NCBI RefSeq assembly: GCF_038562415.1
Contig: NZ_JBCFBA010000022.1
Span: forward strand, 1 to 64,000
Reading direction: 5' to 3'
DNA length: 64,000 nucleotides
DNA from: Solidesulfovibrio sp.
GTDB taxonomy: Bacteria; Desulfobacterota; Desulfovibrionia; Desulfovibrionales; Desulfovibrionaceae
Shown: positions 1-64,000 of the stretch, piece by piece
Layout: the number at the start of each line of letters is the position of its first letter
How positions within the stretch are numbered: position 1 is the first letter of the stretch
Program-made: the position numbers and the translations under genes
Notes under the pieces: generated by a model
Told to the model about the DNA's origin: nothing
Seen by the model: only the letters and a program-made list of their open reading frames with translations
Databases searched by the model: none

Positions 1-165
1 CCAGGAGCGCAGCGACGGCATCGAAAGGCGCAATTCCGGCCTCGCATCTTCGCGCCGCGCGCGCCATGCACTCCCGGTGACCGGCGTCTTGTCCGCCCGC
101 CAAAGCCGATCGGGGGGTCCGGGGGGCGTGACGCCCCCCGGCGGGTCCAGGGCAGAGCCCTGGTG
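1..165. repeat. Long dispersed intergenic repeat, copy A
   Basis: This stretch matches, as the reverse complement and with scattered mismatches, the region 45270-45434 downstream of proS. Shared blocks include CCTCGCATCTTCGCGCCGCG (about 40-59), CGGTGACCG and the hairpin-rich GGGGGGCGTGACGCCCCCC at 121-139. The copy may continue left of the window. It lies outside any convincing gene. The hairpins could end or buffer transcription, but that is inference. Confidence 0.8.
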
Positions 166-185
166 GGGTCCAGGGGCAACGCCCC

Positions 186-199
186 TGGCCGCCGGAGGC
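186..199 (+). repeat. Short dispersed motif TGGCCGCCGGAGGC
   Basis: The motif TGGCCGCCGGAGGC is found here and again, exactly or nearly so, at 12578-12591 and 53140-53152 on the same strand and at 56077-56090 on the other strand. All four are intergenic, and several are preceded by GC-rich dyads. It looks like a genome-wide intergenic repeat module. Confidence 0.65.
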
Positions 200-276
200 C
201 GCAGCGCATGCTCGATCAATCCTGTAACTGGCCCGTCCGCGCCGGACGGGGTACACCGCTTTCAGGAGTGCCAGTC

Positions 277-1083
277 ATGACGGAACTGGAAGCGAATGCC
301 GCGCGTTTCGAGGGGTTGGCCGACGTGTACGAGTCCAGCCGGCCGCGTCCGCCGGCCGTGCTGGCGGACTTGCTGTGCCGCTATGCCGGGGTGGAGCGGC
401 CGGAGATGGTCGTCGACCTGGGCAGCGGCACGGGCCTGGCCACGCGGCTTTGGATCGGCCGGGCGCGCACGGTCATCGGCGTCGAGCCTTCGGATGACAT
501 GCGGCGATTGGCCACGGCCGCCACGGCGGCCACGCCGGGCGGCGAGGACATCATTTACCGCCGGGGCTATGGCGACGAGACCGGGCTCATGCCGGGCTGT
601 GCCGACATCGTCACGTGCTGTCAGTGCCTGCATTGGATGGACCCGCAGCCGACGTTCGCCGAGGTGGCGCGCATCCTGCGCGAGGGCGGCGTGTTCGCGG
701 CCGTGGACGCGGACATGACCCCGTCGTTTGGCGGCCCGGCCGAGGAGGCGTTTTTTTCCATGCGGCGGCGGGCGCGCGCCCTGGAGGAGAAGCTGCGCCT
801 GACGCCCGTGCGGCGTAGCGACAAGGCCGGACATCTGGGCCGCATGGCCGCTTCGGGCCGGTTCCGGTTCACGCGGCAGGTGACGATGCACCAGGAGGAG
901 CCGGGAAGTGGCGCGCGTCTGCTGGCCTTGGCCCTGTCGTTTGGCGGCGTGGCCACGCTGCTTGCGCATGGCGTGCCGGAGGCGGATTTCGGTCTGGATC
1001 GCGTGCGCGAGGCGGTCGCGGCCATGGGCGAGGCGGTGGTGCCGTTTCACTGGAGCTACACGGTGCGTCTGGGCGTCAGGTGA
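277..1083 (+). CDS. Class I SAM-dependent methyltransferase
   Basis: The protein is 268 residues. Motif I of Rossmann methyltransferases is visible as VVDLGSGTG at about residues 45-53, followed by the acidic GVEPS at the end of strand 2. CLHWMDPQPTFAEVARILREGG in the middle is typical of the methyltransferase type 11 / UbiE-like group. The substrate cannot be read from sequence. Such proteins act in the cytoplasm on small molecules or cofactors. The start was chosen at ATG 277 because TCAGGAG lies just upstream; the longer open frame from 163 runs into the repeat and has no family similarity. It is separated from lhr by about 350 bp, so it is probably a single transcription unit. Confidence 0.85.
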   Translation: MTELEANAARFEGLADVYESSRPRPPAVLADLLCRYAGVERPEMVVDLGSGTGLATRLWIGRARTVIGVEPSDDMRRLATAATAATPGGEDIIYRRGYGDETGLMPGCADIVTCCQCLHWMDPQPTFAEVARILREGGVFAAVDADMTPSFGGPAEEAFFSMRRRARALEEKLRLTPVRRSDKAGHLGRMAASGRFRFTRQVTMHQEEPGSGARLLALALSFGGVATLLAHGVPEADFGLDRVREAVAAMGEAVVPFHWSYTVRLGVR

Positions 1084-1134
1084 CCGGAGGCCGGGTGACG
1101 CCGTTGCCTGGCTGTCGCTTGTCCGTGCCTTGCC

Positions 1135-1330
1135 TGTTCGTATCGACGTCGTTTTTGTTCCTTTCGTGTGCGGAAAATCATTCGCGTTGTTCCTTGTTCG
1201 TTCCGAACGTGCTCCTCGCCTGTTCCCTGTCTGTTCGGTTTCCCCGGGGCGCTGGGCCGTGCCTGTTCCAAACCGGCCGGTTGTGTCACCGATATGTTCC
1301 CGATGGCGGCACGGTGTCGACCGTTTGTTC
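1135..1330 (+). promoter_or_regulatory. Phased array of about ten TGTTC direct repeats
   Basis: The 349-bp gap between the methyltransferase and lhr holds no convincing gene. It holds GTTC at 1136, 1157, 1189, 1196, 1200, 1222, 1233, 1265, 1296 and 1327, nearly all as TGTTC and all in one orientation. Apart from the copy at 1196, the steps are 21, 32, 11, 22, 11, 32, 31 and 31 bp, that is whole numbers of DNA helical turns. The only complementary GAAC is in CGTTCCGAACG near 1199-1209. An AT-rich stretch follows (1340-1385), then a short dyad GGCCTTTGCCAAAGGCC (1392-1408) before lhr. A regulator-binding array is inferred, not shown. Confidence 0.45.
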
Positions 1331-1432
1331 TCAACTTGTGCGTAATTCAGTTAATATGCCGAAATATATTGTCTTTACGTGTTAGACGAAAGGCCTTTGC
1401 CAAAGGCCGCGGATCGGACATACCTTGCCCCC

Positions 1433-4400
1433 ATGCCGTCCCCTTTCGATCCGCGCATCGCCGGCTGGTTCGCCGCCCAGGTCGGCGCGCCGACCGACAT
1501 CCAGGAGCGCGCCTGGCCCCGCATCGCCGCCGGCGAGCACGTCCTGGCCGTGGCGCCCACGGGCTCGGGCAAGACTCTGACCGCGTTTCTGTGCGCCATC
1601 GACCGGCTGGCCACCGGGGCCTGGCCCACGGGCCGGGTGTCGGTGGTCTATGTCTCGCCGCTCAAGGCCCTGGGCGCGGACGTGCGGGCCAACCTGCTGC
1701 TCCCCCTGGCCGGTATCCGCCGGGCCTTCGAGGCGGCGGGCACGGTGTTGCCGCCGATCCGGGTCGAGACGCGAAGCGGCGACACCTCGGCCGAGGCCCG
1801 GCGACGCATGCTGCGAAAACCGCCGGAGATCCTCGTCACCACGCCGGAATCGCTCAACCTGCTGCTCAGTTCCCAGGGCGGGCGGGGCATGCTCGGCGAC
1901 GTGCGCCTGGTCATCCTCGACGAGATCCACGCCGTGGCCGGCACCAAGCGCGGCGTCTTTCTCCTGTCGGCCGTGGAGCGGCTGGCCCTTCTGGCCGGCG
2001 AATTCCAGCGCGTGGCCCTGTCGGCCACGGTGTCGCCGCTCCCCACGGTCGCGGCCATGGTCGGCGGTTTCCTTCCCGACCCGGACGAGCCGGCGGCGCT
2101 GTCGCCGCGCCCGGTGGCCATCGTTTCCAGCCCGGCCCGCAAGGACATGGACTTGCGGGTGCGCCAGGTCCCCTGGCCCGAGGGCGACCGCGACGGCGGG
2201 TATGTCAAGGCCGTGGCCGCCGACATCCGGGAGCGCATCCGCCGCAACCGGACCACGCTCGTTTTCGTCAACAACCGCAAGCTGTGCGAAAAGCTGGCCC
2301 GGCTGATCAACGACGACGACGTCAATGCCGGCGACATCCTCGCCTACGCCCACCACGGGTCGCTGGCCCGGGAACTGCGCCAGTCCGTGGAGGCGCGGCT
2401 GCGGGCCGGGGAACTCAAGGCGGTGGTGGCCACCCATTCCCTGGAACTGGGCATCGACATCGGCGCCGTGGACGAGGTGCTCCTCGTCGAATGCCCGCCC
2501 ACGGTCTCGGCCGCCGTGCAGCGCATCGGCCGCAGCGGCCACAGGGTGGGGGAGGTGAGCCGGGCGGTTTTTCTGCCCACCTCGGAAAAGGACCTGCTGG
2601 AGGCGGCGGTCATGGCCAAGGCGGCGAGCGCCCGCGACATCGAGGCGCTGCGGCCGGTTATGGCGCCCCTTGACGTCCTGGCCCAGACGCTCGTGGCCAT
2701 GTGCGGCGTCGAGGCCTGGCCCGTGGACGCGCTCTACCAGGCCGTGCGCCGGGCCTGGCCCTACCGCGACCTGTCCCGGGCCGCCTTCGACCTGACGCTC
2801 GGCATGCTGGCCGGGCGCTACGGCGCCACGCGCGTTCGGGAACTGGCGCCGCTTGTGGCCGTGGACGGCTTAAGCGGGCAGGTCTCGGCCCGCAAGGGCG
2901 CGCTGTTGCGGCTGTACGCCTCGGGCGGAGTCATCGCCGACCGGGGCTACTACGCCCTGCGACGGGTCGAGGGGGCCACGCGCCTGGGCGAGCTCGACGA
3001 GGTCTTCGTCTGGGAGGCCCGGCTCGGCCAGGTGTTCGCCTTCGGTGCCCAGAACTGGCGCATCGAGCGCATCACCGACGCCGACGTCTTCGTCTCCCCG
3101 GCCCCGGCCGGCATGGTGCCGGCGCCGTTTTGGCTGGGCGATCCGAGGGCCCGCGACCGCCATTTCTCGGCCCTGTTGGCCGATTTCCTCGAAGAAGCCG
3201 ACGCCCGGCTGGCCGATCCCGGCTTCGAGGAGGAACTGCGGCGCGAGCATTTCCTGGAACCCGAGGCGGCCGCGGCCCTCCTCGCCTATCTGCGCCGGCA
3301 GCGCGAGGCGACCGGGACCGGCCTGCCCCACGCCCGCCATCTCGTCGTCGAGGTGACGGCCACCGGCCCCGGCGGCGCCCCGGGCAGCCAGGTCATCCTC
3401 CACGCTCCCCTGGGCCTGGCCGCGACCGCCCCCCTGGGCCTGGCCCTGGAGGCGGCCCTGGCCGAGACCCTCGACGAATCCGCCCCGGTCTACGCCGGCA
3501 ACGACTGCCTGGCCGTGACCCTGCCCGGCGATCTGGACCCGGCCCGCATCCTCGAAGCCTTGCCGCCGGGGCGGGTCGAGGGCTTGCTGCGCCGGCGCCT
3601 GGAAGGCTCGGGCTCCTTCGGCGCCGCCTTTCGCGAGGCGGCCGGCCGGGCGCTGCTGCTTCCCCGCGACGGCTTCGGCAAGCGCCAGCCCTTGTGGATC
3701 ACCAGGCTTCGGGCGCGAAAACTGCTCGCCGCCGTGGCCGGCTACGGCGATTTCCCCATGGTCCTCGAAGCCTGGCGCACCTGCCTGGCCGACCTGTTCG
3801 ACCTCGACGCCCTGCGGCGCTTCCTGGAGGCCGTCCAGGCCGGGGCCATTGCCGTCAGCTTCGTGCGCACACGCGTGCAAAGCCCGTTTGCGGCGGACAT
3901 CGTCTGGCGCCACGTCACGGAATACATGTACCTGACCGACGCGGGCACGGCCGCCGGGCCCACGGGCGCCCGGCCCGACCTCGTGGCCGAGGTGGCGCGC
4001 GGGCCGTCGCGGCCGGCCGTGCCGGAAAGCGTGGCCCGGGCTTTTGTGGCCAAGCGCCAGCGCCTGTTCCCCGGCTACGCCCCCTCGGGCGCCACGGAAG
4101 TCCTCGAATGGCTCAAGGACCGCCTGGTGGTCACGGCAAGCCAGTGGCGGGAGCTGCTCGCCGCCGTGGAACGCGACCACGGCGAGGCGGCCGAGGCGCT
4201 CGACAAGGCGCTTATGCCGCGCCTGGCCCATCTTTTCCCCCCGGGCGGCGGCGAGCCGCGCCTGGCCGCCCTGGAACTGGCCGCCGACGCGGCCCTGGCC
4301 CTGTACGGCGACGCCGGCCTGGCCGTGCCCCTGGTGGCGGGGGCGAGGCAGGGGAAACGCGCCGCCCCCGCGGCCGAGGAAACGGCCGCCCGGCGCGAGG

Positions 4401-5884
4401 CGCTGCTGGCCCAGTGGCTGTCCTACCACGGGCCGATGCCCCTGCCGGACATGGCCGACCGGCTTGGCCTGGCCGAAACGGTCCTGGCGGATGTGGCCCG
4501 GGACATGGCCGAGGCCGGGCGCTGGGTCTCCGGGCAACTGGTGACGGGGCAAGACGCGACGCTGTGGTGCGACGCGGCCAATTTCGAAACCCTGCTGCGC
4601 CTGGCCCGGGCGGCCCGGCGTCCGGCGGTGACGGCGCTGCCGGCCGCCCGGCTGCCGTATTTCCTGGCCGTGTGGCAGGGGCTGGCCCGGCCGGCCGGGG
4701 ACGCGGCGGGGCTTGGCGACCGCCTGGAGCGCCTGGCCGGGCTGGCGCTTCCCGCCGCGCTGTGGGAAACGGACATCCTGCCGGCCCGCTGCCGGGCCTA
4801 CGATCCGGCCCTGCTCGACGCCGCCCTGGCCGAGACGGGCCTGGCCTGGTTCGGGGCGGGCGTCAAAAAGGTCCTTTTCATGCGCCCCGAGGACCTCGAC
4901 CTGGCGGGATTTGCCCCGCCGCGCGCAGGCGACGGGCTTTTTCCCGATCCCCGGGCCGGCTACGATTTTTCCGCGCTCCTGGAGATCACGGGGCTTGCCC
5001 CCCAGGCCCTGGCGGCGCGGTTGTGGGAGGCGGCCTGGAAGGGCGAGGCGGCCTGCGACGCCCTGGCTGTGCTGCGCCGGGGCGTGGCCACGGATTTCAC
5101 GCCCGAGGCCGCCTTCTACGCCACCGGGCGCGGCGGCAGGAGAACCGTGCGCCGCACGGCCCCGGCCCGCTTCGCCGCGAGCCTCCCGGCCGCCGGCACC
5201 TGGCGGCGGCTTCGCGTTCCGGCCCCGCCCGGGGACGCCCTGGCCGGCGAGGAACTGGCCATGGACCGGGCCAGGCTGCTGCTGTCGCGCTACGGCATCC
5301 TGTGCCGCGACATGCTGGCCCGGGAGGGGGCGGCTTTCGGCTGGCCGGGGATGTTTCGGGCCCTGCGGCGCATGGAACTTTCGGGCGAGGTGGTTTCCGG
5401 GGAGTTTTTCGCCGGGCTTGCCGGGCCGCAGTTCGCCACGGCCCGGGCCGTGCGCCTGGTCGAGGGCGGCCTTGGCGGCGGGGAGGCCTGGTGGTGCGCC
5501 GGGCGCGATCCGGCCGCCGCCTGGGGCCTGGGCGAGGCCGCCGGGGGCGTCGCCTTGCCCAGGCGGGCGGCCGGTTGCGCCGCCTCGTTCGTGGGCGCCC
5601 GGCCGGTCCTGGCCCTTTCCGCCGGCGGCGGGCGCCTGGAAACGGTCCTGGACCCGGACGATCCCGGCCTGCCCGCCGCCCTGGCCCCCCTGGAAAACCT
5701 GCTTGTCCGGCGTGTCCTGCCCGAGGCCCGGGTCACGGTGGCCACCATCAACGGGCAGCCGGCCGGCGCCAGCCCCTATCTGCCCGTGCTGCGCGTGCTC
5801 TTCGAAGCCGTGCGCGAGCCCCGGGGGCTGGTCCTCTTCAAGGGGCGCGGCCCGGCGAGCCCGGCCGCGTCCGAGCCGGCCTGA
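1433..5884 (+). CDS. lhr: Lhr-type large DEAD/DEAH helicase
   Basis: This 1483-residue protein belongs to the Large helicase-related superfamily 2 family, ATP-dependent 3'-5' helicases linked to DNA repair. Visible motifs are Walker A APTGSGKT (41-48), DEIH (about 163-166), motif III SAT near 197 and motif VI QRIGRSGH (363-370). These are followed by the winged-helix and long C-terminal extension that distinguish Lhr from short helicases; total length fits the long Lhr class. The start at ATG 1433 gives the usual short N-terminus (MPSPFDPRIAGWF) before the Q-motif-like region. The gene stands alone: its stop lies 15 bp from the end of the convergent NlpC/P60 gene, and no terminator is visible between them. 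The region just upstream carries the TGTTC array and a small dyad. Confidence 0.93.
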   Translation: MPSPFDPRIAGWFAAQVGAPTDIQERAWPRIAAGEHVLAVAPTGSGKTLTAFLCAIDRLATGAWPTGRVSVVYVSPLKALGADVRANLLLPLAGIRRAFEAAGTVLPPIRVETRSGDTSAEARRRMLRKPPEILVTTPESLNLLLSSQGGRGMLGDVRLVILDEIHAVAGTKRGVFLLSAVERLALLAGEFQRVALSATVSPLPTVAAMVGGFLPDPDEPAALSPRPVAIVSSPARKDMDLRVRQVPWPEGDRDGGYVKAVAADIRERIRRNRTTLVFVNNRKLCEKLARLINDDDVNAGDILAYAHHGSLARELRQSVEARLRAGELKAVVATHSLELGIDIGAVDEVLLVECPPTVSAAVQRIGRSGHRVGEVSRAVFLPTSEKDLLEAAVMAKAASARDIEALRPVMAPLDVLAQTLVAMCGVEAWPVDALYQAVRRAWPYRDLSRAAFDLTLGMLAGRYGATRVRELAPLVAVDGLSGQVSARKGALLRLYASGGVIADRGYYALRRVEGATRLGELDEVFVWEARLGQVFAFGAQNWRIERITDADVFVSPAPAGMVPAPFWLGDPRARDRHFSALLADFLEEADARLADPGFEEELRREHFLEPEAAAALLAYLRRQREATGTGLPHARHLVVEVTATGPGGAPGSQVILHAPLGLAATAPLGLALEAALAETLDESAPVYAGNDCLAVTLPGDLDPARILEALPPGRVEGLLRRRLEGSGSFGAAFREAAGRALLLPRDGFGKRQPLWITRLRARKLLAAVAGYGDFPMVLEAWRTCLADLFDLDALRRFLEAVQAGAIAVSFVRTRVQSPFAADIVWRHVTEYMYLTDAGTAAGPTGARPDLVAEVARGPSRPAVPESVARAFVAKRQRLFPGYAPSGATEVLEWLKDRLVVTASQWRELLAAVERDHGEAAEALDKALMPRLAHLFPPGGGEPRLAALELAADAALALYGDAGLAVPLVAGARQGKRAAPAAEETAARREALLAQWLSYHGPMPLPDMADRLGLAETVLADVARDMAEAGRWVSGQLVTGQDATLWCDAANFETLLRLARAARRPAVTALPAARLPYFLAVWQGLARPAGDAAGLGDRLERLAGLALPAALWETDILPARCRAYDPALLDAALAETGLAWFGAGVKKVLFMRPEDLDLAGFAPPRAGDGLFPDPRAGYDFSALLEITGLAPQALAARLWEAAWKGEAACDALAVLRRGVATDFTPEAAFYATGRGGRRTVRRTAPARFAASLPAAGTWRRLRVPAPPGDALAGEELAMDRARLLLSRYGILCRDMLAREGAAFGWPGMFRALRRMELSGEVVSGEFFAGLAGPQFATARAVRLVEGGLGGGEAWWCAGRDPAAAWGLGEAAGGVALPRRAAGCAASFVGARPVLALSAGGGRLETVLDPDDPGLPAALAPLENLLVRRVLPEARVTVATINGQPAGASPYLPVLRVLFEAVREPRGLVLFKGRGPASPAASEPA

Positions 5885-5899
5885 CGGCGCCTTACCGGG

Positions 5900-6904
5900 C
5901 TACTGGTCGCCGAGCAGCAGGCCGTTGGCCGGGGGCACGGACTCCCCGGAGGCCAGGATGCGCAGGGCGTGGCTGAAGCTCGTGTAATACCATTCGGTGA
6001 CGCGAAACGGCCGCAGGTGGACGCCCAGCGGAATGGCCACGTTGTCGGAATCGTGGACCACGGGGCTGTTGTCGTGGCTGTCGAGGACCAGCGGGTCCGG
6101 GCCGGAGCCCAGGGAGCCGACCCACAGGATGACGTGGGTGACCGGGCCGGTGGGCGAACCCTTGATGTAGAGCAGGTCGCCGGTTTGCAGCTGGCCGCAC
6201 AGGGTGGCGAAATCCGGCGGGACATTGTCGACGGAAGCGGCCACGACCTTGGGCGTGATGTTGCCCACGCCCCCGGGGCCGGGAATGGGTGTGGTGGGCA
6301 GGGCCTGCACGGCCACGGCGGTGTTGAGTCTGATGCCCAGGCCGTAGTTGTAGTACCACGACGAGAAATCCGAACAGTCGATGCCCGGCGTCTGGCAGCC
6401 GATGAGCGTTTCGCTGTAGGGCCAGTCCGCGGGCGGGTCCCAGTCCAGGATGTGGTGGTGCTGGTAGTAGCGGCCGATGTATTGGGCGGCCGTGGCGACA
6501 ATGCGCTCCCGTTTCCATTGCAGCGGCGAACAGCCGGCGTTGGCCGGCAGGGACACGGCCGGGTACTGGGCGGGCGGCGGCCCCCAGGTGATGTCGCCCT
6601 GGTTGTAGGCCGCCTGGTCGTACCAGTCGGCATAGGGCATGCTGGATTCGAGGGTGGTGTCGTTTCGCGGCGGCTGGTCGAATCCGACGCTCAGGCTGGC
6701 CGTGTCGCAGGTGTAGGTCAGGGTGTAGGGCGAGGTGTAGGGGGCGGGATAGTTGCAGGTCGACGAGTCGTTTTTGGCGGCCGGCGGGGCCTGGGCCGGT
6801 TGGGCCAGGCCGGTTGCGCCCGTTGCCGCCACGAGCGCGAAAGCGGCGAAAAAGACCAACCAGCAAGCGCCTTGGCCGGGAAGGGCGGAAAAGCGGTACG
6901 ACAT
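5900..6904 (-). CDS. Secreted NlpC/P60-like cell-wall hydrolase
   Basis: The 334-residue protein begins with a hydrophobic signal segment (about residues 12-36, ending GLAQPAQA), so it should act in the periplasm. The C-terminal half has the layout of NlpC/P60 cysteine peptidases: GIDCSDF with the nucleophile Cys177, GDLLYIKG, THVILWVG with His257, and DSHDNS with His277 as possible third residue. These enzymes cut peptide stems of peptidoglycan. The N-terminal 140 residues have several cysteines (50, 66, 125) and match nothing I recognise. The gene is 108 bp beyond the start-distal end of the amidoligase cluster on the same strand, so it may be cotranscribed. A role for it in that cluster is only a suggestion. 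Confidence 0.75.
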   Translation of the reverse strand: MSYRFSALPGQGACWLVFFAAFALVAATGATGLAQPAQAPPAAKNDSSTCNYPAPYTSPYTLTYTCDTASLSVGFDQPPRNDTTLESSMPYADWYDQAAYNQGDITWGPPPAQYPAVSLPANAGCSPLQWKRERIVATAAQYIGRYYQHHHILDWDPPADWPYSETLIGCQTPGIDCSDFSSWYYNYGLGIRLNTAVAVQALPTTPIPGPGGVGNITPKVVAASVDNVPPDFATLCGQLQTGDLLYIKGSPTGPVTHVILWVGSLGSGPDPLVLDSHDNSPVVHDSDNVAIPLGVHLRPFRVTEWYYTSFSHALRILASGESVPPANGLLLGDQ

Positions 6905-7012
6905 ACGGACTGCTCCTGCGGGCGGGAAAGAGGATGTTCGGGACGGTTCCCTACCATTCCCTTAGGGGGCGGGAGTTTTTTTGGCAAGAGGGCGCGGCGG
7001 CCGTTGGGGAAG

Positions 7013-7756
7013 TCAGGCGACGCGCGGGCCGGGGGCGGTCGTTTCGACTTCGTCCCGGCCCAGGACATCGGCCAGGGTCGCGGCCAGCAGCCGGTTGATG
7101 CGTTCGAAAGCCGCGCCGCCGGCCAGGGCGAAGCGTTGGTTCACCTCCAGTTCCACCCCGAGGTAGCGCTCGCCGAAGCGGCGGCGAAAGGCCGTGACCA
7201 GGCCGTCGGCGACGCCCCGGTAGGGATGGTTGCGGCGCAGGACAAGCTCCGGGGCCAGGGCCGCCAGGGCGTCGCGCCAGGCCAGGCAGAAGCGTTTTTC
7301 GGCGGCGCGGCCGGGATCGTAGAGAAAACCCACGTCGCAGCGCCGGGTCACGCCGCCCAGGCGCGGCACGAAGCTGTGGCTGGCGACGTGCAGGACGGTT
7401 TCGCCGTCCTCGAGCAGCCGCGCGACGGCCGCGGCCACGGCCTGCCAATGGGGGCGGTGATAGGCGTCGCGGATGGCCTGGCGGGCCTTTGCGGGCAGGG
7501 GTTTGGTGACCTCGGAGTAAAGCCCGGGGTGGCCCTCGCTGCGGTTGGCGTCGACCAGGAGCCGGGTGACGTCGGTGGCCAAAACCGGGGCGCCGATCGC
7601 GGCGGCCAGCCGCCGGGCCGTTTCCAGGGCACCGGCGTCGAAGCCCCGGTGGGAGGCGAGCAGGTCCTCGAAGCCCCGGAAAAACGGCCCGTACTCGGGC
7701 GGCACGGCCCTCCCGGCGTGCTCACAGGTAATAAGCGGCGCCAAGCAGGCCGACAT
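7013..7756 (-). CDS. N-formylglutamate amidohydrolase family protein
   Basis: This 247-residue protein shows the family features of N-formylglutamate amidohydrolases: CEHAG near residue 11, HRGFDAGA (about 37-44), VDANRS and a central HVASHSF. Known members hydrolyse N-formyl-glutamate or related amides, often with a bound metal. No histidine degradation gene lies nearby. Instead the start overlaps the GCS2-type ligase gene by 35 bp and closes a four-gene overlapping cluster, so its substrate is more likely a product or intermediate of that cluster. It is probably cytoplasmic; no signal peptide is visible. I am sure of the family and unsure of the substrate. Confidence 0.82.
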   Translation of the reverse strand: MSACLAPLITCEHAGRAVPPEYGPFFRGFEDLLASHRGFDAGALETARRLAAAIGAPVLATDVTRLLVDANRSEGHPGLYSEVTKPLPAKARQAIRDAYHRPHWQAVAAAVARLLEDGETVLHVASHSFVPRLGGVTRRCDVGFLYDPGRAAEKRFCLAWRDALAALAPELVLRRNHPYRGVADGLVTAFRRRFGERYLGVELEVNQRFALAGGAAFERINRLLAATLADVLGRDEVETTAPGPRVA

Positions 7757-8987
7757 TGAACGGCTCGTTTTTTTCCAGGCAGTCGCACAACTGCCCGTAC
7801 ACGGACAGGATGTTGCGCGGCCGGTAGTCGCCGTCCAGGGCGGCCAGGATGCGCCGGGCCAGGCTCGACTGGTCCACCAGCACCGGCAGGGGCTTGTCCC
7901 AGGCCGTGTCGTAATCCATGGTCGGCAGCGAACTGTGGACCAGCCGCCGCCAGATGACCCTGGCCGGGATGTCCGACGGCGCGTAGACGCCGAAGAGCCG
8001 GGCGTATCGGCGGGGCACCACCGTGCGGCCGGCGTTGGCGATGGTCTTGGTGAACACGGCGGCCAGCTCCCGGGTGTCCCAGGCCTTCTGCTCCTCGGAG
8101 GTGGACCAGCGCTCCTCCACCAGGCCCTTGAGCGCCGCCACGACCACGCCGGCCAGGGCCAGGTCGGCGGCCGGGCATTCCTGGGTGTCCAGGACGCGGA
8201 TCTCGATGGTGGAGCGGTCGAAACGGGCGATGGCCCCCCGGGCGTTTAAAAATTCGTCCTGGAGCAGGCCGGCCGGGTCCAGGGGGGCGATGTCGCGGTA
8301 CATGGGGGCCAGGATGTGGTCGCGGTATTCCTGTTCGGAGAAAACCGCCTCGGGGATGACGGCGGCCATGACCGAGGGCACGCGGGCGGCGTTTTTGGAA
8401 TACTGCTCCATGCGCGTGTCGAGGAAGCCCGTGAATTTGCCGTCGAGCAGCGGCGAGGAGGCGGCCAGGGCCGGCATGATGGGCAGCAGCGCCCGGATGG
8501 CGGCGTGGAGCCGGCCGAACTCGTCGTCGCCGCGAAAGGGCAGGTTCAGGTGCATGCTTTGCAGGTTGGACCAACCGTGCCCCTTGCAGTTGAAGATGGC
8601 GTCGAAGGCCTTGTAGATCTCGCCGTAGGTGTGGGGCCACAGGACGGTTTCGGCCAGGGGGTCCATGAAGGGATGGGCGCCCGTGGGCATCAGCCGCCCG
8701 CCCAGGGGGGCGAGCAGCGCGTCGGCCATGGCCACGTGCTCGGCGAAGAGCCCGGCCAGGCCATCGAGGCTGGCCGCCGGCTCGGTGACCTTCATCTCCA
8801 GCACGTGGTTGACCAGCTCGTTGGACCAGGTCAGCGCCCCCATGTTCACGTCGGCCACGCCTTCCCGCCCGGCGGCGGCGGCGAGCAGCTTGTCGGCCAC
8901 GGGCAACACGGCCAGCGTCTCCCGGTTGACGATCATGTATTCGATTTCCACGCCATAGGCGGAGAAAAGCGGTCTGGCCCGGCTCAT
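7722..8987 (-). CDS. GCS2-family carboxylate-amine ligase
   Basis: The 421-residue protein resembles the glutamate-cysteine ligase type 2 group (YbdK-like). The beginning FSAYGVEIEYMIVN is the nucleotide/metal-binding start of this fold, and SNELVNHVLEMK, PTGAHPF and the acidic and arginine-rich STIEIRVLDTQE follow in the order usual for the family. These enzymes activate a carboxylate with ATP and join it to an amine. Its start overlaps the stop of the ATP-grasp gene by 4 bp (8984-8987), and its end overlaps the amidohydrolase gene, which implies translational coupling. It need not make gamma-glutamylcysteine: the neighbourhood matches predicted amidoligase systems described for GCS2 plus RimK-type ligases. 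Confidence 0.85.
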   Translation of the reverse strand: MSRARPLFSAYGVEIEYMIVNRETLAVLPVADKLLAAAAGREGVADVNMGALTWSNELVNHVLEMKVTEPAASLDGLAGLFAEHVAMADALLAPLGGRLMPTGAHPFMDPLAETVLWPHTYGEIYKAFDAIFNCKGHGWSNLQSMHLNLPFRGDDEFGRLHAAIRALLPIMPALAASSPLLDGKFTGFLDTRMEQYSKNAARVPSVMAAVIPEAVFSEQEYRDHILAPMYRDIAPLDPAGLLQDEFLNARGAIARFDRSTIEIRVLDTQECPAADLALAGVVVAALKGLVEERWSTSEEQKAWDTRELAAVFTKTIANAGRTVVPRRYARLFGVYAPSDIPARVIWRRLVHSSLPTMDYDTAWDKPLPVLVDQSSLARRILAALDGDYRPRNILSVYGQLCDCLEKNEPFNVGLLGAAYYL

Positions 8988-10453
8988 ATGTTGAGGCTCC
9001 CGGTTTTGCGGCGTTCGATACGTTTGAGAAAGACTTCCACCACGCGCAGATACAGTTCGTCCTGCAGGACCTCGTCCTCGAAGCCCGCGTCGATATTGGG
9101 ATTGTCGTTGACCTCGATGACGTAGACCTTCTCGCCCACCTGTTTGAGGTCCACGCCGTAGAGGCCGTCGCCGATGGCGTCGGCGGCTTTCTGGGCGGCG
9201 GCGATGACTTTTTTGGGGACCCTGCCCACGGGCAGGGTTTCGACCCGGCCGTAGATGTCCTTGCCGGACTTGCCCTTGCGCAAAATCTGCCAGTGGCCGG
9301 CGGCCATGTAGTACTTGCAGGCGAAAAGCGGCCGCCGGTCCAGGATGCCGATGCGCCAGTCGAAATCCGAGGGCAGGTATTCCTGGGCGATGACCAGGTC
9401 GGACTTGGCCAAAAGGCGCCGGGCCTCGCTGACGAGGGTGTCGGATTCGCGCACCAGCACCACGCCCTGGGAAAAGGCGCTGTCGGGCTGCTTGAGCACG
9501 CAGGGCAGCGACAGCTCCTCCAGGATGTGGTCGATGCCCTTGGCGTGGGCGATGACCGTGCGCGGGGCCGGGATCCTGTGGCGCGAAAGCAGCTCGGCCA
9601 GGTAGACCTTGTTGGAACAGCGCAGGATCGACTGCGGGTCGTCGATGACCACCAGCCCCTCGGCCACGGCCTTGCGGGCCATGCGGTAGGTGTGGTGATC
9701 CACGTTGGTGGTCTCGCGGATGAACAGGGCGTCGAATTCGGACAGGCGGTTGGAATCCTCGTTGGTGACGAGCTCCACGCCGACGCCCAGCGTCTCGGCC
9801 GCCTTGACGAAGTATTTGAGGGCCTTGGCGTTCGAGGGCGGCCGGGCCTCCTCGGGGTCGTGCAGGATGGCCAGGTCGTAGCGCGACACCGGCCGCTTGG
9901 GGATGATGAGCTTTTTGCCGGCGAAGTATTCCGTGGACACGGATTCGGCGAAATCGCGCTCCTCGGGGGGAATGTCCTTGACGGACAGCGGCGAGACGTT
10001 TTGCAGCTGCCAGCCGCCGTTGAAGTTGAGGTCGGCGCGCAAGAAGGGCGCCGGGAAGAGCTTGAACAGCCGCGAGGCCAGCTGTTCCAGGCCCTTTTCA
10101 GGCGTTTTGCCGAAGTAGGCGGAAAAGCTCAGCTTCTCCGGAAAACGCTCGGCCAGGGCCCGGCCCATGACCTCTTCCAGTTCGTCCGAGGCCAAGCGGA
10201 TGATGCCGAGCGATTTCATGTCCTGGATGGCCGTGATGGACGGCACGGGCTTGTGCCCGCGCGCCTCGGCCAGAAGCGACACGTAATAGCCCATGGATTG
10301 GTAGCGGTAGGAGCGACAGATATTGATGATCTTGACGCCCCGAAGGCCGGTGAAGGTTTCGTCGGTCAGATAGGCCCGGGCCGCCACGGGTTCCACGCCG
10401 GAAAAGACCAGCGAGCAGTCCTCGGGATTTTCAATGACCACCAGAACGGACAC
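8984..10453 (-). CDS. RimK-like ATP-grasp ligase with N-terminal RLAN-type domain
   Basis: This 489-residue protein has two parts. Residues 1 to about 190 (MSVLVVIENPEDCSLVF...) resemble the N-terminal domain that accompanies some RimK-like ligases. The rest is an ATP-grasp ligase: FIRETTNVDHHTY, VIDDPQSILRCSNK, LPCVLKQPDSAFSQGV, IAQEYLPSDFDWRIG and the metal-binding VIEVNDNPNID near the C-terminus. RimK-like enzymes add amino acids to peptides or proteins through acyl-phosphate intermediates. The gene overlaps the peptidase gene before it by 23 bp and the GCS2 ligase after it by 4 bp. Together they look like a two-ligase peptide-forming system; substrate unknown. Confidence 0.87.
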   Translation of the reverse strand: MSVLVVIENPEDCSLVFSGVEPVAARAYLTDETFTGLRGVKIINICRSYRYQSMGYYVSLLAEARGHKPVPSITAIQDMKSLGIIRLASDELEEVMGRALAERFPEKLSFSAYFGKTPEKGLEQLASRLFKLFPAPFLRADLNFNGGWQLQNVSPLSVKDIPPEERDFAESVSTEYFAGKKLIIPKRPVSRYDLAILHDPEEARPPSNAKALKYFVKAAETLGVGVELVTNEDSNRLSEFDALFIRETTNVDHHTYRMARKAVAEGLVVIDDPQSILRCSNKVYLAELLSRHRIPAPRTVIAHAKGIDHILEELSLPCVLKQPDSAFSQGVVLVRESDTLVSEARRLLAKSDLVIAQEYLPSDFDWRIGILDRRPLFACKYYMAAGHWQILRKGKSGKDIYGRVETLPVGRVPKKVIAAAQKAADAIGDGLYGVDLKQVGEKVYVIEVNDNPNIDAGFEDEVLQDELYLRVVEVFLKRIERRKTGSLNI

Positions 10454-11222
10454 GATCGAAGGCTCCTTTGCCGTCCCTGGGGACGGCTTTTTTGCGGGGG
10501 GAGAGCACCAGCAGGTTGGCGTCGCGGGTGATGATGCCGAGCATCACGGCGCACACCAGGTGATTGAGCGTCACCTGGTAATACTGGCTTTCGCTGATGG
10601 GGTTGGGCAACAAGGGATCGGCGATGTGGGCGGTGCGGCTTTCCTGGTCGTAGCCGCCGATGACCACGAAATGCCCGGAGGGCTCGCCACGCAGGTCGTC
10701 GAAGATCATCTTCCCGTCCGCATCGTCGCGTTCGCGGGCGGTGCGGTAGAGGTAGGTGGCGGAGAGCCCGGCCAGGATGGGCCGGTCGCGCTTGAGGATG
10801 CCGCGCAAAAGCCCGGCCGTGAGGTCCTCGAAACGGATCTCGCCGCCCAGGCGCAGGTATTCCAGAGTGGCCTCGGTGGTGGCCTGGAGCCGGGCGCTTT
10901 TCTTGTGGCGGCGCTGGCGCGTGAGCTTGTCGGCCAGGTCGGCCTGGCCGCCGTCGCCGAACCAGGTGATGTCGAACACGGTGAGGTCGAAGGTGTAGAG
11001 CCTGGCCGCGTAGCCGCGCGAAAGGGCATGGCAGCCCAGCAGTGCCGCCAGGGTGCCGCCGCCGGGCAGGGTGGCCGTTTCGGCGATGACCGCCGAGAGC
11101 GGCACGTCGTCACCGTAATACCGGTAAATGGCTTGCAGACAGGTCGGGCCGCAGGTGGTGTCGTCGGGCTGGGCCTCGATGGGTATGGCGAGCTTGGAGC
11201 GCACGGGTTTGGCCGATACCAC
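10431..11222 (-). CDS. C39-like papain-fold peptidase
   Basis: The 263-residue protein has a C39-like peptidase core. The expected catalytic residues are Cys24 in DDTTCGPTCLQAIYRYYG, His184 in SGHFVVIGGYD and Asp202 in IADPLLP. It has no signal peptide, transporter domain or transmembrane segment, unlike bacteriocin exporters of the C39 family, so it probably works in the cytoplasm. As first gene of the overlapping four-gene cluster it may process, or transfer, the amide product made by the two ligases downstream. The upstream 208 bp to fliM (11223-11430) is the likely promoter region; no clear operator was seen there. Confidence 0.8.
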   Translation of the reverse strand: MVSAKPVRSKLAIPIEAQPDDTTCGPTCLQAIYRYYGDDVPLSAVIAETATLPGGGTLAALLGCHALSRGYAARLYTFDLTVFDITWFGDGGQADLADKLTRQRRHKKSARLQATTEATLEYLRLGGEIRFEDLTAGLLRGILKRDRPILAGLSATYLYRTARERDDADGKMIFDDLRGEPSGHFVVIGGYDQESRTAHIADPLLPNPISESQYYQVTLNHLVCAVMLGIITRDANLLVLSPRKKAVPRDGKGAFDRVRSGGH

Positions 11223-11430
11223 GGCCCCTCTCGCTTGGCCATGGCCGTTTTTGTCGATTTTATGGATTTGTTTCGTGATGGCAAGCTGTTAGGAAATACG
11301 GACAAGTGGCGTGCTGGGCGGAACCCGATGGGATCGTGAACGTTTTCGCCATGCAAGCAAGCGGAACGCGTTTTCCCGAGGCGCGCAGCGGCAACAGGAT
11401 TGCAAAAACGTCATGCAGGCGGGCGGCGGC

Positions 11431-12411
11431 CTATTCGAAGTGGATTTCCTCTTCCTTGATGATCTGGAAGGCCTTGTTGGACTTGACCAGGCCCGGGATG
11501 CCCCGGAACTTGCGCACGCCCTGGATTTCGGCGTCGAGCAGGGCGTCCACGTCGTTATCCAGCATGATGATGTCGCCGGGCTTGAGGGAAAGGAGCTGCC
11601 GGCCGGTGATTTGCGATTTGCCGAAGCGCACGAGCAGTTCCACCGGCGTTTCCATGAGCCGCTCCTTGAAGCGGGCGATCCAGGCGTGGTCCACTTCCAG
11701 GCGCTCGGTCTGGAAGGAGGCGTAGAGCTTGGAGCGGATGGGCTCGATGGTGGCGTAGGGCAGGCAGACGATGAGCGAGCCGATGGCGTTTTCGAGTTCC
11801 ACCTCGAAGGTGACCACCACCACCACGTCGCTTGGCGGCACGATGGCCGCGAACTGGGGGTTGACTTCGCTGCGCACGAGCTCGATGTGGACCTCGTGCA
11901 CGGGCTGCCAGGATTCCTCCATGTTTTCCAGGGCGATGCGCACCACGCGGTTGATGATGGCCTGCTCGATGGGCGTGAAGTCGCGGCCTTCGATCTTGGG
12001 CTGGGAGCCGGCGCCGCCGAAAAAGCTCTCCACCATGGCGAACACGAGCCGCGAGTCCACCACCAGGATGGCGTTGCCGCGCAGCGGGTCGAGTTTGAAG
12101 ATGTTGATCGAGGTCGGCACGGGCAGGGAGCGCATGAAGTCGCCGAATTTGGACATGTCGATGGAGATGGGGTTGACGTCGGCGCGCTTGCGCATGGCGT
12201 TGGCCATGGCGTTGGAGGCCAGGCGGGCGAAGCGGTCGTTGATGATCTCCAGGACCGGCATGCGGCCGCGGATGATGCGGTCCTGGTTGGACAGGTCGAA
12301 GACCACCACCCCGGAGTCGTCCTCCAGGATGTCGGTCTCCGCTTCGATCTCGCCGCCGGAAAGCCCGCGCAGCAACGCATCGACTTCGTCCTGATCGAGA
12401 ATCTTGCTCAT
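11431..12411 (-). CDS. fliM: Flagellar motor switch protein FliM
   Basis: The 326-residue protein is FliM, the middle part of the flagellar C-ring that binds phosphorylated CheY and sets rotation direction. The N-terminus MSKILDQDEVDALLRG carries the conserved CheY-binding segment. GDFMRSLPVPTSINIFKLDPL and the GGAG-containing FFGGAGS region belong to the CheC-like middle domain, and the C-terminal SpoA/FliN-like domain contains PVELLVRFGKSQITGRQLLSLKPGD. ATG 12411 was preferred over an upstream in-frame codon at 12498 because it starts the conserved segment and has GAAGG before it. No other flagellar gene is adjacent in this window, which is common where fliM is scattered from the main cluster. 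Confidence 0.95.
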   Translation of the reverse strand: MSKILDQDEVDALLRGLSGGEIEAETDILEDDSGVVVFDLSNQDRIIRGRMPVLEIINDRFARLASNAMANAMRKRADVNPISIDMSKFGDFMRSLPVPTSINIFKLDPLRGNAILVVDSRLVFAMVESFFGGAGSQPKIEGRDFTPIEQAIINRVVRIALENMEESWQPVHEVHIELVRSEVNPQFAAIVPPSDVVVVVTFEVELENAIGSLIVCLPYATIEPIRSKLYASFQTERLEVDHAWIARFKERLMETPVELLVRFGKSQITGRQLLSLKPGDIIMLDNDVDALLDAEIQGVRKFRGIPGLVKSNKAFQIIKEEEIHFE

Positions 12412-12577
12412 GTCCGCACCTTCGGCCTTTTCCCGGGAAAGTATAGGGATAACGGGCCGCAATGAAAAGGGCGATTTCCCTGGGGCTGTCACCGCCACCG
12501 GGCGAGGCCGAACAGGGCCTGGCCGGCAATCGGATTATGCCGCAATCGTTCCGGGAGTCCAGAGGGCGGCAGCCCTT

Positions 12578-12591
12578 TGGCCGCCGGAGGC
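12578..12591 (+). repeat. Short dispersed motif TGGCCGCCGGAGGC
   Basis: An exact copy of the motif at 186-199, here in the 295-bp gap between fliM and the outer-membrane protein gene, preceded by the dyad AGAGGGCGGCAGCCCTTT. Nothing else with coding potential is seen in this gap (12412-12706). Confidence 0.6.
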
Positions 12592-12629
12592 GTTCCCCCT
12601 ACCCCTCTCCCGTCCGCCCCCCAAATGAC

Positions 12630-12654
12630 GACCGGCCGCGTGGCGCGGCCGGTC
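12630..12654 (-). terminator. Hairpin after the outer-membrane protein gene
   Basis: A perfect 11-bp stem GACCGGCCGCG / CGCGGCCGGTC with a 3-nt loop lies 52 bp past the stop of the minus-strand gene at 12707. There is no clear T-run after it on the minus strand, so an intrinsic terminator is plausible but not certain. Confidence 0.55.
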
Positions 12655-12706
12655 GCATCCGCCTTTGCCGGCGGGAAGAGCCTGGCCGCCGGGGCGGCGC
12701 GCGACA

Positions 12707-13288
12707 CTAGAAACTGACGTTGAGGCCCAGGGTGCCGCCGAAGCCGTTGACGCCCTGGTCGTTGAACTGGCCGAGGTGCAGGTATTTGACAGAGCCCTTG
12801 AGGCTGAGCTGCTGGGTCAGGCCGACGGTGGCGCCGAGTTCGGCGTTCTCGGTGACGTTGTTCTCGAAGCCGTTGTAGGGGACCTTGGCATCGGCCCACA
12901 GCCCGCCCACACCGGCGCCGACGAACATGGTGGCCGGCCCGGTGGCCAGGAAGTGCCAGCGGGCGTTGAGGCCCGCGCCGATGCCGTTGGCCGGGGTGGA
13001 TTTGGTGCCGTAGCCGTAGTCGGTCTCGAATTTCTTGCTCTGGTTGACGTAGGCGCCCATGCCTTCGGCCTCCACGGCCACGTTGTCGAAGACGTAGTAG
13101 GTCAGGGCGCCGCCGTACGTGTAGATCGAGTTGACCCGGTCGTTGGTGGTGCCGTAGGCGCTGAAGCGGGGCTCGAAGTTGAACGTGCCGGCCGACAGGG
13201 TTTGGGCCATGACCCAGCTTGTCGACGCGGCCAGCACCAGGCAGGCGAATCCGAGGGCCACGAGTAGTTTGCGAAAAAGCGCGTCCAT
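12707..13288 (-). CDS. Outer-membrane beta-barrel protein (OmpW/OmpA-barrel-like)
   Basis: The 193-residue protein starts with a signal peptide (hydrophobic residues about 9-28, cleavage after VMA before QTLSAG). The mature part has alternating aromatic and polar strands with glycine-rich turns, such as GGALTYYVFDNVAVEAEGMG and GVGGLWADAK, and ends LGLNVSF. A terminal phenylalanine is the usual signature for insertion into the outer membrane. ATG 13288 was chosen because GGAGAAGGA sits just upstream; the longer frame to 13372 has no ribosome site. Function unknown; small eight-strand barrels of this type are structural or lipid-A-modifying proteins. An AT-rich promoter-like region follows at about 13370-13400 (ATTATCTGAAATAACAAAC). 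Confidence 0.8.
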   Translation of the reverse strand: MDALFRKLLVALGFACLVLAASTSWVMAQTLSAGTFNFEPRFSAYGTTNDRVNSIYTYGGALTYYVFDNVAVEAEGMGAYVNQSKKFETDYGYGTKSTPANGIGAGLNARWHFLATGPATMFVGAGVGGLWADAKVPYNGFENNVTENAELGATVGLTQQLSLKGSVKYLHLGQFNDQGVNGFGGTLGLNVSF

Positions 13289-13498
13289 TTCCTTCTCCCT
13301 GTTCGAACGGATTGATGATCGCTCTTGGTAAATCAAGAATCGTGCCAAGGGGGCGGCAGGCGGGTTTTGCATCTAATTATCTGAAATAACAAACTTAAAT
13401 CATGATATCCCGTCCGGTGGGGCAAGGAGTGGCTCGGGATCGTATGAGTTTTTCAGAAATTCAAACGGGCGGTGCCGCTGGGGTTGGGGCGAAACGGC

Positions 13499-13530
13499 AG
13501 CGGCCGGCGGTCATGGGACCGCCGGCCGCT
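13499..13530. terminator. Strong 14-bp hairpin downstream of hypB
   Basis: A perfect stem AGCGGCCGGCGGTC / GACCGCCGGCCGCT with loop ATGG lies about 50 bp past the hypB stop. The T-run (TTTT) is on the plus-strand side, and the minus-strand side lacks one. It may act as a bidirectional or rho-assisted terminator for the hypA-hypB unit. The rest of the gap 13289-13578 is AT-rich and holds no gene. Confidence 0.55.
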
Positions 13531-13578
13531 TTTGTCAACGAATGGGGCAAACGCCTTTGGCGCGTTGCCGGGGGGGAC

Positions 13579-14241
13579 TCAGGCGGCGCCGCGCTTGTCG
13601 GCCAGGCGGGCGCGCAGCCAGCCGTACCAGTCGTCCAGGCCTTCGCGCGTGCGGGCCGAGACCGGGAAGACGCTGATGCATTCGTTGAGCACCGTGGCGT
13701 GGCGGGCGGCCCGCTCCAGGTCGAAGTCCACGTAGGGCAGCAGGTCGATCTTGTTTAAGACCAGCGCGGCGGAAATGTGGAACATCAGCGGGTATTTCTC
13801 GGGCTTGTCGTCGCCCTCGGTCACGCTGAGCAGGGTCACCTTGAAATCCTCGCCCACGTCGAACTCGGCCGGGCAGACCAGGTTGCCGACGTTTTCAATG
13901 AAAAGGATGTCCAGGCCGTCGAGGTCGAGGTTTCCGATGGCCTCCCGGACCTGGGCGCTGGTCAGGTGGCAGCCGCCCTCGGTGTTGATCTGCACGGCCT
14001 GGGCGCCGGTTGCGGCCACGCGGCGGGCGTCGTTGTCGGTTTGCAGGTCGCCCTCGACCACGGCCATGCGCAGCTGCGGGGCCAGGTCGGTGAGGGTGCG
14101 TTCCAGCAGCGTGGTCTTGCCGGCGCCGGGGGAGCTCATGAGGTTGAGGACGAGGATGCCTTTTTGGGCGAAGAAGTCCTTGAGGTCGGCGGCGATGCGG
14201 GCGTTGGCCTCCAGGATGTTGCGCACCACGGGAATCTGCAT
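13579..14241 (-). CDS. hypB: Hydrogenase maturation GTPase HypB
   Basis: The 220-residue protein is HypB, the GTPase that delivers nickel to [NiFe]-hydrogenase precursors together with HypA. Visible motifs are the P-loop SSPGAGKTTL (about 37-46), VEGDLQTDNDA, the metal-site EGGCHL, and NKIDLL for guanine recognition. The N-terminus lacks the long histidine stretch found in nickel-storing HypB proteins, so it is probably a pure delivery factor. It lies 12 bp downstream of hypA on the same strand, clearly one operon. The hypCDEF genes are not in this window. Confidence 0.95.
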   Translation of the reverse strand: MQIPVVRNILEANARIAADLKDFFAQKGILVLNLMSSPGAGKTTLLERTLTDLAPQLRMAVVEGDLQTDNDARRVAATGAQAVQINTEGGCHLTSAQVREAIGNLDLDGLDILFIENVGNLVCPAEFDVGEDFKVTLLSVTEGDDKPEKYPLMFHISAALVLNKIDLLPYVDFDLERAARHATVLNECISVFPVSARTREGLDDWYGWLRARLADKRGAA

Positions 14242-14253
14242 GGCAAGCCTCCG

Positions 14254-14604
14254 CTATTCGAGTTCGAGGTATTCGATGTAGAGTTCGCGGCCGCTGAGGA
14301 CGGTGTGGCCGAGATCCTCGCCGCAGGCCGGGCAGGGGGCGAAGGCCGATTTTCCTTCCGGGGAAAATTCCCGGCCGCAGGCCCGGCAGCGCAGGACCAC
14401 CGGGTTTTCCTCCAACACGAGTTTGGCCGTGGCCAGGCGGGTGTCCATGGTCAGGGCCGTGAAGGCCATGTCCAGGGCCTCGGGCACGACGGCCGACAGC
14501 CGGCCGTGGCGGACCTTGACCGTGACGAGGGTGTCCTTGCCGTGCTTGGCCATCTCGTCTTCGATGAGCGCCAGCAGGCTTTGGGCGATGGAGAGTTCGT
14601 GCAT
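14254..14604 (-). CDS. hypA: Hydrogenase nickel incorporation protein HypA
   Basis: The 116-residue protein has the invariant start MHELSIAQSL, where the N-terminal amine and His2 bind nickel. It also has two CxxC pairs, CRAC and CPAC, forming the structural zinc site. Length is typical for HypA. It is the first gene of the hypA-hypB pair and hands nickel to HypB for [NiFe]-hydrogenase maturation. The gap to the DUF554 gene upstream on the same strand is 60 bp. Confidence 0.95.
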   Translation of the reverse strand: MHELSIAQSLLALIEDEMAKHGKDTLVTVKVRHGRLSAVVPEALDMAFTALTMDTRLATAKLVLEENPVVLRCRACGREFSPEGKSAFAPCPACGEDLGHTVLSGRELYIEYLELE

Positions 14605-14664
14605 GGGGCTTTCGCTCTACGGCAAAACGGCGGTCGCGTAAAGAAAGGGCGGTCACAAAGTGCG

Positions 14665-15348
14665 TCAGGCGAACCAGGGCGCCAGCACCACGGCCACGAC
14701 CATGGCCGGCAGCAGGTTGGCCACGCGGATTTTCAAAAGCCCCAGCATGTTGAGGCCGATGGCCAGGATGAGCAGCCCGCCGACGGCGGTCAGCTGGGTC
14801 AGGCGGTCCGGGGTGAAGTAGTCGTGGGTGGCGGCGCCGAGGGCCACGAGCAGGCCTTCGTAGAGGGCCACGGGCAGGCAGGACAGGATGACGCCGGCGC
14901 CGTGGGTGGTGGCCAGGATCATGGCCACGGCGCCGTCGAGGGCGGATTTGGCGAAAAGCAGGGTATGATCGCCGCGCAGGGCCTCGTCGAAGGAGCCGAG
15001 GATGGCCATGGTGCCGGTGCAGAAGATGACGGTGGCCGTGACCAGGCCATCGGTGAACAGGGCGTTGTCCGAGCGCAGCCGGGCCTTGAGGCCGTCGCCG
15101 GCCCGGGCCATGAAGCGTTCGATGTCGAGGAGTTCGCCGGCGACGGCGCCGGAGAGCATGCTTATGACCACGAGCAGGGGGGCGTTGCCGGCCAGGGCCA
15201 TCTTGAGGCCGATGAGCAGGATGGACAGGCCCAGGGCGTGGAACATGCCGGAGCGGACGCGGTCGGGGAAGCGGCCGTGGAGCAGCAAACCGAGCAGGCC
15301 GCCGGCGACGATGGCCGCGCCGTTGACCAGGGGACCGATGGGGATCAT
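14665..15348 (-). CDS. DUF554 family membrane protein (YqgA-like)
   Basis: The 227-residue protein is largely hydrophobic, with about six or seven predicted membrane helices (for example 7-24, 36-52, 97-117, 145-165, 185-205, 210-226). The start MIPIGPLVNGAAIVAGGLLG and the repeated glycine-rich segment FTDGLVTATVIFCTGTMAILGS are characteristic of the DUF554 family. Its biochemical role is unknown; a transport function is often assumed. It lies upstream of hypA on the same strand, so cotranscription is possible. Confidence 0.85.
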   Translation of the reverse strand: MIPIGPLVNGAAIVAGGLLGLLLHGRFPDRVRSGMFHALGLSILLIGLKMALAGNAPLLVVISMLSGAVAGELLDIERFMARAGDGLKARLRSDNALFTDGLVTATVIFCTGTMAILGSFDEALRGDHTLLFAKSALDGAVAMILATTHGAGVILSCLPVALYEGLLVALGAATHDYFTPDRLTQLTAVGGLLILAIGLNMLGLLKIRVANLLPAMVVAVVLAPWFA

Positions 15349-15460
15349 GGCGACTCCTCGCCCGGAAGGGGCAGGGGAGGTCTATCCGTTCCGGGCGGGC
15401 GGCACAAGGGCGAAATATCTTGACGAAAACAAGCGGGTTGGGCTATCTATTTCAATTCCT

Positions 15461-15547
15461 GCCGGGATGGCGGAATTGGTAGACGCAGTGGACTCAAAAT
15501 CCACCGGTCGCAAGGCCTTGGGGGTTCGAGTCCCCCTCCCGGTACCA
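15461..15547 (+). tRNA. tRNA-Leu (anticodon CAA)
   Basis: The 87-nt sequence folds as a class II tRNA: acceptor GCCGGGA pairs with TCCCGGT, the anticodon stem GTGGA/TCCAC holds loop CTCAAAA with anticodon CAA, a long variable arm follows, the T arm is GGGGGTTCGAGTCCCCC, and CCA is encoded. It decodes the leucine codon TTG. Its last 17 bases are the attachment core of the integrated element that begins immediately downstream. Confidence 0.96.
15531..15547 (+). repeat. attL core: 17-bp tRNA 3' end
   Basis: The 17 bases TCCCCCTCCCGGTACCA at the tRNA-Leu 3' end are repeated exactly at 26980-26996. This is the direct repeat expected when an element integrates by tyrosine recombinase into a tRNA gene. 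The tRNA stays intact on this side. Confidence 0.92.
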
Positions 15548-15554
15548 TTTTTTA

Positions 15555-15582
15555 TGTAACTATTTCGTACAGTTACATTTTT
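15555..15582 (+). terminator. Terminator-like hairpin directly after tRNA-Leu
   Basis: TGTAACT (15555-15561) pairs with AGTTACA (15571-15577) and is followed by TTTTTA. It begins eight bases after the tRNA CCA and lies inside the integrated element, so the element seems to supply a new end for the tRNA transcript. The native hairpin is now at 27008-27037. Confidence 0.7.
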
Positions 15583-15591
15583 AATGTTCAC

Positions 15592-15651
15592 GGCATCGTC
15601 CTAACCCACCGGGTACAGCGCCCTGGTACAAAACGGGGTTAGGACGATGCC
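15592..15651 (+). promoter_or_regulatory. 16-bp inverted repeat covering the integrase start codon
   Basis: GGCATCGTCCTAACCC (15592-15607) and its exact complement (15636-15651) flank a 28-nt spacer. The right arm contains the likely ribosome site (TTAGGA) and the integrase ATG at 15647-15649. In mRNA this stem would hide the start; as DNA it could also be a protein-binding dyad. The spacer holds two GGTACA copies. Confidence 0.65.
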
Positions 15652-17416
15652 CTCTTTTTTGCCCAAATCCGCTCATCACCTTCTTTGCAAAGGCGGTCGG
15701 TTTTATTTCCGCCGGCTTGTCCCACATGATCTTCGCCCCCTTTTCGGCAAGGGCGAAATCAAATATTCTTTGGGTGCCGTTGGAGTCAGGGATGCCCGCT
15801 TACAGGCAGAGCATATTTCCTACAAAATTGGTTCGCTATTTCAAGAATTGAGAAATCTAATGGAAAAAAAACTGAAAGATTTATCTGGTGAAGATATATC
15901 AAGGCTGATTGAAAAGTATTTTGATGAAATCCGTACCGTTAGAGAATTGGCGGATATTAGTGATAACGAAATACTTGGCAAAGAAGAATATGACAGTTTA
16001 ATTAAAGCAAAAACAGAACAAGCGACATATTTTAAAAATGCTTTATTAAAAATCCAGTCTGATGATGGCGTTGAATCTCTGCTTGATGGATTTTTAAGAA
16101 ATTGTGAAATAGAACCAGACCATGAACATCAAAAATATAGCATTATAAAACGTGGATTCATTATTCAGTACAAAAAATATTTTGAAAATTTAGTAAAAAG
16201 ATATAATGGAGAATCAACTTCTGAGGAAGAAGAAAGTATTTATAATAAATATCTTTTAAAACTAAATGAAAGTTCAAAAGAAAATGCTACGATGTATATA
16301 CAAGGGGCAAAAAAAGTAAAAACTCCAAAAAAAATATATAAATTAAGTGAGGTGTGGGAAAAATATAAAGAAGATAAAACTAAAAATGATAACAAACGCG
16401 CAAGCACTTTGGCAGATTATGAGAAATTTTTTCATTTGTTTATTGAGGTAGTTGGAGATCTAAATATCACGGAAATAGATAAAAGCGACATAAGAAGCTT
16501 TCGTGAAGTGTTGCTCAACTGGCCGAAAAATAAATCAAAAAACAAGAAATACAAGGATAAGACGACCAAAGAAATATTGGAAATGGATATTCCTGAAAAT
16601 GATAAAATAACTGAAAAAACACGTCGTAATTATCTATGTGCGTTAATGTCATTTTGGACTTATGCTGAAACACTTGGGTATACAGATGATAATCCAATCA
16701 AGGGATTTGGAACTAAGATAAGAAACATTCAACAGGCAAAAATTGTCCGCCCATTTACCATTGATGAACTGAATAAAATATTCACTTCGCCGATCTATGT
16801 TAATGATGGTGAAAATAAGTTCGCTTATCGTTATTGGATACCATTGATTGCATTGTTTACCGGCGCAAGATTGAATGAAATTTGTCAATTATATCTTGAT
16901 GATATCCGTGAGGTGGACGGAACTTGGGTCTTTGATATCAATAACAATAAGCCAGATAAGCAAATAAAAAATGTTGCGTCAAAAAGACTTGTTCCAATCC
17001 ATCCTTTTTTGCTGAACGAATTAAAAATATTGAATTATGTTGAAAAATTGACAAAAAAACGAGAACAAAGATTGTTTCCTGAACTTAAACCATTAAAATC
17101 TACTGGTAAATATAACCATGCAGTAAGCAAATGGTTTGCATTTCTGAAGGAAAAAATTAAATTAACAGACAATGGTGTTAATTTCCATTCCTTTCGGAAA
17201 ACGTATGCTAATTTTTGCAAGCAAAATAAGGTTCAATTAAATTTGGATGACCACATGTATAAGCGTGTGATCGGTCACGCATTAAATGATTTAACGGCCG
17301 AAGTCTATGGAAATGAGTTTTCACCTCAGCTTTTGTATGAAAATATAATGGTGAAAATCAATTTTGATGAAGTTGATTTTTCCCATGTCTTGCGATCACG
17401 TTTTGTGATTCGCTAG
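15647..17416 (+). CDS. Tyrosine-type site-specific integrase
   Basis: The 589-residue protein begins with the short basic segment common in large phage/island integrases (GGRFYFRRLVPHDLRPLFGKG), then a long helical middle and core-binding region. The catalytic domain shows Arg408 in FTGARLNE, His514 and Arg517 in HSFRKTY, His544 in GHALNDL and Tyr554 in AEVYG: the full R-H-R-H-Y set. It should catalyse integration and excision at the tRNA-Leu site, to which it is adjacent. Translation may be limited by the inverted repeat over its start codon. The first codons keep GC-rich usage while the rest is AT-rich. Confidence 0.93.
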   Translation: MPSFLPKSAHHLLCKGGRFYFRRLVPHDLRPLFGKGEIKYSLGAVGVRDARLQAEHISYKIGSLFQELRNLMEKKLKDLSGEDISRLIEKYFDEIRTVRELADISDNEILGKEEYDSLIKAKTEQATYFKNALLKIQSDDGVESLLDGFLRNCEIEPDHEHQKYSIIKRGFIIQYKKYFENLVKRYNGESTSEEEESIYNKYLLKLNESSKENATMYIQGAKKVKTPKKIYKLSEVWEKYKEDKTKNDNKRASTLADYEKFFHLFIEVVGDLNITEIDKSDIRSFREVLLNWPKNKSKNKKYKDKTTKEILEMDIPENDKITEKTRRNYLCALMSFWTYAETLGYTDDNPIKGFGTKIRNIQQAKIVRPFTIDELNKIFTSPIYVNDGENKFAYRYWIPLIALFTGARLNEICQLYLDDIREVDGTWVFDINNNKPDKQIKNVASKRLVPIHPFLLNELKILNYVEKLTKKREQRLFPELKPLKSTGKYNHAVSKWFAFLKEKIKLTDNGVNFHSFRKTYANFCKQNKVQLNLDDHMYKRVIGHALNDLTAEVYGNEFSPQLLYENIMVKINFDEVDFSHVLRSRFVIR

Positions 17417-17710
17417 TAATTACAGTTGATTGACAAAGACAATGAAGCCATTTTCAAATACAATGTTACGTTTTAATGGATCGCATTGATTACCATATGC
17501 AAATACCATTCAAATTTATATTTTATTTATTATGATTCAAAGTATATACTAAAAATATGTAACATAAATTTATGTAAAAACGAATGGATCTTGAATGGTT
17601 TTCCAATAAAAACCGTGGTACCGTACCAGGCTTTTCAAATAACGCTTGACAAACTTCCAAATTTCATAGTACAAAATCTTCAGAAATTGTCAAGAAACAA
17701 AAATTTAAAA

Positions 17711-19321
17711 ATGGATTTAACCATGTCTCAAATAATTATGATTGCTGTTGATTCCATTTCTCCCGGTCCGTGGGACCGTAGCGCATTTTATCAAAAAAAT
17801 ATTGTCACAGCAATTCGTTCGGAAATAGTACAAATAGGTGGTTTGCCAAGTAACAAGTCCATAAAAGTAAGAATGATTGGTGAAAATCAATACGAATGCG
17901 TGAATGGTTGGTGCAGGTTAATAGCTTGTAAAGCAGAAGGAATGGAATCCGTTCCTTGTGTAGTCCATGAATATACAAACGAACAAGCACTGTATGAATT
18001 TATACGGGAAAATGTCCAACACGAATTGACACCTTTAATGGTAGGAAAACTGGGATTGCTTGCTCAAGACGGCAATACGTATAATGGTGGGAGGGGAATT
18101 ACTTCACCTTTGGGTGAAATATGCCGAACCACGGGTGTTGATAGAAGTAATCTTTCAAATTATATGATTAGGAGAAGAGTGTACGATCATGTAGTTGCAA
18201 CTGGTGAATTGACAGAAAAAGAAAAAGAAGAAATTGCCATAAAATCAAAACAATTATACAAAATTCGTGATACATGTGAAGATTGTTGGTTACCATTTGC
18301 TAAATACATAGCAAATGGTGGAGATACAAGCAGAATTGATAAAAGTAAAAATCTCATTGAAAGAATAGCAGGAATTCCAAATCATCAATATATTACAAAT
18401 GAAATAATAACATTTCCCAAAATGGTTGAAATGTCTTTAGGTAATCATACTGGGGAAGGCGCGTTGAAAATGGTTGTTGAAGATGTCGTCAACACCATTA
18501 ATGTCTTGAACGAACAGGGAGAAGCTGAAAAGATTGTAGAATTTAAAAAATGGTTAAAAGAAAATGCCATACAATACGATGGAAATAGACCGTTCGTCAG
18601 GTTTAGAGATGTAAAAACAAAATGTTTATCACTGCAAAACAATACTGACAACCATAGTGGTGATCTTATCGTAAATGAAGACGCCCGAAATTTTATTGAT
18701 ACCATTCAAGACGATTCTATACATGCGTGCTGGCTGGATTTGCCGTATGGTGTTGGATATCATTCTATTCATCAACGAGGACGGGCTATTGACGGCGATA
18801 CAGAACGTGAAGCTACCGAATTGCATAGTTTTGTTGCAACAAAATTATTTGATAAAATGGTTGAAAATAGTTATGTTTTTGTTTGGTTTTCGCCAATAAT
18901 GGTAAGCACTATATCAACATTGTTTGAGGATGTTGGATTTAAGTTGGATTCTTTTTTTATTTGGAAAAAATTGAATCATGGGCAATTAACTGCGTCAAGT
19001 ATACTGAACATCAATGAACAAGCACTGATATTTACCAAAGGCCGGCCTACATGGCTTACACGAAATAACAATTTTTTTGAATGCGCATCGCCGGAAAACA
19101 AATTGCACCCTTGCGAAAAACCGTTTGAATTGTGTGAATATATCGTACCAAATATCATTGCATCAGGACAGACACTTTTAGATTTATCGTTTGGAAGTGG
19201 TAACGCACTGAAGGCGGCAAGACGCCATGGTTGCCGGATCATGGGATGCGAATTAGACACTAACCATTTTGCAGTTGGTTACAATAACATTTACCAAGAT
19301 GATAATCAACAAGTGGCGTAA
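17711..19321 (+). CDS. ParB-domain / DNA adenine or cytosine-N4 methyltransferase fusion
   Basis: The protein is about 536 residues from ATG 17711; an open frame extends upstream to 17486 (TTG), and no clear ribosome site decides. The first ~100 residues are ParB-like: MIAVDSISPGPWDR, a central GENQYECVNGWCRL, and ENVQHELTP. A helix-turn-helix-like part follows (ICRTTGVDRSNLSNYM). The C-terminal half is an amino-methyltransferase: DLPY at 343-346 (motif IV, a variant of DPPY) and FGSG at 494-497 followed by GCELD for SAM binding. The order, with motif IV before motif I, places it in the beta-type arrangement. Such fusions occur on phages and islands. A restriction partner is not fused; the two nuclease-like genes at 24.9-26.1 kb are candidates only. 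Confidence 0.82.
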   Translation: MDLTMSQIIMIAVDSISPGPWDRSAFYQKNIVTAIRSEIVQIGGLPSNKSIKVRMIGENQYECVNGWCRLIACKAEGMESVPCVVHEYTNEQALYEFIRENVQHELTPLMVGKLGLLAQDGNTYNGGRGITSPLGEICRTTGVDRSNLSNYMIRRRVYDHVVATGELTEKEKEEIAIKSKQLYKIRDTCEDCWLPFAKYIANGGDTSRIDKSKNLIERIAGIPNHQYITNEIITFPKMVEMSLGNHTGEGALKMVVEDVVNTINVLNEQGEAEKIVEFKKWLKENAIQYDGNRPFVRFRDVKTKCLSLQNNTDNHSGDLIVNEDARNFIDTIQDDSIHACWLDLPYGVGYHSIHQRGRAIDGDTEREATELHSFVATKLFDKMVENSYVFVWFSPIMVSTISTLFEDVGFKLDSFFIWKKLNHGQLTASSILNINEQALIFTKGRPTWLTRNNNFFECASPENKLHPCEKPFELCEYIVPNIIASGQTLLDLSFGSGNALKAARRHGCRIMGCELDTNHFAVGYNNIYQDDNQQVA

Positions 19322-19369
19322 TAATGGTAGAAGTACCCCCCAGCAGAGTAACGCCACCAGAGGGTATGG

Positions 19370-19394
19370 AAATGGTGCCGCCACCATTTTTAAT
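19370..19394 (+). terminator. Intrinsic terminator after the methyltransferase
   Basis: AAATGGTG (19370-19377) pairs with CACCATTT (19382-19389) around a CCGC loop and runs into further T bases. It lies 49 bp after the methyltransferase stop and just before the stop of the convergent gene. Confidence 0.7.
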
Positions 19395-20731
19395 CAATCA
19401 ATTGTGTAAAATTCATCATCGTCGTCAAGTTCGCTGTTGATAAATTTGTATAATGCTAATTTTAAATTCTTTTTATATGCACTATACTCAGATTTGTTTG
19501 AATACAAAGATTTTAATGCACGACTCGCATTAACCATTGTTGAAAAACCAATGCGTGATGATTTTTCTTTTGTGTTTATGTTTTCCATTTGTTTTTCGTC
19601 CTTTGTTGGTCCAGTTGGAATAAAATTGATATTTTTACCATTTTCTAATTTTTCAATTATATCTTCGTAAATTGACCATGTTTCCATAATTCCATTTTCA
19701 TTTATAATTAACGGATTAAATACTTTCTTCATACAGAAAATCATAAAATTATTCAAATCTTGGGTGATATTATCAATCAAAATATATATCTTATAACCAT
19801 TATTTCCAACATTTTCTAACCATTGATCTAATTTGTATGATTGGATGGAGTATTCAATTCTGTGGATAAGGCGATCATTTTTCTTCAAATACTTGTAAAG
19901 CTTGTCTTTCTTGGTTTTGGTGCCTTCAGCCTTGCTGTTATTGATTATATTTTGGTATTCGCTGGGAATCTGTAAATAATCTTTGTAATACTTAAACCAA
20001 TGGTCGTTATCAATTTCAAATATTATATCATATATTTTGTTGTAAAATTTAACCATTGTTTTGCAAGATTGGTTAAATCTGGTTTTCGATTTGTCGTTGA
20101 AAAATTTGTATGTATAAAAATAATTTTCATTTGTATTAAATGATGAAGATGATGTTGAATTTTTGTGCGTTTGAATGGTTTGAAATGCGGAACGTATAAA
20201 TTTACAATTTTTGTTATTTTGATCATAGAATTTTCCAATAGTACTTTGAAATTCTTTCAAAATATTTTTGCCGCCAAGTATATCAACATAAACTTCAATC
20301 TCGGACATTTTTAAGCGTCTTTTCAAATATGAATTCATATCTTTATCTTCAAATTCATATTCAATAATGGTAAAAAATAATGAAATAAAATTTATATAAT
20401 CTAATATATCTATCTGCCTCAATAAAGTTGAATAAAAATCAAATGCAACGTTAGGTGCGTCACCATCGTTAATCGTTACTTTAAATTCATCAAATGTATA
20501 ACCATTCAATGTAAATACGTTTTTATTTTTTATTTGAATCAAATGTTTATTTAAATCATTTCCAGATGCTTCAATTTTGCTCCTTGTTTTAATCATTTCA
20601 AGTTGCTTAGATGTAAAGTTGAATAATTTGCATTGAAACTTATCAACACCTAACACGAGTTTTAATTTGTCATTGTCATTTCGTTGATTTTTGTTGACTT
20701 CTAAAACATTTAATGGTAATAAATCATTCAT
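19394..20731 (-). CDS. Hypothetical 445-residue protein (possible replication or defence protein)
   Basis: I do not recognise this protein with confidence. It is 445 residues, very rich in Asn, Lys and Ile, without signal peptide or membrane segment. GGAGA lies at good spacing before ATG 20731. The segment MVKFYNKIYDIIFEID near the middle resembles the conserved Y-x-K stretch of phage/plasmid replication proteins of the filamentous-phage type, but no catalytic motif could be confirmed. The C-terminus is acidic (SELDDDDEFYTID). It is convergent with the methyltransferase gene. Because it is the largest cargo gene without an assigned function, it could be the replication protein or the main defence/effector protein of the element. 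Confidence 0.6.
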   Translation of the reverse strand: MNDLLPLNVLEVNKNQRNDNDKLKLVLGVDKFQCKLFNFTSKQLEMIKTRSKIEASGNDLNKHLIQIKNKNVFTLNGYTFDEFKVTINDGDAPNVAFDFYSTLLRQIDILDYINFISLFFTIIEYEFEDKDMNSYLKRRLKMSEIEVYVDILGGKNILKEFQSTIGKFYDQNNKNCKFIRSAFQTIQTHKNSTSSSSFNTNENYFYTYKFFNDKSKTRFNQSCKTMVKFYNKIYDIIFEIDNDHWFKYYKDYLQIPSEYQNIINNSKAEGTKTKKDKLYKYLKKNDRLIHRIEYSIQSYKLDQWLENVGNNGYKIYILIDNITQDLNNFMIFCMKKVFNPLIINENGIMETWSIYEDIIEKLENGKNINFIPTGPTKDEKQMENINTKEKSSRIGFSTMVNASRALKSLYSNKSEYSAYKKNLKLALYKFINSELDDDDEFYTID

Positions 20732-21092
20732 GTATATACTCTCCTTTTAAACAATGGTTGAATTGATTGGTGGTCAATTTAACCATTTCTTTTTATTATT
20801 TACGTGTATTTGTTTATCATTTTATTATGACTCTCGTAATGATATATGTTTACAATTTTATGTACTTCACCATCAATTTCATAGTTTATTTGAAATTATT
20901 TTGTACATAAATATATATGTCCAAGGGGGTTACCCCCCTTGACCCCCTTGCACGTTGTGCTTTAAGAACAAAGATACAAAATGTTTATATAATATTTTTA
21001 ATGGATTTTCAATTATTTTTTGAAAAAATGTTGTCATTGAATAATATTTGTTTACGATTCTTGCACTAATTATAGTCTGGATTTGTATTAAG

Positions 21093-21272
21093 ATGAATGG
21101 ATGGCATAAGATTATTTTTGTTCCTAATGGAGCGAAAGTGCTTTTAGTAAATCTTACACCATCCATTGAAAATATCTTTGTTGAGGACTTGGAAAAATTA
21201 TGTTTACTTTTATTTTTGTATTTGCATAAAAACATTATGTATACCAACATTTTTAGATTAATTTCATTTTAG
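21093..21272 (+). CDS. Small hypothetical protein (weak)
   Basis: A 59-codon ORF (MNGWHKIIFVPNGAKVLL...) ends four bases before a clear plus-strand terminator, the main reason to list it. No strong ribosome site is visible, and an antisense ORF overlaps it (20930-21250). No family is recognised. Confidence 0.25.
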   Translation: MNGWHKIIFVPNGAKVLLVNLTPSIENIFVEDLEKLCLLLFLYLHKNIMYTNIFRLISF

Positions 21273-21276
21273 TTTT

Positions 21277-21307
21277 CCGTGGCGTATATTAATGCGCCAC
21301 GGTTTTT
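21277..21307 (+). terminator. Intrinsic terminator CCGTGGCG...CGCCACGG-TTTTT
   Basis: A perfect 8-bp stem CCGTGGCG / CGCCACGG with a 10-nt loop is followed by TTTTT on the plus strand. It implies a plus-strand transcript ending here. It also lies just past the stop of the minus-strand gene at 21315. Confidence 0.75.
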
Positions 21308-21314
21308 ATATATA

Positions 21315-21632
21315 TTAAAATCCATTCATATATTCATTGTTTTGAATATTATGCATTAACGCTTTGAATGGATCATAATCGTCACGTCTCCAATCATTTA
21401 TTATTTCTGATTCGTTCACTTCAATTTTATTATTATTTGTAATTTTAGTCGGTTTATTGATTAGGGTCCATGTATTTAAATTACTGTTTTCATTTTCAAT
21501 AAATTGCCTAGTTAGCATCACATATAGTGATGAAATTGATATTTTATTTGATTTACACCACTTTGATACCGATTTGTATTCATCATTATCAAGATATACA
21601 TTTACACGAGTTTTATTTTTACTTAACGGCAT
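21315..21632 (-). CDS. Ribbon-helix-helix-like DNA-binding protein
   Basis: The protein is 105 residues from ATG 21632, chosen because GGAG lies seven bases upstream; longer in-frame starts (21647, 21662) have none. TRVNVYLDNDEYKSVSKWC followed by KISISSLYVMLTRQFIE fits a ribbon-helix-helix fold: one basic beta strand, then two helices. Such proteins are typical autorepressors or mobilisation/partition accessory factors on plasmids and islands. The C-terminal part is acidic and unassigned. It is the last gene of a three-gene minus-strand operon. Confidence 0.6.
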   Translation of the reverse strand: MPLSKNKTRVNVYLDNDEYKSVSKWCKSNKISISSLYVMLTRQFIENENSNLNTWTLINKPTKITNNNKIEVNESEIINDWRRDDYDPFKALMHNIQNNEYMNGF

Positions 21633-21891
21633 TTTGCTTTTCTCCATTGTTTTTATTTGCAATTTTGCTTTCGTGGCGTGCCACCACGTCTTCTAACGCG
21701 GCTACAAGATCAGTAATTTGTTTAAGTGATATGATGCTCAATCCGTATTTTATCAATAAATTATTCAATTTTTTGATTTGAACATTAAACTTAACGTTAC
21801 GAACAAGATTTGACGATGCCAATGGCGATAGAGCGTATTTTTTATTTATATTTTCGCGGACTTTACTTTTGTCCTTTGGCTTCAGTTTCAT
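21619..21891 (-). CDS. Small hypothetical basic protein
   Basis: The protein is 90 residues from ATG 21891, which has GGAGG seven bases upstream. It is lysine-rich at the start (MKLKPKDKSKVRENINKKY) and then helical, with a possible leucine-rich amphipathic stretch (IKKLNNLLIKYGLSIISLKQITDLVAALEDV split over residues 40-70). No family recognised. Its 3' end overlaps the next gene's start by 14 bp, so the two are translationally coupled. A mobilisation accessory (MobC-like) role is possible but unproven. Confidence 0.55.
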   Translation of the reverse strand: MKLKPKDKSKVRENINKKYALSPLASSNLVRNVKFNVQIKKLNNLLIKYGLSIISLKQITDLVAALEDVVARHESKIANKNNGEKQNAVK

Positions 21892-21892
21892 T

Positions 21893-22504
21893 CTATTTTC
21901 CTCCATTATTAATGGTGTTTATCAATGATTTCTTTATCAAATTGAAAAGCAATGGTTCTCCACAACCATTATCCAAACCGATCATATGGATTAGAAATCT
22001 GTTGAATTGGATATGATTTGCACTATTAAAGTCAATTTTATCAATTAGCTGAGTCAGAAAATTTTCTAAGTTAGACGGAAATGTTAGGATATCATTGCAT
22101 TTTGCAAACTCAGTATATAGGTATTCATAGAAAGGCATTGATTTTGTTTTGGTACTTTTATTGATTTCATCTTTAGTGGAGTTGATAAGTTCTTTGGTCG
22201 TTTGGTTCAAAATAGTAATGCTATATCCACTATTTATTAGTTCTATTGCTAATTCTTGGTAATTCGGCAATGCAAGTAATACAATATTTTCAACATTCGA
22301 TTTTTTTAGAATAGTAAAATGGTCTTCGTTGATTTCATAATTTGCAAAATGTGATACGCTTTTATAGCCAGTCAGACTCATTATGTTATATGTATCGTCC
22401 CTTGATGGCGTTATTATAATTGTGTCAGTGTTTGATGTTGATTGCTCCCATACAACTTTATCAATCAATCCGACATGCATAAAAATATCATTTTCATTGC
22501 TCAT
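21893..22504 (-). CDS. Hypothetical protein, possible divergent TOPRIM-like fold
   Basis: The 203-residue protein is first in the three-gene operon; an excellent GGAGG precedes ATG 22504. No family is certain. The pattern TIIITPSRDD ... NIMSLTGYKSVS ... VENIVLLALPNYQELAIELI has the strand-turn-strand spacing of TOPRIM domains found in phage and island primase-related proteins, but the usual Glu and DxD residues are not preserved. It could therefore be an inactive relative or something unrelated. Downstream genes begin one base after its stop. Confidence 0.5.
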   Translation of the reverse strand: MSNENDIFMHVGLIDKVVWEQSTSNTDTIIITPSRDDTYNIMSLTGYKSVSHFANYEINEDHFTILKKSNVENIVLLALPNYQELAIELINSGYSITILNQTTKELINSTKDEINKSTKTKSMPFYEYLYTEFAKCNDILTFPSNLENFLTQLIDKIDFNSANHIQFNRFLIHMIGLDNGCGEPLLFNLIKKSLINTINNGGK

Positions 22505-22559
22505 TTATTACCTCCAAAATAATTTATAAATGTTTTACCGCCACCTAAAGATAAAATTA

Positions 22560-22583
22560 AAAGTGACAAGTGAAAGTGACAAG
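22560..22583 (+). repeat. Tandem direct repeat AAAGTGACAAG x2
   Basis: AAAGTGACAAG occurs at 22560-22570 and 22573-22583, a 13-bp period, with a partial third unit (AAAAGTGA) about 40 bp on. The pair lies upstream of the divergent minus-strand operon starting at 22504. It could be an operator or iteron-like site. Confidence 0.4.
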
Positions 22584-22653
22584 CATTGAAAGCCAATGAT
22601 TTTGAACGTGGTGATAGAAATTAAAAGTGAAACTGATAGATTGAATGGTAAAA

Positions 22654-22794
22654 ATGCCACCACCGGCCAGCCTGGAAATGGTGGAGGTGCTGATCGGCGT
22701 GGTGGTCCTGATGGTGGCCGGGCTGGTCCGGGAAATGGTGGTGGGGTCTATAATGGTTCCAAAGGCGTGGAGGGAGGCCAGGAGACGCCATTAG
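22654..22794 (+). CDS. Possible 46-residue single-pass membrane peptide
   Basis: A GC-rich patch inside the AT-rich element encodes a 46-residue ORF with a hydrophobic core (VEVLIGVVVLMVAGLV) and a basic tail (PKAWREARRRH). The layout fits a small membrane peptide. No clear ribosome site is seen. A second frame across the same bases gives a glycine-rich product that looks artificial. The base composition suggests the patch came from a high-GC genome. Confidence 0.35.
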   Translation: MPPPASLEMVEVLIGVVVLMVAGLVREMVVGSIMVPKAWREARRRH

Positions 22795-22972
22795 CGCCAC
22801 GAGAAAGCGCTTAATTCACTCGGTTGATAGTCCGCCTGCCCGCATGGCGAAAAGCCAGGAGAAGGGATTCTGGCGTGAAAGTGAGAGCTACGCCCTTGAC
22901 TAAACTAATTTTAAGATTAACTTGCTGAACAGATTTAATTTCCCATATCAGTAATCTTTGAAGGAAGGTCAG

Positions 22973-23437
22973 ATGGTCTCATCCAAATCAAAAATTTCTT
23001 TTTGGGTGATTATCATTGCTTGTGTGTTCATTGTTGTTGCTGCTTTTCCTAATGGTATGAAAACATTGATTGAGTTTGCTAAACTGATAGTTGCTCTTGC
23101 TTGGCCCGTAGCTTTTTGTTTTGCTGTATATTTCTTTAAAGATGAGCTGAAAGCCTTCATCAATAAGGTAGAATTCTTTAAAGGCCCTGGTTTTGAAGTG
23201 AGAATGTCAAATGCTGAAAATAAAATTGCAAATTTAGAAAATGACGTTCGTGATGTTGTAGCCAAGGTTGATAGTATCCATCTTGGGTTAAGTGCCCACC
23301 CCGTAACTGTGAAGACAGAAGTGAATGCAGAAGTTGCAGCCGCAACAATGGGGTTGAAGGTAAATCCCGTAACTGTTAAAATAGAAAACGGAAAAGATTA
23401 TAGCCAGGCTGGCGAGACGGATACGGTTAAAAAATAA
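22973..23437 (+). CDS. Membrane-anchored coiled-coil protein
   Basis: The 154-residue protein has AAGGAAGG before ATG 22973. Two membrane helices are visible (about residues 9-30 and 41-62), then FKGPGFEVRMSNAENKIANLENDV, a heptad-like coiled coil. The C-terminal region holds two imperfect copies of a PVTVK unit (HPVTVKTEVN and NPVTVKIENG). The protein probably sits in the inner membrane with its coiled coil in the cytoplasm. Function unknown. It is followed by the convergent serine recombinase gene 39 bp away. Confidence 0.65.
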   Translation: MVSSKSKISFWVIIIACVFIVVAAFPNGMKTLIEFAKLIVALAWPVAFCFAVYFFKDELKAFINKVEFFKGPGFEVRMSNAENKIANLENDVRDVVAKVDSIHLGLSAHPVTVKTEVNAEVAAATMGLKVNPVTVKIENGKDYSQAGETDTVKK

Positions 23438-23476
23438 AAAGTTGTTTATGGAATTTTATTATTGCCTGCCGTTCAT

Positions 23477-24181
23477 TTAATTTTTTGTGTTGCGGTAATA
23501 AACATTATACACGTTCCCCATCGTCCATTTTTTGCCACTTGTTGATGCGATCCCATCGTCATTTAAAACATCCGCAATTTGTTTAAATGTCTTCTGGTGA
23601 CCGTACTTATCTTTGCGACGTAATTTTTTAATCAAGTTAATGATTTCTGGTGATACTTCCTTGACGCTTTTTCTCCCTTCGCATTTTTCCCCGGCATTTC
23701 TTTTTCTTTCCCGTGATAGACGCAATTTTTTTACCAGAAGATTTTTTTCCAATTCGCTAAATACTGCTTGTATTTGGACAAGGGCCTTCCGCATCGGGTC
23801 ACCCATGTATGCGTCAGTAACATTTTCTCCAGTTCTTGCCGATATTAAAGTGATATTCTTTGCAGCAAGGTAAAGTATCAATGATTCCTGAATTCTTACT
23901 TCCCTAGCTAATCGGTCAAGCCCTTCCACCACAATTATTCTGATTCCATTTGATAGGATGCTTTCAACCATTTCCAGGAAGGCGGGGCGGTCATCTTCAC
24001 CCTTCGTGCCTGACACTCCGCGTTCCTCATACACGTTGACCAGCTCGTAACCGTTTTCCAGACAGTAGCGGGTGATTTCATCCTTCTGCCGGTCGAATCC
24101 GTCCCCGGTGATCTGACCGGCTCCACTGACACGCACATACCCGTATACACCGGGGCGATTTTCGGCTTGTTTTTTGGCCAT
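23477..24181 (-). CDS. Serine recombinase (resolvase/invertase family)
   Basis: The 234-residue protein is a serine recombinase: YVRVSGAG with catalytic Ser19, DGFDRQ, ERGVSGTK, and the arginine-bearing EGLDRLAREVR. A C-terminal basic helix-turn-helix region (KTFKQIADVLNDDGIASTSGKKW) follows. ATG 24181 has AGGA at correct spacing; the upstream in-frame ATG at 24211 lies inside a small hairpin (ACCATTA-TTTT-TAATGGT, 24207-24224). It could act as a resolvase, an invertase or a second excision system of the element. No inverted sites for a switch were found near it. Confidence 0.88.
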   Translation of the reverse strand: MAKKQAENRPGVYGYVRVSGAGQITGDGFDRQKDEITRYCLENGYELVNVYEERGVSGTKGEDDRPAFLEMVESILSNGIRIIVVEGLDRLAREVRIQESLILYLAAKNITLISARTGENVTDAYMGDPMRKALVQIQAVFSELEKNLLVKKLRLSRERKRNAGEKCEGRKSVKEVSPEIINLIKKLRRKDKYGHQKTFKQIADVLNDDGIASTSGKKWTMGNVYNVYYRNTKN

Positions 24182-24395
24182 TTGTTTTTCCTCAAACGAC
24201 TTATTTACCATTATTTTTAATGGTTTATGAATGTTTTGTCAATCAATTTCTGAAGAATTTGACAAAATGTACTGGTCTTGGCTCAGGTGAAAATGGTCGT
24301 CGTCGCTATGCCATCGCCTCGAGCAGGGGGCAAATCCATTAGTGAGGCCACAACTCTTGTCTGGGTAGCGGCACCACCTTTTTCAGCAAAGGCGG

Positions 24396-24426
24396 TTGAC
24401 AAGAATAACATAGTTGTTATTTTAAT
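24396..24426 (+). promoter_or_regulatory. Promoter-like site with central dyad AATAACA-TAGT-TGTTATT
   Basis: TTGACA (24396-24401) is followed by TATTTT or TTTAAT at 16-19 bp. Between them is a perfect 7-bp dyad, AATAACA / TGTTATT (24404-24421), overlapping the spacer as an operator would. It sits 70 bp before the gene at 24493. The rest of the 311-bp gap 24182-24492 shows no convincing gene. Confidence 0.5.
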
Positions 24427-24492
24427 TGTTTGAGGAAGGTTAAGGAGGGATTTTAGTAGTATTGTCAATAAAATAAAAAAAGGGGAAGAGCC

Positions 24493-24732
24493 GTGGGATT
24501 CAATGACCATATTGATTGGGATTTACACTATGCGATTACTGATTTAGTTGATGAAGGATATATTGAGGATAAATCGCCAGCGTATGGTGTAGCTCAACAA
24601 GTTATTCACAGCGGTTACGATAGCTTGTCTCAGAAGCAACGAATTTTGTATGATTCGGTTGTTGTCCCTGCATTAAGTGAAAGAGGTGAAGAGATAAAAA
24701 TGATTCATATAACGAATTCGGCCCAAGATTGA
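24493..24732 (+). CDS. Small acidic hypothetical protein
   Basis: The 79-residue protein starts at GTG 24493 with an AGGGGAAG purine run upstream. It is acidic and soluble: IDWDLHYAITDLVDEGYIEDKSPAYGV in the first half, then GYDSLSQKQRILYDSVVVPAL, a segment reminiscent of small conserved proteins on plasmids and islands. No motif gives a function. It is placed directly behind the promoter-like site at 24396-24426. Confidence 0.55.
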   Translation: MGFNDHIDWDLHYAITDLVDEGYIEDKSPAYGVAQQVIHSGYDSLSQKQRILYDSVVVPALSERGEEIKMIHITNSAQD

Positions 24733-24782
24733 TATAGATTGGCTATAATAGCTGGTTTATCGCTTTTGGTTGATTATTTTTA

Positions 24783-24822
24783 ATGACCCCGTATCGTAAG
24801 CTATATTATGATACGGGGTCAT
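24783..24822 (+). repeat. Perfect 13-bp inverted repeat ATGACCCCGTATC
   Basis: ATGACCCCGTATC (24783-24795) and its exact complement (24810-24822) flank a 14-nt AT-rich loop. It follows the stop at 24732 by 50 bp. No T-run follows, so it may be a rho-type end, an operator or a recombinase site. Confidence 0.6.
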
Positions 24823-24899
24823 CGTTCTGTGACGATGTTTTCGTAATTGTTTATATGTGTGTTAAAATTGCTATATATGATGATTTAGGATGGTGTTGA

Positions 24900-25502
24900 A
24901 TGCGGAATGAAAACTATGATATGCCATCGGTTAAAACTCGATATGGGGATTATTTATTTAGATCCAAACTAGAAGCAAAATGGGCAGTTTTTATGGATTT
25001 GCTTTGTGTTTCATATAAATATGAGCCTGAAAAAGCTGTCGTGGGAGTCAATTTTTTTGAATGCACATATATCCCAGATTTCTTCTTAGATGAAATTGAG
25101 CTTTACCTTGAGATAAAACCAAGATTGCCAGTTGATAAAGAGCTTCGCAAGGCTGCTGCTTGGGCAAATGTTATGGGTAATGTTGTTTTTTTTCACGAAT
25201 TAGCACCGAATAACGGCAGAAAAATGTCGTATAGTTCGGAAGGGTCGCCTATATATAGTCGTGATGATTGGTGGTGGAGCGAGTGCCCACGCTGCTTAAA
25301 AATCGATATAGCATTTAAGGGTATTCCTACTTGTGGATGTTATAGTGAAGAAGAACTTGATAAGATGAGTGGGGGCGGGTTGAAAGATATCGATTTTGAA
25401 AAAACAAAAAATATTTTAAATGCATTTTCTATTGCGAAAAATTATAAGTTTGTTACTCCTAAAAAAATAGCGCCTCTAAATCGCCGATTTGGATTGCTGT
25501 AG
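24900..25502 (+). CDS. PD-(D/E)XK nuclease-like protein with zinc-binding cysteines
   Basis: The 200-residue protein has the layout of phage-type PD-(D/E)XK nucleases: FRSKLEAKWAVFMDLL with Glu25, YIPDFFL with Asp60, and YLEIKPR with Glu71 and Lys73. It also has four cysteines (129, 132, 145, 147) in CPRC...CGC, likely a zinc site. It should cut DNA or be derived from a DNA-cutting enzyme. The second PD-(D/E)XK-like gene follows 41 bp downstream in the same direction, and both probably form one unit. Together with the ParB-methyltransferase it may be part of a defence function of the element; this is inference. Confidence 0.65.
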   Translation: MRNENYDMPSVKTRYGDYLFRSKLEAKWAVFMDLLCVSYKYEPEKAVVGVNFFECTYIPDFFLDEIELYLEIKPRLPVDKELRKAAAWANVMGNVVFFHELAPNNGRKMSYSSEGSPIYSRDDWWWSECPRCLKIDIAFKGIPTCGCYSEEELDKMSGGGLKDIDFEKTKNILNAFSIAKNYKFVTPKKIAPLNRRFGLL

Positions 25503-25543
25503 TTTATAACTTTTTATTTCTATGTAGATTTACGGGGTTTATT

Positions 25544-26128
25544 ATGGATGAATCTTTTTACAAACAACAAGTATTGTCTGTTTTGGGAAATGATTTTATT
25601 ATATATGAACAAGTTGAAGGTGTTTTCCCCATTGGCAATATTAAGGTGGTTATTGATTTTATTGTCTTCCCTAAAAATCACTTACTTGAAAAAGGTTTTG
25701 AACCTATCTATGTTGGCATTGAAGTGAAATCGCCTACATCTAAAAAACCGGAATCAAAATTCATAGATGCTGTTTTCCAAGCGCATACCTATAGCTTGTC
25801 ATTGTTCGATGGTAGACATCTTGCGTTTGTTCTTTTGTATCCGCCGATTGATGATTTTATTGGTTTGGAAAAGTCAAATAAAAATCAATCGCCATCAGTG
25901 GATATTGAAAAGCAGACATTCCGCGTGACTGTAGAACGGATGGCGCAACGTGCAAATGTTGGTTTTTTAAAAATAAAAGATTCATCCTGGAAGATTTTTT
26001 TTAGTGGGCAATGTTCGTATTATACATCAAGAGGCGGGAAAAAAGATATCAAAAATATTGGGTCAGTTCGATATGTTGGAAATACTAAACGTTTATTCGA
26101 TATTGAAAATCATCGGTGGTGTAAGTGA
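25544..26128 (+). CDS. Second PD-(D/E)XK nuclease-like protein
   Basis: The 194-residue protein shows VIDFIVFP with Asp38, VGIEVKSP with Glu60 and Lys62, and QAHTYS with Gln79 and Tyr83. This is the Q-x-x-x-Y pattern of nucleases of the RecB/Cas4-like branch of the PD-(D/E)XK superfamily. It has no cysteine cluster, so it does not copy its neighbour simply. The C-terminal part (SSWKIFFSGQCSYYTSRGG) is unassigned. A short stretch after its stop resembles the 3' end of the first nuclease gene, which suggests past duplication or recombination here. Confidence 0.6.
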   Translation: MDESFYKQQVLSVLGNDFIIYEQVEGVFPIGNIKVVIDFIVFPKNHLLEKGFEPIYVGIEVKSPTSKKPESKFIDAVFQAHTYSLSLFDGRHLAFVLLYPPIDDFIGLEKSNKNQSPSVDIEKQTFRVTVERMAQRANVGFLKIKDSSWKIFFSGQCSYYTSRGGKKDIKNIGSVRYVGNTKRLFDIENHRWCK

Positions 26129-26145
26129 TTTTTCGCAAACACCAA

Positions 26146-26200
26146 CTATTCTTCAAGCATTTTCAATAGAGAAAAATTTAATTTTCAAACTCACACTAGG
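26146..26200 (+). pseudogene. Remnant of the 3' end of the first nuclease-like gene
   Basis: The DNA here would encode TILQAFSIEKNLIFKLT in one frame, close to ILNAFSIAKNYKFVTP near the end of the gene at 24900-25502. The nucleotides align closely too (shared GCATTTTC and GAAAAATT blocks). No complete gene is present, so this looks like leftover sequence of a duplicated copy. Confidence 0.4.
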
Positions 26201-26241
26201 GTCGATCCACTTAACCGGCAATCATTCCTGTTGTGAATTTA

Positions 26242-26658
26242 TCAAAATATATATCTTATGCTAATCAATATTATTACGATACAACTAGAGACTGTTCCTA
26301 GTTTTGTGATGTTGGCTATTAACTTTTTGCGATTGATTGTTTTTGAAATATTGATCATTAGTTGTGTGTGGATAATGCTACTCGGTAAATCGTATTGATT
26401 CATCAAATTTTTCATTGCGATTATTTCTTGTTTGTCAAAATTATTAAACATGTATTTCAAAATAATAAGAGCTAACGAGTAATGTCCCAATTGGTATAAT
26501 CCGATACATTTCAGAGTGATTGCTTGGCAGTGTAGCGGGTTTATTTGTAAAACGAAATCCGAAGCAATTACGCTTATTTCATAATTTTTATTTTCAACTG
26601 CTTTCAGTGAAATGTCAATAAGTGCCTGTAATTTTTCATCATCATTGATAGAATGCAT
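26242..26658 (-). CDS. Hypothetical TPR-like protein with C-terminal membrane anchor
   Basis: The protein is 138 residues from ATG 26658, chosen for GGGGA just upstream; an in-frame start at 26730 is possible. The first 80 residues look like two helical TPR-type units (DISLKAVENKNYEISVIASD, then IGLYQLGHYSLALIILKYM). The end, VSSCIVIILISIRYIF, is a single membrane helix, so it would be a tail-anchored protein facing the cytoplasm. Function unknown. It is the last gene before attR. The AT-rich stretch 26659-26979 between it and attR holds no convincing gene. Confidence 0.5.
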   Translation of the reverse strand: MHSINDDEKLQALIDISLKAVENKNYEISVIASDFVLQINPLHCQAITLKCIGLYQLGHYSLALIILKYMFNNFDKQEIIAMKNLMNQYDLPSSIIHTQLMINISKTINRKKLIANITKLGTVSSCIVIILISIRYIF

Positions 26659-26979
26659 AGTCCCCCCATCTGCATGAAATGATATTGTCGAATATTTTCG
26701 ACCATTTATCGATATTCGGGGGTGTGTCAAGAGAAATATTTAAAATCGAATATACCTAATACGCTTATTTAATTGACTATTTTCAAGTACCATTTGTTTG
26801 TTGATAATTGTGGTGTAAGATTATATCCTTGAGTTCATTTTCCTTTAACATCCTGATTTTATTTGTTTGTTAAGGTACAAACTTAGGGTCCAAGTAACCG
26901 GGAGAGAATCGAATTCTATGCGTAGTTTTTTAAAATTTATTCAATTAAATAAGTATTTTACGATGATTGCGGGTACGAT

Positions 26980-26996
26980 TCCCCCTCCCGGTACCA
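26980..26996 (+). repeat. attR core: 17-bp copy of the tRNA-Leu end
   Basis: An exact copy of TCCCCCTCCCGGTACCA from the tRNA-Leu 3' end. Composition changes from AT-rich to GC-rich immediately after it, which marks the right boundary of the element. Confidence 0.92.
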
Positions 26997-27007
26997 GAAT
27001 ACTCTCA

Positions 27008-27037
27008 GCGGGTTGCGGATACGTGTCCGCAACCCGC
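27008..27037 (+). terminator. Original terminator of tRNA-Leu, now displaced
   Basis: GCGGGTTGCGGA (27008-27019) pairs with TCCGCAACCCGC (27026-27037), followed by CTTCGTTT. It is 11 bp past attR, the distance at which the tRNA-Leu terminator would lie without the element. Confidence 0.75.
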
Positions 27038-27104
27038 CTTCGTTTGGCCGGCCGCCGCCGCGCCGCCCCGTGGCCAACGGCTCCGGGATGCGCTACACGG
27101 CGAC

Positions 27105-27707
27105 ATGGGCAAACGTTTTTTTCCCCTGGTCCTGGGCAGCGTTTTCGCCGTCTTTTTCACGGCCCTGGCCGTGCACCCCGCCTCGCGCGCGGTGTGGTGG
27201 GCGGAAACCATACCGGTCATGGCCGTCTTCGCACTGCTCGCGGCCACGTACCACCGCTTCCGCTACACCGACCTGGCCTACGCCATGATGGCCGTCTGGC
27301 TGTTTCTGCACACCATCGGCGGCCACTACACCTTCGCCAACGTGCCCTTCGGCTTCGTGACCGACCTGTTCGGCTTCTCGCGCAACCACTTCGACCGCCT
27401 CGCCCATTTCTCCGTGGGCTTTTACGCCTTTCCCCTGGCCGAACTGCTCACGCGCAAGCGCCTGGCCCATCCCGTGGTCGTGGTCCTGTTCGGGCTGACC
27501 GCCATCATGGCCGTGGCCTGCGCCTACGAGATCATCGAATGGGGCTACGCCGTCGTCGAGGGCGGGGAGGCCGGGGTGGAGTTTCTGGGCAGCCAGGGCG
27601 ACCCCTGGGACGCCCAGAAGGACATGCTGGCCGATACCCTGGGCGCGGTGTTCGCCCTGGCGGTGTTCGTCGCCCGGCAGCGCCTCGCGCCGGGGCCCGG
27701 GGCCTGA
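27105..27707 (+). CDS. DUF2238 (YjdF-like) inner-membrane protein
   Basis: The 200-residue protein has about five or six membrane helices. It carries the family stretch HTIGGHYTFANVPFG, the FGFSRNHFDRLAHFSVGF segment with conserved Arg, Asp and His, and YEIIEWGYAVVEGG followed by GDPWDAQKDM. These are the recognised features of the DUF2238 family, whose function is unknown. The start at ATG 27105 leaves out an N-terminal extension that would be encoded partly in the att region. Before the element integrated, this gene lay just downstream of tRNA-Leu and its terminator. Confidence 0.85.
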   Translation: MGKRFFPLVLGSVFAVFFTALAVHPASRAVWWAETIPVMAVFALLAATYHRFRYTDLAYAMMAVWLFLHTIGGHYTFANVPFGFVTDLFGFSRNHFDRLAHFSVGFYAFPLAELLTRKRLAHPVVVVLFGLTAIMAVACAYEIIEWGYAVVEGGEAGVEFLGSQGDPWDAQKDMLADTLGAVFALAVFVARQRLAPGPGA

Positions 27708-27728
27708 TGGCCGCCGGCCGGCATGGCG

Positions 27729-28163
27729 TCACGAGGCCAGGGCGTCCGGGTCGGCTTCGCCGCCGGCCGGGACGGATACGGGCTCCCAGCCGGCGCGCAC
27801 GTAGTGGCGGCGCAGAAGGCGGGCGGCGAAAAAGGGATAGACGAGCCAGGCCAGGCCGGCCGTGAACAGGGTCGCGAAAAAGCTGACCCAGGCCTGCCCT
27901 CGGGCGCCCTTTGTCGCGAAGTAGAAGCAGCCGAACAGCAGCGTCCACAGCCAGGCGTGGTCGATGCGCTCCAGGCGGCCGGTTTCCGGTTGGAGAAAGG
28001 CGTTGGCCGTGAAAAGCCCCTGCACGAGGCCGTTCGCCCGTATGGGGGCAAAGGCGGCGACGAAGGGCCGCTCGCAGACCGGGCAGGCCGGCAGGCCGGC
28101 GATGTCGGAAACGTTGAACTCGATGCCGCAGCCGGGGCAGCGCGTGGTGCGTTCGGCTTGCAT
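27729..28163 (-). CDS. Zinc-ribbon membrane protein
   Basis: The 144-residue protein starts with a zinc ribbon (CPGC ... CPVC, residues 9-31) and then has two hydrophobic segments (about 72-85 and 92-112: AWLWTLLFGCFYFA and FFATLFTAGLAWLVYPFFA), similar to DUF2628-type membrane proteins. It is convergent with the DUF2238 gene, 21 bp between stops. Function unknown; the ribbon may bind metal or hold a partner at the membrane. Confidence 0.6.
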   Translation of the reverse strand: MQAERTTRCPGCGIEFNVSDIAGLPACPVCERPFVAAFAPIRANGLVQGLFTANAFLQPETGRLERIDHAWLWTLLFGCFYFATKGARGQAWVSFFATLFTAGLAWLVYPFFAARLLRRHYVRAGWEPVSVPAGGEADPDALAS

Positions 28164-28347
28164 GATCGTTTCTCCCTGGCGGCCTTGGCCGTGCGAAACG
28201 ATGGCAACGTCGTGCGATCAACGAACGGTGCGGCGACGGCCGTCAGGCCGCGCATCCCGGACGACGCAACGGGGAGCCTCCGGTTTCACGGGATCATTCT
28301 CTCAGTAATGCCTATTGCGGAAGAGGGCAAGCGCCAACCGGCGCGGA

Positions 28348-29181
28348 TCAGGTGCCATCGGGCCCTGGCGTCTCGGAAGCCTGGTTGCCGCCGGCGGGCG
28401 GCCGGCGCTTGGCGGCCCGGATCTCGCGGATATCGTGGCGGATTTTTTCCAGGCGGCTGTCGTCGGCCGGGTGGGTGGAGAGGAACGCGAACAAGGGCTT
28501 GGGCGCGTCGGCGCGGCGCATGGCCTCCCAGAAGCGGACCGCGCCCTCCAGGTCGTAGCCGGCCTTGTCCATGAGCCGCAGCCCGATGGCGTCGGCTTCG
28601 TATTCCTGCTTGCGCCCGTACGGCAGGACCAGGCCGAGATTGCTGCCGTAGCCCCAGACCCGCGCGGCGATTGCGGCCAGGCGCGGGTCCTCGTCGCCCA
28701 GGGCCAGTTGCAGGATGGCCCCGCCGAGCTGGGCCCCGAGTTCCAGCGTCAGCCGTTCGGCGCCGTGGCGGGCCAGGGCGTGGGCCACCTCGTGGGCCAG
28801 GACCGTGGCCAGGGCGTCGTCGTCGCGGGCCACGTCGAACAGCCCGCTGGAGACGAAGATTTTGCCCCCGGGCAGGCAGAAGGCGTTGGCCGTGCGGTCG
28901 TCGTCGATGACGTGGAATTCCCAATCCAACTGCGGCGCCTGGCTTGCCGCCGCGATGCGCCGGCCCACCCTCGCCACGGCCGCCTTGTGGGTCGGGTTGG
29001 TCGACAGGCGCGCCGTGCGCAGGATGTCCCGGGCCGCCCGGGCGCCCATGGCCAGCTCCTGGCTTTCGGGAATGAGGATGAGTTGTTTGCGCTCGGTGTA
29101 GGGCGCCGAATCGCAGGCCGCGACAGCCAGGAACAGAAAGGGGAAAACCAGGCGGGCCAGGCGGTTTCTCATGCGTCGCAC
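28348..29181 (-). CDS. M48-family metalloprotease lipoprotein
   Basis: The 277-residue protein has a lipoprotein signal (FLFLAVAAC, cysteine 23) and an M48 peptidase domain: HEVAHALARH with the zinc ligands and catalytic Glu, and EYEADAIG supplying the third zinc ligand. Family members such as BepA and LoiP degrade or chaperone misassembled outer-membrane proteins in the periplasm. Length and order fit. It is divergent from the formate dehydrogenase locus with about 140 bp between the starts, so the two promoters may share this gap. Confidence 0.88.
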   Translation of the reverse strand: MRRMRNRLARLVFPFLFLAVAACDSAPYTERKQLILIPESQELAMGARAARDILRTARLSTNPTHKAAVARVGRRIAAASQAPQLDWEFHVIDDDRTANAFCLPGGKIFVSSGLFDVARDDDALATVLAHEVAHALARHGAERLTLELGAQLGGAILQLALGDEDPRLAAIAARVWGYGSNLGLVLPYGRKQEYEADAIGLRLMDKAGYDLEGAVRFWEAMRRADAPKPLFAFLSTHPADDSRLEKIRHDIREIRAAKRRPPAGGNQASETPGPDGT

Positions 29182-29322
29182 GATAGCCGAAACCGGCCCC
29201 GCCCGCCAGCCGCCGCCCGCCCGGGCGGCCGGCTTCCCCTTGCCTTTCCCGGCCTTGACACCATACTGTCACCGTGGCCCCGGCGACGCCTGTCCCTTTC
29301 GTCGGGTCGACAAGGAGTCCCC

Positions 29323-30207
29323 ATGCCCTTCGATGCCGCGGCGGCAAGCCGCTTGCTGGAAAAAAAACTGGCCGACATCGCCCGCAAGACCGTGCTGCCG
29401 GCGCCCATGCTGGAACTCGTGGCCGGCACGGCCCGGGCTCAACTCGCCGCCCGGGCCGCCGAGCGGGTGGATCTGGCCGATACGGAAATTACGGACATCG
29501 AGCGGGTGCTGCGCGGCGCGCCCATGCTGCCCAGGCACGCCTTTCCCCTGGACGCGGCCCGAGGCCAGGCGCTTTTCGGCGAACTGTCGCGGCTGGTTCG
29601 CGACAGCGAGCCCCATTTGGCCGCGGCCATGACCGTCATCAACGAGGCCGTCTCGCACGGCCAGCTCGACCTGGCCCAGGCCTTCGGCCGCTACCTGGAG
29701 GGCGACGACCCCTATTTCGCCGCCTTCGGCGAGAAGACCCCCGACGCCCCCAGGCTGCTCAATTTCCTCGTCCAGGCAAGCCTGGCCCCGCGCCTGGCCG
29801 CCGTGGCCGAGGCCGTCTTCGCCCGGTTCCCGGACAACCGCACCTGGAACTTCGGCCATTGCCCGGTCTGCGCCAGCCCGCCGCTCATGGCCCGGCTGGT
29901 GGGCAAGGTCGGGGCCAGGCATCTGACCTGCTCGTTTTGCCAGCTCGAATACCGGGCCAAGCGGCTCCTGTGCCCCTATTGCGGCGAGGAGGACCACAAG
30001 TTGCTGGAAGTCTTCACCGCCCCGGACGAGCCGGGCTATGCCGTGCACGTGTGTCTGCGCTGCAACAACTACATCAAGACCACGGACTTCCGGGAACTGG
30101 ACCGGCCGAGCCTGCCGGTCCTGGACGACCTGGAGTCCCTGACCCTGGACCTGGCCGCCCGCAACCGGGGCTATGGCCGGCCGGTGCTGTCCGCCTGGGG
30201 CTTCTAG
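29323..30207 (+). CDS. fdhE: Formate dehydrogenase accessory protein FdhE
   Basis: The 294-residue protein is FdhE, a rubredoxin-like factor needed for maturation of formate dehydrogenase. Four cysteine pairs are visible in the second half: CPVC, CSFC, CPYC and CLRC, which bind iron in characterised members. AAGGAG lies five bases before ATG 29323; the longer open frame to 28315 overlaps the divergent protease gene and is not supported. It begins the row fdhE-fdhD-mobA-moaA, with genes touching or overlapping, so one transcript is likely. Confidence 0.92.
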   Translation: MPFDAAAASRLLEKKLADIARKTVLPAPMLELVAGTARAQLAARAAERVDLADTEITDIERVLRGAPMLPRHAFPLDAARGQALFGELSRLVRDSEPHLAAAMTVINEAVSHGQLDLAQAFGRYLEGDDPYFAAFGEKTPDAPRLLNFLVQASLAPRLAAVAEAVFARFPDNRTWNFGHCPVCASPPLMARLVGKVGARHLTCSFCQLEYRAKRLLCPYCGEEDHKLLEVFTAPDEPGYAVHVCLRCNNYIKTTDFRELDRPSLPVLDDLESLTLDLAARNRGYGRPVLSAWGF

Positions 30208-30208
30208 C

Positions 30209-30919
30209 ATGGATGCTTCGCTGACCCGCACCGTCGCCTGCCGGCGCTACCGGGACGGTGTTCTGACCGGGACGACCGATGCCGTGGCCATTGAGGCCCG
30301 GGTGCGCCTGCGCCTGGAGGGACACGGCGAACGGGAGCTTTTCGCCGCGCCCATCGATCCCGTAGCGTTGGCCCTGGGCCACGCCGCCCTGGACATGCTG
30401 CCCCCCGGCCAGGTGCCGGTCGTGCGCCGGGCCGAGGGGCTTTGCGTCGACCTGGGGGTGGCGCCGGACACCAGGCCTGCGGCCGATCCGGCCCTGCCGG
30501 GCCGCTTTGCCGCCGCCGAGGTGCTGGGGTTGGTGACTCGGTTTATCAGCGCGCCGGGGCTGTGGGACGGTACGGGCTGCTTCCACCGGGCCGGTCTCTA
30601 CGACCCGGTCGCCGGGGATTTCCTGGCCCGGGCCGAGGACATCGGCCGCCACAACTGCCTGGACCGGCTGGCCGGCCAGGCCGTGCGCCAGGGCATCGTG
30701 CTGTCCGAGCGGGTCCTGTTCCTGTCGTGCCGGGTGACGGCCTCGATGATGGAAAAGGCGCTGCGGGCCGGGTTTCGCCTGGTGGTCAGCCGTTCGGCCG
30801 TGACCGCCGCGGCCGTGGAGGCGGCCTTGGACGCCGGCGTGACCCTGGTGGGCTTCGCCCGGGACGCCGAAGCGCGTTTTACCGTATTCGCCGACGTCGC
30901 CGGACGGGTGGCGGCGTGA
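30209..30919 (+). CDS. fdhD: FdhD-like sulfurtransferase for formate dehydrogenase (variant)
   Basis: The 236-residue protein matches FdhD, which passes sulfur to the molybdenum/tungsten cofactor of formate dehydrogenase. Conserved parts are DGTGCFHRAGL, RAEDIGRHNCLDRLAG, a SCRVTASMMEKALRAG segment and VTLVGFARD. The CxxC pair that carries sulfur in E. coli FdhD is not visible: the corresponding region reads DLGVAPDTRPAADPALPGRF. Other cysteines occur in TGCFH, RHNC and LSCRV. It starts one base after the fdhE stop and overlaps mobA by 4 bp (GTGA). Confidence 0.85.
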   Translation: MDASLTRTVACRRYRDGVLTGTTDAVAIEARVRLRLEGHGERELFAAPIDPVALALGHAALDMLPPGQVPVVRRAEGLCVDLGVAPDTRPAADPALPGRFAAAEVLGLVTRFISAPGLWDGTGCFHRAGLYDPVAGDFLARAEDIGRHNCLDRLAGQAVRQGIVLSERVLFLSCRVTASMMEKALRAGFRLVVSRSAVTAAAVEAALDAGVTLVGFARDAEARFTVFADVAGRVAA

Positions 30920-31527
30920 GCGCGGCCGGCGAAACGCCCCTGGGCGTGATCCTGGCCGGCGGCAAGTCGAGCCGCATGGGCCGGGACAAGGCCTGGCTGT
31001 CCTTTTTCGGCCAGCCGCTGCTGTGCCGGGTGGCGGCGGTGGTGCGCAATGTGGTGGGCGAGCTTTGGGTTTCGGGCCGCGACCCTTCCGCCTTCGGCAT
31101 CGACGCCCCGTGGCTTCCCGACGCCACGCCGGGTCTCGGTCCGGCCGGCGGCATCTTGACCGTGCTCGAAGCCGTGGGCCGATCCTGCCTGGTGGTGTCG
31201 TGCGACCTGCCCTTTCTGGACGAAGCGACGCTTTCCCGCCTGGTCGCGGCCTGGCGGGGGCGCCCCGGGGGGGCGCTGATGACCACCTTCCGCATCGTCG
31301 AGACCGGCTATGTCGAATCGCTGGTCGCCGTCTACGATCCGGCCGGCCTGGCGCTTTTGCGCGAGAGCCTCGGCCGGGGCGAGCGGCGGCTGTCCGGCAT
31401 CTTTCCCGAGGCGCTTCGCTGCCACATCGACTACAGCCGGGCCGATACGGACACGGCCCGCCCCTTTTTCAACGTCAATTCGCCGCCGGACCTGGTGCTG
31501 GCCCGGGGCATGGAGACCGGGTCATGA
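30916..31527 (+). CDS. mobA: Molybdenum cofactor guanylyltransferase MobA
   Basis: The 203-residue protein is MobA, which joins GMP to molybdopterin to make the guanine dinucleotide cofactor of formate dehydrogenase. The nucleotide site ILAGGKSSRMGRDKAWL, the VVSCDLPFL segment and the closing FFNVNSPPDL are all present. It starts at GTG 30916, overlapping the fdhD stop in GTGA, and its stop overlaps the moaA start in ATGA. Such coupling indicates matched production of cofactor-maturation proteins. Confidence 0.93.
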   Translation: MSAAGETPLGVILAGGKSSRMGRDKAWLSFFGQPLLCRVAAVVRNVVGELWVSGRDPSAFGIDAPWLPDATPGLGPAGGILTVLEAVGRSCLVVSCDLPFLDEATLSRLVAAWRGRPGGALMTTFRIVETGYVESLVAVYDPAGLALLRESLGRGERRLSGIFPEALRCHIDYSRADTDTARPFFNVNSPPDLVLARGMETGS

Positions 31528-32528
31528 CCGAGAATTCCACGCGCCTTCGCGACGGCCGCGGCCGGGAGGTCAGCTACCTGCGCCTTTCCGTGACCGACCG
31601 CTGCAATCTCGCCTGCATGTACTGCCGGCCCAGGGACCGGGTGCCGTTTATTCCCCACAGGAACATCCTGCGCTACGAGGAGATGCTCGACCTCGTGTCG
31701 CTCGGCCGGGAACTGGGCATCGCCAAGCTGCGCCTGACCGGCGGCGAGCCCTTCGCCCGGCGCGACCTGATGGTGTTCATCGAATCCATCCTGGGCCGCT
31801 ATCCCGAGCTCGACTTGCGCATCACCACCAACGCCACCATGCTGGCCGGAAAGCCGGCGCTTCTGGCCGAACTGGGCGTCTCGGCCATCAACATCTCCTG
31901 CGATACGCTCGACCGCGAAAAATACGCCCGGGTCACCGGCGGCGACCATCTGGCCGCCGTGCGCCGGGCCATCGACGAAAGCCTGGCCGCCGGGCTGCGG
32001 GTCAAGGTCAACGCCGTGGCCCTACGCGGCATCAACACCGACGAGATCGCCGATTTCGTCCGCCTGGCCGCCTCGGCGCCCCTGGACGTGCGCTTCATCG
32101 AATTCATGCCCATGGGCGACGGCAACCTCTGGAAGCCCGAAAACTACATCACCGCCAAGGACGTGCTGGCCCTGGCTCAGCGCATGGCCGACCTCGTCCC
32201 GGACAGGAATGTGCATGACACGGGCGGGCCGGCCAAGATGTACCGCATCGCCGGGGGGCTTGGCCGCTTCGGCGTGATCTCGCCCCTAAGCGAGCACTTC
32301 TGCGACACCTGCAACAGGCTGCGCATCACCGCCGACGGCAAGCTGCGCACCTGCCTGTTTTCCGAGCGCGAATTCAGGCTGCGGCCGCTTCTGCGCAACC
32401 CCAAGCTCGGGTTGCCCATGGTGCGACGGGTGATCGCCATGGCCCTTCGCGACAAGCCGCTGGGCTACGAAGTCCTCGACCCCGGGGCCGCGCCCGAGTC
32501 CCGGGACATGTCGGCCATCGGCGGCTGA
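31524..32528 (+). CDS. moaA: GTP 3',8-cyclase MoaA
   Basis: The 334-residue radical SAM enzyme carries out the first step of molybdopterin synthesis from GTP. The N-terminal cluster motif is CNLACMYC. The second cluster is formed by CDTCNRLRIT and, after a gap, LRTCLF. The C-terminus ends SAIGG, the double glycine required for catalysis. It overlaps mobA by 4 bp. The next gene, transposase-derived, begins 12 bp after its stop. Confidence 0.95.
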   Translation: MTENSTRLRDGRGREVSYLRLSVTDRCNLACMYCRPRDRVPFIPHRNILRYEEMLDLVSLGRELGIAKLRLTGGEPFARRDLMVFIESILGRYPELDLRITTNATMLAGKPALLAELGVSAINISCDTLDREKYARVTGGDHLAAVRRAIDESLAAGLRVKVNAVALRGINTDEIADFVRLAASAPLDVRFIEFMPMGDGNLWKPENYITAKDVLALAQRMADLVPDRNVHDTGGPAKMYRIAGGLGRFGVISPLSEHFCDTCNRLRITADGKLRTCLFSEREFRLRPLLRNPKLGLPMVRRVIAMALRDKPLGYEVLDPGAAPESRDMSAIGG

Positions 32529-32540
32529 GGTGGTTTCGCC

Positions 32541-33401
32541 ATGTCCCTGGACATTGCCCGCCATGCCAGGACCGACGCCAGCGCCAGACGCCTGATCGAG
32601 CGGCAGTGCTGGCCGTGCGGCCGGCCGGTTTGTCCGCGCTGCGCCGCGCAAAAGGTCTACGCCCTGGCCGAGGGCCGGGTGCGCTGCGCCGTGTGCCGCT
32701 ACACCTTTCACTCCTTGTCCGGTCGTTTCGCCGGCCTGGCCGGCCTGACGCCGCGCCAATGGCTGCGGCTGCTGGAACTGTTCGCCGCCAAGGAGACTTC
32801 CCACGCCATGGCTGCCGCCCTGTCCGTGGCCTACAACACCGCCTACAAGGCGGCGACCATCGTGCGCCTGGCCATTTTGGCCGGCAGTTTCGACGGCCTG
32901 GCCATCCTGCGCGGCCGCCTGGGCCGGGAACTCGGGTTTTCCGGCAAGACCCTGCGCCCGGTGCCGGCCGACGCCCCCCTGGCCGACGTGCCGGTCTTCG
33001 GCATCCTGGAGCGCGGCGACATGGTCTTCGTGGACTATTTGCCCGACATGACCCCCGAGGACATGCTCCACTTCAATCTCCATTTCTCCCTGCCGCTGTC
33101 CCGCCTGGGGGCCATCGTCTATTCCGACCGCTATCAGAGCTACCAGACCCTGGTGACCTGCGGTTCGGAGGTGCTCTCGCGGCGCTTCGTGGAGGTGGCT
33201 GGCCGCATCCCGGCCGTGGAACCCCGCCAGGAGGGCTTCTGGGCCTACGCCCGGGAGCGGCTGGTCCGCTTCCACGGGGTCACGGCCCGGAAATTTCCGC
33301 TCTACCTTAAGGAACTGGAATTTCGCCACAACCAGAGAGGTTCCGATATCCTGCCGATTTTGCTCGCCAATATCTGCGCTTTCGTGCCAGATCTTAACTA
33401 A
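32541..33401 (+). CDS. IS1595/ISXO2-type transposase-derived protein in the formate dehydrogenase locus
   Basis: The 286-residue protein has the layout of IS1595-group transposases: a zinc ribbon (Cys31, 34, 49, 52 in CPRC and CAVC), a helical DNA-binding part, then VPVFGILERGDMVFVDY, AIVYSDRYQSY (Asp196, the usual second catalytic residue) and EGFWAYARERL to EFRHNQRG. The first catalytic Asp expected in a DE-x-x-x-G-G-K stretch is not there; the position reads GRELGFSGKT. The sequence is uninterrupted, has the host's GC-rich codon use, sits 12 bp after moaA, and no terminal inverted repeats or target duplication are visible. It may be a DNA-binding protein recruited to this locus. Confidence 0.75.
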   Translation: MSLDIARHARTDASARRLIERQCWPCGRPVCPRCAAQKVYALAEGRVRCAVCRYTFHSLSGRFAGLAGLTPRQWLRLLELFAAKETSHAMAAALSVAYNTAYKAATIVRLAILAGSFDGLAILRGRLGRELGFSGKTLRPVPADAPLADVPVFGILERGDMVFVDYLPDMTPEDMLHFNLHFSLPLSRLGAIVYSDRYQSYQTLVTCGSEVLSRRFVEVAGRIPAVEPRQEGFWAYARERLVRFHGVTARKFPLYLKELEFRHNQRGSDILPILLANICAFVPDLN

Positions 33402-33480
33402 TTGGTTTTTCTTTGACCGCGACTGGCTCGTTTTTTAGGTAATAGGTGACTCTCATTGCGGATGTCTATGTTATTTTTAA

Positions 33481-33502
33481 CTTATGCTAAATTTAGCATA
33501 AG
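33481..33502. promoter_or_regulatory. 22-bp perfect palindrome upstream of the formate dehydrogenase gene
   Basis: CTTATGCTAAA is followed directly by its complement TTTAGCATAAG, with no mismatch and no spacer. It lies in an AT-rich stretch (33400-33510) 72 bp before ATG 33575, so it is well placed as an operator for fdhA/fdnG. There is no T-run after it, which argues against a terminator. Confidence 0.7.
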
Positions 33503-33574
33503 AGATAAACGACCCGGAACCGTGACCGCGGCGACGGGGAAAGCGGCAAGCCTCGCGGCGAAGGAGACGGAACT

Positions 33575-36500
33575 ATGGAATGGAACCGGCGAGCGTTCCT
33601 CAAGATCGCGGGCGCGACCACGGCCGTGGCCGCCTTCGGCGGGCTCGGCTTCGACCTCGGGCCGGCCCGGGCCCAGGCCCAGGGCCAGGCCGACAAGCTC
33701 AAATTCACCAAACAGACCACCTCGGTGTGCTGCTACTGTTCCGTGGGCTGCGGCCTGATCGCCAGCACCGACGGCAACGGCGAGGGCAGGGTGGTCAACA
33801 TCGAGGGCGACCCGGACCATCCCATCAGCGAAGGCTCGCTGTGCCCCAAGGGCGCGTCCCACTACCAACTCGGCACGAACGACCGCCGTATCACCAAGGT
33901 GCTCTACCGCGCCCCGTACGCCGAGAACTGGGAGGAAAAAAGCTGGGACTGGGCCCTGGACCGCATCGCCCGCAAGGTCAAGGACGTGCGCGACGCCAGT
34001 TTCGTGGCCCGGGACGACAAGGGCCGCGCGGTCAATCGCTGCGAGGGGCTGGCCTCGGTCGGCTCGGCGGCCATGGACAACGAGGAATGCTGGATCTACC
34101 AGGCCATGCTGCGGGCCATGGGATTGACGTATATCGAGCATCAGGCCCGTATCTGACACAGCGCCACGGTAGCGGCTCTGGCAGAGTCGTTCGGGCGCGG
34201 GGCGATGACGAACCACTGGATCGACATCGCCAATGCGGATTGCATCCTGATCATGGGCAGCAACGCCGCCGAGAACCATCCCATTTCCTTCAAGTGGGCC
34301 CTTCGCGCCAAGGACAAGGGCGCCAAGATCATCCACGTGGACCCGCGCTACACGCGCACCTCGGCCCATGCCGACGTGTTCGCCCGGCTGCGGTCCGGTT
34401 CGGACATCGCCTTCCTGGGGGGCATGATCCGGTACATCCTGGCCAACAACCTGTATTTCAAGGATTACGTCGTCAATTACACCAACGCCTCGTTTCTCGT
34501 CGGCGACAAGTTCGACTTCAAGGACGGCCTGTTTTCCGGCTACGACGCCGGCAAGCGGGCCTACGACAAGTCCGCCTGGGCCTTCGTCAAGGACGAAAAC
34601 GGGATCATCAAGAAAGACCCGACCCTGCGCGATCCCCGTTGCGTCTTCCAGCTGATGCGCCGGCACTACGACCGCTACACGCTCCAGGCGGTCTCGCGGA
34701 TCAGCGGCACGCCCGAGGCCGATTTGCAACTCGTCTACCAGACCTACGCCGCCACGGGCAAACCGGAAAAATCCGGCACCATGCTCTACGCCATGGGCCA
34801 GACCCAGCACACCGTGGGCGTGCAAAACATCCGGGCCATGTCCCTCGTGCAGCTGCTTTTGGGCAACATGGGCGTGGCCGGCGGCGGCATCAACGCGCTT
34901 CGCGGCGAGGCCAACGTCCAGGGCTCCACGGACCAGGGCCTGCTGTTCCACATCCTGCCCGGCTACGTCCCGACCCCCACGGCGGCCATGCAGACCCTGG
35001 CCGAATACAACGACAAGAACACCCCGGCCACCAAGGACCCCCAAAGCGCCAACTGGTGGGGCAACCGGCCCAAATACCTGGCCAGCTTCCTCAAGTCCAT
35101 GTATCCCAGGCAGGACCTGGACACGGGCTACGGCTACCTGCCCAAGCTCGAACCGGGCAAGGACTACTCCTGGCTGTCGCTGTTCGACGTCATGCACAAG
35201 GGGGCGTTTAAGGGCTTCTTCGCCTGGGGCCAGAATCCGGCCGCGAGTACCGCCAACGCCAACAAGACCCGCGAGGCCATGACCAAGCTCGACTGGATGG
35301 TCACGGTCAACATGTTCGAGACCGAGACCGGCTCCTTCTGGAAGGGCCCGGGCATGGACCCCAAAAAGGTCAAGACCGAGGTCTTCTACCTGCCCTGCGC
35401 CGTGTCCTTCGAAAAGGAAGGCTCCATATCCAACTCCGGCCGCTGGATGCAGTGGCGCTACGCCGCCCAGAAGCCGACCGGCGACGCCAAGCCCGACGGC
35501 GACATCATCTACGAGTTGTTCGAGAAGATCCGCGCGCTCTACGTCAAGGAAGGCGGGGCCTTCCCCGATCCCATCAAGAACCTCGATTGGGACGTGGCCA
35601 CGGGCCACGCCTTCGACCCCCACAAGGTGGCGAGGCGCATCAACGGCGTCTTTTTGACCGAAAAGACCCTCAAGGTGGGCGACGCCGAGAAGACCTTCAA
35701 ACCCGGCGACCCGGTACCGGGCTTCGCGCTGCTCCAGACCGACGGCTCGACCTCGTCGGGCACCTGGGTCTACTGCGGCTCCTACACCGACAAGAACATG
35801 GCCGCCCGGCGCGACAAGGCCCAGACCCCCATGCAGGCGAACATCGGCCTGTTCCCGGGCTGGAGCTGGTGCTGGCCGGTCAACCGGCGCATCCTCTACA
35901 ACCGGGCCTCGGTCGATCCCCAGGGCAAGCCCTACCAGCCCCAGAAGCCGGTCATCGAATGGGTCGACGGCAAGTGGGTGGGCGACGTGCCCGACGGCCC
36001 CTGGCCGCCCATGGCCGATACCAAGGCCGGCAAATACCCCTTCATCATGACCACCGAGGGCATGGGGCTGCTGTTCGGGCCGGGCCGCAACGACGGGCCC
36101 TTCCCCGAGCACTACGAGCCCCTGGAGTGCCCGGTGGGCGAGCATCCCTTCTCCAGGCAACTGAGCAACCCCACGGCCCTCACCTTCGAGGGCCCAACCG
36201 AGGTCCACGCCGCCTGCGACCCGCGCTATCCCTTCGTGTGCTCCACCTACCGGGTGACCGAGCACTGGCAGACGGGCGTCATGACCCGCAACTCGCCCTG
36301 GCTGCTCGAGGCCGAGCCGCAGATGTTCTGCGAGATGAGCCCCGAGCTGGCGGCCATGCGCGGCATCGGAAACGGCGAGAAGGTGATCCTCGAAAGCACG
36401 CGCGGTTCCCTGTGGGCGAAAGCCATCGTCACCGAGCGCGTGAGGCCCTTCACGGTCATGGGCCAGACCGTCCACCAGGTGGGCATACCCTGGCACTACG

Positions 36501-36619
36501 GCTGGACCTGGCCCAAGCAGGGCGGGGATTCGGCCAACATCCTGTGCCCCTCGGTCGGCGATCCCAACACGGGCATCCCCGAGACCAAGGCCTTCATGGT
36601 CAACGTGCGCAAGGCCTAA
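33575..36619 (+). CDS. fdhA: Periplasmic formate dehydrogenase catalytic subunit, selenocysteine-containing
   Basis: The reading frame runs through TGA at 34154-34156, read as selenocysteine (residue 194), to give 1014 residues. The N-terminus has a twin-arginine signal (NRRAFLKIAGATTAVAAF), so the folded enzyme is exported. VCCYCSVGCG and GSLCPKG hold the [4Fe-4S] cluster. The Sec is followed by HSATVAALAESFGRGAMTNHW, the usual active-site context of FdnG/FdhA. The C-terminal part is the dinucleotide-binding domain. It oxidises formate to CO2 (or the reverse) with a molybdenum or tungsten bis-MGD cofactor, whose maturation genes precede it. The Fe-S partner follows 12 bp later, and no membrane subunit is present, consistent with the soluble periplasmic enzymes of sulfate reducers. 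Confidence 0.95.
34154..34198 (+). promoter_or_regulatory. UGA(Sec) codon and bacterial SECIS element
   Basis: The in-frame TGA at 34154-34156 is followed by a stem-loop. The lower stem is GCGCC (34161-34165) with GGCGC (34194-34198). The upper stem is GGCTCT (34174-34179) with AGAGTC (34183-34188) around a GGC loop. Position and size match bacterial SECIS elements that recruit SelB. Confidence 0.85.
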
Positions 36620-36631
36620 AGGAGCGATGCC

Positions 36632-37354
36632 ATGAACGGAAAGACCTTCTTCGTGGACCTGTCGCGCTGCACCGGCTGCCGCGGCTGCCAGGTGGCCTGC
36701 AAGCAGTGGAAGAACAAGCCCGTGGAGCAAACCGAGAACACCGGCTCCCACCAGAACCCGCCCGACCTGTCCTGGCAGACGCTCAAGGTCGTGCGGTTCG
36801 CCGAGAAAACCATCGACGGGAAGTTCCATTGGCTGTTCTTCCCGGACCAGTGCCGCCATTGCCTGGACGCTCCCTGCAAGATGGTGGGCGATTCCGAGGT
36901 CAAGGATGCCATCGTCCAGGACCCGCAGACCGGGGCGGTGGTTTTCACCGACAAGTGCACGGGGCTTAATGCCGAGGCCGTGCGCGAGGCCTGCCCCTAC
37001 GACATCCCGCGCGTCGATGCGGCCACCAAGCGCATGTACAAATGCGACATGTGCAACGACCGGGTCCGGGCCGGCCTGCTGCCGTCGTGCGTCAAGACCT
37101 GCCCGACGGGCACCATGCACTTCGGCGACCGCGAGGAGATGCTGGAGCTGGCCAGGGCGCGCCTGGCCAAGCTCAAGCCCAGCCATCCCAAGGCCGAACT
37201 GGTGGACGCCGAGTCGGTGCGCTGCGTGTTTTTGTGCCCGCAGCCGCCGAGCGCCTACCACAAATACGTCCAGTTCGGCGAGGCCGGACCGCGCCCGCTG
37301 ACCCGCAAGGCCCTTTTCGCCAAAGTCCTGCGGCCGTTGCGGGCTTTCGGCTAG
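36632..37354 (+). CDS. fdhB: Formate dehydrogenase iron-sulfur subunit
   Basis: The 240-residue protein is the electron-transfer subunit with four ferredoxin-type cluster motifs: CTGCRGCQVACKQW at the start, CRHCLDAPCKMV, CTGLNAEAVREACPYDIP and CDMCNDRVRAGLLPSCVKTCPTG split across residues 134-157. There is no C-terminal membrane helix, so unlike E. coli FdnH it should be soluble, carried to the periplasm with the Tat-exported catalytic subunit. Electrons probably pass on to periplasmic c-type cytochromes. A GC-rich hairpin follows the stop. Confidence 0.94.
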   Translation: MNGKTFFVDLSRCTGCRGCQVACKQWKNKPVEQTENTGSHQNPPDLSWQTLKVVRFAEKTIDGKFHWLFFPDQCRHCLDAPCKMVGDSEVKDAIVQDPQTGAVVFTDKCTGLNAEAVREACPYDIPRVDAATKRMYKCDMCNDRVRAGLLPSCVKTCPTGTMHFGDREEMLELARARLAKLKPSHPKAELVDAESVRCVFLCPQPPSAYHKYVQFGEAGPRPLTRKALFAKVLRPLRAFG

Positions 37355-37362
37355 GGCCCGTC

Positions 37363-37394
37363 GCCGCACCCGGCGCCACCGGGCCGGGTGCGGC
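37363..37394 (+). terminator. GC-rich hairpin ending the formate dehydrogenase operon
   Basis: A perfect 12-bp stem GCCGCACCCGGC / GCCGGGTGCGGC begins nine bases after the fdhB stop. It lacks a strong T-run (GGGCATT follows). Confidence 0.65.
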
Positions 37395-37476
37395 AGGGCA
37401 TTGGCAACAGTGCGATTTCCTGGAGAATATTCGATATTTCCCAGGTTCCGGCACGAGGTTCCCCGCCGTCCGCCTC

Positions 37477-37500
37477 GGGAGGCCGCTGCCACGGCCTCCC
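37477..37500. repeat. Hairpin GGGAGGCCG / CGGCCTCCC before the sensory operon
   Basis: A 9-bp perfect inverted repeat with a 6-nt loop, 69 bp before the binding-protein gene. It may be a leader hairpin or attenuator-like structure of the downstream unit. Confidence 0.45.
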
Positions 37501-37568
37501 GGGCCGGCCGGTTGTCGCCGGCATCGATACCGGTTGACCCCAACATCCGATCTGGTATCTCCCGAGCG

Positions 37569-38834
37569 ATGACAGCACCCCTCAGGCTCTTGCGGACCGC
37601 GGCCGCTTTCCTCGGGCTGGCCCTGGCGATGCTCCTGTTCGCGTGTTCGGGGTCCCCGTCCAGGGAGGAGCAGGCGACGCGCGTGCCGGGCGTAACCGAC
37701 GACGTCGTGCTCGTGGGCTCGTCGCTGCCGCTGACCGGGCATGCCAGCTACCTGGGCAAGCAGACGCTTTTCGGGGCGCTGGCCTACCTCAACGCCGTCA
37801 ACGACGCCGGCGGGGTGGCCGGCCGCCGGATCAAGGTCCTGGACCTCGACGACGGCTACGACCCGCCGCGCTGCGTGGCCAACACCCAGCGGCTCATCGT
37901 CGAGGAGCGGGTGTTTTGCCTTTTCAGCTACGTCGGCACGCCGACAACGGTCAAAATCATTCCGCTGCTGGAGGAGGCCAGGGTGCCGCTGGTCGGCAGC
38001 TTCACCGGCGCCGACGCCCTGCGCACGCCGTTTCGTCGCTACATCGTCAACGTCCGGCCCTCCTATTACCAGGAGACCGCCGCCGCCGTGGACCACATGG
38101 TCACGGACCTGGGCCTGGAGCGGGTCGCCGTCTTCTACCAGTACGACGCCTATGGCTTCGACGGCCTGCGCGGCACGGAAATGGCCCTGCGCGCCCGGGG
38201 CCTGGCCCCTGTGGCCCGTGGCTCGTACATCCGGGGCACCATGGACGTGGAGGAGGGGATTTCGCGCATTCTCGAGGCCAATTCCCGGGCCATCGTCATG
38301 ATCGGCACCTCGGGGCCGTGCGCCAAGGCCATCCGGCTGGCCCGGTCCAAGGGCTACGACGGGCTTTTCTACGCCGTCTCCTTTGTCGGCGCCGACGAGA
38401 TCGCCCGCATCCTGGGTCCCACCGACGACACGCCCTTTGTCATGTCCCAGGTGGTGCCGCCGCCGGGGTTGCCGGAATCGGAGGCGTTGCTTTCGGGCGT
38501 GGTGGAATACGCCCAGCTGTTGTCCCGGTATTTTCCCGAGGAGCGGCCCAACCTGGTCGGCCTGGAGGGGTTCATCAACGCCAAGGTGCTGGTGGAGGGC
38601 CTGCGCCGCTGCGGCCGGGAGCTGACCCGCGAGCGCTTTCTGGACGCCATCGAATCCATCCAGAGCTTTTCCGTGGGCATCGCCAGCCCCGTCAGCTTCG
38701 CCCAGAACCGCCACCAGGGCCTGGAGCGCGTCTATTTCACGCGCCTGGAGGGCGGCACCTTCCATCTGGTCATGGACTGGCCGGGCCTGCGCCGGGCCCT
38801 CGAAGCCGCCCCGGCCACGGCCGGGGCGCGGTAG
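37569..38834 (+). CDS. Periplasmic type 1 ligand-binding lipoprotein (receptor partner of a kinase)
   Basis: The 421-residue protein has a lipoprotein signal (AMLLFACSGS, cysteine near 28) and the fold of branched-chain amino acid/amide type binding proteins: VLVGSSLPLTGHASYLG, DDGYDPPRCVANTQRLI, and VAVFYQYDAYGFDGLRG. No ABC permease or ATPase is adjacent; instead the histidine kinase starts 4 bp after its stop, so it probably serves as the ligand sensor for the kinase rather than for transport. ATG 37569 begins the signal sequence; an upstream frame from 37401 is not supported. Confidence 0.87.
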   Translation: MTAPLRLLRTAAAFLGLALAMLLFACSGSPSREEQATRVPGVTDDVVLVGSSLPLTGHASYLGKQTLFGALAYLNAVNDAGGVAGRRIKVLDLDDGYDPPRCVANTQRLIVEERVFCLFSYVGTPTTVKIIPLLEEARVPLVGSFTGADALRTPFRRYIVNVRPSYYQETAAAVDHMVTDLGLERVAVFYQYDAYGFDGLRGTEMALRARGLAPVARGSYIRGTMDVEEGISRILEANSRAIVMIGTSGPCAKAIRLARSKGYDGLFYAVSFVGADEIARILGPTDDTPFVMSQVVPPPGLPESEALLSGVVEYAQLLSRYFPEERPNLVGLEGFINAKVLVEGLRRCGRELTRERFLDAIESIQSFSVGIASPVSFAQNRHQGLERVYFTRLEGGTFHLVMDWPGLRRALEAAPATAGAR

Positions 38835-38838
38835 CCCC

Positions 38839-40845
38839 ATGTTCGCCCATCGCCGGGTCAGCCTCAAGCTCAAGATGTTCGGCGGCGCCATGGCCGTGGT
38901 GCTTTTCGTCAGCGCCGTCATCGCGCTGCTCGCCCGCTGGATACTCGTCACGAGCCTCAACCGCGAACTCGAACAGCGCGGCGTGGCCATCGGCCAGAGC
39001 CTGTCCGAGCGGGCCAGCGGCTTTATCCTGGACAAGGACCGGGCCAACCTGGTCAGCCTGGTCTTCGACGCCGCCCAGCTCGGCGAGCGCCGCATCCTCG
39101 TTTCCTACATCTTCATCGAGGACGCCGAGGGCCGCATCCTGGCCAACACCTTCATCCGGCCCTTCCCCGGGCAGCTCACCCACGTCAACCCCCTGCCCGA
39201 CGGCGCGGAATCGAGCATCAAGCTGGTCGATTTCGAGGACAAGCAGGCCATCGACATCGCCGTGCCCGTGCGCGAGGGCATCTACACCCTGGGCGCCGTC
39301 CACGTGGGCCTGTCCAAAAGCCACATCGATTCCCTTGTCGGCACGCTGCGTACCACCTTCCTGGGCTTCATCGCCGCCGTGACCGTGGTCATGTTCCTCA
39401 TCGTCCTGCGCCTGTCCAACGCCGTGGCCGGCCCCATCGCCCGCTTGACCAGGGCGGCCGACGCCGTCAGCCGGGGCAGCCTGGAGGAGCCGGCCGCGCT
39501 GCTCGGGCTTCGCGACACCGCGCCCCGGGACTGCCCGGCCTACGCCGATACCGACCTGCCGTGCTGGCACTTCGACCAAAGCCGTACCGAGGCCGTGGGG
39601 GCCAATCCGCAAAACGTCCCGACCTGCCGGGAATGCCGCTTCTACCGCAAGGCCGGCGGTGGCGACGAAGTGGCCCAACTGGCCGAATCGTTCGGCAACA
39701 TGATCTGGTCCATCCGGCTCTACCGGCGGCGGCTGCGGGAGTCCGAGGAGAAATACCGCTCGCTGTTCGACAGCAACCCCGATCCGGTCTTCGTGGTCGA
39801 AGCCGCCAACGGCCGCATCCTGGACGCCAACTCCCAGGCCGAGGACGTCTACGGCTATGCCCGCAAGGAACTGCTCGGCCGGGCCGTCGGCGACCTGGAG
39901 CCGGGAGCGGGGGAGGTGGGCGTGGCCGCCTACCTCGGCGACCGCGACGCCCCGGACCGGGTGCTGTTCCCCAAGCTGCGCCACGTCAGGAAGAACGGCG
40001 CGCCGCTCTACGTCAACCTCCACGCCTGCCGCATCGCCTACCGGGGGCGAGACGCGGTCATCGTCTCGGCCACCGACGTCACCGAACTGGTGGAAAAGGA
40101 CGCCCAGCTCATCCAGGCGAGCAAGATGAAGACCCTGGGCGAGATGTCCGCCGGCATCGCCCACGAGCTCAACCAGCCCTTAAACGCCATCAAGCTCGGC
40201 AGCGACTACCTGCGCCTGGTCACCGAGGGCGGAAAGCTCCCCCCGGCCGACAATCTGGCCGCCGTCACGGCCCAGATCAGCGAACAGGTCGACCGGGCGG
40301 CGGCCATTATCGCCCATCTGCGCGATTTCGGCCGCAAGTCGCAGCCACAGCTGGGAAATGTCGACCTCAACGATCCCATCCGGGGCGTGTTCGCCATCAT
40401 CGGCCACGACCTGTCCCTCCAGGACATCGCCGTGCGCCTGGACCTCGGCACGCTTTCGCCCATCAAGGCCCACGCCAACCGCCTGGAGCAGGTCTTCTTC
40501 AATCTGGTGGTCAACGCCCGCGACGCGCTGCTTGCCGCCGCCTGTCCCGACAATGCCGCCAAGGGCCGGGCCATCGCCATCGCCACGCGCATGGAACAGG
40601 GCCGCGTGACGGCGTCCGTGGCCGACAACGGCTGCGGCATTCCCGAGAACGTCCGCCACAAGATCTTCGAGCCGTTTTTCACCACCAAGCAGGCCGGCCA
40701 GGGCATGGGGCTGGGGCTGGCCATCACCTACGGCATCGTCAAGGATTACGGTGGTGACATTCTTGTCGACGACGCCCCTGGGGGCGGCTGTGTTTTTCGG
40801 CTGACCTTCCCGGCCGCGCGCGACGGCGCCCCCCAAGGGGCTTGA
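38839..40845 (+). CDS. Sensor histidine kinase with Cys-rich insert between HAMP and PAS
   Basis: The 668-residue kinase has two membrane helices (about 14-36 and 170-192) around a periplasmic sensor domain and a HAMP linker ([19 protein letters not shown]). A Cys-rich insertion follows with Cys232, Cys242-Trp243, Cys263 and Cys266 (CPAY, PCW, CRECRFY), then a PAS domain ([16 protein letters not shown]). The phosphoacceptor is [13 protein letters not shown]. The ATPase domain shows [16 protein letters not shown] and [13 protein letters not shown]. The insert resembles the CW-containing domain seen in kinases of sulfate reducers and could bind metal or sense redox state. It is encoded with the binding lipoprotein before it and the REC-STAS regulator after it. 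Confidence 0.9.
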
Positions 40846-40897
40846 CGCCGCCCCCGGGACGCGACCACAAGGATTTCGGTACAGGCGGGAGCAAGGC

Positions 40898-41620
40898 ATG
40901 CGCACGATTTTGGTGATTGACGACGAACGACCCACCCTCCGGATGTTCGAACTTTTTCTCGGGGCCTATGGCTATACGGTCCTGACCGCCGCCAGCGGCG
41001 AGGACGGGCTGGCCGTTTTCGCCGAACAGCGCCCGCCCATCGTGCTCACCGACATCAAGATGCCCGGCATGGACGGCCTGGCCGTGCTGCGGGCCATCAA
41101 GGAAGACAGCCCCGAAACCGAAGTCGTGGTCATCACCGGCCACGGCGACGTGGATCTGGCCCTGACCGCCCTGGGGCTGCGGGCCACGGACTTCATCGAC
41201 AAACCCATCCGCCGCGAAGCCTTGGAAGCCGCCCTCGCCCGGGCCAACGCCAGGCTGGAGCATGCCGCCGCCGGCGCGAACGGGGATGCCATCGCCGTGG
41301 AACACGACGGCGACGTGGCGGTCATCGCCATCGCCGGCAGCCTCACGGCGGCCTCCGAACCCTACCTGACCCGGGCGGTGCGCCAGGCCGACGAGGCCCG
41401 CAAACTGCTGTTCGCCTTCAGCCCCGATGCCTCCATCAACGGCGCCGGCCTCGACCTCGTGGCCCAGGCGGCCGAGGATTCCCAAGGCGGCGGCCGGCCC
41501 GTGGCCCTGTGCGGCCTGTCCGACAATTTCGCCATGGTCCTGGACCGCCTCGGCATCACCGGCCGGGCGCCGCGTTTCGCCGGCCGACGCGAGGCCCTGG
41601 CCTATCTTTCCTCCAGATAG
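40898..41620 (+). CDS. Response regulator with REC and STAS domains
   Basis: The 240-residue protein has a receiver domain (residues 1-118: IDDE acidic pair, LTDIKMPGMDG with the phospho-Asp, VVITGHGD and the lysine in FIDKP) joined to a C-terminal STAS-like domain (about 140-238: IAVEHDGDVAVIAIAGSLTAASEPYL). STAS domains are used in anti-sigma factor antagonists and partner switching. There is no DNA-binding domain, so the output is probably a protein-protein interaction. It is 52 bp behind the histidine kinase and is its likely partner. Confidence 0.88.
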   Translation: MRTILVIDDERPTLRMFELFLGAYGYTVLTAASGEDGLAVFAEQRPPIVLTDIKMPGMDGLAVLRAIKEDSPETEVVVITGHGDVDLALTALGLRATDFIDKPIRREALEAALARANARLEHAAAGANGDAIAVEHDGDVAVIAIAGSLTAASEPYLTRAVRQADEARKLLFAFSPDASINGAGLDLVAQAAEDSQGGGRPVALCGLSDNFAMVLDRLGITGRAPRFAGRREALAYLSSR

Positions 41621-41727
41621 GCCGCGGGCCGGATTGCGGGCGAAAGACCGCTGACGGGCGTTTACAGGCCGGCCCGGCCCCCTTATAGTGATCTCCCGCG
41701 AATCGACGACCGGAGCCGGGCGGTTTC

Positions 41728-42075
41728 ATGGCAACCCGACGCGACCTCCTTGGCCGGGGCTGTTTTTATTGCAGCCTGGCGGCGCTGTACTGCCTGCTCG
41801 GCATGAAGGTGCTGGTGGCTTTGCGGGAGGGGCTGTGGCTTGACTGGCCCCTGGGCGACTACCTGCCCGACGCCGTGGTGCGGGCGCTTTTCGCCTTGCC
41901 CGACGGGCGGTTTCGCGAGATCCTGACGTGGCTGTTGCGCCAGGACGTCATCTACCATGCCGCCGCCATCGCCTTGCTGCTGTGGCTGTTGCACCTGGCC
42001 GCCGGGGCGGGCCGGGGAAACGGCGGCGACGGTTTTCCCGGCGGCGAGCCGCCGGATCGCGTCACGGAGGTTTGA
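41728..42075 (+). CDS. Small membrane protein, hypothetical
   Basis: The 115-residue protein has two hydrophobic segments (CFYCSLAALYCLLGMKVLVAL and VIYHAAAIALLLWLLHLAAGA) separated by a loop with LDWPLGDYLPDAVVRALFALPDG. A glycine- and proline-rich tail ends it. No family recognised. It is followed three bases later by another small gene, so both may form one unit behind the two-component system. Confidence 0.55.
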   Translation: MATRRDLLGRGCFYCSLAALYCLLGMKVLVALREGLWLDWPLGDYLPDAVVRALFALPDGRFREILTWLLRQDVIYHAAAIALLLWLLHLAAGAGRGNGGDGFPGGEPPDRVTEV

Positions 42076-42078
42076 CTG

Positions 42079-42396
42079 ATGCGAGCTTTTCTGCGGGCCG
42101 TGGCCCTGACCGTGGTTTTTTGCGGGGCCGCTGCCCAGGCCGGCGAGGCCGTGAACCTGGCCGGGCGGGTCACGGGCGTCTACCAGTATCCCAAGACCGA
42201 GACCATCTGCCTGTCCTTCGAAAGCAAGGATAAGAAGTCCTACATGATCTGCGACGACGTCACGGCAAAGGACATCATCGAGCAGCTCTTTGCCCTGGGC
42301 AAGAAGGACGCCGACTGCCGCATCGAAGGGTCGGTGTCCAAAAAGGTCGGCGACGAAACCCAACTCAACGTCACCCGCGTGACCGAGGGCGGCTAA
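42079..42396 (+). CDS. Small exported protein, hypothetical
   Basis: The 105-residue protein has a typical signal peptide (MRAFLRAVALTVVFCGAAAQA, cleavage before GEAVNLAG). The mature part is a short beta-rich domain (VTGVYQYPKTETICLSFESKD) with an OB-fold-like pattern and a cysteine pair (ICLS, MICDD) plus one in DCRIEG. No function assigned. It follows the membrane protein gene closely. Confidence 0.6.
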   Translation: MRAFLRAVALTVVFCGAAAQAGEAVNLAGRVTGVYQYPKTETICLSFESKDKKSYMICDDVTAKDIIEQLFALGKKDADCRIEGSVSKKVGDETQLNVTRVTEGG

Positions 42397-42430
42397 GCCC
42401 AGCCCTCGGCCGCGCGACACCCCATCCCGC

Positions 42431-43534
42431 ATGCACGAAACACCAAACGCCCCCGCGCGCCATCCCACCCGCACCGTGACCATCCGGGGCGTGGGCATCG
42501 GCGGCGACAATCCCGTGCGCGTCCAGAGCATGACCAACACCGACACGCGCGACGTGGCCGCCACCCTGGCCCAGATCGGCGCCCTGACCGACGCCGGCTG
42601 CGAGATCGTGCGCCTGGCCGTGCTCAACGACGACGCGGCGGCGGCCCTTGCCGCCATCCGGGCCGGCACCGACGCGCCGCTTGTGGCCGACATCCACTTC
42701 GACCACCGCCTGGCCGTGGCCGCCCTGGCCGCCGGCATCGACGCGCTTCGCATCAATCCCGGCAACATCGGCTCCGAGGCCGCCGTGGATAGCGTCGTCG
42801 CCGCCGCGAAAGACCACGGCGCGCCGATCCGCATCGGCGTCAATTCCGGCTCGGTCCAAAAGGACCTTTTGGCCAAATACGGCGGCCCCACGGCCGAGGC
42901 CATGGTCGAAAGCGCGCTCACCCACATCGCCCTGCTCGAAAAGCGCGGCTTTTACGACATCAAGGTCTCGCTCAAGTCGTCGAGCGTACCGCGCACCATC
43001 GCCGCCTACCGCCTGCTTTCCCAAAAGGTGGACTATCCCCTGCACATCGGCGTGACCGAGGCCGGCACGCCCATGCGCGGCGCGGTCAAATCCGCCGTGG
43101 GCCTGGGCATCCTTCTGGCCGAGGGCCTGGGCGACACCCTGCGCGTGTCCTTAACCGGCGACCCGGTGACCGAAATCGGGGTGGCCTACGAGATCCTGCG
43201 CGCCCTGGACATCCGGGCCCGGGGGCCGGAGATCATCTCCTGCCCCACCTGCGGCCGCACGGAGATCGACCTGGTCGGCCTGGCCGAGGCCGTGGAGGCG
43301 CGCCTGCGGGGCGTGACCGACGTTTTTACCGTGGCTGTCATGGGCTGCGTGGTCAACGGGCCGGGCGAGGCCCGCGAGGCCGATATCGGCATCGCCGGCG
43401 GGCGCGACTGCGGCATCATCTTCCGCAAGGGCGAAGTCCTCGGCAAGGTCCGCGGCGGGGCCAACCTCATTCCCGCCTTCATGGAAGAACTGGAACGCTA
43501 TCTCACCGAAAAAAAGGAATCCGCATGCGACTGA
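42431..43534 (+). CDS. ispG: 4-hydroxy-3-methylbut-2-enyl diphosphate synthase IspG
   Basis: The 367-residue protein is IspG (GcpE), the iron-sulfur enzyme converting the cyclic diphosphate MEcPP to HMBPP in the MEP isoprenoid pathway. The TIM-barrel part contains [15 protein letters not shown] and the characteristic INPGNIGS. The cluster cysteines are in [12 protein letters not shown] and [15 protein letters not shown]. Length is that of the short bacterial form. Its 3' end overlaps the proS start by 10 bp. Confidence 0.96.
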
Positions 43535-45252
43535 GCCGCTACTACGCCCCGACCCTCAAGGAGACTCCGGCCGAGGCCGAAGTCGTAAGCCACAAGCTGC
43601 TGCTGCGCGCCGGCATGATCCGCAAACTCACCGCCGGCATCTACACCTACCTGCCGCTTGGGCTGCGGGCGCTCAACAACGTCGCGAAAATCGTGCGCGA
43701 GGAGATGGACCGTTCCGGGGCGTTGGAAATCCTCATGCCCGCCGTGCAGCCGGCCGATCTCTGGAAGGAGTCCGGCCGCTGGGAGTTCTACGGCCGCGAA
43801 TTGCTGCGCTTCGTCGACCGCCACGAGCGCGAATCCTGCCTCGGCCCCACCCACGAGGAGGTCGTCACGGACCTCGTGCGCCACGAGATCCGCTCCTACC
43901 GCCAACTGCCGGTCAACCTCTACCAGATCCAGACGAAATTTCGCGACGAGATCCGCCCCCGTTTCGGGCTCATGCGCGGCCGGGAATTCGTCATGAAGGA
44001 CGCCTACTCCTTCGACAAGGACGATGCCGGGGCCGACGCCAGCTACTGGGCCATGTACAGGGCCTATGCCCGCATCTTCGAGCGCCTGGGGCTCAAGTTC
44101 CGGGCCGTTTCCGCCGACTCCGGGGCCATCGGCGGTTCCTTCTCCCACGAATTCATGGTCCTGGCCGATACCGGCGAGGACACCATCGCCGCCTGCCCGG
44201 CCTGCGACTACGGCGCCAACCTGGAAAAGGCCGAGGCGGTCTGCCCGCCCCGGGGCGATGTCGCCCCCTGCCCGGCGGCCGAGTCCGTGGCCACGCCCGG
44301 CCAGCACACCGTCGAGGAGGTGGCCGCCTTCCTCGGCGTCGAGCCGAAAAAAATCGTCAAGACGCTCCTCTACATCGCCGACGGCAAGCCCGTGGCGGCG
44401 CTGGTGCGCGGCGACCGCGAATGCAACGAGGTCAAGCTCAAAAACCTCCTCGACGCCAAGGACCTCCGCCTGGCCAGCCCCGAGGAGGTCGTGGCCGCGA
44501 CCAAAGCCCCGGTCGGCTTCGCCGGCCCGGTGGGCCTTGCCGGCCTGCCCATTTACGCCGACCAGGAACTGTCGCTCGATAACGGTTGGATCGTCGGCGC
44601 CAACGCCGCCGACGCCCACCTGCGCCACGTGGACCTCGGCCGCGACGCCGTCATTGCCTCTTTTACCGACCTGCGCGAAGTCGCGCCCGGCGATCCCTGC
44701 CCCAAATGCGGCGCGGCGCTCGCCTTCACCAAGGGCATCGAGGTCGGCCACGTCTTCAAGCTGGGGCTCAAGTATTCCAAGGCCCTGGGCGCCACCTTTC
44801 TGGACGAGGCCGGCAAGGAACAGTTCATGATCATGGGCTGCTACGGCATCGGCGTCTCGCGCATCGTGGCCGCCTGCATCGAACAGAACAACGACGACGC
44901 CGGCATCGTCTTCCCGCCGCCCATCGCCCCCTTCGAGGTCGCGCTTTTAAACCTCAACGCCAAGGACGCGGCCGCCGTCGCCAAGGCCGACGAGCTCTAT
45001 GCCGCCCTGACCCAGGCCGGCCTGGAAACGCTCCTCGACGACCGTGACGAACGCCCGGGCGTCAAATTCAAGGACGCCGACCTGCTGGGCTTCCCCATGC
45101 AGTTGACGCTCGGCGGCAAGGGCCTGGCTCGCGGCATCGTCGAAACGAAAGACCGCCGTACCGGCGAAAAGGGCGAACTGCCGCTGGATGGTTTTCTGGA
45201 GGCGTTCATGGCCTGGCGCGACCAGGTGCGCCAAGGCTGGGGCCTGGAGTAA
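43525..45252 (+). CDS. proS: Prolyl-tRNA synthetase
   Basis: The 575-residue enzyme attaches proline to tRNA-Pro. Class II motifs are visible: [20 protein letters not shown] (motif 1), [19 protein letters not shown] (motif 2) and [17 protein letters not shown] (motif 3). Between motifs 2 and 3 lies the editing/insertion domain found in bacterial-type ProRS (about residues 220-405). Length and order fit the standard bacterial type. It overlaps ispG by 10 bp. A small hairpin TTGGGC-TTT-GCCCAA begins directly after the stop. Confidence 0.96.
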
Positions 45253-45269
45253 TTGGGCTTTGCCCAAAC

Positions 45270-45434
45270 CCACCAGGGCGCTGCCCTGGACCCGCCGGGG
45301 GGCGTCACGCCCCCCGGACCCCCCGGACGGCATTGGCGGGCGGGGAGGGCGTCGGTCACCGGGAAGGCGGGCGCACGCGGCGCGAAGATGCGAGGCCGCA
45401 ATGGCGCCTTGCGCTGCCGTCGCGGCGCTCCTGG
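45270..45434. repeat. Long dispersed intergenic repeat, copy B (inverted relative to copy A)
   Basis: The reverse complement of this stretch matches window bases 1-165 over its length with scattered substitutions, including the GGGGGGCGTGACGCCCCCC hairpin and the CCTCGCATCTTCGCGCCGCG block. It fills most of the first half of the 396-bp gap 45253-45648, which holds no convincing gene. Confidence 0.8.
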
Positions 45435-45459
45435 CTCGAACGGCGCCATTGCGGCCTCG
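45391..45459. repeat. 18-bp perfect inverted repeat at the edge of repeat copy B
   Basis: CGAGGCCGCAATGGCGCC (45391-45408) and its exact complement (45442-45459) flank a 33-bp spacer. The left arm lies inside repeat copy B and the right arm just beyond it. Confidence 0.75.
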
Positions 45460-45575
45460 CCCAGCCGTCGGCCCTTCGGGCCGAGGTCTTGGAATTTTTG
45501 CTTTTGGGAGCCTGCTCCGTTTTCGATGAGGGTGCCATTTTTAACCCTTTAAAAGTTTTTGGGGAGGATGGGGGG

Positions 45576-45625
45576 TCTGGGGGGAAGGGACCCCTTTTTT
45601 CAAAAAGGGGTCCCTTCCCCCCAGA
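45576..45625. repeat. 24-bp perfect hairpin upstream of xseA
   Basis: The left arm (45576-45599, TCTGGGGGG...CCCCTTTTT) pairs without mismatch with the right arm (45602-45625) around a 2-nt loop. It ends 23 bp before the xseA start. It is symmetrical, so it can fold on either strand, and may be a terminator-like or repetitive extragenic element. Confidence 0.85.
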
Positions 45626-45648
45626 TTCCTCTCTCTCCTTCCACAATT

Positions 45649-47064
45649 ATGCCCCATGTGTTTGAAGTCAGCGAGCTGACCAGGTCGGTCAGGGACGTCA
45701 TCGAGTCCGAGTTCCCGTTTGTCTGGGTACGCGGCCAGGTGGTGAATCTGTCGCGGCCGGGCTCGGGGCATTTGTATTTTTCGTTGCGCGACGCCGAGGC
45801 GTCCCTGGCCGTGGTCTGGTTTCGGGGGGCGCAGGGCGGCAAGGCGCTGGCGGGCGGGGGACGGTACGATCCGCTGACCGGCGAGGTCTATGAAACGTCC
45901 CTGGCCGAGAGTCTGGCCGACGGCATGGAGGTCATGGTCGCCGGGCGGCTGACCGTCTATGCGCCGCGCGGCACCTATCAGCTGGTGGCCGAGCTGGTCC
46001 AGGAGGTCGGCGAAGGGCGGCTGTGGCAGGAATTCGAGGCCTTAAAGAAAGACCTGGCCGCCAAGGGCTATTTCGACCAGGGCAGAAAGCGGACCTTGCC
46101 GCGCCATCCCACGCGGGTGGCCGTGGTCACCGCCCCGACCGGCGCGGCGGTGCGCGATTTCATCCGTATCGGCCGCGAGCGCGGCCACGGCGCGGCCGTG
46201 CGGGTCTATCCGACACTGGTGCAGGGCGACGCCGCGCCGGTCGGCATCGTGCGGGCCATGCTGCGGGCCGTGGCCGACGACTGGGCCGAGGTGGTGGTGC
46301 TCATCCGTGGCGGCGGGTCGCTGGAGGATTTGTGGGCGTTTAATACCGTCGAGGTGGCCAAGGCGATTTTCGCCTCGCCCTTGCCGGTCGTCACGGGCGT
46401 GGGCCATGAGGTCGACGTGACCATCGCCGACATGGTGGCCGACGTGCGCGCGGCCACGCCCAGCCATGCCGCCCAGTTGCTGTGGCCCGAGCGGGCCATG
46501 CTGGCCCAGCGCCTGGACGACGTGGAGATGGCCATGGGCCGGGCCGCCTCGCGCCTGCTGGCCGCCCGGGAACGGGAGCTGGCCGTTTTGGCCCGGGGGC
46601 TGGCCTGGCTTTCCCCGGCCAGGCGGCTGGAGCGGCTGGAAGCGGGCTTGGCCAGCGCCGCCGGCCGCCTGTCCCGGGCCGGGGAGGGCTGGCTTGGCGG
46701 CCTGTCCCGGGGCCTGGAGCAAACGGCCGGGCGCCTGTCCCGCCGGTTCGGGCCGCAGAGCCTGGAGGCGCGCCGCGAGGCCCTGTCCCGGCGGGCCGCC
46801 GCCCTGGAAAACGCCTGGAAAATGTTTGAGGCCGACCGGGAGCACCGCCTGGCCCTGGCGGCGGCGCGCCTGGCCGGGCTCGACCCCAAGGCGCCCCTGG
46901 CCCGGGGCTACAGCCTGACGACCCTTGCCCGCACCGGGAAATTCCTGCGCCGGGCGGGCGATGCCCGGCCGGGCGACAAGCTCGACATCATGGTGTATGA
47001 GGGCCGCGTCCGGGCCGAGGTGGTCCCGGACGACGGAGCGCCCCCGAGCGGAGAGACGGCATGA
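45649..47064 (+). CDS. xseA: Exodeoxyribonuclease VII large subunit
   Basis: The 471-residue protein is XseA, which with XseB degrades single-stranded DNA. The N-terminal OB-fold is seen in FPFVWVRGQVVNLSRPGSGHLYFSLRD. The catalytic domain has VVTAPTGAAVRDFI, IRGGGSLEDLWAFN and VTGVGHEVDVTIAD. A long coiled-coil region (about 290-430) and the ARGYSLTT segment near the C-terminus follow. ATG 45649 gives the family start (MPHVFEVSELTRSV); the longer frame to 45559 crosses the hairpin and is rejected. Its stop overlaps the xseB start by 4 bp. Confidence 0.95.
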   Translation: MPHVFEVSELTRSVRDVIESEFPFVWVRGQVVNLSRPGSGHLYFSLRDAEASLAVVWFRGAQGGKALAGGGRYDPLTGEVYETSLAESLADGMEVMVAGRLTVYAPRGTYQLVAELVQEVGEGRLWQEFEALKKDLAAKGYFDQGRKRTLPRHPTRVAVVTAPTGAAVRDFIRIGRERGHGAAVRVYPTLVQGDAAPVGIVRAMLRAVADDWAEVVVLIRGGGSLEDLWAFNTVEVAKAIFASPLPVVTGVGHEVDVTIADMVADVRAATPSHAAQLLWPERAMLAQRLDDVEMAMGRAASRLLAARERELAVLARGLAWLSPARRLERLEAGLASAAGRLSRAGEGWLGGLSRGLEQTAGRLSRRFGPQSLEARREALSRRAAALENAWKMFEADREHRLALAAARLAGLDPKAPLARGYSLTTLARTGKFLRRAGDARPGDKLDIMVYEGRVRAEVVPDDGAPPSGETA

Positions 47065-47324
47065 CGCAGGTCAAGGAAGAATCTTTCGAAAAGGCTTTGG
47101 AGCGCCTGGAGCGCATCGCCGCGCGCCTGGAGGCCGGGGACGTGCCCCTGGAAAAGGGCGTGGCCCTCTACAAGGAGGGCATGGGCCTTGTCGCCTCCTG
47201 CCGCCAGCGCCTGGAGGCGGCCAAATTGGAAATAACCCTTGCCGGCGAGGACGGGGCGCTTGCGCCTTTCGACGTCGAGGCCTCGCAACGCGCGGACGCG
47301 GGTTCCGGGGAGGATGCCGCATGA
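47061..47324 (+). CDS. xseB: Exodeoxyribonuclease VII small subunit
   Basis: The 87-residue protein has the family pattern SFEKALERLERIAARLEAGDVPLEKGVALYKEGMGL split over residues 8-43, forming the helical hairpin that wraps the XseA coiled coil. It overlaps xseA by ATGA and the next gene ispA by ATGA, so all three are translationally coupled. This xseA-xseB-ispA-dxs order is a known bacterial arrangement. Confidence 0.94.
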   Translation: MTQVKEESFEKALERLERIAARLEAGDVPLEKGVALYKEGMGLVASCRQRLEAAKLEITLAGEDGALAPFDVEASQRADAGSGEDAA

Positions 47325-48220
47325 CGGTGAAGGAGCGTCTGGCCGCCCAGGCGGCCGAGGTCGAGGCGTACCTGCGCGCGGGGTTCGGCGGGTTTTTGCG
47401 TGAAACCGGCGTGCCCGGGGGGCTGCTTGCGGCCATGGAATATTCGCTGCTGGCCGGCGGCAAGCGGCTGCGGCCCTGCCTGTGCCTGACCTTCGCCGCA
47501 CTGCACGGCGCTTCCCCGGAAAGCGTCATGCCCTTTGCCGCCGGGTTCGAGATCATCCACACCTATTCGCTCATCCACGACGACCTGCCGGCCATGGACG
47601 ACGACGACCTGCGCCGGGGCCGCCCCTCCAACCATAAAGTCCACGGCGAGGCCGCGGCCATCCTGGCCGGCGACGGACTGCTGACCGAGGCCTTCGGCTG
47701 CATGGGCCGCGCCTGGCCGGCCATCCCGGCCGAGCGGGTGCTTGCGGCCCTGGCCGAGGCGGTCGGGGCGGCCGGCGCCGCCGGCATGGTCGGCGGCCAG
47801 GTGCTCGACATGGAATACACCGCCCGCGCGGGCGTGACGCTGGCCGAGTTGGCCGGCATGCAGGCGCTGAAAACCGGGGCGCTTTTGACCGCCTCCTGCG
47901 TGTGCGGCGCCATCCTGGCCGGCGCGGACGGGGACGGCCTGGCCCGGGCCCGGGACTACGGCGCGGCCGTGGGCGCGGCCTTTCAGATCGTGGACGACAT
48001 TCTGGACGAGATCGGCGACGCGGCGAGCCTGGGCAAGCCCGTGGGCAGCGACAGGGAGCAGGGCAAGAACACCTATCCGAGCCTGGTCGGGCTTGACGAA
48101 AGCCGGCGACTGGCCGAAGCCCGGGTGGAGGCCGCCCTGGCCGCCATCGCCGTCTACCAGGGGCCGGCGGCGGATTTCCTGCGGGAGCTTGCCCGCTACA
48201 TCGTGGTTCGGGCCCAGTAG
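47321..48220 (+). CDS. ispA: Geranyl/farnesyl diphosphate synthase
   Basis: The 299-residue polyprenyl synthase condenses IPP with allylic diphosphates to make the C15 precursor for quinones and cell-wall lipid carriers. Both aspartate-rich motifs are present: DDLPAMDDDDLRRGRPS (first) and DDILDEIGD (second). GGKRLRPCLCL binds IPP. Start ATG 47321 overlaps the xseB stop. Two more MEP/isoprenoid genes, dxs and ispG, lie within 6 kb. Confidence 0.94.
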   Translation: MTVKERLAAQAAEVEAYLRAGFGGFLRETGVPGGLLAAMEYSLLAGGKRLRPCLCLTFAALHGASPESVMPFAAGFEIIHTYSLIHDDLPAMDDDDLRRGRPSNHKVHGEAAAILAGDGLLTEAFGCMGRAWPAIPAERVLAALAEAVGAAGAAGMVGGQVLDMEYTARAGVTLAELAGMQALKTGALLTASCVCGAILAGADGDGLARARDYGAAVGAAFQIVDDILDEIGDAASLGKPVGSDREQGKNTYPSLVGLDESRRLAEARVEAALAAIAVYQGPAADFLRELARYIVVRAQ

Positions 48221-48251
48221 GGGCGCGCAACCTCGCGCCGGGAGGACGGAC

Positions 48252-48875
48252 ATGAGCGGCAAAACGCGGCTTTTGGGCAGAAGGCGCCTGCTTGGGCTTC
48301 TGGCCGCCACGGCGCCGGCGGTGCTTTGGGCCGGCCGGGCCGCGGCCCAGGACAAGCCGGCCGGCCTGGACGCCCTCGCGGCCATCAAGACCCGGCGCAG
48401 TGTGCGGGCCTACACCGCCGACCCGGTCACCGACGCCCAGGTGGAAGAAATCTTGCGCTGCGGCATGCAGGCCCCCTCGGCCTGCAACCAGCAGCCCTGG
48501 CAGTTCGTGGTGGTGCGCGAGAGGGCCACCCTGGCCAAGGTCGGCGGCATCAACCCCTACGCCGCCTATGCCAAGGCCGCTCCGGTGGCCATCCTGGTGG
48601 CCGGCGACCTGTCCCTGGAAAAGTGCGGCGGCTACTGGATCGAGGACACGTCCGCCTGCGCCCAGAACATGCTGCTGGCCGCCCACGCCCTGGGCCTGGG
48701 CGCGGTCTGGACCGGCATCTATCCGCTGCCCGAGCGGGTGGAGGCCTTCCGGGCGCTTTTGGCCATGCCCGAAAACGTCACGCCCATGGCCCTGCTCGTC
48801 ATCGGCCATCCGGCCGAACAGCCCGCCCCCCAGGACCGTTACCGCCCCGAGCGCGTGCATCGCGAGAAATGGTGA
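48252..48875 (+). CDS. Exported nitroreductase-family flavoprotein
   Basis: The 207-residue protein has a nitroreductase domain: IKTRRSVRAYTADPVTD with the FMN-contacting arginines, QAPSACNQQPWQF, CAQNMLLAAHALGLGAVW and PMALLVIGHP. Before it lies a signal with a basic triplet and hydrophobic stretch (GRRRLLGLLAATAPAVLWAG), which suggests export by the Tat pathway with FMN already bound. That is unusual for this family. It sits between ispA and dxs with 31 and 82 bp gaps. Substrate unknown. Confidence 0.82.
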   Translation: MSGKTRLLGRRRLLGLLAATAPAVLWAGRAAAQDKPAGLDALAAIKTRRSVRAYTADPVTDAQVEEILRCGMQAPSACNQQPWQFVVVRERATLAKVGGINPYAAYAKAAPVAILVAGDLSLEKCGGYWIEDTSACAQNMLLAAHALGLGAVWTGIYPLPERVEAFRALLAMPENVTPMALLVIGHPAEQPAPQDRYRPERVHREKW

Positions 48876-48957
48876 CCCCCGCCGCGCCGGGCGGCACGGG
48901 CGCGACCAGACACTCCTCCCGTCCGGGAACGTTTCCAATGGACAAGGACACACTCAG

Positions 48958-50859
48958 ATGACCGTACTTTCGGACCAGGCGCTATGCATACTTCCCCGGA
49001 TCAGGCAACCCCGCGACGTGGCCGGCCTGACCCCCGACGAACGGACGGTTCTGGCCGAGGAGATCCGGCAGGTCATCATCGGCACGGTCTCCATGAACGG
49101 CGGCCATCTGGCCCCGTCGCTGGGCGTCGTGGAACTCACCCTGGCGCTGTTGTCCGTCTTCGACCCCGGCCGGGACAAGCTCGTCTGGGACGTGGGCCAT
49201 CAGGCCTACGCCTACAAGATCCTCGCCGGCCGCCAGCAGGAATTCCACACCCTGCGCACCCTGGGCGGGGTCAGCGGCTTTCCCCGCCCGGCCGAAAGCC
49301 CCTACGACCATTTCGGCGTGGGGCATTCGAGCACCTCCATTTCGGCCGCCCTGGGCATGGCCATGGCCCGGGACCTCAAGGGCGAAAAGCACGATGTCGT
49401 GGCCATTATCGGCGACGGTTCCATGACGGCCGGCCTGGCCTACGAGGGCCTCAACCAGGCCGGCGGCTGGGGCGGGCGGCTCATCGTCGTTTTAAACGAC
49501 AACGAGATGTCCATTTCGAAAAACGTGGGCGCCTTGTCGCTTTTTTTAAGCCGCAAGCTCAACCAGCGCTGGGTCAAGCGGCTCAAAAAGGACATGGAGG
49601 GCTGGATCGGCTCGCTGCCCTACGGCGGCGACCTCATGGGCTACGTCAAGCGCGGCGAGGAGTCGTTTAAAAGCTTTTTCACGCCCGGCATGCTCTTCGA
49701 GGCCTTCCGCTTCAACTACCTCGGCCCCATCGACGGCCACGACACGGCCCGGCTCGTCGAGGTCTTCAAGGAAGTCAAGGAACTCGACGGGCCGGTGCTG
49801 GTCCACGTGCTGACCAAAAAGGGGCGCGGCTACGCCCCGGCCGAAAAAAACCCCACCTATTTCCACGGCGTGGGCTGTTTCGAACCCGAAACGGGGCTGG
49901 TGGAAAAGCCCGGCGCCTGCCCGCCGAGCTACACGCAGGTCTTCGGCCAGGCCCTGACGCAACTGGCCCGGGACGACGCGCGCGTCATGGCCATCACCGC
50001 CGCCATGCCCGAGGGCACGGGACTGTCCGATTTCGCCACGTCCATGCCCGAGCGCTTCGTGGATGTCGGCATCTGCGAACAGCACGCCGTGACCTTCGCC
50101 GCCGGCCTGGCCATGGAGGGCTTCAAGCCCGTGGTGGCCGTCTATTCCACCTTTTTGCAGCGCTCCTACGACCAGATCGTCCACGACGTCTGCCTGCAGA
50201 ACCTGCCCGTGACCTTTTGCCTGGACCGGGCCGGGCTCGTGGGCGAGGACGGCGCCACCCACCACGGGGCCTTCGACCTGTCCTACCTGCGCCACATCCC
50301 CAACCTGGTGGTCATGGCCCCGGGCAACGAGGCCGAGTTGCCCGGCATGCTGGCCACGGCGCTGGACCATGCCGGCCCCACGGCCATCCGCTATCCGCGC
50401 GGGGCGGGGGAGGGGTTCCCCGTTCCGGAAAAGCCCCGGCCGCTGCCCCTGGGGCGCGGCGTGCTGGCCCGGGAAGGCGCCGACGCCCTGGTGGTGGCCA
50501 TCGGCAGCCGGGTCATGCCGGCCGTGGCCGCGGCCGGGGAACTGGCCGCCGAAACGGGCAGGGAGGTGGCGGTCTTCAATGCCCGCTTCGTCAAGCCCCT
50601 GCCCGGGGAACAGCTTCTGGAACTGGCTTCGCGTTTCCCGCTGTGGCTGACGGCCGAGGAGAACGTGCTGGAGGGCGGTTTCGGTTCGGCGGTGGTGGAG
50701 ATGCTCTCCGACGCCGGAGCGCTTTCGGGGCTGACGGTGCGCCGGCTGGGGCTTCCCGACGCATTCGTGGAGCACGGGGCGCAAAAGGCCTTGCGTGCGC
50801 TGTGCGGCATCGACAAGGACGGGATCAAGGCGGCGCTGCGCGCGCTTCTCGGCCTGTAG
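48958..50859 (+). CDS. dxs: 1-deoxy-D-xylulose-5-phosphate synthase
   Basis: The 633-residue thiamine-diphosphate enzyme makes DXP from pyruvate and glyceraldehyde 3-phosphate, the first step of the MEP pathway. Conserved parts are GGHLAPSLGVVELTLAL, DVGHQAYAYKILAGR, GHSSTSISAALGMA, IIGDGSMTAGLAYEGLN (thiamine diphosphate motif) and DVGICEQHAVTFAAGLA. ATG 48958 was chosen as the family start (MTVLSDQALCILPRI). A seven-codon ORF (48938-48961) overlaps it by ATGA, possibly fortuitous. Confidence 0.96.
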   Translation: MTVLSDQALCILPRIRQPRDVAGLTPDERTVLAEEIRQVIIGTVSMNGGHLAPSLGVVELTLALLSVFDPGRDKLVWDVGHQAYAYKILAGRQQEFHTLRTLGGVSGFPRPAESPYDHFGVGHSSTSISAALGMAMARDLKGEKHDVVAIIGDGSMTAGLAYEGLNQAGGWGGRLIVVLNDNEMSISKNVGALSLFLSRKLNQRWVKRLKKDMEGWIGSLPYGGDLMGYVKRGEESFKSFFTPGMLFEAFRFNYLGPIDGHDTARLVEVFKEVKELDGPVLVHVLTKKGRGYAPAEKNPTYFHGVGCFEPETGLVEKPGACPPSYTQVFGQALTQLARDDARVMAITAAMPEGTGLSDFATSMPERFVDVGICEQHAVTFAAGLAMEGFKPVVAVYSTFLQRSYDQIVHDVCLQNLPVTFCLDRAGLVGEDGATHHGAFDLSYLRHIPNLVVMAPGNEAELPGMLATALDHAGPTAIRYPRGAGEGFPVPEKPRPLPLGRGVLAREGADALVVAIGSRVMPAVAAAGELAAETGREVAVFNARFVKPLPGEQLLELASRFPLWLTAEENVLEGGFGSAVVEMLSDAGALSGLTVRRLGLPDAFVEHGAQKALRALCGIDKDGIKAALRALLGL

Positions 50860-51047
50860 CCATCGCCCTTTCGAATCGAAAACGGCTCTTGCGCCCCTGG
50901 ACGGTGCGCAAAAGAGCGGGTATGCTTCTTGTCTTGCGTCCCCGGACCTGCCCTCGTCATGGGCGCTTTTCGCTCCAAGACCCGGGTGACGCGTGAAAGC
51001 GCGGGCGCCTTCGGGAAAATGCGCCCGCCACAACCCAAGGAGACATG

Positions 51048-52019
51048 ATGTCCGCCATATCCCGTTTCATGGAAACCCATTTCCGTCACTTCAACGCCCG
51101 CGAGACCCTCGACGCCGCCAAGGCCTGGAACGACCTGCTGGGGCGCGGCGGCAAGATGTTTCTCACCATGGCCGGGGCCATGAGCACCTGCGAACTCGGC
51201 ATTTCCCTGGCCGAGATGATCCGTAAGGACAAGGTCCACGCCATAAGCTGCACCGCCGCCAACCTTGAGGAGGACCTGTTCAACCTCTTCAATCACAACG
51301 AATACAAGATGGTGCCCGAATACCGCGACCTCTCGCCCGAGGCCGAGAAGGAGCTCTACGACGCGGGGTTCAACCGGGTGACCGACACCTGCATCCCCGA
51401 GGGCGTCCTGCGCCAGGTGCAGCGCCGCATCTCCAAGCTCTGGGCCGCCGCCGCCCAGGCCGGCACGCCCAAATTCCCCTACGAGTTCATGTACGAGCTG
51501 CTGGACCAGCCCGATATTTCCCAGTTTTTCCAGGTGCCGCGCGAGCATTCCTGGGTCCTGGCCGCCAAGGAGAAGGGGCTGCCCATCTTCTCGCCCGGTT
51601 TCGAGGACAGCACGCTGGGCAACATCTTTTGCGCCGAGGTCATGATGGGCCACGTCAAGGACCACGGCGCCCTGCGCCACGGCACCGAGCAGATGGCGCT
51701 TCTGGCCAACTGGTACCAGGAACAGGCCAGGGCCAAGGCGCCGGTGGGCTTTTTCCAGATCGGCGGCGGCATCGCCGCGGATTTTCCCATCTGTGTCGTG
51801 CCCATGCTGATCCAGGACCTGGAGCTCGAGGACACGCCGTTTTGGGCCTACTTCGCCCAGATCGGCGACTCCACCACTTCCTATGGCTCCTATTCCGGCG
51901 CGGTGCCCAACGAGAAGATCACCTGGGGCAAGCTCGACATCGACACGCCGCGCTTCATGATCAACTCCGACGCCTCCATCGTGGCGCCGTTGGTATTCGC
52001 CTACGTGCTGGGCTGGTAG
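51048..52019 (+). CDS. Deoxyhypusine synthase-like protein
   Basis: The protein is 323 residues from ATG 51048; ATG 51045 is also possible, but AAGGAG (51037-51042) is better spaced for 51048. The NAD-binding and spermidine-handling features of the DHS family are visible: FLTMAGAMSTCELG, ISCTAANLEED, GFEDSTLGN, FQIGGGIAADFPICVVP and, at the catalytic lysine region, NEKITWGKLDIDTP. Bacteria have no eIF5A, so the enzyme is not expected to make hypusine; related bacterial proteins make homospermidine or have unknown roles. It stands alone behind dxs, with its own ribosome site and a terminator after it. Confidence 0.88.
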   Translation: MSAISRFMETHFRHFNARETLDAAKAWNDLLGRGGKMFLTMAGAMSTCELGISLAEMIRKDKVHAISCTAANLEEDLFNLFNHNEYKMVPEYRDLSPEAEKELYDAGFNRVTDTCIPEGVLRQVQRRISKLWAAAAQAGTPKFPYEFMYELLDQPDISQFFQVPREHSWVLAAKEKGLPIFSPGFEDSTLGNIFCAEVMMGHVKDHGALRHGTEQMALLANWYQEQARAKAPVGFFQIGGGIAADFPICVVPMLIQDLELEDTPFWAYFAQIGDSTTSYGSYSGAVPNEKITWGKLDIDTPRFMINSDASIVAPLVFAYVLGW

Positions 52020-52091
52020 GGGGTTCGGGGAAAAAGGCTTGGCAGGAAGCCGTGTTGGGCGTAGCGTGAAATTACGCACAAAGGCTTTCGG

Positions 52092-52109
52092 CCCGCTTGG
52101 GCGGGTTTT
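52092..52109 (+). terminator. Terminator after the deoxyhypusine synthase-like gene
   Basis: CCCGC / GCGGG with loop TTGG is followed by TTTT. It ends about 40 bp before the next gene, 52149. Confidence 0.6.
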
Positions 52110-52148
52110 ATGACGACAGTCCGGAAACCGCCAACCCTGGAGGATGCC

Positions 52149-52391
52149 ATGAGCAACTTCACCGAAGCCGACCTCCCCGTGACCATCAACCACGAGGAAA
52201 TGGTGACCTTGGAAGACGGGACCACCATCCGCTTCGAGACCAACGCCGAAGCCAAGGACCTGTACGTGGGCGATGCCTTCACCCCGACCATCCAGCTGTT
52301 TCCGGGCAACGACTTTTTTGTCGATTCCGGGGGCAAGCGTTTCAAGGTCATCGCCGAATTCGACGACAAGGTCACGGTATCCCAGGAATAG
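52149..52391 (+). CDS. Small hypothetical acidic protein
   Basis: The 80-residue protein starts at ATG 52149 behind TGGAGG. It is acidic and beta-rich (VTINHEEMVTLEDGTTIRFETN, then DLYVGDAFTPTIQLFPGNDFFVDSGGKRFKV), without cysteines or membrane segment. No family recognised. A strong intrinsic terminator follows at 52403-52445, so it forms a single-gene transcript. Confidence 0.6.
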   Translation: MSNFTEADLPVTINHEEMVTLEDGTTIRFETNAEAKDLYVGDAFTPTIQLFPGNDFFVDSGGKRFKVIAEFDDKVTVSQE

Positions 52392-52402
52392 TTGTCCCCG
52401 AC

Positions 52403-52445
52403 AAAAAAGAAGGCCGCAAGCGACGCCTGCGGCCTTCTTTTTTTT
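52403..52445. terminator. Strong bidirectional intrinsic terminator
   Basis: AAAAAAGAAGGCCGCA pairs with TGCGGCCTTCTTTTTT around a 9-nt loop, with an A-run before and a T-run after. It serves the small plus-strand gene at 52149 and, on the other strand, the CULT-domain gene at 52484. Confidence 0.9.
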
Positions 52446-52483
52446 GTCCGGGCCATGGCGCATCCCGCGCTTCCCGGGCGGGG

Positions 52484-52945
52484 CTAAGCCGTGTCGGCCT
52501 CGCCGGCCTCGTCGTCGGCCAGGGCCAGATGGTCCAGGATCAGGCCGTAAAAACCGATGCCGTCGGCGGATTGATGGTGCCAGCCCAGGTGGTTGCCGCA
52601 GATGGCGCATATGCCCATCTGCCACTGGCCGTCCGACGGCGTGGAAAAATCCAGGGCGAAATGCCCGAGTGGCGTACAGCCCGGGGCCAGGGAAAAAAGC
52701 CCGACCTCCTGGGCGAGGCCATGCGGCCCCGGCATCCGGTGGCGGTGGGAACCGGCCACGGCGATGCGATGGCTGGCGCGGGTCACGTCGGCACCGCACT
52801 GGGCGCAGACGAACCGGTCGCCCTTGGCCAATTCCGTGTTGGTCAGGACCGGCTTTTCCGGCAATACCGGCGTTTCCTCGTCCGCTTCGTCCCAGGACAG
52901 GACGATGGGCGGGGTGGTGGCGAACAGTGTCAGATGTTTGTCCAT
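52484..52945 (-). CDS. Cereblon-like CULT-domain protein, paralogue 1
   Basis: The 153-residue protein has a CULT (cereblon thalidomide-binding) domain in residues about 45-142. Zinc ligands are Cys47, Cys50, Cys113 and Cys116 in CAQC and CAIC, and the fold markers IAVAGSHRHR, CGNHLGW and GFYGLILDHL are present. Of the three tryptophans forming the ligand cage, Trp108 and Trp122 (14 apart) are present, but the first position, six before Trp108, is Thr102. The N-terminal 45 residues are variable. ATG 52945 was preferred over a longer frame into 53290. Function in bacteria is unknown; characterised single-domain bacterial members bind uridine-like and glutarimide ligands. Confidence 0.78.
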   Translation of the reverse strand: MDKHLTLFATTPPIVLSWDEADEETPVLPEKPVLTNTELAKGDRFVCAQCGADVTRASHRIAVAGSHRHRMPGPHGLAQEVGLFSLAPGCTPLGHFALDFSTPSDGQWQMGICAICGNHLGWHHQSADGIGFYGLILDHLALADDEAGEADTA

Positions 52946-53139
52946 GGGGCCCTCCCTCGGGCCGCGTGGGCCGCGGGACCGGCGTTTTTTACCTGGTTCG
53001 TCGCGGTCGGCCGTCTTTTTCGGACTCTTTTGGTCTGGGTACAGATAGCCATGATCCCCTTGTTGACAAGTGCCATGCAGCATTCGTGCCGTGGGAGTGG
53101 CATTCCGGCCAAGGGAAGGGCGGGCGCGAATCGTCCGCT

Positions 53140-53152
53140 TGGCCGCCGGAGG
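53140..53152 (+). repeat. Short dispersed motif TGGCCGCCGGAGG
   Basis: Near-exact copy of the motif at 186-199, in the gap between CULT paralogues 1 and 2. Copies between paralogous genes could promote their duplication or rearrangement. Confidence 0.5.
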
Positions 53153-53175
53153 GGCGCTCCGATCCTTGTCCCAGG

Positions 53176-53586
53176 CTAGGGCAGGGCCTTGAGGCGGTCG
53201 AGGACCAGCGCGAAAAAACCGAGATCCCGGGACGACTGGTAGCGCCAGCCCAGGTGCGCGCCGCAGGTGGCGCAAAAGGCGGTCTGCCACACGCCGTCGT
53301 CCTCGCCGGTGTAGTCGAGGCGGAACTGCCCGACGGTCCGGCAGCCCGGAGCCAGGGAGTAGCAGCCCACGTCCTCGGCCACGCCGCCGGCGGAGGGGAA
53401 GGTGTGCTTGTGGCGGCCAGCCACGGCGATGCGCATGGCGGCCTGGGTCACTTCCACCGCGCAGGCGGCGCAGGCGATGCGGTCGGCCTGGGCCAGCGCG
53501 GGATTGTCGAAGACCGGGGTGGTCTTGTGTTCAAGGGTCAGGTCATCTGCCGTTTGAGCGGAAAAAAGGGCGCTAAAGGCGTACAC
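53176..53586 (-). CDS. Cereblon-like CULT-domain protein, paralogue 2
   Basis: The 136-residue protein starts at GTG 53586 with AGGAG six bases upstream; an in-frame TTG at 53673 lacks a site. It shares the layout of paralogue 1: a variable N-terminus, then CAAC (Cys39, Cys42), IAVAGRHKH, CATC (Cys105, Cys108), HLGWRY and GFFALVLDRL. Cage tryptophans are Trp100 and Trp114; the first is replaced by Gly94. It reads in the same direction as paralogue 1 but 230 bp away, so each probably has its own promoter. Confidence 0.76.
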   Translation of the reverse strand: MYAFSALFSAQTADDLTLEHKTTPVFDNPALAQADRIACAACAVEVTQAAMRIAVAGRHKHTFPSAGGVAEDVGCYSLAPGCRTVGQFRLDYTGEDDGVWQTAFCATCGAHLGWRYQSSRDLGFFALVLDRLKALP

Positions 53587-53720
53587 ACGAAGCTCCTTGG
53601 ACCGATACGGAAAATCCGGTCCGTTGCAGTTTGCATTGCCCCAAAAAGAGGCTAACGAAAGCGGTTCCGTCAAGTTAAAAAAAGCGTATGACCCGGCCCG
53701 GGCCCGGTGAGGCCGGGAAC

Positions 53721-53755
53721 GCCGGCGGCCGCGCTTGCGTGTCGCGGCCGCCGGC
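53721..53755 (-). terminator. 13-bp hairpin after CULT paralogue 3
   Basis: GCCGGCGGCCGCG (53721-53733) pairs perfectly with CGCGGCCGCCGGC (53743-53755) around a 9-nt loop, directly beyond the stop of the gene at 53759. It separates paralogue 3 from paralogue 2. Confidence 0.65.
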
Positions 53756-53758
53756 TGG

Positions 53759-54109
53759 TCAATGATCCGAGGCTGTTGGCGGAGTCGCGCCGGAGACGAG
53801 TCGATCCAGGATCAGGCCGAAAAAAAATCCGCCGGCCGTCCGGTCGTACCGCCAGCCCAGGTGCTCCCCGCAGGCCGCGCACACCGCCACCCGCCAGGCC
53901 GTGCCGGCAAACCAGGAAAATGCCGGACTGGCCGCGCCCGTGGCCGCAACCCCCGGCGCGGCGGCGAAACAGCCGATCTCGAAGACCCGGCCATACGGAT
54001 TGGCGAAGACGTGGTGATGCGAGCCGGCCACCGCGATGCGCTGGCGCTCCTCGGTGATGGCGGCCCGGCAGGCGGCGCAGAGCAGGGGTGGCGGGAGGTG
54101 TCGCGCCAC
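53759..54109 (-). CDS. Cereblon-like CULT-domain protein, paralogue 3 (complete Trp cage)
   Basis: From GTG 54109 the protein is 116 residues; the open frame continues to 54313, through a low-complexity stretch and over the start of the divergent gene, so the true start is uncertain. Zinc cysteines are CAAC (11, 14) and CAAC (77, 80). All three cage tryptophans are present in SWFAGTAW and HLGWRY (Trp66, Trp72, Trp86). The spacing of 6 and 14 is the same as in human cereblon (380, 386, 400). FANPYGRVFEIG and GGFFFGLILDRL complete the domain. It is therefore the one likely to bind a cereblon-type ligand. Confidence 0.72.
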   Translation of the reverse strand: MARHLPPPLLCAACRAAITEERQRIAVAGSHHHVFANPYGRVFEIGCFAAAPGVAATGAASPAFSWFAGTAWRVAVCAACGEHLGWRYDRTAGGFFFGLILDRLVSGATPPTASDH

Positions 54110-54272
54110 GGCGCGCCTGTCCGGGCCGGGGGCTCGTCCCGGTCCGGTCGGCCCGTCCGAGGCCTCTCGCGCCCGTCGCCCCGGGCCGCCGGCCGGATTT
54201 ACATCCGCGTCCCGGTGGTTATAGAGTGACCGACACGCCGCGAGCCGGCCGGCGGACGCCCCCTCGGCCCAA

Positions 54273-55313
54273 ATGATGCGGTTTCGCAAGCGGTTTTTCA
54301 TGCGCCAATACATCGGTCACTTGAGTGTCAACGATCCCCTGCACGCCTGGCTTCGCGACGCCGTCCTGCCTCAGCTGGTCCAGCCGGCGCGCGACCCGCG
54401 CTTTCGGGTCTTCCGGATTTCCGCCGCAACCGACGTCTACCTCTACGAGGACAAATGGAGCGGCGCCCGGCTGGCGGGCAAGTTCTACGCCCGGTCCCGG
54501 GGCCTCAACGGCAGCAACGCGCCCCAGTCCGCCCGCCACGAATACGACGCCCTGGCCTATCTGCGCGGCCTGGGCTTCGACTCCCCGCCGGACTACGTCG
54601 CCCGGCCGCTGGGCGTCAAGGAGGACCTCGGCGACCTGCTCGTCACGGAACTCGTGGACGGCGAGCCGCTCGACGCGCTCATCGACGGCGCCCTGCGCGA
54701 CGGGCGTGTCGAGCGGCTCTACCGCAAGCTCGGCGGCCTGGCCCGTTTCCTGGCCCGGCTGCACAACCGCCTGGCCGGGCCGGACCGCGTGGACTTCGCC
54801 CCCACCCAGGCCTATTTCGACCGCGTGGTCGGCTACCTGGCCGCCACCGGCGCCGTGTCCCCAAGGCGCGCCGAGCGGCTCTACGGCCTTGGCCACGCCT
54901 ACGCCGGCCACCCGGCCTACTGGCAGGACGCGCGCGTGCTGGTCCACGGCGACGCCACGCCCTCGAATTTCCTCTTCGGCCGGGCCCAGGACGTCTTCGT
55001 CATCGACCTCGAGCGCATCCACCGCGACGACCGGGTCTACGACGTGGGCCGGCTGTGCGGCGAGCTCAAGCACTGTTTCCTGCGCTCCACCGGCGACCCG
55101 GACCGGGCCGAGCCGTTCATCGGCCATTTCCTGTGGGAATACGCCGGGCATTTCCCGGACCGGGAGCCGACCTTCGCCGCCATCACGGCCCGGCTGCCCT
55201 TTTACCTGGGCCTGACGCTGCTGCGCATCGCCCGAAACGGCTGGCTCGACGAGGCCTATAGGCGGCTGCTCGTCCACGAGGCCAGGAAAATTCTCGGGGG
55301 AGGCCTGGCATGA
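54273..55313 (+). CDS. APH-like phosphotransferase
   Basis: The 346-residue protein has the kinase fold of aminoglycoside/choline phosphotransferases: the catalytic loop VLVHGDATPSNFLFG with Asp and Asn, and VIDLERIHRDDRVYDVGRL with the metal-binding Asp. An N-terminal lobe with LAGKFYARS (likely ATP lysine) precedes it. Its substrate is unknown, and the family ranges from drug resistance to sugar and lipid-precursor kinases. An alternative start is ATG 54300. It overlaps the HAD hydrolase gene by ATGA, suggesting a kinase/phosphatase pair acting on related metabolites. Confidence 0.82.
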   Translation: MMRFRKRFFMRQYIGHLSVNDPLHAWLRDAVLPQLVQPARDPRFRVFRISAATDVYLYEDKWSGARLAGKFYARSRGLNGSNAPQSARHEYDALAYLRGLGFDSPPDYVARPLGVKEDLGDLLVTELVDGEPLDALIDGALRDGRVERLYRKLGGLARFLARLHNRLAGPDRVDFAPTQAYFDRVVGYLAATGAVSPRRAERLYGLGHAYAGHPAYWQDARVLVHGDATPSNFLFGRAQDVFVIDLERIHRDDRVYDVGRLCGELKHCFLRSTGDPDRAEPFIGHFLWEYAGHFPDREPTFAAITARLPFYLGLTLLRIARNGWLDEAYRRLLVHEARKILGGGLA

Positions 55314-56056
55314 AGGTTCGGGGCATCATTTTCGACCTCAACGGCACGCTCATCGACATCAACACCGACGAGGGCAACGAGCAGATCTACCGCTCCATCA
55401 GCCACCTGCTCAAGTACTACGGCATCCGCACCAGCCGAGGCGACGTGCGCGAGGGCTACTACCAGATCATGAAGGACCAGCGCCGGCGCGGCGGCGAGGA
55501 GTTCCCGGAGTTCGACGCCGTGGCCGTGTGGCGCGAATTCGTCCTCTCCCGCGCCGCCCGTTCCGGGGCGGTCATCCCCAAAAACAAGCTGGCCGTGCTG
55601 CCGCATTTCCTGGCCGAGCTCTACCGCGGCATCTCGCTCAATCGCCTGGAGCTCTATCCCGACGTGCGCGAGGTCCTCGACGAGCTGCGGCCCAACTACC
55701 GCCTGGCCACGGTCAGCGACGCCCAGTCCGTCTGGGCCGTGCCCGAGATGCGCATGGTGGGCCTCGACGGCTATTTCTTCCCGGTGATCGTCTCCGGCGA
55801 CTTCGGCTTTCGCAAGCCCGACCAGCGGCTGTTCGCCACGGCGCTTCGGCGCATGCACCTGCCGGCCGAGGAGGTGGTCTTCGTGGGCAACGACATGTAC
55901 CGCGACATCGCCGGCGCCCGCCAGGCCGGCCTGCGCACGGTCTTTTTCGCCACCGGCCAGGGCCAGCAGTCCATGGACGGCGTCGAAGCCCATTACAACA
56001 TCTACCGCTTCGCCGAGCTGCGCGCCGCCATTCGTTTTTTCGAGGAACAGGCCTAG
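55310..56056 (+). CDS. HAD-superfamily hydrolase with DxNGT variant
   Basis: The 248-residue protein has the HAD Rossmann fold: FDLNGTLID with nucleophile Asp9, LATVSDA, FGFRKPDQRLF with the lysine, and VVFVGNDMYRDIAGARQAG with the metal Asp. Position 11, normally the acid/base Asp of phosphatases (DxD), is Asn, as in a minority of HAD proteins, so its activity may differ from a plain phosphatase. Start ATG 55310 overlaps the kinase-like gene by 4 bp. The next gene begins 78 bp later, after a repeat copy. Confidence 0.83.
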   Translation: MKVRGIIFDLNGTLIDINTDEGNEQIYRSISHLLKYYGIRTSRGDVREGYYQIMKDQRRRGGEEFPEFDAVAVWREFVLSRAARSGAVIPKNKLAVLPHFLAELYRGISLNRLELYPDVREVLDELRPNYRLATVSDAQSVWAVPEMRMVGLDGYFFPVIVSGDFGFRKPDQRLFATALRRMHLPAEEVVFVGNDMYRDIAGARQAGLRTVFFATGQGQQSMDGVEAHYNIYRFAELRAAIRFFEEQA

Positions 56057-56076
56057 GGGGACGGGGGAGGGGAAAT

Positions 56077-56090
56077 GCCTCCGGCGGCCA
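56077..56090 (-). repeat. Short dispersed motif, inverted copy
   Basis: GCCTCCGGCGGCCA is the reverse complement of the motif at 186-199. It lies between the HAD and methyltransferase genes, within a GC-rich dyad-bearing stretch 56057-56130. Confidence 0.55.
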
Positions 56091-56134
56091 GGAGGGGCCG
56101 GGGGCCCCTTCTGGACCACCCCGTCCTGGGGGGG

Positions 56135-56761
56135 ATGATGTACTGGGACGAAAGTTCAAGCGTTCCTTCAAGTTTGTTGTTGGATGCCAGGATTGCCGCC
56201 TACTTGCGGCCAGGGGACCGGGTGCTCGACATCGGTTGCGGGGCGGGGCGGATCCTGGGGGAGCTGGCCGGCCAGGGCTTTCGCGTCGTGGGCGCGGACC
56301 GCAACACGGCCAGCCTGGTCCAGGCCCGGGCCAGGGGGCTGGCCGTCGTGCGGGCCGACGCGGCCGCCTTGCCCTTTGGGGAGGGCCGTTTCGACGCCGC
56401 CGTGCTCCACGCCGTGCTGACGACCCTGCCCACGCCGGAAAGCCGTCGCGCCGTGCTGGCCGAAGCCCGCCGGCTGGGCTGCCGGCTGCTGTGCCTGGCC
56501 GATTTCCTCCGGAACTGGGACCTGCCGTATTACAGGGCCCGCTACGAGGCCGGCCAGGCCGAAACCGGCGAACGGGGGAGCTTCGTCGTGCGCGAGGCCG
56601 GGGAAGTGCTCTACGTCGCCCACCACTTCAGCCTGGCGGAACTGACGGGCCTGCTGGGCCAGGCCGGCTACGCCGTGGCCTTTGCCGACACGCCCGTGGT
56701 GACCACCCGCTCGGGCAAGCGGGTGCGGGGCGTGGTCGCGGCCGCCCTGGCCGAACATTGA
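56135..56761 (+). CDS. SAM-dependent methyltransferase
   Basis: The protein is 208 residues from ATG 56135 (or 56138). The SAM site reads RVLDIGCGAGRILGELAGQG, followed by VVGADRN and the motif-4 region FDAAVLHAVLTTLP. A longer frame from 56075 would be made of repeat sequence and is rejected. Substrate unknown. It lies between the HAD gene and proA, all in one direction, but with gaps of 60-80 bp. Confidence 0.82.
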   Translation: MMYWDESSSVPSSLLLDARIAAYLRPGDRVLDIGCGAGRILGELAGQGFRVVGADRNTASLVQARARGLAVVRADAAALPFGEGRFDAAVLHAVLTTLPTPESRRAVLAEARRLGCRLLCLADFLRNWDLPYYRARYEAGQAETGERGSFVVREAGEVLYVAHHFSLAELTGLLGQAGYAVAFADTPVVTTRSGKRVRGVVAAALAEH

Positions 56762-56823
56762 CTTTTGCCGGTTTGGACGGTTACACGATCCTTTTTTCGC
56801 CGCAGCCGAAAGGAGCCTTTCCC

Positions 56824-58083
<1,260 letters not shown>

Positions 58084-58099
58084 GCTCCGGTTCGAGGGT

Positions 58100-58783
58100 A
58101 TGTCCCATCCCGTGATCGGCATTTTCGGCGGCACGTTCAATCCCGTGCATGTGGGCCATGTGCGTGCCGCCATCGAAGTGGCCGAGGCGCTCGGGCTTGC
58201 CGCCGTGGAATTCGTGCCCGCCGCCCGGCCGCCCCACAAGGGCGGCGAGCCGTTGCTCGATTTCGCCCTGCGCCTGCGCCTGTGCCGGCTGGCCCTGGGC
58301 GACCTGCCCGGCTTTTCCGTCAATGCCATGGAAGCCGACCGGCCGGGCCCGTCCTACACCCGCGACACCCTGGAGACCCTCGGCCGGCAACGGCCGGACG
58401 AGGAGTTCTGTTTCATCCTGGGCATGGGCGATCTGCTCAGCCTGCCGACCTGGAAGGACGGGCTGAACCTTGGCCGGCTGGCCCACCTGGCCGTCCATGC
58501 CCGGGAAGGGCTCGGGCTGCCGCATTTTCGCGCCTTTGTCGCCGAGCGGGCCGCGGCCATGGGGGCCGTGCCCACGTCCGAGCCCGCGGTCTGGGGCCTG
58601 CCCGGCGGGCGACGCCTGACCTACGTGCCCGTCTCCCGGCTGGATGTCTCGTCCTCGGACATCCGGGAGCGTTGGCGGCGGGGCGGGCGCATCCACGGCC
58701 TTGTCAGCGAGGCCGTGCGGCATGAACTCGACAACCACGCCGCGGCGCTCCGTGCCGGTTGGGGCCGGCCGGCGCCGGCGTGA
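58100..58783 (+). CDS. nadD: Nicotinate-nucleotide adenylyltransferase
   Basis: The 227-residue protein makes nicotinate adenine dinucleotide in NAD synthesis. The start VIGIFGGTFNPVHVGH is the nucleotidyltransferase signature with its histidines. PAARPPHK and, near the C-terminus, RLDVSSSDIRERWRRG (the ISSTxIR-type motif) complete it. The gene order proA-nadD is common in bacteria. Its stop overlaps the start of the next gene (GTGA). Confidence 0.94.
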   Translation: MSHPVIGIFGGTFNPVHVGHVRAAIEVAEALGLAAVEFVPAARPPHKGGEPLLDFALRLRLCRLALGDLPGFSVNAMEADRPGPSYTRDTLETLGRQRPDEEFCFILGMGDLLSLPTWKDGLNLGRLAHLAVHAREGLGLPHFRAFVAERAAAMGAVPTSEPAVWGLPGGRRLTYVPVSRLDVSSSDIRERWRRGGRIHGLVSEAVRHELDNHAAALRAGWGRPAPA

Positions 58784-60009
58784 TCCCGGGAAGACGTATC
58801 TTGCAAAGCACCGCCGTTTCCGTCCGCCGCGTCGTCTACGCCCTGTCCTCGTTGCTGTTCGTGACGCTTCTCATGGCGCCGACCCTGGATACGTTCCTCA
58901 AGTTCGCTCCGCGCACCCTCGTGGCCGAATCGAGCACGGCCAAACTCCTCAGCCCGACCCTCGACCCCGACACCTGGGCCAAATGGTTCAACACCGTGCG
59001 CCGGGGCTACCTGGAGCGCCATTACAACCTGCGCACCACGCTCATCACCTGGAACAGCTTCCTGGACACCTTCGTCCTGGCCTCCACCTCGGCCAATTCC
59101 CAGGTGGTGGTCGGCAAGGACCACTGGCTGTTTTTGGCCCAGGACGGCTCGCGCAACATCATCGAGGACGCCCGGTCATCCGATCCCCTGCCCGAGCCGT
59201 CCGTGGACGTCGTGGCCCGGGAGCTGGAACGGCGCCGGCAGTGGCTGGCCGCCCGCGGCATCCGCTATCTCGTCGTCGTCGCGCCCAACAAAAATACCGT
59301 CTACCCGGAAAAGCTGCCCGAGCCCCTGCGGCCGCGCAAGCCCCAGGGCCACCTGGCCCAACTCGTCGACTACGTGCGCGAGCAGACCCAGGTGGATATC
59401 GTGGACGTGACCACGGCGATCCTGGAGCAAAAAAAGCGCAACCAGGTCTTCTACATCACGGACAGCCACTGGAACGCCCACGGCGCCTTCGCGGCCTACC
59501 TGGAGATCATGAAGCACCTGGTCAAGGATTTCCCGAACATCAAACCGCTTGACCCATCCCGGTTCGAAGTGGAGCGGTTCGACTGGCTGCCGGGTGATCT
59601 GGCCAACATGATCGGGCTCTCCGACCACCTCAAGGAAGACCGCATCATGTATGTCAACAAGGACTGGTACACGGCCAGGGGCGCCTCCTATTTCGGCCCC
59701 ATGGACCCGCATTACTTCGAGGAGCCGCAGTATTCCTTCACCGGCAATCCCTCCCTGCCCAGTGCCATCGTCTTCCACGACTCCTTCTGGTGGGAGCTGC
59801 TGCCCTTCCTGGCCGAAGCCTTCGACAAGGGCCTGTATGTCTGGCTGCGCCCCCAAAGCGAGACCGAATTCCGCTTTTTCGACACCGCCCTGATCGAAAA
59901 GGAGAAACCGGACATCGTCATCGACGAGTACACCGAGCGCTACATCCTGCCGCCCCTGCGCGGACGGTTCCAGATCAAAAACGATGTGGCCGCCGTGCCT
60001 GGAAAATAG
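58780..60009 (+). CDS. AlgX/AlgJ-like SGNH O-acetyltransferase-type protein
   Basis: The 409-residue protein has one N-terminal membrane helix (about 16-35, ALSSLLFVTLLMA) and a large periplasmic domain resembling AlgX/AlgJ (DHHW family). YITDSHWNAHGAFAAY supplies the Asp-His pair and VFHDSFWW the catalytic serine. Such proteins transfer acetyl groups to exported polysaccharides. The start at GTG 58780 overlaps the nadD stop in GTGA, whereas a TTG start at 58759 would overlap further. No membrane-bound O-acyltransferase gene lies nearby. Confidence 0.82.
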   Translation: MIPGRRILQSTAVSVRRVVYALSSLLFVTLLMAPTLDTFLKFAPRTLVAESSTAKLLSPTLDPDTWAKWFNTVRRGYLERHYNLRTTLITWNSFLDTFVLASTSANSQVVVGKDHWLFLAQDGSRNIIEDARSSDPLPEPSVDVVARELERRRQWLAARGIRYLVVVAPNKNTVYPEKLPEPLRPRKPQGHLAQLVDYVREQTQVDIVDVTTAILEQKKRNQVFYITDSHWNAHGAFAAYLEIMKHLVKDFPNIKPLDPSRFEVERFDWLPGDLANMIGLSDHLKEDRIMYVNKDWYTARGASYFGPMDPHYFEEPQYSFTGNPSLPSAIVFHDSFWWELLPFLAEAFDKGLYVWLRPQSETEFRFFDTALIEKEKPDIVIDEYTERYILPPLRGRFQIKNDVAAVPGK

Positions 60010-60213
60010 CCTCGGTGGCCGGCCGGCGCCTTTACAACCGGCCTGGGAATACGTACAGGGATAAGGGAAACAGAGTCACGCCGCGCCCCGCCCCGCGCCA
60101 GGAGTGCCCTCGCTTTTTATGGAACACGACACCGCCGTCTCGTTCCCGGCCGATTCCCCGGAACCTCCGCAACCTTCCGTCCCGCGCCCAGCCTCGCCAG
60201 GGGGGATGCGCCC

Positions 60214-61278
60214 ATGGTGACGCTGGTTGTCGCCGTAAGCCTGGCCATTTGCGTGTCCGCCTTTTGCTCCATGAGCGAGGCGGCCCTGTACGCCGTGCCC
60301 TGGAGCTGGATCGAGCGCCTGCGCAAGGATGGCCGCCAAAGCGGCGAGATCCTCTACAACCTGCGCTCCAACGTGGAAAAACCCATCACCGCCATCCTGA
60401 CGTGCAACACCATCGCCAACACCGCCGGCGCGGCCGTGGCCGGCGCGGCCGGGGCGGCGGTCTTCGGCCCGGACGAGCTGTGGCTTTTCACCGCCGGCTT
60501 CACCGTGCTCATCCTGGCCTTCGGCGAAATCCTGCCCAAGACCGTGGGCGTGACCTACAGCCGTTCGGTTTCCGTGCTCATCGCCGCGCCCATGAAATAC
60601 ATGATCCTGGCCCTGCTGCCCATCATCTGGGCGGGCGGCTGCCTGGCCAGGCTCGTTTCGGGCAAGCGCCGCGACCCGCTGTCCTCCGAGGAGGACCTGC
60701 GGGCCGTGGTCAGCCTCACCCGGCGCGAGGGCATCATCAAGCCCCTGGAAGAACTGTCCATAAAAAACATCCTGTCCCTGGACCGCAAGACGGCCAGCGA
60801 CATCATGACCCCGCGCACGGTGGTCTTTTCCCTGCCGGCGCAGATGACCGTGGCCGAGGCCCGGGGCATCCGCCGGGGCGTGTGGCCCCACAGCCGCATC
60901 CCGGTCTACGACGCCGACGATCCCGAAAACATCGTGGGCATCGTCTACCGCCGCGAGGTCCTCGAAGCCCTGGCCAACGACCAGGACGACGTGCGCCTGG
61001 CCGACCTCATGAAGCCCGTGCGCTTCGTGCTCGACACCATGACCCTCGATCGGGTATTGGTAAAATTTCTGGAATCGCGTATGCACCTCTTCGTCGTTCT
61101 CGACGAATACGGTGGGGTTTCCGGTGTGGTCAGCCTGGAGGACGTGCTGGAAGAGATCCTGGGCAAGGAAATCGTCGACGAAACGGACCAGGTGGCGGAC
61201 ATGCGGGAACTCGCCAAGACCCGGCGCGAGGAACTCCTGCGGCAGCGGCACGACCGCGAGGACGCCCCCATCCCCTAA
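60214..61278 (+). CDS. CNNM/CBS-domain membrane protein (HlyC/CorC-related)
   Basis: The 354-residue protein has an N-terminal CNNM membrane domain (helices about 3-22, 63-80, 88-105, 122-142; FGEILPKTVGV is the family signature). A CBS pair follows (DIMTPRTVVFSLPAQMTV ... YRREVLEA and LVKFLESRMHLFVVLDEYGGVSG). The C-terminal CorC transporter-associated domain is missing, and the protein ends after a charged tail. Relatives are linked to magnesium or sodium-dependent efflux. It lies 21 bp before ccmE, so it may be cotranscribed with the cytochrome c genes. Confidence 0.88.
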   Translation: MVTLVVAVSLAICVSAFCSMSEAALYAVPWSWIERLRKDGRQSGEILYNLRSNVEKPITAILTCNTIANTAGAAVAGAAGAAVFGPDELWLFTAGFTVLILAFGEILPKTVGVTYSRSVSVLIAAPMKYMILALLPIIWAGGCLARLVSGKRRDPLSSEEDLRAVVSLTRREGIIKPLEELSIKNILSLDRKTASDIMTPRTVVFSLPAQMTVAEARGIRRGVWPHSRIPVYDADDPENIVGIVYRREVLEALANDQDDVRLADLMKPVRFVLDTMTLDRVLVKFLESRMHLFVVLDEYGGVSGVVSLEDVLEEILGKEIVDETDQVADMRELAKTRREELLRQRHDREDAPIP

Positions 61279-61299
61279 GAACCCGATACGGAAGTGGTC

Positions 61300-61713
61300 A
61301 TGGCCAAAAAAAGCAACGCTCCCATGTACCTCGTCGCCCTGACCCTGTTTCTGGGCGGGCTGGGGTATCTGCTCTATTCGGGCCTGGGCGAGAACACCGC
61401 CTATTTCCTCAATGTCGCCGAGGCGCTGGCCATGAAGCCCGCCGACCTGTCCAAGGCCCGGCTTTTCGGCACCGTGGCCGAGGAGGGCATCGACCGGCCG
61501 GCCGACGCCATGGGCGTGAGCTTCCTGCTCGTGGACAAGGACCAGGCCGCCAAGGCCATCCGGGTGGACTTCAAGGGCGCCGTGCCCGACACCTTCAAGC
61601 CCGGCGTGGAGGTCATCGTGGAAGGCGGCGTCAATCCCGCCTCGGGCGCCTTCGCCGCGAGCACGCTCATGACCAAGTGCCCGTCGAAGTACCAGAAAGA
61701 AAACCGCGGCTGA
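61300..61713 (+). CDS. ccmE: Cytochrome c maturation heme chaperone CcmE (Cys variant)
   Basis: The 137-residue protein has a single N-terminal membrane helix (LVALTLFLGGLGYLLYSG) and the OB-fold of CcmE (LFGTVAEEGIDRP, VDFKGAVPDTFKPG, VIVEGG). In most bacteria a histidine in an HxxxY motif binds heme covalently; here the position is TKCPSKY, with Cys127 and Tyr131. This CxxxY variant is known from Desulfovibrio-type Ccm systems. ccmF and ccmA follow, so the gene belongs to the System I cytochrome c operon. Confidence 0.93.
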   Translation: MAKKSNAPMYLVALTLFLGGLGYLLYSGLGENTAYFLNVAEALAMKPADLSKARLFGTVAEEGIDRPADAMGVSFLLVDKDQAAKAIRVDFKGAVPDTFKPGVEVIVEGGVNPASGAFAASTLMTKCPSKYQKENRG

Positions 61714-61843
61714 GCATCCGGGCCGCCGCCGGCCGGTCGCCCGCGACCGGTTTGCGCCGGCGCGCCCGCCATCCCTTGCTCCCCATGCGCGCCGCGGCCA
61801 GGCCGGCCGGGCAGGGGGGCATTCGATCGACAAAGGAGCCTTG

Positions 61844-63742
<1,899 letters not shown>

Positions 63743-63743
63743 C

Positions 63744-64000
63744 ATGGCCGAAGCCGTGGCCCGCTTGCGCCGGGTGAGCCGGTTTTTCGGCGAACGCCCG
63801 GTGCTGCGCGGCATCGACCTGGACGTCGAACCCGGCCAGGTGGTGCTGGTGGTCGGCCCCAACGGCGCCGGCAAGTCGACCCTGCTGCGCCTGGCCGCCG
63901 GGCTCATGCCGCCAAGCGAGGGCGAGGTGGAACTGGCCTTGGCGCCGGGCGAGGTCGGCTACGTCGGCCACCGCACGCTCATCTACCCCAAGCTCACCGC
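63744..64000 (+). CDS. ccmA: Heme exporter ATP-binding protein CcmA (partial)
   Basis: This gene is cut by the window end after 85 codons. It starts [28 protein letters not shown] and shows the Walker A motif [18 protein letters not shown], then [14 protein letters not shown] at the Q-loop region; the missing part would hold the signature and Walker B. It is the ATPase that, with CcmB/C, releases heme-loaded CcmE. It begins one base after ccmF. Confidence 0.9.

Follow-up and report, generated by a model that had tools for sequence, protein, structure and literature searches.

The window, as we call the whole 64,000-nt stretch analysed here, comes from a Solidesulfovibrio genome of 5.07 Mb and carries on its minus strand four overlapping genes (7013-11222) that the original prediction, drawn from the sequence alone, had described as an amidoligase cluster. 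The first gene (10431-11222) encodes a C39-like, papain-fold cysteine peptidase of 263 aa (PF13529 and PF03412), on which no transporter domain was found. It is followed by a gene (8984-10453) for a 489-aa protein combining an RLAN domain with a RimK-type ATP-grasp ligase (PF14401 and PF08443), a gene (7722-8987) for a 421-aa carboxylate-amine ligase of the GCS2 family (PF04107), and a gene (7013-7756) for a 247-aa hydrolase of the N-formylglutamate amidohydrolase family (FGase; PF05013), the accessory member of the group. All four proteins score above the curated Pfam cut-offs of their families (E values of 2.1e-9 for Peptidase_C39_2, 5.6e-46 for RLAN, 6.9e-9 for RimK, 3.9e-29 for GCS2, and 1.9e-25 for FGase), which bears out the predicted family identities, and the open reading frames confirm both the extent of the cluster and its overlaps of 23 bp (peptidase/RLAN), 4 bp (RLAN/GCS2), and 35 bp (GCS2/FGase). 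A promoter scan gave a single minus-strand match, at 11284-11257, with 0.4 expected.

A secreted NlpC/P60-like hydrolase had also been proposed to follow the cluster. An ORF indeed exists there (5900-6904, minus strand), but its Pfam score of 21.1 bits stays below the cut-off of 23, and no tblastn homologue was found in any of 16 relatives' loci, several of which are short on that side. We therefore rule it out as a member of the unit.

Beyond the Pfam families, every NCBIfam model matched by the window proteins was matched far under its cut-off, and the peptidase matched none. Specifically, the RLAN-RimK ligase scored 23.7 against the S6 ligase model PRK10446 (cut-off 331), 63.4 against the RimK family TIGR00768 (cut-off 143.4), 59.2 bits against the LysX model (cut-off 275.6), and 21.5 bits against the glutathione synthetase model (cut-off 272). 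Similarly, the GCS2 protein reached 58.5 against YbdK (cut-off 176.4) and 19.1 against EgtA (cut-off 370.8), and the FGase 21.7 against the HutG N-formylglutamate deformylase model TIGR02017 (cut-off 278.75); PF05013 itself was reached by 42/42 members of the FGase family. As for the peptidase, the phytochelatin synthase family PF05023 gave no match in the window protein and one among its 65 subfamily members (E = 0.0076), while DUF3335 gave none in the window protein at E 0.1 and was matched by 7/65 subfamily members at E 0.01.

Structure models added information on the likely folds. When the peptidase model (pLDDT 91.0) was searched with Foldseek, the peptidase domain of PCAT ranked first, and the phytochelatin synthase Alr0975 with glutathione appeared at rank 14 (TM 0.40, 10% identity). 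The ligase model (pLDDT 90.1, pTM 0.63) matched ArgX, solved with LysW and Glu, best, followed by RimK and LysX, in each case through its ATP-grasp part; the 50 matches listed for the whole ligase were all ATP-grasp proteins, aligned over 293-337 columns of the 489-residue model. The closest solved chain to the FGase is 2odf, the hypothetical protein Atu2144 (E = 4.4e-38).

The residues to which family knowledge assigns catalytic roles, roles we presume to hold here as well, are retained across all four families; their loss in homologues, one of two outcomes that would have spoken against the original prediction, was thus not observed. In the peptidase, Q18, C24, H184, and D202 are invariant in 65/65 family members. 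K282, K321, R367, D435, E447, and N449 are kept in 70/70 RLAN-RimK ligases, with E358 present in 57/70; E14, E16, N56, E57, H61, E64, E262, Q269, and E270 in 66/66 GCS2 proteins, with R264 present in 65/66; and E12, H13, H36, D40, R65, R72, H123, H127, E202, and E204 in 42/42 FGase proteins.

Focusing on close relatives, we searched 59 genomes and found RLAN in all 14 of the genus (the window's own included), in 3/21 of the rest of the family, and in 0/24 of the rest of the order. These 17 genomes also hold the peptidase subfamily, of which one more (G035) gave a weak partial match. Order and strand of peptidase, RLAN, and GCS2 genes are identical in 16/16 relatives' loci, and the FGase gene is kept at 14 of these; one of the two exceptions stops within GCS2 (L036), the other has room and no match (L037). 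Within the genus, another 13 loci show the complete four-gene order unchanged.

For a wider view, a contig database was scanned with a 16-row alignment. Matching stretches numbered at least 592, of which the 80 best-scoring were analysed, a choice which makes the counts favour close relatives. Within this top set, the gene immediately upstream of RLAN is that of the peptidase in 66/78 loci with room, GCS2 lies directly downstream in 66/73, and the peptidase-RLAN-GCS2 series is complete in 59/72; the FGase gene comes next after GCS2 in 38/59 and is not adjacent in 21/59. Conservation of gene order, which the original prediction itself named as a check, is thus seen in relatives and distant loci alike, with the FGase as its loosest part. 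Judging by database record names, many of which belong to metagenome-assembled genomes so that single assignments may be wrong, the peptidase-RLAN-GCS2 loci come from about 12 phyla: Thermodesulfobacteriota, Pseudomonadota, Planctomycetota, Bacteroidota, Nitrospirota, Acidobacteriota, Verrucomicrobiota, Spirochaetota, Ignavibacteriota, Balneolota, Omnitrophota, and Tectomicrobia.

The tight packing is equally widespread. Across all loci collected, and with starts chosen by script, gaps of at most 30 bp separate 87/92 peptidase-RLAN, 80/91 RLAN-GCS2, and 51/55 GCS2-FGase pairs, and the RLAN and GCS2 genes overlap in 68/91. No fusion between the four families was seen in the ORFs examined. In addition, protein distances of the four families, calculated without 17 near-duplicate loci (L022-L034, L071, L076, L084, L085), correlate at r 0.50-0.71 with 0/999 permutations as high, species ancestry being ignored in this comparison.

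The genes also travel together. Among 395 genomes of the phylum, RLAN was detected in 17, GCS2 in 14, the peptidase subfamily in 14, and FGase in 12, and the RLAN genomes include 14/14 of those with GCS2, 13/14 with the peptidase, and 10/12 with FGase (Fisher p of 3e-23, 4e-20, and 5e-14, respectively, with ancestry again ignored). Exceptions are a genome with only the peptidase (G193), two with only FGase (G383 and G401), three with only RLAN (G181, G209, and G244), and one in which RLAN, interrupted by a stop, accompanies GCS2 and FGase without the peptidase (G286).

Where clusters are incomplete, the missing parts often turn up elsewhere. In 17 genomes chosen for incomplete loci, covering 5/6 of the RLAN-GCS2 loci without C39 and 4/7 of the loci without GCS2, we found the peptidase in 14/17 (in G453 as a fragment only), GCS2 in 15/17, and FGase in 8/17, the last being not found in the other nine. 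Four of five genomes whose RLAN-GCS2 locus lacks an adjoining peptidase carry one elsewhere, one of them merely as a fragment, and in 2/2 cases of C39-RLAN without GCS2 the latter lies elsewhere in the genome. The association of these genes therefore exceeds mere adjacency. In two genomes the operon is divided: the peptidase gene overlaps the FGase gene in G454 and is followed by it after 11 bases in G455, both times away from the ligases, which makes the operon there a ligase pair plus a hydrolase pair. A third genome, G467, is split differently, with peptidase-RLAN on one side and two copies of GCS2-FGase on the other. G457 has RLAN and GCS2 with neither hydrolase found, the 9 kb of a Legionella adelaidensis plasmid record contain RLAN-GCS2-FGase, a search for the peptidase there finding none, and two RLAN genes standing alone (L102 and L133) belong to genomes without any of the other three.

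The FGase is thus the least constant member, dispensable or replaceable: at one locus (L125) a more distant FGase-family gene follows GCS2, and at another (L077) an AstE/AspA-family gene does so on the opposite strand. With this qualification, gene order and joint inheritance across the 395 phylum genomes support the claim that the four genes form one co-inherited functional unit. A fixed-order unit of four enzymes with intact active sites in about a dozen phyla points to a metabolite or modification used by many bacteria.

Inspection of the surroundings, comprising neighbouring genes and small upstream ORFs, revealed neither a precursor nor a carrier gene beside the unit, nor any constant fifth member, and among the 40 neighbour clusters listed, the few that recurred were restricted to particular taxa. 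An EgtC/YafJ-like class II amidotransferase gene lies near the unit in just four loci, on the opposite strand; we set it aside as a fifth enzyme and keep it as a lead.

GNAT genes are unevenly distributed. They occur within 400 bases of RLAN, or fused to it, in 0/93 loci with GCS2 versus 4/12 without, and since the profile used to detect them derives from four of the GNATs that it found, the informative part is the 0/93. This count started from 115 loci, of which 10 without room were dropped; the 93 include the 13 genus loci and one contig twice (L067/L084), and two of the four GNAT loci (L072 and L073, next to L074 and L133) represent one genus. GNAT enzymes acylate amines, so GCS2 may fill the same slot with a glutamyl-type group. 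That a GNAT adjoins RLAN at some loci devoid of GCS2 is a first hint at the chemistry, namely an amine substrate.

Several known systems resemble the unit in part. In Azospirillum (L059), a GNAT-DUF3335 fusion sits directly upstream of an RLAN-RimK ligase 43% identical to ours, again a papain-like, C39-like peptidase next to the same ligase; different from the unit in the window, GNAT is fused to the peptidase there, and GCS2 and FGase are absent from the locus. None of the 93 GCS2 loci, all free of GNAT within 400 bases of RLAN, is of this type, for which a DUF3335-GNAT fusion is in print (PMC10318531, citing Iyer et al. 2009). Glutathione synthesis with phytochelatin synthase likewise brings a papain-fold enzyme together with two ligases, one of the GCS type and one of the ATP-grasp type, but the window's ATP-grasp protein is of the RimK/ArgX type rather than a glutathione synthetase, and its peptidase falls outside the phytochelatin family. 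ArgX and LysX, which act with the carrier LysW, provide the closest solved fold for the ATP-grasp part, whereas no carrier gene was seen alongside the window unit. Glutamylation of S6 by RimK with RimB, as presented in PMC12239564, also pairs a RimK-type ligase with a peptidase; the unit in the window differs in its extra RLAN domain, its GCS2, and its cysteine peptidase, the RimB side being aspartic.

Comparative genomics led, in 2009, to the prediction of gene clusters that unite amidoligases with peptidases (Iyer et al. 2009, as cited in PMC3597751, PMC10318531, and PMC12239564). Ligase and peptidase genes occur together in many lineages here too, and the unit is a variant of this already predicted class. 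The literature searched, which leaves most subscription journals outside, yielded no description of the four-gene unit and, in line with the original prediction, no characterised product.

What might such a unit make? We tentatively favour a self-contained, glutathione-like pathway in the cytoplasm, in which the two ligases would build a short (iso)peptide and the two hydrolases would trim it, a reading we consider quite possible if short of probable. GCS2 would activate a carboxylate, which family precedent suggests is the gamma-carboxyl of glutamate, and couple it to an amine, and RLAN-RimK would couple an amino acid, again glutamate by precedent, to a carboxylate on that molecule or one like it to yield the (iso)peptide. 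The C39-like peptidase is a plausible opposing hydrolase for a gamma-glutamyl or peptidyl bond, as is the FGase-family enzyme for an acyl-amino-acid bond; together, and with FGase where it is present, they may trim, mature, or recycle the product. Ergothioneine synthesis offers a parallel for this add-then-remove logic.

Gene order, co-occurrence, and the GNAT distribution are consistent with such a pathway, as are the likeness of the ATP-grasp part to ArgX and RimK, the appearance of phytochelatin synthase with glutathione among the peptidase fold matches, and the other amidohydrolases that stand after GCS2 in L125 and L077. Against it, the phytochelatin synthase match is at superfamily level only and leader-cutting PCAT domains rank higher; moreover, the nine incomplete-cluster genomes in which FGase was not found, FGase without RLAN (G383 and G401), RLAN alone (L102 and L133), the absence of C39 from G286 and of both hydrolases from G457, and the split in G467, which does not part ligases from hydrolases, fit it poorly, and RimK-type ligases modify proteins too. 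In its most specific form, the pathway would make a low-molecular-weight gamma-glutamyl peptide, a further glutathione-like molecule with the enzymes for its synthesis and turnover in one operon. We regard this version as unlikely. If true, a glutathione-like molecule would be common to sulphate reducers, nitrifiers, planctomycetes, Bacteroidota, and others. Both ligases look soluble and self-contained, which makes the question of their substrates directly testable.

The original prediction had left the choice between a novel peptide and a protein tag. The tag is the less favoured half: we lean toward a small peptide-like metabolite because no tag or carrier gene accompanies the unit and because a GNAT neighbours RLAN in part of the loci without GCS2. 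Tagging, possible but rather unlikely in our estimate, would have RLAN recognize a protein or peptide, both ligases add glutamyl or other residues, and C39 and FGase remove them. It draws on RimK, which adds glutamates to a ribosomal protein that RimB takes off again (PMC12239564), on the proximity of the peptidase fold to leader-cutting PCAT domains, and on RLAN being an addition to a core of about the size of RimK, as judged from the 50 Foldseek matches listed. Our search beside the unit, however, found no conserved gene for a tag, a carrier, or a target adjoining it, although a target may be encoded elsewhere. The GCS2 enzymes characterised to date act, to our knowledge, on free amino acids, which also counts against tagging.

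Quite unlikely, in turn, is a role in using or salvaging amines, for which the gamma-glutamyl putrescine route is the model: GCS2 would gamma-glutamylate, or GNAT acetylate, an amine to give a handle for its catabolism, with glutamate freed by the hydrolases in a later step. Both the GNAT distribution and the four loci with a nearby amidotransferase agree with this idea. Yet no oxidase, dehydrogenase, or amine transporter is recurrent among the 40 neighbour clusters listed, and a RimK-type ligase has no known role in the putrescine route.

A graspetide-like ribosomal peptide, its precursor cross-linked by the ligase and freed from its leader by the C39 peptidase, is very improbable: C39 peptidases and ATP-grasp ligases are both found in such clusters (for the class, PMC8939145), but no small ORF of 18-80 codons in the ∼400 bases upstream of the peptidase is conserved beyond close relatives, no precursor is conserved among neighbours of at least 40 codons in those top 80 out of 592 or more stretches, and no ABC transporter is among the recurrent neighbours listed. 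The lack of a conserved precursor gene adjoining the enzymes counts against a RiPP cluster in general, although a precursor may be encoded elsewhere. An anti-phage defence system of a known kind was rejected, as PADLOC returned 0 families at E 0.01 for 4/4 proteins. As for the wider setting of the locus, fliM, which was not seen at L035-L037, lies upstream of the unit in 13/13 loci of the genus.

In four loci whose titles are of planctomycete type, the unit is immediately flanked by an MFS-transporter-like gene (L106:6205-7839, L108:4825-6270, L110:4658-6166 and L151:9878-11161; Pfam check for L151 only), the product of which could possibly act as an exporter or importer of whatever the unit makes. 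In four other loci, the flanking gene lies on the strand opposite to the unit and is class II glutamine-amidotransferase-like (L087:5208-6122, L088:1265-2134, L105:10432-11559 and L109:10436-11521; Pfam check for L087 only); EgtC, a gamma-glutamyl hydrolase, is among the relatives of such proteins. As for the NlpC/P60-like protein encoded in the window at 5900-6904 (Pfam score below threshold), its start resembles a secretion signal by eye, and no homologue adjoined the unit in the loci of 16 relatives, several of which are short on that side.

At L159:6667-8271, in a genome without an RLAN match (G401), the ORF immediately before a gene of the FGase subfamily is proteasome-beta-like; it matches TIGR03634 weakly and looks Anbu-like. 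An FGase gene of a Nitrosomonas genome (G463; L166:3572-4297) adjoins a decayed GCS2 remnant with several stops, the trace of a second cluster. Only one of the 395 phylum genomes searched, G193, has the peptidase but lacks an RLAN match; there (L157:3-5193), the peptidase gene directly follows a Cys/Met-metabolism PLP enzyme gene, and the 6.7-kb contig also carries a GNAT gene and, judged by eye, an ATP-grasp gene.

The window's genome additionally encodes a GAK-system ATP-grasp enzyme (L002:1198-2079; TIGR04356, 426.3 bits against a cut-off of 300), this system being separate from the unit. Finally, the window ligase shares 36-43% identity, outside its RLAN domain, with RimK-type ATP-grasp proteins encoded on IMG/VR viral contigs (L040:4546-5861 and L038:4938-5936). 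On L040, the ATP-grasp gene overlaps a GNAT gene, and the pair is perhaps a minimal version carried by phage.
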